Positions 1-21,529 of a stretch of DNA of 21,529 nt are shown here, one piece after another. The notes below the pieces were generated by a model. That model ran no database searches and had not been told where the DNA came from. It saw only the letters and a program-made list of their open reading frames with translations. The DNA is from a virus. Each line of letters begins with the position of its first letter. The stretch's first letter is position 1. Made by a program: the position numbers and the translations under genes. The stretch lies in the IMG/VR virus record IMGVR_UViG_3300027797_000165, positions 1 to 21,529 of that record. One strand, 5' to 3'.

Positions 1-4
1 CCGG

Positions 5-34
5 AATATACACCGGATGCGGATATCTTGTCAA
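5..34 (-). promoter_or_regulatory. Leftward sigma-70-type promoter at the window edge
   Basis: Read on the minus strand, TTGACA (29-34) and TATATT (5-10) are separated by 18 bases. The -35 box overlaps the stop codon of the HTH gene (31-321), so transcription would leave the window to the left. The -10 context CCGGTGTATATT (5-16) is identical over 12 bases to the context of the leftward promoter at 1974-2002. The driven gene is outside the window. The call rests on motifs alone. Confidence 0.5.
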
Positions 35-321
35 ACTTTATCTGCAAATGTTCTTCTGATAAGTGTTTTCAGAATGTCAAGATCATCCTTCAAACGTACA
101 TTTTCGATTTGCAGTTCTACCCATTTTGCCTGCCAGTCAGTAGTTCCTGACTGTACTTCAGGTGTTGATTTTTGCAATCTATCTTGATACCTCCAATAAA
201 CCGTATGGCAAGTATTTTGATTCTGGCCAAGCATTTCTGCACATTGTTTAGCCGTGTATCCTTGTTCACGTAAGTTTATGATTGATTGTCTTTCTTTCTC
301 TGATAGCTGCTTTGATCCCAT
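31..321 (-). CDS. Small helix-turn-helix DNA-binding protein with coiled-coil tail
   Basis: This 96-residue protein opens with a homeodomain-like HTH: LSEKERQSIINLREQGYTAK, then a CAEMLG helix and a recognition helix near residues 34-46 ending in YWRYQ. This resembles the N-terminal domains of IS3-type OrfA proteins and small terminase-like regulators. The C-terminal part (about residues 62-92) is charged and heptad-like, with VELQIENVRLKDDL, suggesting dimerisation through a coiled coil. The start is supported by GGAGATAAGTA directly before ATG. It is the last gene of the leftward cluster and is AT-richer than its neighbours, which hints at separate acquisition. No transposase partner is visible, so a regulator is more likely than an IS fragment. 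The specific role is unknown. Confidence 0.6.
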   Translation of the reverse strand: MGSKQLSEKERQSIINLREQGYTAKQCAEMLGQNQNTCHTVYWRYQDRLQKSTPEVQSGTTDWQAKWVELQIENVRLKDDLDILKTLIRRTFADKV

Positions 322-331
322 TACTTATCTC

Positions 332-871
332 CTAAACTGTTTTTATGGTGACCGATTCTGAAGCCGGGATTAGGTCAAGCCCTGGCGCGTGGTCAAGGGC
401 AAAGTCGCTGAGCTTGCTAACCAGCACGGTGTGCTTTGTCTTGATCGCTTCCGGGTTGTGATGCATCAGCCATGCAACGGCTTCATCTTCCTCAACCACC
501 TTGACCCGCTCGGCAACGGATCTAAACGAAACCGTGCCGTAGGGGCAAGTCCATGTTTTGACCTTCAATGTTCCGTCAGTCTTGCGCGGTAGTTGGCTCA
601 TTGCGTAGTCTTGCAGCTGGGCGTTGTACCGTGCTTCCAACCAGTCAAGCCGGGCCTGATGCTTGCCGATCATCTTGCGCGTGTTCTCGATGATTGCATC
701 CATCTTGGCTTTCTCAGCCTGTAGGGTTGCCTCGATGTCCATCCGCTTACGCATCACCAGGAGCGCCAAGTCTTCCGGTGTCTCGTCACCCTTTATCCAG
801 CCGGACGCAGGGCCGGCATACTCGCCGGTCTCCTCGTCGTACATCTCGCCATCGATTACATCAAATCCCAT
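332..871 (-). CDS. Gp157/Gam-like coiled-coil protein
   Basis: A 179-residue protein. Residues 40-90 form a long charged coiled coil (AEKAKMDAIIENTRKMIGKH and onward). A beta-rich region follows, with TCPYGTVSFRSVAERVKVV, an acidic EEDEAVAWL helix and a C-terminal KTKHTVLVSKLSDFA segment. This order (coiled coil, a strand with G-T-V-S-F-R, a 'vveDEeav' helix, K-x-x-x-S-K-L) matches the siphovirus Gp157 and Mu Gam-like group, which is associated with binding DNA ends or protecting from host nucleases. It starts at TAATG overlapping the ERF gene stop, with SD GGAGGAAATAGAT. Pairing with an ERF recombinase is the usual context for this family. The family call is good; nuclease inhibition is inferred. 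Confidence 0.65.
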   Translation of the reverse strand: MGFDVIDGEMYDEETGEYAGPASGWIKGDETPEDLALLVMRKRMDIEATLQAEKAKMDAIIENTRKMIGKHQARLDWLEARYNAQLQDYAMSQLPRKTDGTLKVKTWTCPYGTVSFRSVAERVKVVEEDEAVAWLMHHNPEAIKTKHTVLVSKLSDFALDHAPGLDLIPASESVTIKTV

Positions 872-1365
872 TATCTATTTCCTCCAAGCGGTCTAGCCTT
901 CAGCGGGGCATCTATTACAATGTTGCCCTGTGGGCCTCTACGGTAGTCATCACGGGGCGCTACCGCGCCGTTTGCATCGTCGTCTTCATCGGCACTTATT
1001 GCCAGTAGAGCGGAGACGCTATACCGGCGGCCATAAGTAAGAGCTGAGCCGAGACCGTGAGCGTCTGGTTTGGTTACTGGGATGGTTGCCGTGGTGCTGA
1101 TCCACTCACCGGATGCATGGATGATGCGGCTCTCTACAGTAATCGCTGTGACCTTACCCTCCGTGACATGAGTTTCCGTGGTGCCTTGGGTTAGCATCAG
1201 GTCGTTTGCCGTAAGGATAGGGCGCAGAGCGTCAAGGATGCTGTCGAGGGTGACGTACTTGGACTTGAAGGCAGGGTTAGTACCTTCCTTGCTGATGCCC
1301 TGCATACGGCTTTGTGCCTTGATAAGTGAAGGGGCTATTGCCCCTATATTTTCGCTACTAGTCAA
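871..1365 (-). CDS. erf: ERF family single-strand DNA annealing protein
   Basis: A 164-residue protein with the ERF signature. It begins with IAPSLIKAQSRMQGISKEGT, followed by NPAFKSKYVTLDSILDALRP, then LTANDLMLTQ. The core strand block ends in the family hallmark GLGSALTYGRRYSVSALLAI followed by an acidic SADEDDDANGA stretch. ERF proteins are ring-forming annealing proteins used in phage recombination, genome circularisation and repair. At 164 residues it is close to the minimal domain, without the long C-terminal region of P22 Erf. It overlaps the upstream 89-residue gene by 4 bases and is followed by the Gp157-like gene, giving a recombination module transcribed leftward from the divergent control region. 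Confidence 0.9.
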   Translation of the reverse strand: MTSSENIGAIAPSLIKAQSRMQGISKEGTNPAFKSKYVTLDSILDALRPILTANDLMLTQGTTETHVTEGKVTAITVESRIIHASGEWISTTATIPVTKPDAHGLGSALTYGRRYSVSALLAISADEDDDANGAVAPRDDYRRGPQGNIVIDAPLKARPLGGNR

Positions 1366-1631
1366 ATCTCTTCTCCCATTGAAACATTGAGTCGGTCAAT
1401 GCGTTTGATTACTTCTGCCCGGTCGTTTAGATCAACGCCGTAGTCATCTACAAAGTGCTTTGCAAGCTCGCTGTCGCGGTTGCTCATGATGTAGTCTGCG
1501 GTCTCTTCATGCTTCATTGCAAAGACCGAACCGCACTTGTAGCCGTGGCCACCATCAGAGTAATACTCAACCTCATCGAGTAGGTCTCTAGGTATGTAGA
1601 CCTCTAGCCAGTCATCTGCATATACTGCCAT
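1362..1631 (-). CDS. Unknown acidic phage protein
   Basis: An 89-residue acidic protein I do not recognise. It starts MAVYADDWLEVYIPRDLLDE and includes a GGHGYKCGSVFAMKHEETA segment. A single cysteine and scattered histidines do not form an obvious metal site. There is no signal peptide or membrane segment. The start codon directly follows the upstream gene's stop (TAGATG), and the end overlaps the erf start by 4 bases. It therefore sits firmly in the leftward recombination operon and is probably co-translated with erf. No function is assigned. Confidence 0.65.
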   Translation of the reverse strand: MAVYADDWLEVYIPRDLLDEVEYYSDGGHGYKCGSVFAMKHEETADYIMSNRDSELAKHFVDDYGVDLNDRAEVIKRIDRLNVSMGEEI

Positions 1632-1940
1632 CTATTCGTTGTCCTCTACTGTGTTATATGGAAGCTCATAAGATGTAAGGTGCTGGCCAGATGCAACGTA
1701 GCCTTCCCAGTCAGACTTTGCAATGCATTCCCCTCGGTTGTTGAAAAGTGTAACCACGTCACCGGATGCCTCAAGATTGCTGTTCAGCTTCATTGTTTCT
1801 ATGAGTGGTGGGCAGCCTATAAAGTTACGCTGTCCAACTACCTTGTAGATTCCGGTGTAGGTCTTTACATAATCACCACGGAAGATGCGAATACATGATT
1901 CGTCTTTCAGGTGGTTCGTTTTGTAAGTTACTTGATTCAT
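1632..1940 (-). CDS. Unknown first gene of the leftward operon
   Basis: 102 residues, beginning MNQVTYKTNHLKDESCIRIF. The start at 1940 is chosen over a longer upstream option because the SD GGGAGAT sits just upstream and the longer reading frame would run through the promoter. The middle portion looks like a small beta-barrel (GDYVKTYTGIYKVVGQRNF, later VVTLFNNRGECIAKSDWEGY), with GDYV near the start as in SH3- or KOW-like folds, but this is only a resemblance. The leader and SD closely resemble those of the moron gene at 10586 (GGGAGATA, then gacaATG versus gaacaATG). Function unknown. Confidence 0.65.
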   Translation of the reverse strand: MNQVTYKTNHLKDESCIRIFRGDYVKTYTGIYKVVGQRNFIGCPPLIETMKLNSNLEASGDVVTLFNNRGECIAKSDWEGYVASGQHLTSYELPYNTVEDNE

Positions 1941-1953
1941 TGTCTTATCTCCC

Positions 1954-1967
1954 GTACCGCTTGGTAC
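1954..1967. promoter_or_regulatory. Short palindrome between promoter and SD of the leftward operon
   Basis: GTACC (1954-1958) and GGTAC (1963-1967) form a 5-bp inverted repeat with a 4-base loop. It lies just downstream of the leftward -10 box and just upstream of the SD. It may be an operator half-site pair or a small leader hairpin. The GTACC/GGTAC core recurs in the 6429-6582 region, but short matches like this are common, so a shared operator is speculative. Confidence 0.3.
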
Positions 1968-1973
1968 ATCAAC

Positions 1974-2002
1974 AATATACACCGGCAATATATATAACGC
2001 AA
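1974..2002 (-). promoter_or_regulatory. Leftward promoter of the recombination operon
   Basis: On the minus strand TTGCGT (1997-2002) and TATATT (1974-1979) have a 17-base spacer. The arrangement CCCTTGC, 16 bases, GTGTATATT is exactly repeated in spacing at the promoter of the gene at 10586. The predicted transcript start is about 27 bases before the ATG at 1940. The -35 box lies only four bases from the divergent -35 at 2007. Confidence 0.65.
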
Positions 2003-2006
2003 GGGG

Positions 2007-2039
2007 TTGACAGGCTAATATATATATATATGGTATATA
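2007..2039 (+). promoter_or_regulatory. Rightward promoter of the regulator gene, likely giving a leaderless mRNA
   Basis: A consensus TTGACA (2007-2012) is followed by a TA-repeat tract. The -10 is either TATGGT (2029-2034, 16-base spacer) or TATATA (2034-2039, 21-base spacer). Either places the transcript start at or within a few bases of the ATG at 2046. No SD precedes this ATG, and the frame upstream is closed by TAA at 2016-2018. A leaderless transcript, as for lambda cI from PRM, is the simplest reading. Confidence 0.55.
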
Positions 2040-2045
2040 GATTAC

Positions 2046-2270
2046 ATGATTAGAGGATTGACACAAAACGAGTTATCTCGGCGCACTGGTTTCAAGCAGC
2101 CACGTATCAGTGACTATATGACCGGCAAGAAAGCGCCCAACGATGACAGCCTGATTGTTCTAGCTGAAGCGATGGACATGGATCCGGCGGAACTGAGCAA
2201 GCAGCTGTTGATGCGTAGAACGCTACGCAAGGGTAAAGCACCGGAAGCACCAGAGCAACCGGGCGAATAA
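2046..2270 (+). CDS. Cro/C1-type HTH transcriptional regulator
   Basis: A 74-residue protein with an XRE-family HTH: GLTQNELSRRTGFKQPRISD, then YMTGKKAPNDDSLIVLAEAM. This is the typical helix 2-turn-helix 3 (TQNELSRRTG, QPRISDYMTGK) plus helices 4 and 5. The usual helix 1 is almost absent, because only MIRG precedes the TQNEL helix. There is no C-terminal peptidase or dimerisation domain, so it resembles a Cro-type or minimal repressor rather than a LexA/cI type. It is the first gene rightward from the divergent promoter pair and probably controls both directions. The basic tail (RRTLRKGKAPEAPEQPG) is likely disordered. It starts without an SD. Confidence 0.8.
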   Translation: MIRGLTQNELSRRTGFKQPRISDYMTGKKAPNDDSLIVLAEAMDMDPAELSKQLLMRRTLRKGKAPEAPEQPGE

Positions 2271-2291
2271 GGTAGATAGGGAGATAAGACG

Positions 2292-2600
2292 ATGCAACGA
2301 TGCAACGACTGTGCGGACAAAGTAGTAGATATGGATTCATTGTGTACGGCTTGCCGGATGGCAGAGTGGCGGCACTTCCAGGATGAAGAAGCGGCAAAGC
2401 GCCTGAAGCGTGAAGCCTTGGAGCAACACCGCGATGCTTACCTTGGTAGAAAGAAAGCCATGCGGGATGCTATCCGGGCGGGTGTGATCTGTGCGGTAAC
2501 CGTCCTGCTACTGCTGGCTATGGTTGCCGCAGCTAAGGACGCGTTGCAGTATGAGTGGGAACGCAAGCCGGAGTTACTTAGGGCGCAGGGGGTTAGATGA
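2292..2600 (+). CDS. Small zinc-knuckle-like membrane protein
   Basis: 102 residues. The N-terminus carries two CxxC pairs (C4-C7 and C18-C21: CNDCADKV, then LCTACRMAEW), a rubredoxin or zinc-ribbon-like knuckle. A charged helix follows (DEEAAKRLKREALEQHRDAY). One hydrophobic segment (about residues 64-82, AGVICAVTVLLLLAMVAAA) is probably membrane spanning. SD GGGAGATAAGAC precedes ATG. It overlaps the next gene by ATGA. The topology suggests a membrane-anchored zinc knuckle on the cytoplasmic side. I do not know a family for it, and its place among early genes would allow a host-takeover role, but that is a guess. Confidence 0.65.
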   Translation: MQRCNDCADKVVDMDSLCTACRMAEWRHFQDEEAAKRLKREALEQHRDAYLGRKKAMRDAIRAGVICAVTVLLLLAMVAAAKDALQYEWERKPELLRAQGVR

Positions 2601-2947
2601 GTACGTGGATGAAGCCTGGAGTAGTAGTGCAGTGCTGGGATGACTTCTACAATCACAAGCACGGCCCCCTTGGAATCATCGTAGATATTGATGGGCCTTG
2701 TACCTGTACTCACGTTGTAGCGCAGATCAATCAGCTAGGAGCAAAGCCATTGCCAGAGCATTACCACCTTGAATGCCAACCAGTCAGGGGCAAACATACG
2801 CAGGATACGCGATTTTGGCATTCGTATATGTTGGCCGATGGTAAATGCATTGATGGACGTTTTTATCTAGAGAAAATCGAAGACATAACCTCAACTGTTT
2901 CCATTTTGGAAACTGTTGAAGTGCAGCTACAAATGGACTTTAGTTGA
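2597..2947 (+). CDS. Unknown early protein
   Basis: A 116-residue protein of unknown family. The start MSTWMKPGVVVQCWDDFYNH and the following GPLGIIVDIDGPC look like the first strands of a small beta-barrel. Two histidine- and cysteine-rich patches (CTCTHVVAQ and EHYHLECQ) could bind metal but are not a recognised motif. It is joined to both neighbours: ATGA overlap with the gene before and TTGA overlap with the sigma-like gene after, so co-translation is expected. No function is assigned. Confidence 0.6.
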   Translation: MSTWMKPGVVVQCWDDFYNHKHGPLGIIVDIDGPCTCTHVVAQINQLGAKPLPEHYHLECQPVRGKHTQDTRFWHSYMLADGKCIDGRFYLEKIEDITSTVSILETVEVQLQMDFS

Positions 2948-3777
2948 TACCAAGTAGATCAATCGTTCGTCAGACGCTCCGGGCTTTATCCAAGGCACCG
3001 GAGCGTTTGTTGTCTCATGAGGAGATGGTCTTACTACACCAAGCATGGGCGGCAGACATCATGCCTAAAGAGTGCATGGCGGAAATGGTTCACCGGAACA
3101 CCGGCCTCTGTAAAGAGATGGCCAAGCAGATACACAAGCAGGATGACTTTGAAGATGCCGTGGCGTTCTGCCTTCAGGGCTTGATTATCGCCATCCAACG
3201 GTGGGATTCTAGCCGGGGGCTACGGTTCAGCACTTTCGCGATGAAGTGGATAATCCAGAAGTACAGGCGCTATCAGTCAACCCAAAGCAAGACAATCAGG
3301 GTATCCGAGCACACCATCTACAAGTGGTTGCGTATCCGCAAGGCACACGATCAGCACCTCCACCAGCACGGCACGGCTCCAACCGATGAGCAGCTTTCCG
3401 GGTACACCGGGCTATCGGTTACGATGATACGCATAGCCAGGGACTCCCAACAAGTACAACCGGTTAGTATCAATGTACCGGTGTCTGGCACGGATGGGTT
3501 AGTCTATGAAGATTGCAGGGTGCTAGGAGCCTCCACAAGCCCCGAAGAGGCGTTTATCGCTGAATCATGGGCAGATAGGCTGGGTGATGCTTTGCTGAGT
3601 CTAGATGACGATTCAAGATATTTGCTGGTGAGGCGCTTTGGTTTGGATGGATCTAAGCCGGAGACCCTGCGGACGATAGCAAGCAGGTACAAGACTCCGG
3701 TTACTGTCATCGAGGCGCAGATAGAAACAGCCTTGGCAAGCATCCGGGGGCGCTATGAAGTGGAAGACCTGACTTGA
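2944..3777 (+). CDS. Phage-encoded sigma-70 family factor
   Basis: A 277-residue protein with the domain order of a primary-type sigma factor lacking region 1.1. Residues about 10-35 resemble region 1.2. Region 2 includes DAVAFCLQGLIIAIQRWDSS, then GLRFSTFAMKWIIQKYRRYQ, matching the conserved 'GLxxAxxxFDxxxGxxFSTYAxxWIxQ' block used for core binding and -10 melting. Next comes SKTIRVSEHTIYKW (start of region 3). Region 4 is at about 210-272 (ALLSLDDDSRYLLVRRFGLD, ETLRTIASRYKTPVTVIEAQ). The start is TTG, overlapping the upstream stop. It would redirect host RNA polymerase, plausibly to later phage promoters. An ECF factor is unlikely because region 3 is present. The family call is strong; the promoter target is unknown. 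Confidence 0.85.
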   Translation: MIPSRSIVRQTLRALSKAPERLLSHEEMVLLHQAWAADIMPKECMAEMVHRNTGLCKEMAKQIHKQDDFEDAVAFCLQGLIIAIQRWDSSRGLRFSTFAMKWIIQKYRRYQSTQSKTIRVSEHTIYKWLRIRKAHDQHLHQHGTAPTDEQLSGYTGLSVTMIRIARDSQQVQPVSINVPVSGTDGLVYEDCRVLGASTSPEEAFIAESWADRLGDALLSLDDDSRYLLVRRFGLDGSKPETLRTIASRYKTPVTVIEAQIETALASIRGRYEVEDLT

Positions 3778-4133
3778 AACACCTTGAAGATAAAGAGCAG
3801 ATAGCCTTGATTACTTGGGTACGCCTGATGGCTACAAAGCATCCTGAGCTTGCCACCATCTACCATTGCCCTAACGGTGGGCACCGCGACATCAGGACAG
3901 CTGCAAAGTTCAAAGCCATGGGCGTTCTTGCCGGTGTCTGGGATATCTTTCTCCCTTGCCCAGCACCGGGGCTGTACGTTGAGATGAAGGCTGGTAAAGG
4001 TCGGCTAACACCGGGGCAGGTTTCCTTCCGTGATGCGCTTCAGCCGCACGGCTACACCTTCATTGTTGCCTACTCTTGGCATGATGCCGCCAAGGCGATA
4101 GCGGATCATGTCGGGTTTGCTTTTGATGTATAA
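3774..4133 (+). CDS. VRR-NUC domain nuclease
   Basis: 119 residues covering one VRR-NUC domain (PD-D/ExK superfamily). An N-terminal LEDKEQIALITWVR helix supplies the first acidic residue. The conserved CPNGGHRD follows, then FKAMGVLAGVWDIFLPCPAP with the catalytic Asp. Next come LYVEMKAGKGRLTPGQ with the E-x-K pair, and a C-terminal helix-strand HGYTFIVAYSWHDA. The length is standard for stand-alone phage members, which are thought to resolve or cut branched DNA in replication and recombination. The start is TTG overlapping the upstream stop (TTGA), with GGAAG upstream. It ends the early gene cluster. Confidence 0.88.
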   Translation: MKHLEDKEQIALITWVRLMATKHPELATIYHCPNGGHRDIRTAAKFKAMGVLAGVWDIFLPCPAPGLYVEMKAGKGRLTPGQVSFRDALQPHGYTFIVAYSWHDAAKAIADHVGFAFDV

Positions 4134-4134
4134 T
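4127..4134 (+). promoter_or_regulatory. Isolated -10 element before the primase gene
   Basis: TGTATAAT contains a perfect TATAAT (4129-4134) overlapping the nuclease stop codon. No acceptable -35 box lies 15-19 bases upstream, so this could only work as an extended-type or activator-dependent promoter. If used, it gives a leader of about 60 bases that contains the hairpin at 4172-4196. Confidence 0.3.
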
Positions 4135-4171
4135 GTACGTGAACCTGTCCTTCTGGTTATGGACCTAGTCC

Positions 4172-4196
4172 ACCCTCCGGCTGATCCCCGGAGGGT
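4172..4196 (+). promoter_or_regulatory. Perfect 9-bp hairpin covering the primase SD (or weak terminator)
   Basis: ACCCTCCGG (4172-4180) pairs with CCGGAGGGT (4188-4196) around a 7-base loop. The right arm contains GGAGGG, the best SD for the ATG at 4203, so the hairpin would hide the ribosome site. Only TTT follows the stem, too short for an efficient intrinsic terminator. Either attenuation of the early operon or translational control of the primase is possible. Confidence 0.55.
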
Positions 4197-4202
4197 TTCC
4201 AG

Positions 4203-5108
4203 ATGCAGGTATCTCGAAGGACAACAGGTTACATCATGGCAATACCAGCCACTGATGCCGTTCAGGCTATCGCCTTTTTACGGCATCTATTCAAACCATA
4301 CACAGATGGATTCATCGAAATCCGTCCGCTATCCAAGCACAAACCCCACGCTAACCGAACCACTTACCGCATCCCTGAATGCTTGAAGGGTGAAGCCGGG
4401 CAAGCACTTAGCCAGCACATCATCTCCCTTGCAATGCGTGGCTACGATGTCTACGTTGGAGTGTGTCCCCGTGCCGCGCCTGAAGGCCCAGGGCGTAAGC
4501 TCGGCAAGGAATCTATAGAGCAGGTCGGCACCGTCTGGATAGATCTAGACAACAAGGTACCGGGTGCCAGTAGTCAACTATTACTTGACAACTGCGACTT
4601 GGTCGTATCAAGCGGTAACGGTTGGCACGGATACAAGATGCTGTCCAGCCCTAAACTTTGCAAGTCAGTCAAGGAGCGCACCATCCTAGAGAACCGCATC
4701 CGTGACTTTGCAGACAAGATACTACCCGGCACCGATAACGTTGCTAACGTTGACCGCATACTGCGCGTACCCGGCACCATCAACTGGAAAGACCCGGACA
4801 ACCCTAAGCCCGTAAAGCTCTTGAAGGGCGGCGGCATGAAGCCAACGTACAAGGAATCCTTGGTGGTTGCGGAGTTTGGCGATGCACGGCTTGATGCCTT
4901 GCTGGCATCCGCCAAGGCTGGCGAGCTGGGACACGCAAGCCCGATGATACGCCACGCATCCGGACGCTACACCGGTTGCCTTGATACCTTTTTCCTAGAG
5001 TTAGAACAGGCTTGCGTAAAAAGCAAAACTGACGCACGATGGTCATTCCTGTTAGACATTGTCCGCGCAGACCTGCCGGAGATTATGGAGTACTACTTTG
5101 GCAGATGA
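4203..5108 (+). CDS. AEP-type DNA primase (primase-polymerase-like)
   Basis: 301 residues. Motif I is VWIDLDNK (D114 and D116, metal ligands). Motif II is SSGNGWHGYKM (H142 in the s-x-H position). The third block is NVDRILRVPGTINWKDPDNP, typical of RepB or phage archaeo-eukaryotic primases. Together they predict primer synthesis on ssDNA. The N-terminal AIAFLRHLFKPYTDGFIEIR segment is also typical. The start at 4203 has GGAGGG at good spacing but inside a hairpin; ATG at 4236 (MAIPATDAV) is an alternative and starts closer to the conserved domain. The 3' end overlaps the helicase gene by 11 bases, so the two behave as a split primase-helicase. Confidence 0.82.
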   Translation: MQVSRRTTGYIMAIPATDAVQAIAFLRHLFKPYTDGFIEIRPLSKHKPHANRTTYRIPECLKGEAGQALSQHIISLAMRGYDVYVGVCPRAAPEGPGRKLGKESIEQVGTVWIDLDNKVPGASSQLLLDNCDLVVSSGNGWHGYKMLSSPKLCKSVKERTILENRIRDFADKILPGTDNVANVDRILRVPGTINWKDPDNPKPVKLLKGGGMKPTYKESLVVAEFGDARLDALLASAKAGELGHASPMIRHASGRYTGCLDTFFLELEQACVKSKTDARWSFLLDIVRADLPEIMEYYFGR

Positions 5109-6426
5109 ATGGTTCGATGAGTTAGACGCTACTCCGAAGCGTAAACCACGGGCTGAGCGCCAACCGGGTGAGCATTCAGGTGATGGCACGATGGCGAAAC
5201 TCTACACGCGGCACCCTGAAGGGGGCGGCCCTTACGGTGGGCGTGATAACGCTTTGACGGCTTATATCGGATACCTCCGCTCTACCGGCATCGATTACGA
5301 TTCAGCGTACCCGGCGGCGGTTGCTTGGAATCTTCAGTGGTGTGATCCGCCGATGGATGAGCCAGACGTAGCCTTCAAAGCCGGACGGGCTTGGTCTGAT
5401 TGGCCAGAGTCCGATCGTGAACCGCTAACCCCGGCAATGCTCCGGGAGCAGCTCGCCGCAAAGATTCCACCTAAGCGCAAACTAGAGTTTATGAACTGGC
5501 AACAGTTTTGCGATGCTGCCGCACTTGCTGACGATGCCCAATGGTTGGTTGAGAATCTTATAACCCGTGGCGGTATGCACTTCATCACGGCACCGCCTGG
5601 AGGGGGTAAATCTTGGATTGCTGTAGACCTCGTGCGGGCTTGCTCTGATGGTTCACTGTGGATGGGGAGCCTACCAGCGACAAAGTGCAAGGTTTTATAC
5701 ATCAATGAGGAAATGGGTATCGGGCGCTTTTGGCAACGATTCTTTCAGCTCTGTGCTAACGGTGCCGAGAATGTCCACATCATGCAAAAGCAAATGGTGA
5801 AACTCGACAACCCGGAACACTTAGCCGACATAGTCGCATACATAAAAGAGCATGAAATATCTATCGTTGTGCTTGATACCTTTGTGCGCGTCCATGGTTA
5901 CGATGAAAACAGCAACACCGATATGGCAAAGCTCTACGATCAGATGAAAGGCATCAATGAATCAGGCGCGGCAATAGTTGCCCTACACCATCATAAGAAG
6001 GGCATACACGCCGGGCCTGTGGCTCATGAGGCTATGCGCGGTGCGGGGGAGATTGCGGCACAGGCTGACCTTGTGGCCACGGTTGAAAACAAAGACGGCA
6101 TCTACACCATGAAGACAACCAAGCAGCGCCACATTGGCGAAGAAGACTTTGTGGAAGTGTCATATAAGATTGTTACCCGTGAAGATGGCTCTATCGTTTT
6201 ACAGCCTTGTGTCGGTGGTGCTGAAGCAGAGCGGGAACAACAGTACATCGAGCGTGTTTTGAACGCGCTAGATCAGAATGACAAGATGTCTGGCAATGCC
6301 TTAGCTGCGGTGATTGGCAACAATAAACAGGTGGCTTTGAAGTTCCTGGACTCGATGCGGGATATGGGTTTGATACGAAAGATTGACCCGGATTATGCTC
6401 GTAGTCCTTGGGTAAAAGTGGGCTAA
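5098..6426 (+). CDS. RepA-like RecA-fold replicative helicase with PriCT-like N-terminus
   Basis: 442 residues from the TTG at 5098, chosen because GGAG lies six bases upstream. The N-terminal third (GRDNALTAYIGYLRSTGIDY and CDPPMDEPDVAFKAGRAW) resembles the PriCT domain usually fused to AEP primases. The RecA-like ATPase core follows: Walker A APPGGGKSW (A165-S172), LYINEEMGIGRF, Walker B IVVLDTF (D260) and a catalytic or sensor HHHKKG. The C-terminus (ERVLNALDQNDKMSGNALAA to the end) looks like a winged helix. It matches the AAA_25/RepA-type hexameric helicases. Having the PriCT part on this chain rather than on the primase suggests that one primase-helicase gene was split near 5100. Confidence 0.85.
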   Translation: MADEWFDELDATPKRKPRAERQPGEHSGDGTMAKLYTRHPEGGGPYGGRDNALTAYIGYLRSTGIDYDSAYPAAVAWNLQWCDPPMDEPDVAFKAGRAWSDWPESDREPLTPAMLREQLAAKIPPKRKLEFMNWQQFCDAAALADDAQWLVENLITRGGMHFITAPPGGGKSWIAVDLVRACSDGSLWMGSLPATKCKVLYINEEMGIGRFWQRFFQLCANGAENVHIMQKQMVKLDNPEHLADIVAYIKEHEISIVVLDTFVRVHGYDENSNTDMAKLYDQMKGINESGAAIVALHHHKKGIHAGPVAHEAMRGAGEIAAQADLVATVENKDGIYTMKTTKQRHIGEEDFVEVSYKIVTREDGSIVLQPCVGGAEAEREQQYIERVLNALDQNDKMSGNALAAVIGNNKQVALKFLDSMRDMGLIRKIDPDYARSPWVKVG

Positions 6427-6428
6427 AT

Positions 6429-6479
6429 CTATCGGTACAAAAAACGGTACGCTTAAGAGTTGTACTCTTGTACCGATAG
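6429..6479. repeat. 12-bp perfect inverted repeat with competing inner arm
   Basis: CTATCGGTACAA (6429-6440) is the exact reverse complement of TTGTACCGATAG (6468-6479). Inside, CGGTAC (6445-6450) offers a second partner for GTACCG (6470-6475), and AAGAGT-TGT-ACTCTT (6455-6469) is a small hairpin. Two mutually exclusive folds are therefore possible. A direct copy, TTGTACCGAT, recurs at 6573-6582. There is no T tract, so a simple terminator is unlikely; protein-binding sites or origin iterons are possible. Confidence 0.6.
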
Positions 6480-6507
6480 GATAAATCCCCCTTTGAAAAC
6501 CCCCTAT

Positions 6508-6549
6508 GGGCAATCAGTACCGCCCGCTTAGGCGGGCATACTGATGCCC
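6508..6549. repeat. Long GC-rich hairpin
   Basis: GGGC (6508-6511) pairs with GCCC (6546-6549), ATCAGTA (6513-6519) with TACTGAT (6539-6545), and GCCCGC (6522-6527) with GCGGGC (6532-6537) around a TTAG loop. Only a bulged A and a small internal loop interrupt the stem. No T run follows on the plus strand, so it is not a typical intrinsic terminator. It may be a factor-dependent stop, an origin structure or an mRNA-stabilising stem. Confidence 0.6.
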
Positions 6550-6594
6550 ATTACAAGGAGTGGGTCGCAACTTTGTACCGATGAAAATAAGTGT

Positions 6595-6624
6595 TTGACA
6601 ATATCCACTGAATGGGTATATAGT
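6595..6624 (+). promoter_or_regulatory. Promoter for the SSB-like gene and downstream cluster
   Basis: Consensus TTGACA (6595-6600) and TATAGT (6619-6624) are 18 bases apart (TATATA at 6617-6622 with 16 bases is an alternative). TTGTACCGAT lies 12 bases upstream of the -35 and may be an operator. The predicted transcript start is near 6631, leaving a leader of about 105 bases. Confidence 0.65.
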
Positions 6625-6630
6625 TTGTGT

Positions 6631-6728
6631 GTTGGTGATGGATGTGAAAATGCTCGCAAGGGCGGCCCCGGTGGCTCAGGTAAAGCCTTTCCATCACCGA
6701 CATATCAAAGAGCCAGTGGCTCAAGGAG
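6631..6728 (+). promoter_or_regulatory. Structured 5' leader of the SSB-like gene
   Basis: GTTGGTGATGGA (6631-6642) pairs with TCCATCACCGAC (6690-6701) over 12 bp with one G-U. The enclosed region is G/C-rich with a small GGCT/AGCC stem. GAGCCAGTGGCTC (6710-6722) forms a hairpin abutting the SD AAGGAG (6723-6728). Its GAGCCA arm could instead pair with an earlier TGGCTC (6672-6677), so an SD-proximal switch is possible. I recognise no known riboswitch class. Confidence 0.45.
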
Positions 6729-6735
6729 TTTGATA

Positions 6736-7227
6736 ATGGGATTCTTTGCACAGCACACGACCTTCAACGAGGGAAGTGGCAAAAAGTTTAGTACAGCTGA
6801 GGCAGGCATCTACGCCTGTGCATTGGTAGACGTTGAAGCCGTACAAAGCAAATCGTTTGATGATCCAAACGTGTTGGAGCCTAACCTGAAGTGGGTATTT
6901 GAAACCACCGAAGTTGGCGATGATGATGGGCAACCCTTCCGGTTTGTTCAGTACACGAAAACCAGTTATGGCAACGACAAAGCCAAGCTCACATTACTGC
7001 TTGATGGCATGGTCGGGCGCATGACTCAGGACGCATACCGCAACCTTGACCTTCCGGCACTCAAAGCCAAGCCGTGGCAGGTAGTGGTCGGTACACGCCA
7101 GAAAATGAATGGCGAGCTTACCAACGTAGTCGAGACCGTGAAGCCGGTGAAGGTTGCACCACCAAAGCCCCTACGCAAAGCCGCAGTCGTGGCGGATGAC
7201 ATCGAAGACCCGTTCGGCGAAGACTAG
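6736..7227 (+). CDS. Probable phage single-stranded DNA-binding protein
   Basis: 163 residues from ATG 6736, chosen for SD AAGGAG and because the protein pattern starts at MGFFAQHTTFNEG. The body is beta-rich (AGIYACALVDVEAV, NLKWVFETTEVGD, FRFVQYTKTSYGN, KPWQVVVGTRQKM), like phage OB-fold or DUF669-type proteins found beside primase and helicase. A Pro/Lys linker precedes an acidic tail (DDIEDPFGED), reminiscent of the SSB C-terminal tip (D-D-x-P-F) that recruits replication proteins. It has its own promoter and folded leader and is followed at once by the DUF3310 gene (TAGTG). The function is inferred from tail, context and fold pattern rather than a clear motif. Confidence 0.55.
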   Translation: MGFFAQHTTFNEGSGKKFSTAEAGIYACALVDVEAVQSKSFDDPNVLEPNLKWVFETTEVGDDDGQPFRFVQYTKTSYGNDKAKLTLLLDGMVGRMTQDAYRNLDLPALKAKPWQVVVGTRQKMNGELTNVVETVKPVKVAPPKPLRKAAVVADDIEDPFGED

Positions 7228-7466
7228 TGCAACAGCACTACCGCACTACAAAGATTCAAGCCCTCAGCGTCATCGATGACTGGGGGTTGGACTTTGCAAC
7301 AGGTAACGTGGTCAAGTACTTGCAACGTTGCCCACACAAGGGGACGGCTACCGCTGACAGCATCAAGGCGCTCTGGTACATGGCATATGCCGTTACCAAG
7401 GATGTAGCCTACGCTGATCGGATAGCCAGGGAAGCCGAGGAGATAAATAATGGAAGAAACAGTTAA
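7227..7466 (+). CDS. DUF3310 family protein
   Basis: 79 residues starting with GTG that overlaps the previous stop. It shows the DUF3310 pattern: an early HYRTTKIQALSVIDDW, then LDFATGNVVKYLQRCPHKGT, an acidic/helical SIKALWYMAYAV and a charged C-terminal helix (ADRIAREAEEINN). Members are common small phage proteins near nucleotide-metabolism and replication genes, sometimes labelled nucleotide kinases, but no Walker motif is present, so that label is not supported here. The end overlaps the next gene by 17 bases. Confidence 0.75.
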   Translation: MQQHYRTTKIQALSVIDDWGLDFATGNVVKYLQRCPHKGTATADSIKALWYMAYAVTKDVAYADRIAREAEEINNGRNS

Positions 7467-7797
7467 GATATTTTCAAGTAAAGTGACCTGCCCCTGTGGT
7501 TGTGATAACGCTCACATTTGGAAGGGTGTAGTTATAGGGATACACGCTGAAATCTATTTCTCATTTGAATGCGGCCATAAGCGTAGAGATGTATTTCATT
7601 TTCATGAAGGTACGACCTATTGTGAAACGCAATATTTTTTCAAAGACAGGGATCATGATTTCAGAGTAGGCACTTTTGATTTTTGGGATCCAGAGGAATG
7701 GCAAAAGGCTTATGAAAAAGATCAAGCTCGAATACTAGCAAAAGTCGCAGCAGCAGAGGCAAAAGTAGTCGAGGCTAACGATGGCACTAGCATTTAG
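7450..7797 (+). CDS. Unknown protein with possible zinc site
   Basis: 115 residues of unknown family. The N-terminal CPCGCDNAHIWKG and later FECGHKRRDVFHFHEG supply Cys and His residues in a spacing that could bind zinc (C-x-C-x-C, then C-x-H). The middle is aromatic-rich (TQYFFKDRDHDF, GTFDFWDPEEWQK), and the C-terminal third is an Ala/Lys/Glu helix (ARILAKVAAAEAKVVEA). SD GAGGAG is well placed. It is clearly AT-richer than its neighbours, suggesting recent gain. It overlaps both neighbours. No function is assigned. Confidence 0.6.
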   Translation: MEETVKIFSSKVTCPCGCDNAHIWKGVVIGIHAEIYFSFECGHKRRDVFHFHEGTTYCETQYFFKDRDHDFRVGTFDFWDPEEWQKAYEKDQARILAKVAAAEAKVVEANDGTSI

Positions 7798-8212
7798 TTT
7801 AGAAGAAAAGAAAGAGCGCATCCGGCAAGCGATGGAAGTCTACGCCACTACCGGTTCATGGTCTAACGCTGACAACATCGTTAGGCGGCAAAGCGTCGAG
7901 AAGTGGATACGCAATACCGAGCTGCTGGCATATGCCACAAGCCTTGGATACCAGCAAATGTGTACCGATGAGGTAGCCTCTTTCGCACCACCTACCGCGC
8001 ACTACTCCCACCGTATGGTTTTCAGCGCGGCACTAATACACCTCAAAGAATCCCGCTATGTCGCTCGAGACGGAGCAAGAATCCATTACGGCATCAACCA
8101 TGGCCAGCTCGTGATGTACAAGCTTGACGGGGCAGGTACACGGCATCATGCCGGGCCTGCTTACTTTCGGGGTGCAGACATACTCGCTAACGATTGGATG
8201 ATAATAAGATGA
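7781..8212 (+). CDS. DUF2829/Tad2-like domain protein with extra N-terminal domain
   Basis: 143 residues. The C-terminal half has the DUF2829 outline: FSAALIHLKESRYVARDGAR near residue 82, a divergent strand region, then the hallmark ending ADILANDWMIIR. DUF2829 includes Tad2, which blocks Thoeris immunity by sequestering the cyclic ADP-ribose-type signal. The N-terminal part (residues 1-78: SLEEKKERIRQAMEVYATTG, later RRQSVEKWIRNTELLAYATS) is helical and unknown to me. The next gene encodes a second, stand-alone copy and overlaps by ATGA, so both are co-translated. The match is by pattern only; signal-binding residues cannot be confirmed by eye. Confidence 0.5.
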   Translation: MALAFSLEEKKERIRQAMEVYATTGSWSNADNIVRRQSVEKWIRNTELLAYATSLGYQQMCTDEVASFAPPTAHYSHRMVFSAALIHLKESRYVARDGARIHYGINHGQLVMYKLDGAGTRHHAGPAYFRGADILANDWMIIR

Positions 8213-8448
8213 GATTCGGAGAAGTGATTCAAGCCTTGATGGCTGGTGGTGGTAATGCCGTATGGCGCGGTGAGTGGGGAGGAGCCGTATTCCTGCGGTA
8301 CTCCGAAGTGTGGAATATCTTTGAACTTCACGGGCCACAGAAACGGGTAACGCAACTCGAAGAGTTGAGTCTGTCCCCTGGTGACTTGTTTGCTACCGAC
8401 TGGGCTATCGTTGTACTTGATCCACGAACCGGGGAGGTTGCTAAGTGA
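8209..8448 (+). CDS. DUF2829/Tad2-like small protein (putative anti-Thoeris)
   Basis: 79 residues from the ATG at 8209 (ATGA overlap; an in-frame ATG lies 15 bases upstream). It fits DUF2829 well in length and layout: MRFGEVIQALMAGG, then AVWRGEWGGAVFLRY, a strand with NIFELHG, and the terminal PGDLFATDWAIVVLD. The family pattern is 'F.eAl.al..G..v.R..W...' ending 'DLlA.DW.v'. Characterised members (Tad2) bind Thoeris cyclic nucleotide signals. The arrangement of two such domains in consecutive genes is unusual. Family membership is moderately secure; anti-defence activity is inferred. Confidence 0.62.
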   Translation: MRFGEVIQALMAGGGNAVWRGEWGGAVFLRYSEVWNIFELHGPQKRVTQLEELSLSPGDLFATDWAIVVLDPRTGEVAK

Positions 8449-8786
8449 TTGAGTTAAAAGTAACTAAAGAAACAATGGCTATGTGTGCAAGGCAGTTGTC
8501 ATGGATGCAACGCGAATTGGTGCATTTGGAAAACAAAAAGCCTAAAGATTATCAAGGTGTAGCGTTCTTAGATAAAACGCTAATACTTGAGCGTGTTGAT
8601 GATGATAACTGGAAGCTCATTTATAAGTCTGGGCAAAATCACGAAATCATGTGTGAAACGGTTTTTGATTTCAAGGCCAACCTTTGGGATAACTTTGACA
8701 TCAAGGCTGAAGAAAAACTTACCGTTGCATCATGGGATTTGTACTACAGGCTTCTAGAACTAGAAGAAGCGGATGTGACGGAATGA
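8445..8786 (+). CDS. Unknown acidic phage protein
   Basis: 113 residues, GTG start overlapping the previous stop (GTGA), with GGGGAGG upstream as a strong SD. An N-terminal helix (ETMAMCARQLSWMQRELVHL) is followed by strands (GVAFLDKTLILERVDDDNWK) and a helical C-terminus (SWDLYYRLLELEEA). The composition is AT-richer and acidic compared with flanking genes. I recognise no family. Its place beside the Tad2-like genes makes it a candidate accessory or anti-defence gene, but only by association. Confidence 0.6.
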   Translation: MIELKVTKETMAMCARQLSWMQRELVHLENKKPKDYQGVAFLDKTLILERVDDDNWKLIYKSGQNHEIMCETVFDFKANLWDNFDIKAEEKLTVASWDLYYRLLELEEADVTE

Positions 8787-8989
8787 TACCTTTTGCTTTT
8801 GGTGCTTTGGTGGGGGCTGGTTGCGTGGTGGTATGGTCGGAGATGTATACACGCTGGCTGTATAAAGATGTGAAGCGTAGAGCCAAGCGGCAGGGCATCA
8901 CCGACCAGCAAATGAAAGATGCCCTCATATGGGCAACGACCGAAGAAATCGAGGAGAGCCTACATGGCAGCACAACCCGGAGCAGGTAG
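8783..8989 (+). CDS. Small single-pass membrane protein
   Basis: 68 residues from the ATG at 8783 (ATGA overlap, preferred over a longer upstream frame). The N-terminal hydrophobic stretch IPFAFGALVGAGCVVVW acts as a membrane anchor. A basic stretch follows (KDVKRRAKRQG), then a helical cytoplasmic tail (TDQQMKDALIWATTEEIEES). Its 3' end overlaps the terminase small subunit start by 26 bases. No family is recognised; similar small membrane proteins are common before terminase genes. Confidence 0.55.
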   Translation: MIPFAFGALVGAGCVVVWSEMYTRWLYKDVKRRAKRQGITDQQMKDALIWATTEEIEESLHGSTTRSR

Positions 8990-9329
8990 ACCAACCAAGT
9001 ACAGCCCAGTGGTTGTACAGCGGATTACAGACGCTCTGCGAGGTGGTAACACCCGCAGGGCTTCTTGTGCTGCCGCTGGTATAAGTCAGGAAACACTGGC
9101 TAGATGGTTAGCCGAAAATGTTGATTTTAGGGATGCTATAGAAAAGGCCGAAGGCGAGGCAGAGCTACGCAACCTTGCAGTCATCCAAGATGCAACCCGT
9201 ACGACATGGCAAGCGGCGGCGTGGTGGCTGGAGCGCAAGCACAAAGCCGACTGGTCTAGCCGGGTAGAGCAGACCGGCGCTGACGGTAGCCCGGTAAAGG
9301 TGATCGTGGAGTACGCAGACAAACCATAA
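8964..9329 (+). CDS. terS: Terminase small subunit
   Basis: 121 residues from the ATG at 8964, supported by GAGGAG seven bases upstream. The start AAQPGAGRPTKYSPVVVQRI followed by an HTH (NTRRASCAAAGISQETLARW) is the standard small-terminase pattern. It would recognise the packaging site. A helical segment (FRDAIEKAEGEAELRNLAVI) serves for oligomerisation, and WQAAAWWLERKHKADW is the widely seen motif preceding the large-subunit interaction tail. The stop overlaps the large subunit start (TAATG). Confidence 0.85.
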   Translation: MAAQPGAGRPTKYSPVVVQRITDALRGGNTRRASCAAAGISQETLARWLAENVDFRDAIEKAEGEAELRNLAVIQDATRTTWQAAAWWLERKHKADWSSRVEQTGADGSPVKVIVEYADKP

Positions 9330-10510
9330 TGCCTGACATACGATTGGTTCTCCCTCGACCTCATGAAGCACAGCAGGTGATAATGGCACAGGCAAGGCGC
9401 TATAACGTCCTTGCCTGTGGCTGAGTAGGTCGAAGATTCGGTAAGACCACGCTGGGCGGTAACTTGCTCAGTGACCCGGTGCTGATTGACGGGCTACCTT
9501 GTGCCTGGTTTGCACCTACCTACAGACTCCTAGAAGAGGCATACGCCGATCATAAGAGAATCTATGCTCCTGTTATCCGCCGAGCCGTACAAAGCCCAGC
9601 CCCGCGCATCGAGCTTATAACCGGGGCAGCAATCGATTACTGGACTTTGGATGACCCGTCTACCGTAGCCCGTGGTCGTAAGTACAAGCGGGTCATCATC
9701 GATGAGGCAGCGATGGCACGGCATCTAGAGCAAGCCTGGACGGAAGCAATCCGCCCAACGCTAACCGATTACAAGGGGGATGCGTTCTTTCTGTCAACGC
9801 CCAAGGGTAGCAACTACTTTAGGACGCTCTACAATCAGGCCGCTACTGATGCCGACTGGATGAGCTGGCAGATGCCAACCACGGCTAACCCCTGGATTGA
9901 TCCGGAGGAAGTAGGCAAGGCGGGAGAATCACTGCCGAGCATTGCTTTCCGGCAGGAGTATTTAGCGGAGTTTGTCGATGCTGCGGGAGCGCGTATCAAG
10001 CGGGAGTGGCTACGGTACGGCGATTGCCCTGAAGGGTTGCCTACCTACATCGGCGTTGACCTTGCTATATCAACCAAGAGCGAAGCAGACTACACCGGCG
10101 TGGCGGTTGTATCCCGTGGCGACGATGGCACGATATACGTTAGAGACATCAACCGTACCCGCTCAGACTTTGCAGCTGTCCTGCGCTTCATCGAGGCTAT
10201 GGCCGATAAGTGGAAACCATCTATGATCGGCATCGAGCAGGTGCAGTACCAAGCCGCTGTTGTGCAGGAACTTCTACGGCGCACCAAGTTGCCCATTAGG
10301 GGCATCCGCCCAGACCGTGACAAAGTGACCCGCTTTGCGCCTCTGGAAGCCCGCTACGAGCAATCACAGGTTATGCATTGCCAAGGCCTACCGGCATACT
10401 TTGAAGATGAGCTACTATCCTTTCCCGTTGGGCGGCATGATGACGTGGTTGATGCCCTGGCTTATGCTTGGCAGGTGTGCGGATCAAAGCGAAGTTGGGG
10501 AGCCGTCTAA
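9329..10510 (+). CDS. terL: Terminase large subunit with in-frame TGA at Walker A (candidate translational bypass)
   Basis: Start ATG 9329 overlaps the terS stop. The frame reads RLVLPRPHEAQQ...RRYNVLACG, then TGA (9422-9424), GTA, and resumes GRRFGKTTLGGNLLSDP in the same frame. The rest is a full Terminase_6-type packaging motor: Walker B RVIIDEAAM (Asp at codon 125), coupling motif FFLSTPKGSNYF, nuclease IGVDLAIS (codon 244), IEQVQYQAA and RHDDVVDALAYAW. Removing TGAGTAGGT gives the family sequence ACG-RRFGKTT and a protein of 390 residues. Restart at CTG 9452 or TTG 9464 would lose the P-loop. It could be a bypassed gene, a readthrough gene or a broken gene; intact neighbours argue against decay. 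Confidence 0.85.
9387..9430 (+). promoter_or_regulatory. Candidate recoding signal in terL: stem-loop, GGC-TGA take-off, GGT landing
   Basis: CACAGGCAAGG (9387-9397) and CCTTGCCTGTG (9409-9419) form a perfect 11-bp stem with an 11-base loop. It ends on the first base of Gly codon GGC (9419-9421). TGA (9422-9424) and GTA follow, then GGT (9428-9430), also Gly and read by the same tRNA. A GAG (9423-9425) lies just before the GGT. This layout parallels the take-off and landing codons, stop and stem-loop of T4 gene 60. Confidence 0.5.
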
Positions 10511-10529
10511 AATATATACACCTATACCC

Positions 10530-10558
10530 TTGCAGTATATATACCTACAGTGTATATT
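10530..10558 (+). promoter_or_regulatory. Promoter of the moron-like gene
   Basis: TTGCAG (10530-10535) and TATATT (10553-10558) are 17 bases apart. The palindrome GTATATATAC (10535-10544) lies in the spacer, and AATATATACAC upstream mirrors GTGTATATT. The layout CCCTTGC, 16 bases, GTGTATATT equals the leftward promoter at 1974-2002, implying shared control by the same regulator or polymerase. Confidence 0.65.
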
Positions 10559-10585
10559 ATTGACATCAAGCAGGGAGATAGAACA

Positions 10586-10864
10586 ATGGAAACACAAGGT
10601 ACAGCGATGGTTATGGAGCAGTTGGAGATTGCACAGGCAGCCGGTAAGTCAATCGTTATGACAAAGCAGATTGCTGATGTTTATATTGCAGGAAGAATCT
10701 ACACCTACAACGAGTTGATCAATGAGTCTATGTACTGGACTATCGTACTAAACACCCGCTGCACACTCAACAACAACAAGATTGTTACCCGCTCCTGCGA
10801 ACTGTCCTTCATGGATGCAGAAGAGGCAAAGCAATACAAGGGTGGAACATACGAACTAAAGTAA
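10586..10864 (+). CDS. Unknown moron-like protein between terminase and portal
   Basis: 92 residues from the ATG at 10586, with SD GGGAGATAG. The sequence has a helical start (METQGTAMVMEQLEIAQAAG) and a beta-rich middle (YWTIVLNTRCTLNNNKIVTR). The end is SFMDAEEAKQYKGGTYELK. There is no membrane segment or signal. The gene stands alone with its own promoter and intrinsic terminator inside the late operon, the definition of a moron. Its promoter and leader resemble those of the gene at 1632-1940 rather than of its neighbours. Morons often serve lysogenic conversion or defence, but this protein's function is unknown to me. Confidence 0.7.
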   Translation: METQGTAMVMEQLEIAQAAGKSIVMTKQIADVYIAGRIYTYNELINESMYWTIVLNTRCTLNNNKIVTRSCELSFMDAEEAKQYKGGTYELK

Positions 10865-10881
10865 ACCACTGAAGCCTACAG

Positions 10882-10908
10882 GCCCCCGCAAGGGGGCTTT
10901 TTCTTTTT
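10882..10908 (+). terminator. Intrinsic terminator of the moron-like gene
   Basis: GCCCCC (10882-10887) pairs with GGGGGC (10892-10897) around GCAA, followed by TTTTTCTTTTT (10898-10908). This is a textbook rho-independent terminator 18 bases after the stop codon. Late transcription from terL must cross it or restart after it; the repeated element at 10908 sits exactly at its end. Confidence 0.9.
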
Positions 10909-10924
10909 GTGGGATACTGAAGCC
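10908..10924 (+). promoter_or_regulatory. Repeated pre-start element, copy 1 (portal gene)
   Basis: TGTGGGATACTGAAGCC directly precedes the portal ATG (10925). It matches copies at 14985-15001 and 17291-17306. GATACT lies six bases before ATG, where a -10 box of a leaderless transcript would be. No ordinary SD is present. Confidence 0.55.
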
Positions 10925-12466
10925 ATGGGTATCTTTGACCGCTTCCTTGGGCGTAAAGCCGCAGCCAACCCGACACAGGCACTACCGCTGCCGTTGTCTC
11001 AGTCTAGAGACATCTACCTCACGGGGTACGGCTCTGGTCAGCTGCAGACATTGCTACGCCGGGCGCTCCCTGGAAGTACTAAGGACTGGGCTAGAGTTGC
11101 CGGTGACTTAGGGCTGAATGGGGTTGTCGCTAGTGCGATTGACTGGTACGTCAGGAACTACCCACAAGCCACACCACGGCTCTATCGACCGGTAGACAGC
11201 CAGCAGGCAGAACCGGTAGAAGACCACCCGGTATTGCAGCTCATGGCGCAACCGGATCCGATGATTATGGGGTCTTTATTCTGGGGCTGGTGCATCCAAG
11301 ACTACAAACTATTCGGCAACACTTACCTGAGAAAGATACGCTCTTCCACCCGTGGCACGGTGACCGCTTTGCAGTTTCTACCGCAGGATATGGTTAGACC
11401 GGTAGGTAATGGGGTAAACCCGTTGACCCACTACATCTACACCACGGATGGCCGCTCCTTTGACATCCCGGTAAGTGACATCATCCATATTCGGTACGGT
11501 AGAGACCCAAGCGATATCCGGATAGGCCGTGCGCCGCTTACCGCCGTCCTGCGTGAGATTGCAACCGACAACACGGCCAGCACTACCGCATACGGGTTGC
11601 TTGCCAACGGTGCTATGCCTAGCCTCATTGTCGGGCCTGATGCCAAAGAGACCAGCGTTGATATGTCGATGGACGATGCCCGGCAGGTGAAGCGGCAACT
11701 TCACGAAGACCTAACCGGGGACGGCTCAGGCGGCATCGTGGTTATGACCGGTGCCTACAAGATGGATAGGGTTAGCCTTACGCCTTCCGAGCTTGCTTTG
11801 GATTCTGTGAGACGTGTACCAGAGGAGCGTATCTGTTCAGCCCTTGGCATCAACCCGATGGTTTTGGGCCTTGGTTCAGGCTTAGAGCGGTCTACCTACA
11901 GTAATTATGAGAGGGCGCAACAGGCCGCATGGGAAGACGGCATGGTGCCTTTGCTCCGTACCTTGGCGGATGCGATTACCGCTGATCTGCTGCCGGAATA
12001 CCCGGAAACTCAGCAGGGTGATTACGTCATGTACGACCTTGAAACGGTCAGGGCGCTTGCTGATGACCTACAGGCTGAAGCGTTGCGGGCGGAGAAACTG
12101 TACAAGTCTGGCATCATTGATCGGGCTGAAGCCAAGCGCATAGCAGGCCTTGAAGCCGTGCCGGAAGATACCGGGGTATTGCATCCATCCGCGATCAGCG
12201 TACAGGCTGGCACGAGTGCATCGCTGGCAGAGACAACCAACGCGGCAGGTATCCTCATTCGTTCCGGTTACGATCCGGGTAGCGTTACGAGCTTCCTGAA
12301 CCTGCCAGTCCAGCACACGGGAGCAGCACCGGTTACCCTGCGGGATGAAGCGGCCAAAGCCTACGACGGCAAGAGCCTTGACACCGACCACGTATGCACT
12401 CCGGGGGTAGTGTATAAGAGCCACCCTTTTTACGGGTACGAGCTGGAGATCAGCTCAAGCGAGTAG
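10925..12466 (+). CDS. HK97-type portal protein
   Basis: 513 residues from the ATG at 10925 (MGIFDRFLGRKAA). An in-frame TTG 18 bases upstream would add six residues but belongs to the repeated leader element. Features of the Phage_portal family are present: an N-terminal Gly/Leu region, VASAIDWYVRNYPQATPRLY, GSLFWGWCIQDYKLFGNTYL (wing/clip core), the signature DIIHIRYGRDPSDIRIGRAP and a C-terminal crown region with Ala-rich helices (ADDLQAEALRAEKLYKSGII). It forms the dodecameric DNA channel at the capsid vertex and docks the terminase. It is followed by the MuF gene and protease, the usual order. Confidence 0.92.
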   Translation: MGIFDRFLGRKAAANPTQALPLPLSQSRDIYLTGYGSGQLQTLLRRALPGSTKDWARVAGDLGLNGVVASAIDWYVRNYPQATPRLYRPVDSQQAEPVEDHPVLQLMAQPDPMIMGSLFWGWCIQDYKLFGNTYLRKIRSSTRGTVTALQFLPQDMVRPVGNGVNPLTHYIYTTDGRSFDIPVSDIIHIRYGRDPSDIRIGRAPLTAVLREIATDNTASTTAYGLLANGAMPSLIVGPDAKETSVDMSMDDARQVKRQLHEDLTGDGSGGIVVMTGAYKMDRVSLTPSELALDSVRRVPEERICSALGINPMVLGLGSGLERSTYSNYERAQQAAWEDGMVPLLRTLADAITADLLPEYPETQQGDYVMYDLETVRALADDLQAEALRAEKLYKSGIIDRAEAKRIAGLEAVPEDTGVLHPSAISVQAGTSASLAETTNAAGILIRSGYDPGSVTSFLNLPVQHTGAAPVTLRDEAAKAYDGKSLDTDHVCTPGVVYKSHPFYGYELEISSSE

Positions 12467-12534
12467 ACACCGGGACGGGCAGGATTTATGCCGCATCCCA
12501 GAAGTACCGGAATGACCTGCTAGAGCGTGAAGGC

Positions 12535-14739
12535 GTGGCCATCAGCCGTATGCAACGCGCATACAAAGCCGCAACCAAGGCCAGTATCGATGAGCTTGAA
12601 GCGCTGGAGGGTAGGATAGCAGAGCGTGAAGCCAACGGTGAACCGCCATCCGAAACAATCCTTTTCATGCGTCAGCGGATCATAGATAACATTGAGCAGC
12701 TCGGAAAGAACCTGAAGAAGTTCAGCGTAGAAGGGGCAACGATAACCGCAGATGGACAGTTACAAAGTGCCATACTTGCTAATGATGCAACGCAAAGCCT
12801 TGTGGAAGCGGCAGCGGGTAAAAAGCCTGCCGGGGTTACCCTTGGTACTAGCTGGACAAGTCTACCAGACGAAGCCTTGCAGGCCTTTGTCGGGTTCGCA
12901 GGCGATGGTTCGCCTCTGGCTGTCCTATTCGATGCCATCCCCCAAGTAACCACGGATGCCATGCAGATGGCTTTGGTACAAGGCATCAGCCTTGGTGAAG
13001 GCCCACGCACGGTAGCACGGCGGGTACGCAAGGCGGCAGACATCGGTAGGCAACGAGCCGAGACGATAGCACGTACTGAGATGATACGTGCAAGCCGGGA
13101 AGCCCAGCGGCAACTATATACGGAGAATCCTTCCGTAACCGGCTTCCGCCGACAGGCTACGCAGGATGCTAGGGTATGCCTTGCTTGCTTGGCTTTGTCC
13201 GGTACTCTGCAAGCCACAGATACCATCATGCCAAGCCACCCAAACTGCCGGTGCGTGATGATACCGGAGACGCTCTCCTGGGCAGAGATAACCGGCGATT
13301 CATCCATACCGGATACCAGGCCAGAGCTTGCTACCCCTGAACGCATTCTGGCTGGATTAACTAGAGAAGAAAAGTTTGCCATCATGGGACGTAAAAGATA
13401 CGAAATGTATCTTAACGGTATGAAACTAAACGAAATGGTTGAAGTTGTACCTAATCGTGATTGGGGGCCGACAACACGCATTAAACCATTACGTGATTTT
13501 GGAATTCCAACTAAACCATTTGTGCCTAAGCCAAAGCCGCCAGTATCACCTAAGCCTAAACCTATTGCACCTACTGCACAACCTAAACCAGTAGTAAAAC
13601 CACAACCTGTTGTGCAACCAAAGCCTATAGAACCGCCTAAGCCGATAGAGCAACCTAAGCCTCTACCAGTAAAACCAGAACCAGTAGCACCAAAGCCTGT
13701 GGTTGAAAAACCTAAACCACAACCTAAGCCAACGGAAATAAAACCTGAGATTGTAAAGCCAACGCAACAAGTTCAAGTCGTTGAAGCAGTGCAACCTGTC
13801 ACCAGAACAGCTGAAAGATTGCGAGATAAGTTACGCGATATTGATGCGACATCAAAACAAACTATCTCTGATCTTAGATCAAAACTTAAAGTCCTTGATG
13901 ATCAATACCAATCGTTGCTAGATAATCAATTTCAAAATGTTTCAGAAGACACACCGGGAGAATTTAATATAGATGCATTCTTACGGATAGGAGCCTATGC
14001 TGAAAAACCAGAGACTATTGTACTAAGAAAACAAATTGAAGAACTCACAGAACAAATAAACGAACAGATATTGCAAAGACAAACGTCAATGCATGAAGCA
14101 TTGAGGTCTGAAAAACCTATACAAATAGAATATGTTTCGCCTAATCAATCTATATACAAAACACAAGTCAATAGATCTAATACACGTACACATGAAACCG
14201 CTAGTGCAAGTGAAACAGATCACGCAAAGTGGGTTAGTGAAATGCAAACCGTTGTCTCATGGATTGACGAAAGACCATTAAAGCCTGTTCTACCTGTTTC
14301 GTCAGGTGTCAAACCAAATCAATTATTTATTGTTGAAGGTAAAGGCAGAAAAGGAATTGGTGGATGGTTCTCACGAGAACATAATGTAATTGCTCTCAAT
14401 AAAAATGTATTTACAGAGGATCACGTGACTATAGGTGGCCATGAATTTATCCATTATTTAGATTTCAATAGTTCAACATTACGGCAAGCAACAACAAAAT
14501 TCTACAACTACAGAACACGACTTGACAGACTTGAACTACACCCACAAGGATATGTCAAAGTTGATAACTGGGGCAGGGATTATGCTGGTCTAGTAATGTC
14601 AGATCTATCGTTTACGGGTGCTGAAGTTCCTTCAATAGGCATTGAATTTTTACTACAAGATCCATTGGCATTTGCTGAGCGTGATTTTGAATACTTCAAA
14701 TTTATGGTGGACAACGTACTATGCTCATCGCAACAATAA
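12535..14739 (+). CDS. MuF head protein fused to a metallopeptidase-like C-terminal effector domain
   Basis: 734 residues from GTG 12535. Residues 1-260 are the MuF/SPP1 gp7 domain: IGRQRAETIARTEMIRASRE, then C215-x2-C218 and HPNCRC (C238, C240). From about residue 325 to 420 it is a Pro/Lys-rich spacer (PKPKP, QPKPVV, PPKPIE repeats). A coiled coil covers about 430-550. The end carries a zincin signature, GGHEFIHYLDF (H636, E637, H640), with a likely third ligand in SIGIEFLLQD. DNA from about 13360 is much AT-richer than the MuF part. Phage MuF proteins with variable C-terminal enzymatic tips are known as polymorphic toxins. A small overlapping gene follows. The enzyme's substrate is unknown. 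Confidence 0.78.
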   Translation: MAISRMQRAYKAATKASIDELEALEGRIAEREANGEPPSETILFMRQRIIDNIEQLGKNLKKFSVEGATITADGQLQSAILANDATQSLVEAAAGKKPAGVTLGTSWTSLPDEALQAFVGFAGDGSPLAVLFDAIPQVTTDAMQMALVQGISLGEGPRTVARRVRKAADIGRQRAETIARTEMIRASREAQRQLYTENPSVTGFRRQATQDARVCLACLALSGTLQATDTIMPSHPNCRCVMIPETLSWAEITGDSSIPDTRPELATPERILAGLTREEKFAIMGRKRYEMYLNGMKLNEMVEVVPNRDWGPTTRIKPLRDFGIPTKPFVPKPKPPVSPKPKPIAPTAQPKPVVKPQPVVQPKPIEPPKPIEQPKPLPVKPEPVAPKPVVEKPKPQPKPTEIKPEIVKPTQQVQVVEAVQPVTRTAERLRDKLRDIDATSKQTISDLRSKLKVLDDQYQSLLDNQFQNVSEDTPGEFNIDAFLRIGAYAEKPETIVLRKQIEELTEQINEQILQRQTSMHEALRSEKPIQIEYVSPNQSIYKTQVNRSNTRTHETASASETDHAKWVSEMQTVVSWIDERPLKPVLPVSSGVKPNQLFIVEGKGRKGIGGWFSREHNVIALNKNVFTEDHVTIGGHEFIHYLDFNSSTLRQATTKFYNYRTRLDRLELHPQGYVKVDNWGRDYAGLVMSDLSFTGAEVPSIGIEFLLQDPLAFAERDFEYFKFMVDNVLCSSQQ

Positions 14740-14981
14740 CCGTAAGTGGGCAAGAGTCTAATTTGATTTATGACAATCAAAGACTATTTTTTGATGGCTA
14801 CTTAGAACCATTGAATGATGCAGTAAACACGAAAAAACTCATCAAGGCTCTAGGTATTATGGTTAGCGTTTTGCCAGCCCAAGTAGATATCGTTGAGGCT
14901 TTATCCAAATATAAAAATGTACGTGTTGAATACCTAAACATAATCCCAGAGTTTGACGATCAATCAGAAGTGCTAATTTAG
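14721..14981 (+). CDS. Putative partner (immunity-like) of the MuF extension
   Basis: 86 residues starting 19 bases before the end of the MuF gene, so translationally coupled. It shares the AT-rich composition of the MuF C-terminal part. The protein is beta/alpha with an early strand (MLIATITVSGQESNLIYDNQ), an amphipathic helix (NTKKLIKALGIMVSVLPAQV) and an acidic tail (IIPEFDDQSEVLI). There is no membrane segment or known family. Its size, acidity, coupling and position after a MuF protein with a variable tip are what is expected of an immunity protein, but this is inference. A plain unknown head-associated protein is the alternative. Confidence 0.55.
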   Translation: MLIATITVSGQESNLIYDNQRLFFDGYLEPLNDAVNTKKLIKALGIMVSVLPAQVDIVEALSKYKNVRVEYLNIIPEFDDQSEVLI

Positions 14982-14984
14982 GTA

Positions 14985-15001
14985 TGTGGGATAGTGAAGC
15001 C
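14985..15001 (+). promoter_or_regulatory. Repeated pre-start element, copy 2 (protease gene)
   Basis: TGTGGGATAGTGAAGCC directly precedes the protease ATG (15002). It differs from copy 1 by one base although 4 kb apart, and lies after the AT-rich MuF extension and its partner gene. GATAGT sits six bases before ATG. In-frame ATG 14984 would give MWDSEA before Met, but copy 3 shows that this peptide is not conserved. Confidence 0.55.
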
Positions 15002-15958
15002 ATGGACTTGCTGACATCTACCGTTGACGGTATCAAGAGCGACCGGTTAGGCTACGTCAAGGGCTACCTGGTTCGCTTTGGTGATACCAAGACCGCTGAC
15101 CTTGAAGGTGACTTTTTCACCGCTTCAACGGACTACGGCTTTCCGGTTGCCAAGGGGCAGCGCGTACCGCTCAACGTGTACTATCACCACGGCATGGATG
15201 CCGCTGTCGGTAAGAAGAGCATCGGTACAGGCTACATCAAGATGGACGATACCGGCTTATGGTACGAGGCACAGTTAGATCTAGCCGATGAATACGGCTC
15301 GATGATTGCAAAGCTCTGCAAGCAAGGCAAGATGGGCTTTTCATCTGGTGCCGCTGGTCATCTGGTAGAGCGCAAGAGCATGGGCGGTGCCGCTGAGATT
15401 ACCCGCTGGCCTATCGCTGAAGCAAGCATTACCCCAACACCCGCCGAGTATCGTAACAGTGTAAAGAGCCTGAAGGAGTACTACGGCATGGAGCCTATGA
15501 TGGATATGGAAGAAGAAGAGATGGTAATGGCTCCAATGCCTGAGCAGTCCCCTGAAGAATACGCCATGTCGGTATTTGATGAGTCCGAAGGTGACCTTAT
15601 CCACGAGGGGCTTGAAGCCTACTACGATGCGCTCTGTGGGGCCATCGAAGCCGTATCAGATCAAAGCATGGCGGATGCCATCATTGATGAATTTGCTCGA
15701 CGTGCAAAGGGCTTGTATGCCATGCACGGCATGAAGAGTGTACAACCCGCTTCCCTGCGGGGTGTTGAACGTCGGCTGCGGGAAGCAGTCGGTCTTAGCC
15801 GGACAAGCGCAAAGCGCCTTGCCCCTGTAGTCTGGGATTCACTGCGGGATGCAGGCCAGCCAGAGACGCAACCGGTACTCGTAGTAGAGGCGAAAGCCCA
15901 TGATATTGATGAGCGAGCTGACATATTGGCTCGCTTGGAGTTGTTGACACAACTATGA
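15002..15958 (+). CDS. Prohead maturation protease (HK97 type)
   Basis: 318 residues from ATG 15002. It has the HK97 prohead protease (U35/S78) layout: an N-terminal LGYVKGYLVRFGDTKTADLE, catalytic His in VYYHHGMDAAVG (H62/H63), GTGYIKMDDTGLWYEAQLDL, nucleophile in GKMGFSSGAAGHLV (S114/S115) and RWPIAEASITPTPAE. The C-terminal half (acidic MDMEEEEMVMAPMPEQSPEE, then helices) resembles a scaffold-like extension, so it may both scaffold and process the capsid. Its stop overlaps the capsid start (ATGA). It acts in the procapsid, trimming the capsid N-terminal delta domain. Confidence 0.9.
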   Translation: MDLLTSTVDGIKSDRLGYVKGYLVRFGDTKTADLEGDFFTASTDYGFPVAKGQRVPLNVYYHHGMDAAVGKKSIGTGYIKMDDTGLWYEAQLDLADEYGSMIAKLCKQGKMGFSSGAAGHLVERKSMGGAAEITRWPIAEASITPTPAEYRNSVKSLKEYYGMEPMMDMEEEEMVMAPMPEQSPEEYAMSVFDESEGDLIHEGLEAYYDALCGAIEAVSDQSMADAIIDEFARRAKGLYAMHGMKSVQPASLRGVERRLREAVGLSRTSAKRLAPVVWDSLRDAGQPETQPVLVVEAKAHDIDERADILARLELLTQL

Positions 15959-17235
15959 ATCTAACACAATTGCAGAATCAAAAAGATTCTGTGCTTGCTA
16001 CCGCGCGGGAGCTCGCTTCCGGTAACGGTGACCTTGCACAGGTCAAGAGCCTTATGGCCGAAGCCAAGGGCATCGAAGAGCGTATTGAGACCATCAAGGC
16101 ACTCGGACAAGGCCACCCTGTGGCAACCGAAGCGCAAGTAGACCAACCGTGGAAGTCGGGCGGCGTTGGACGCAATCCACTTTCCGGTACTCGTGATGAA
16201 GCTAACTACAAGGCGTACTGCTGGGGCCAGTGGGGCCGCTCTATCATGGGCAACCGTAAGGCCGCCGAGTGGTGCAAGGCTAACCTGAAGTCACAGAGCG
16301 AAGGCACGACAACCGCTGGTGGTTTCACCGTACCAGATCCGCTGTCGAGCGAACTTATCTACCTCCGTGAGCAGTTCGGCATTGCTCGCCAGAACTGCCG
16401 CATCTACCCGATGAGCAGCGATGTCTTGAACGTGCCTAACGCAACGGCATCCACCACGGTTTACTACCCTGGAGAGAATACGGCTATCACCGCTTCCGAC
16501 TTGACCTTTGCACAGGTCAACTTGGTTGCCAAGAAGCCATCGGTTCTTACTCAGGTTTCTAAAGAGTTGGCCGAAGATAGCATCATTGACTTTGGTGCAA
16601 CGCTTGCCCGTGACATGGCGTACGTCCTTGCTAAGGAAGAAGACCGCGTTGTTTTCAATAACGCTGTTGACTCTACATCTGGCCTCGATGGCATCCTTTA
16701 TGCTATCTACAGCAGCAACGCAACCAAGGCTAACATTGCTTCCTTGCAGGTCTTCACGACCGGCCAGACAATCACCTACAGCCCGACACTTGCTAACCTC
16801 AAGGGCATGGTTGCCAAGCTCCCAACATATGCCGCTAACGCTAAGTGGTTTATGCACAAGGAGATTTGGTACAACGCCATCGCACCTCTGCTTGATGCGC
16901 TCGGTGGAAACGCCATCAGCGACATTGCAAATGCTTACGGGCCTACGCCTATGCTCTACGGATACCCTGTGGTGTTCGTACAGAACATGCAGAAAACCTT
17001 GGCAGCATCCACTGCCTACATCCTCTTGGGTGACCTGAGCATGGGTACAGCATTCGGTGACCGCCGAACCGTTACCATCGAGGTTTCGGATCAGCGCTAC
17101 TTTGTCGAAGATGCGCTTGCATTCAAGGCAACTGAGCGATTCGCATTCAAGGCGTTCGACATTGGTAACGTTGATGCAACAGCAGCCAACCGCGTACCTG
17201 GCTCGCTTATCGTTGGAGCATCCGCAGCTACATAA
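15955..17235 (+). CDS. HK97-fold major capsid protein
   Basis: 426 residues. The first 60 are a charged coiled coil (NLTQLQNQKDSVLATARELA, GIEERIETIKALGQG), the delta domain expected to be removed by the upstream protease. The mature fold begins near TTTAGGFTVPDPLSSELIYL and continues with the family blocks VPNATASTTVYYPGENTAIT, LVAKKPSVLTQVSKELAEDS, FGATLARDMAYVLAKEEDRV and, near the end, GDRRTVTIEVSDQRYFVEDA followed by LAFKATERFAFKAFD. This is a complete HK97 capsid. A strong terminator follows, so it probably ends a transcript. Confidence 0.93.
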   Translation: MNLTQLQNQKDSVLATARELASGNGDLAQVKSLMAEAKGIEERIETIKALGQGHPVATEAQVDQPWKSGGVGRNPLSGTRDEANYKAYCWGQWGRSIMGNRKAAEWCKANLKSQSEGTTTAGGFTVPDPLSSELIYLREQFGIARQNCRIYPMSSDVLNVPNATASTTVYYPGENTAITASDLTFAQVNLVAKKPSVLTQVSKELAEDSIIDFGATLARDMAYVLAKEEDRVVFNNAVDSTSGLDGILYAIYSSNATKANIASLQVFTTGQTITYSPTLANLKGMVAKLPTYAANAKWFMHKEIWYNAIAPLLDALGGNAISDIANAYGPTPMLYGYPVVFVQNMQKTLAASTAYILLGDLSMGTAFGDRRTVTIEVSDQRYFVEDALAFKATERFAFKAFDIGNVDATAANRVPGSLIVGASAAT

Positions 17236-17254
17236 AGCGAGCGGTTCGTATCTC

Positions 17255-17289
17255 AAGCCCTCGGCAGACGTGCCGGGGGCTTTCTTTAT
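17255..17289 (+). terminator. Intrinsic terminator after the capsid gene
   Basis: AAGCCCTCGGCA (17255-17266) pairs with TGCCGGGGGCTT (17271-17282) over 12 bp with one G-U pair and a GACG loop. TTTCTTTAT follows at the stem base. It lies directly before copy 3 of the repeated pre-start element, the same order as at 10882-10924. Confidence 0.85.
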
Positions 17290-17290
17290 A

Positions 17291-17306
17291 TGTGGGATAG
17301 TGGAGC
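17291..17306 (+). promoter_or_regulatory. Repeated pre-start element, copy 3 (connector gene)
   Basis: TGTGGGATAGTGGAGC precedes the ATG at 17307 and is one base shorter than the other copies. The in-frame ATG at 17290 here gives only MWDSGA and a stop, so conservation is at the nucleotide level, not in a leader peptide. Confidence 0.55.
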
Positions 17307-17804
17307 ATGATGACACGAGCCGAAGCGATAGCGCAGGTATCACTTTTTGTAGATGCCCAGTCCTATCCGCAGATGTCCACCACCGACATAGGGAGCATCT
17401 TAGATTCCTACTCCCGGTTCAGCACTTGGACGGCTAGCACCACCTATGCTGTCGGTGACCGTGTAGTGCCTACAACGCCCAACGGCAGGGTGTATGAGTG
17501 TCGAGTAGCCGGTACGTCAGGCACGACACAACCTGATTACCCTGTCTACGCTCCCTACCAAGTCAAGGGCTTTACGCTAGAAGATGGCACCGGTGACCCA
17601 ACCCTGATGTGGGTGGACCAAGGCCCGATCAATGTTGAGCGCTACGATGTCAGGACAGCCACCCGCCAAGCATGGATGATAAAGGCTAGCCGTTGCGCTT
17701 CAGACATCGATGCTAAGGAAGGCACAAGCGATGTCAAGCTCTCCCAACTCAAAGCCCACTGCCTTTCAATGGCTGAACGATACCGCCCCCTGGTGTTCGC
17801 ATGA
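17307..17804 (+). CDS. Head-tail connector with inserted carbohydrate-binding-like domain
   Basis: 165 residues. The N-terminus (MMTRAEAIAQVSLFVDAQSY) and the C-terminus (RTATRQAWMIKASRCASDID, then KLSQLKAHCLSMAERYRPLV) form the helical bundle of gp6-type head-tail adaptors. Between them, about residues 36-110, sits WTASTTYAVGDRVVPTTPNG, RVYECRVAGTSGTTQPDYP and a final W. This is the pattern of chitin/carbohydrate-binding modules of the CBM5/12 kind seen in phage proteins. It would project from the neck. Position right after the capsid supports the connector role. The carbohydrate ligand is unknown. Confidence 0.68.
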   Translation: MMTRAEAIAQVSLFVDAQSYPQMSTTDIGSILDSYSRFSTWTASTTYAVGDRVVPTTPNGRVYECRVAGTSGTTQPDYPVYAPYQVKGFTLEDGTGDPTLMWVDQGPINVERYDVRTATRQAWMIKASRCASDIDAKEGTSDVKLSQLKAHCLSMAERYRPLVFA

Positions 17805-18166
17805 GTCCGATACTCCGCGCAACCATAAGCGCTGGTATGGTACGTAACCTGTGCCAAGACCGGGTAGAGATACACCGCTTCACCTTGACCGAAGACGGAC
17901 GTGGTGGTGCTACTGAGACATGGCGCAAGGTTGCCGAGTACAACGCCAGGCTAACCAACCAGAGCGACACAGAATCTATTGTAGGCGGTGGCATCCAGTC
18001 ATCTGCACAATGGACGCTGATTGTTGCTGTAGGGGCTGATGTCATGCCGCAGGATAGGGTCTACCGGGTGGGTGATGATGCCCGATATTACGATGTGATC
18101 GGGTCAGACTTTGGGCAGACGGAGTTGCTTGTGCAGCACGTTGGATTAGTGGAGCGGACATCATGA
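17801..18166 (+). CDS. Head closure (head-tail joining) protein
   Basis: 121 residues of the small beta-barrel type found after the connector in HK97- and SPP1-like phages (SPP1 gp16 family). RVEIHRFTLTEDGRGGATET, then WRKVAEYNARLTNQSDTE, AQWTLIVAVGADVMPQDRVY and a final IGSDFGQTELLVQHVGLVER show the usual pattern 'D.v.i.r.....d..G......w..v...A...' and 'GD.v.w.G..Y.V'. It closes the capsid portal after packaging and provides the tail docking surface. ATGA overlaps on both sides show tight coupling. Confidence 0.75.
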   Translation: MSPILRATISAGMVRNLCQDRVEIHRFTLTEDGRGGATETWRKVAEYNARLTNQSDTESIVGGGIQSSAQWTLIVAVGADVMPQDRVYRVGDDARYYDVIGSDFGQTELLVQHVGLVERTS

Positions 18167-18375
18167 GCGCATCGGAATACACGGCTATCGGTATCTTTGT
18201 GACTGGCTTGGTTGTTAGCCTGTTGGTCTACATCGTGCAGTTTCTCCACCGTATGGACAAACGCAATGCGGTTGATACCTTGACCATCAAAGACCACGGA
18301 CATAGACTGGTCAAACTTGAAGGCGATACCGGCGAACTAAAGACGCGGGTTACACACTTGGAGGCGAACCGATGA
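18163..18375 (+). CDS. Small membrane protein with coiled-coil tail
   Basis: 70 residues. A single N-terminal membrane helix (about residues 8-28, AIGIFVTGLVVSLLVYIVQF) is followed by a charged amphipathic helix with heptads (DHGHRLVKLEGDTGELKTRV THLEANR as two parts). A coiled coil plus one membrane segment resembles holin-associated or spanin-like small phage proteins such as the XhlA group, although XhlA has the reverse order. It overlaps the next gene, a two-segment holin-like protein, by ATGA, so the pair may form a lysis unit. Confidence 0.55.
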   Translation: MSASEYTAIGIFVTGLVVSLLVYIVQFLHRMDKRNAVDTLTIKDHGHRLVKLEGDTGELKTRVTHLEANR

Positions 18376-18623
18376 ACAGCATATCAATCAAAAGACTCGT
18401 GGTCGTTGTGATCGTGGCTTTCGTAGCTGCATTCACTTCCGTATTTGGCGATGGCATCCGCACATCCGAAGCACACGACATCGCCGAGCTCGGCGCAGTG
18501 CTTGCACTCTACGGGAGCAAGGCGGTAGCGGCTGGTGTCTCCGCTGCGGTGAGTTCTGTGCTGGCGTTCTTGACGATGCCGTTCAAGGGTACAAATGCGA
18601 ACAGCCTGAAGGTGGGCAAATGA
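18372..18623 (+). CDS. Putative holin with two membrane segments
   Basis: 83 residues with two hydrophobic helices: residues 9-26 (LVVVVIVAFVAAFTSVFG) and about 42-68 (AVLALYGSKAVAAGVSAAVS onward to a LAFLTMPF end). A short polar loop separates them and a basic tail (KGTNANSLKVGK) follows. This is the layout of class II holins. It lies among connector and spike genes rather than beside an endolysin, and no endolysin is visible in the window, so the lysis role is inferred from topology only. Confidence 0.5.
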   Translation: MNSISIKRLVVVVIVAFVAAFTSVFGDGIRTSEAHDIAELGAVLALYGSKAVAAGVSAAVSSVLAFLTMPFKGTNANSLKVGK

Positions 18624-18853
18624 CACCTGTGAACCTTATGAACTACCGAGCAGAGCGCACTGCGGACGGTACTGACTGGATTCTGTACGGTGAAATCACC
18701 GACAACAATAATCAGGTGCTGGCGTCATTCGGGCCAGATGGAACATCGCTCAACCAGTGGTGGGTGCAACAAGATAGTAACTTTCAAGAGACTTATGTCA
18801 ATATGTTTGCTGGGATTATGGCATCTGAAATTGTGAATGGAACGGCTGAGTAA
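18620..18853 (+). CDS. Unknown small protein before the spike gene
   Basis: 77 residues, starting by ATGA overlap and ending by TAATG overlap with the spike gene. The sequence is beta-rich (YRAERTADGTDWILYGEITD, then NNNQVLASFGPDG) followed by a helical C-terminus (NFQETYVNMFAGIMASEIVN). Its position and composition fit a small virion or fibre-associated component. I recognise no family. Confidence 0.55.
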   Translation: MTPVNLMNYRAERTADGTDWILYGEITDNNNQVLASFGPDGTSLNQWWVQQDSNFQETYVNMFAGIMASEIVNGTAE

Positions 18854-20853
18854 TGGCAACGTATTACGTCAGGACAGATGGGTCTAACACAAACACCGGT
18901 ACTGGCTCAGGCACTGGTGCGGCGTGGGCTACGGTTGCTCATGCTCTTGGTGGTACTGGCACAGCCAGCGGCGTTACGGGTGGTGACACCATATACATTG
19001 CACCCGGTAAGTATGCTGGTCTTACAATCGCCGTTGCGCCATCCAGCACCTTGAGTGTTATTGGAAATCCTAGTGGGTCACAGTTTGGTTATGCAATTGC
19101 GCCGGGGCCTATTCACATCTCTAATACATTAGATAAATCTGTATCAAGTGTTACTAAAGGCATCATAGCAACAAGCAAAAACAATATTACGTTAAAATAT
19201 CTAGTTGTCGCAGGGTTGTCGGCAACAACTTGTCACAACTGGATTATAGATAGTTGCCATTTTTATCAGAACATAGGAGATCAAAATCCTGTGTTGATGA
19301 CATTTACTGCTGGTGTAGATGCAAATACTCAAATATTGAACACATCAGCTGAGAATGGCCAATGGAGTTCTAGCTGTTTTAGTATTACATTTGGCAACCA
19401 TAGTTCTACCTATACTTCATCATTTAAGATGTACAACATTGCTGTTAATAACAACAGAAGCACTGTTGACATAACTTTAGCGTGCAACAACGCAACGGGT
19501 ATTGTGTTGTCAAATATCTACAGCAGTAAGAGTACGACAGTAACTGGAACTGTTGCGGGTCAAGCAAAGATTATCAACTCTATACTGCAATACATAACTG
19601 GTAGTATCGGAGGAAATCTAACAGAAGAGTACAACCTTTTCATTTATGGATTTTCTGTAAATCGTACAAATGTGGCGTCTAGTGTAAACAGTTTTGTAGC
19701 GAATGCCCCATTAATTTATGGTGATTTGATGGCTCAGTCTGGAGCCGGTTCAAACAGTTCACTGCAACCGATAGGGACAGTATTCAATCAACTGCAATAT
19801 GGCACATTAACAGATGCACCTACAACGGATTACTTTGGTAATACCTATGGTGCGACTATGACTATAGGCGTAGCCAAATCTGCAACGCTAACAGGAGCAG
19901 GTGTCTATTCAGCCACAGAGCGGAACGCATCCGCCATCACAATCGCTCCCGGTAGCACATCCCAAAGTATCGAAATCTACCTTGGTGCTACAGGTCTAAC
20001 CGCCTCCACATCTGGTCTCTCAGCTCGGTACAACCGCACACGCACAGCATCTGTATCTATCCCGCTGGTAGCCCGTACAATCGCTCAGGCGTGGACAGCA
20101 GGCGGCTTTGCGGAGGTAGACGCAACCAATATGCCGGGCGTGTACAGATTGGACATTCCCGATGCTGCACTGGCTGCTGGTGCTGATGATGTCACTATCG
20201 TGGTGCGTGGTGCTTCTGGTACAAACGGTGCGGTAATGACGGTCAAACTATCCTCTGGTGGCTTGACGGAAGCACAGACTGCCTCGGCTGTATGGGGTGC
20301 AAGCCCAGCAGGCTACAACGATGGCACAACATTCGGTGGTGTTGTTAACACTATTGCAACTGTGGCTAATGACATTGAGTCACAAGTCCAAGATGTTCCG
20401 GGCAACGTCTGGGATGAGCTTAGAACGAACCACAGCACGGCAGGCTCATTCGGTCAGTATGTCAATGCCGAACTTGTTACCCCGGTAACCTCTGCCGCTC
20501 TGGTACGTATGGGGCCTTACGAGGTTAGAGCGGATGGCTTGGGAGCATCTGATCCGCTAGACATCCAGAAGGGCGCACAGCATGGCGTAGACATCCAGTG
20601 TGTAGATGCCTTTGGTAGCGGGATAGACATCACGAGTGCAACGGTAACCGCTAAGGTCTACAACTCTGGTGCTACCTTGGTTGATACTTACTCCTGTACG
20701 GCAACTTATGCAGCTGATGGCAGGGCAACGTTTACGATTGACACAACGGTAACGGACACTCCAGGCACCTACACGGCAACGATTACAAGGACAACCGGGG
20801 CATCTGATACGCAGATATTCGGCCCGTTACGCATCTATGTGAGGGACATCTGA
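18853..20853 (+). CDS. Right-handed beta-helix tailspike or fibre
   Basis: 666 residues. The start MATYYVRTDGSNTNTGTGSG with WATVAHAL and GGDTIYIAPGKYAGLTI is the common opening of phage parallel beta-helix proteins. Repeated short strands with N, S and T turns continue to about residue 330 (for example NITLKYLVV, NWIIDSCHFY, NATGIVLSNIYSS). A second domain (about 345-560) contains ARTIAQAWTAGGFAEVDATN and MPGVYRLDIPDAALAAGADD, a block shared by many phage fibres. The C-terminal 110 residues form an Ig/BppU-like domain ending FGPLRIYV. The helix part of the DNA is AT-richer than both flanks, suggesting exchange of the receptor-binding module. Confidence 0.72.
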   Translation: MATYYVRTDGSNTNTGTGSGTGAAWATVAHALGGTGTASGVTGGDTIYIAPGKYAGLTIAVAPSSTLSVIGNPSGSQFGYAIAPGPIHISNTLDKSVSSVTKGIIATSKNNITLKYLVVAGLSATTCHNWIIDSCHFYQNIGDQNPVLMTFTAGVDANTQILNTSAENGQWSSSCFSITFGNHSSTYTSSFKMYNIAVNNNRSTVDITLACNNATGIVLSNIYSSKSTTVTGTVAGQAKIINSILQYITGSIGGNLTEEYNLFIYGFSVNRTNVASSVNSFVANAPLIYGDLMAQSGAGSNSSLQPIGTVFNQLQYGTLTDAPTTDYFGNTYGATMTIGVAKSATLTGAGVYSATERNASAITIAPGSTSQSIEIYLGATGLTASTSGLSARYNRTRTASVSIPLVARTIAQAWTAGGFAEVDATNMPGVYRLDIPDAALAAGADDVTIVVRGASGTNGAVMTVKLSSGGLTEAQTASAVWGASPAGYNDGTTFGGVVNTIATVANDIESQVQDVPGNVWDELRTNHSTAGSFGQYVNAELVTPVTSAALVRMGPYEVRADGLGASDPLDIQKGAQHGVDIQCVDAFGSGIDITSATVTAKVYNSGATLVDTYSCTATYAADGRATFTIDTTVTDTPGTYTATITRTTGASDTQIFGPLRIYVRDI

Positions 20854-21206
20854 TGGCACTAATCTTTGATCTAACCGAAGACCCTCAGCAGGTCGTGCAA
20901 GTCTCCGCATGGGTCGGAGACTGGCACTCCTACGTTGTTCGGTTGGTGGACGAACTGGGAAGCCCGGTAGACATCACTACCGGCACACTCGGTGCTACCT
21001 TCACCAACATCCAGACCGGGGCATCGTACTCTTTTGGCAGTGGTTCGGTGACCTTGACAAAGCAGTACAGCGCACAAGGCATCTTGTCGGTCTTGAACCC
21101 TGCGGCTTACCCGACAGCGGCAAACATCCGCCTAACGATATCGTTCACGGTGTCAACCACGGTACGCAGGTTCGGCCCGCTTGAGATTGAGGTATTGGCA
21201 CCATGA
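20853..21206 (+). CDS. Ig/BppU-N-like fibre-associated protein
   Basis: 117 residues, joined to the spike gene by TGATG. A single beta-sandwich is suggested by WHSYVVRLVDELGSPVDITT, then GTLGATFTN, SVTLTKQYSAQG and the end RRFGPLEIEVLAP. It aligns by eye with the last domain of the spike (VDIQCVDAFGSGIDITSAT to FGPLRIYV), so the two are probably paralogous. Such domains resemble the N-terminal domain of lactococcal phage BppU baseplate proteins, which attaches receptor-binding proteins. A role as spike adaptor or second receptor-binding component is inferred. Confidence 0.58.
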   Translation: MALIFDLTEDPQQVVQVSAWVGDWHSYVVRLVDELGSPVDITTGTLGATFTNIQTGASYSFGSGSVTLTKQYSAQGILSVLNPAAYPTAANIRLTISFTVSTTVRRFGPLEIEVLAP

Positions 21207-21529
21207 GTGTAACCGTATCCCTGAAGACTACCGGTATAGACCAGTACAAGCGCAACCTAGCCAAGATAAACCGCATCGTGGGTAAAGCTGCGGCTGATGT
21301 TGAAGCCACGGCAAAACGAAGCATCAAGACAAACAGCGGTAAGTATCGTGAGTATGACAAGGGGCATTGGTCAAGCCCTCCAGGCTCACCGCCTAACTCC
21401 GATACCGGCTTTCTTGCTAACTCCATCATGCACCGGATGCTTACGGCTACGAGCGCCGAAGTGTCAGCGATGGCAAAGTATGCCGTACCGCTGGAACTTG
21501 GATGGACTTCTAAGGGCGGCAATACCGTA
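21203..21529 (+). CDS. HK97 gp10-like tail completion protein (partial, runs off window)
   Basis: The first 109 codons are present; the gene continues past the right edge. It starts by ATGA overlap with MSVTVSLKTTGIDQYKRNLA. A long basic helix (KINRIVGKAAADVEATAKRS) is followed by GHWSSPPGSPPNSDTGFLAN, SIMHRMLTATSAEVSAMAKY and AVPLELGWTSKGGN. The pattern 'pv.TG.L..Si...' and 'YA..lE.Gt' is that of the HK97-gp10/putative tail-component family, which acts at the head-tail interface of siphoviruses. It supports a siphovirus-like layout and places the spike genes within the connector module. Confidence 0.78.
   Translation, partial: MSVTVSLKTTGIDQYKRNLAKINRIVGKAAADVEATAKRSIKTNSGKYREYDKGHWSSPPGSPPNSDTGFLANSIMHRMLTATSAEVSAMAKYAVPLELGWTSKGGNTV

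Follow-up and report, generated by a model that had tools for sequence, protein, structure and literature searches.

An in-frame stop codon in terL

The window (the whole 21.5-kb virus record analysed here) carries terS, terL, portal, protease, major capsid, primase/helicase, sigma factor and Erf genes. In terL (9329–10510), which starts at ATG 9329, the N-terminal part reads MPDIRLVLPRPHEAQQVIMAQARRYNVLACG and is followed by a TGA codon (9422–9424) ahead of the Walker A motif. The same frame resumes at 9425 and runs to a TAA at 10508–10510; at the stop, the +1 frame leads to TAG at 9426 and the −1 frame to TAA at 9442. An earlier note on this DNA had described the stop, the shared frame on both sides of it and the two closed alternative frames with coordinates that all proved correct, and had stated that deletion of nine bases would give the family sequence; terL minus these 9 nt does read ACGRRFGKTT, an exact match to uninterrupted homologues. 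The note's argument that TGA serves as a stop elsewhere was borne out by the ends of the long ORFs in the window (5 of 13) and in related genomes G001–G005 (6–9 of about 20). Genome-wide reassignment of UGA was therefore rejected. No tRNA genes were found in the related genomes examined.

Table 1. Positions of the features in and around terL in the window
Feature	Position	Strand	Basis or remark
terS	8919..9329	+	PHROG 4102 terminase small subunit, E 5.7e-29; stop overlaps terL start (TAATG)
Putative hop cassette: start codon, 31 terL ORF1 codons and block	9329..9430	+	Fst, carriers versus non-carriers
5′ hairpin, 11 perfect bp (13 with loop-side CG pairs)	9387..9419	+	15 distinct sequences all paired
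Putative take-off codon GGC (Gly)	9419..9421	+	GGC in 78/78 carriers
Putative non-decoded gap TGAGTA with in-frame TGA	9422..9427	+	TGA invariant; GTA in 75/76 nine-base blocks
Putative landing codon GGT (Gly)	9428..9430	+	GGT 71, GGC 6, GAT 1
terL ORF2: 359 codons and stop, Walker A onwards, ATPase and nuclease domains	9431..10510	+	Pfam Terminase_6N, Terminase_6C

The 11-bp stem-loop that the note had described as ending on the take-off codon was present as a perfect inverted repeat (9387–9397/9409–9419), and two more loop-side pairs and one bulged U extend it to a hairpin of 13 bp, the 3′ end of which takes in the first G of the putative take-off codon. At −23.6 kcal/mol the hairpin of the window is far more stable than synonymous recodings of the same peptide (mean −12.0 kcal/mol), of which only 11 in 5000 were as low.

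Two repeated motifs were seen at other genes. The motif TGTGGGATA(C/G)TG-AGC(C)ATG coincides with the starts of portal, protease and one head-completion gene (10908–10936, 14985–15012 and 17291–17318); it resembles a late promoter whose start is nearly leaderless and may be served by the phage's own sigma factor (2944–3777). Several early genes carry the leader TTGA(C/T)..GGAGATA(A/G)AACAATG (10550–10590 in the window; genes 18444–19117 in G001), which reads VDVPSGTGDKTM in open frames and suggests a recurring unit that serves as early promoter and ribosome-binding site. The terL–portal interval (10335–10864 in the window) is a site of gene turnover, measuring about 20 nt or about 280–750 nt among relatives and holding unrelated small genes.

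Related phages with and without the block

A first search for relatives returned 80 contigs with TerL proteins 97–99% identical to that of the window; the block and hairpin were identical in 12 of these and exactly 9 nt were absent from the other 68. A degenerate pattern, in which the Ala-Cys-Gly wobble positions, two gap positions and the landing codon's third base were left free, matched 79 contigs, every one with the same element, and further variants were obtained with a pattern allowing a gap of 0–30 nt and any landing codon and with a pattern of the hairpin alone. In total there were 78 distinct carrier terL sequences including the window (77 others), from about 70 IMG datasets (metagenomes) as tallied by hand from contig names; these counts are not independent owing to shared descent of the cassette and recombination. 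Non-carriers were collected by similarity to the window. Sequencing or assembly error was rejected because the identical block recurs in about 70 datasets. No version of the block with TAA or TAG was found, a wider TAA/TAG/TGA pattern returning the same element only, and the element was absent from cultured phages by blastn, from bacterial genomes in one pattern scan and from Rfam. No neighbouring gene was linked to the block, as carriers had terS, a dUTPase-like gene or other genes upstream. The host could not be named from TerL similarity, the matches to Chloroflexota being at most 37% identical over full length. Two of the block-free terL genes, L029 and L187, differ from each other and share a single contig of 62434 bases (IMGVR_UViG_3300042429_000522), about twice the usual genome, which is either an assembly chimera or a dimer made up of two related phages.

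The terL frame beyond the stop has the properties of a working gene in the carriers. Every contig of sufficient length had 359 open codons past the landing codon, shorter contigs were open to their end, and none of the 78 carriers had a stop or a frameshift further downstream. Median dN/dS beyond the stop was 0.063 in carriers and 0.050 in non-carriers, and 0.042 when only the 60 codons that follow the stop are counted, although all these ratios are approximate because dS is near saturation in many pairs. One carrier contig (G002, the source of L158) shows a terminal repeat of 127 bp and represents a complete circular genome of 32.4 kb. A second terL was sought and rejected, as six carrier records (G002 and five others including the window) each gave one Terminase_6N match. 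The carriers are intact phages and not the decayed prophages that the note had raised as an objection.

On the terL tree carriers and non-carriers were intermixed, with 26 changes of state, at least 12 of them forced by well-supported branches. One explanation for this mixture is that the block inactivates terL and that carriers are recent dead ends, re-made by recombination. We regard this as very unlikely given the open downstream frame, the dN/dS as low as that of non-carriers, the complete circular carrier genome with its single terL, and the compensatory stem changes and restricted landing codons described below. Differentiation between carriers and non-carriers was restricted to the stretch running from the start codon to the end of the block, where Fst was 0.39–0.59 from −90 to −1, against about 0.05 beyond on both sides. 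Judging from these sequence comparisons, the block together with its 31 upstream codons is a cassette of about 100 bp that is swapped between phage lineages. The nine-base block that the note had taken as the unit is therefore real, but the unit is larger, since the 31 upstream codons travel along. The distant carrier L114 provides a clear example: its nearest TerL relatives, 97% identical downstream, are without the block and read NVVSCG where L114 reads NVLACG, and its similarity to them falls from about −150 to 0 and recovers past the block, so NVLACG evidently came in with the cassette. L182 showed the same pattern within its own group.

The Erf-like annealing protein of the window is a plausible engine of such short exchanges. 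A homing endonuclease partner was rejected, as none adjoined terL in the records examined; no GIY-YIG domain was found in 14 records, an HNH_3 domain lay about 4.6 kb off in one record and a sub-threshold HNH match was seen in one non-carrier. A further sequence, L189, has the hairpin of the cassette and lacks the block. This demonstrates that block-free forms occur in nature and might be taken to favour removal of the block from mRNA or DNA ahead of translation, by splicing, by editing or through a minority of block-free genomes. However, no known intron type fits 9–11 nt, Rfam gave no match, the restriction of the landing codon to GGY would be left unexplained, and L189 itself fits recombination with a block-free relative; we consider such removal highly improbable.

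Take-off, landing and the proposed hop

The codons on either side of the gap were strongly constrained. Take-off was GGC with TGA directly 3′ of it in all 78 carriers, while non-carriers used GGG, GGC or GGT. Landing was GGY in 77 of the 78 and never GGA or GGG; at the same position non-carriers (n = 66) had GGG in 36, GGC in 16 and GGT in 14, and elsewhere downstream in carrier terL all four Gly codons were in use. A single tRNA-Gly with anticodon GCC reads both GGC and GGU. The GTA of the gap was fixed in all but one of the 76 nine-base blocks, the variant being TGAGAA in L182 (GTA to GAA), whereas codons +1 to +5 vary freely at synonymous sites. Two carriers, L169 and L173, from two datasets and with two terL backgrounds, have an 11-nt block, GGC-TGAGTGTA-GGT, with a gap of 8 nt. 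These blocks change the frame, so that only re-pairing on GGT joins both frames; there is no start codon in the rescued frame, and dN/dS against the nearest carriers was 0.034, subject to the same saturation of dS. The single GAT landing sequence (L161, L176 and L185, three datasets, identical over the region compared) has an intact downstream frame, and either near-cognate landing is tolerated in this lineage or a different process operates there.

The hairpin was conserved with the block, a point that the note had proposed to check by aligning close homologues. All 195 of 195 cells in the hairpin alignment were paired in 15 distinct sequences, with compensatory changes at pairs 21–39 (A-U to G-C) and 24–36 (G-C to A-U) that always kept the amino acids. 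Mean folding over the hairpin stretch was −23.7 kcal/mol in carriers and −13.5 kcal/mol in non-carriers, and synonymous diversity in carriers reached its gene-wide minimum at codons −17 to 0 (0.16 versus 0.40). The peptide [ML]AQARR[YF]NVLACG, which might act as a nascent-peptide stimulator, was invariant in carriers, an invariance that RNA constraint alone could explain. The element includes a conserved 5′ stem-loop with a putative stimulatory role. No conserved structure was present in the gap among carriers, and the take-off codon and gap form no stem-loop. Pairing of the gap with 9464–9475, predicted in the window, was rejected because its target is common in non-carriers and lost in many carriers.

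Comparison of the carriers shows a genuine and conserved block, beyond which the frame is translated and under selection; the hop itself and the pulling by the hairpin are what we infer. We propose that terL is very probably decoded by a programmed translational bypass, an in-frame stop-hop that restores the normal protein. The ribosome would synthesize a peptide of 31 residues up to GGC; once UGA occupies the A site, the peptidyl-tRNA-Gly would release GGC while the mRNA slips by 9 nt (11 nt in the two variants). The same tRNA would then re-pair on GGU (or GGC), decoding would restart at the Walker A arginines, and the product would be the uninterrupted family sequence LACG-RRFGKTT. The hop from GGC to GGT that the note had put forward gains support from the conservation of the element with its compensatory stem changes, the purifying selection past the stop, the landing codons shared by one Gly tRNA and the 11-nt variants. 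The 5′ edge of the ribosome lies about 14–15 nt before the P site. At take-off the 3′ arm of the hairpin would accordingly sit inside the ribosome, and loop-side pairing would become possible only after an advance of 9–11 nt; the hairpin might then refold as the mRNA exits the ribosome and pull the mRNA forward. This position relative to the ribosome edge fits what has been proposed for T4 gene 60, where the 5′ stem-loop would pull the mRNA on emergence from the ribosome (PMC5009743, PMC11194080). Two observations count against a hop: re-pairing of a cognate tRNA does not explain the GAT lineage, and the hairpin is 5′ of the take-off codon, an A-site stem-loop of the gene 60 type being absent.

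Another possibility is readthrough of UGA by a near-cognate tRNA or selenocysteine, which would add X-V-G before Walker A. In its favour, the usual block of 9 nt keeps the reading frame, and the GAT lineage could be accommodated. We nevertheless consider readthrough unlikely. Reading straight through an 11-nt block would leave the frame and meet another in-frame stop (TAG), yet purifying selection acts on the downstream genes of these variants. The GTA and the Gly codon also show constraint at the nucleotide level. No gap is needed in aligning T4 gp17 and the closest solved TerL over the span from first strand to Walker A, so three added residues, which would break this spacing, are unlikely to be tolerated. 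There is also no conserved element 3′ of the UGA, unlike a bacterial SECIS; selenocysteine was rejected for want of any conserved structure past the UGA, and is excluded by the 11-nt blocks of L169 and L173. A scheme in which ribosomes terminate at UGA and restart at the GTA overlapping it, so that TerL is made as two polypeptides, would be in keeping with the GTA that adjoins the Gly codon in both 9-nt and 11-nt blocks. We think that this hardly merits consideration, as GTA is no standard start and is GAA in L182, no start codon occurs from the stop to Walker A, the P-loop would end up on a different chain from the first core strand, and neither the GGY restriction nor the hairpin would be explained.

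Known systems and possible role

Programmed bypassing has so far been described for T4 gene 60, which is well studied, for one group of yeast mitochondria and for a few candidates. Gene 60 resembles the proposed hop in its matched Gly codons, a stop right after take-off, a 5′ stem-loop and location in an essential phage enzyme. It differs in having a gap of 50 nt rather than 6–8 nt, UAG rather than UGA, GGA at both take-off and landing rather than GGC and GGU/GGC, and a stem-loop in the take-off region, which is lacking here, where the usual hop would be in frame. The two share no homologous sequence, and the gene 60 insert has a link to a homing endonuclease whereas none lies beside terL in the records examined. 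The mitochondrial bypass elements of Magnusiomyces capitatus are likewise short inserts that are skipped in decoding and are mobile, but they are largely context-independent, occur in many genes per genome and have a relaxed landing match. Synthetic stop-hops in Escherichia coli (Weiss et al. 1987, described in PMC5009743) come close in layout, with matched codons around a stop and a gap of a few nucleotides, although these were designed constructs.

The note had regarded a bypass in a packaging motor as new. Natural in-frame stop-hopping was not known to a 2016 review (PMC5009743) and no later report was found in the open-licence literature. The idea of bypass in terL, however, has some precedent in a published candidate, Streptomyces phage phiHau3, for which regulation through host decoding of UUA was proposed (PMC5009743, citing reference 161). 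The phiHau3 record reads GGC TTACTCC GGT and joins GWG to KDPLLA. This too is a tailed-phage terL with a G-x-G-K type ATP-binding motif, GGC take-off and GGT landing; it differs in having the slow codon UUA and no stop, a 7-nt gap that shifts the frame and a different terminase sequence. Just upstream of its gap (2603–2630 of L220) we note a 6-bp inverted repeat, CTTCAG-CGG-CTGAAG, in a layout similar to that of the terL element.

If some ribosomes terminate at the UGA, the hop would set the amount of TerL. The terL start codon was ATG in 57 of 73 carriers and TTG in 54 of 62 non-carriers, a contrast that fits stronger initiation traded against loss at the stop, keeping TerL low, and that may be mere linkage because the start codon lies inside the cassette. 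Other possible roles are that the block is a tolerated insert or protects a conserved target sequence. Whether we are dealing with the first natural in-frame stop-hop, in the form of a mobile terL cassette of about 100 bp that is exchanged between phages and tunes TerL output, is in our view an even call.

The element is short, with an apparent signal of about 45 nt, and is present in an essential motor in 78 natural versions that differ in gap length, landing codon and stem pairs, with block-free relatives for comparison; what a ribosome needs for release and landing is thus directly testable. Gene callers will split such genes; where the packaging gene of many metagenomic phages seems disrupted, it is probably intact. 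Should the hop be real, GGC-to-GGU hops at the ATP-binding site of the packaging motor would, together with phiHau3, represent a repeated evolutionary solution.

In two MAGs assigned to Thermotogota (L195) and WOR-3 (L198), apparent CRISPR spacers lying between repeats match DNA encoding the terL Walker A region (ACGRRFGKT), which marks this DNA as a target of immunity in other phages.
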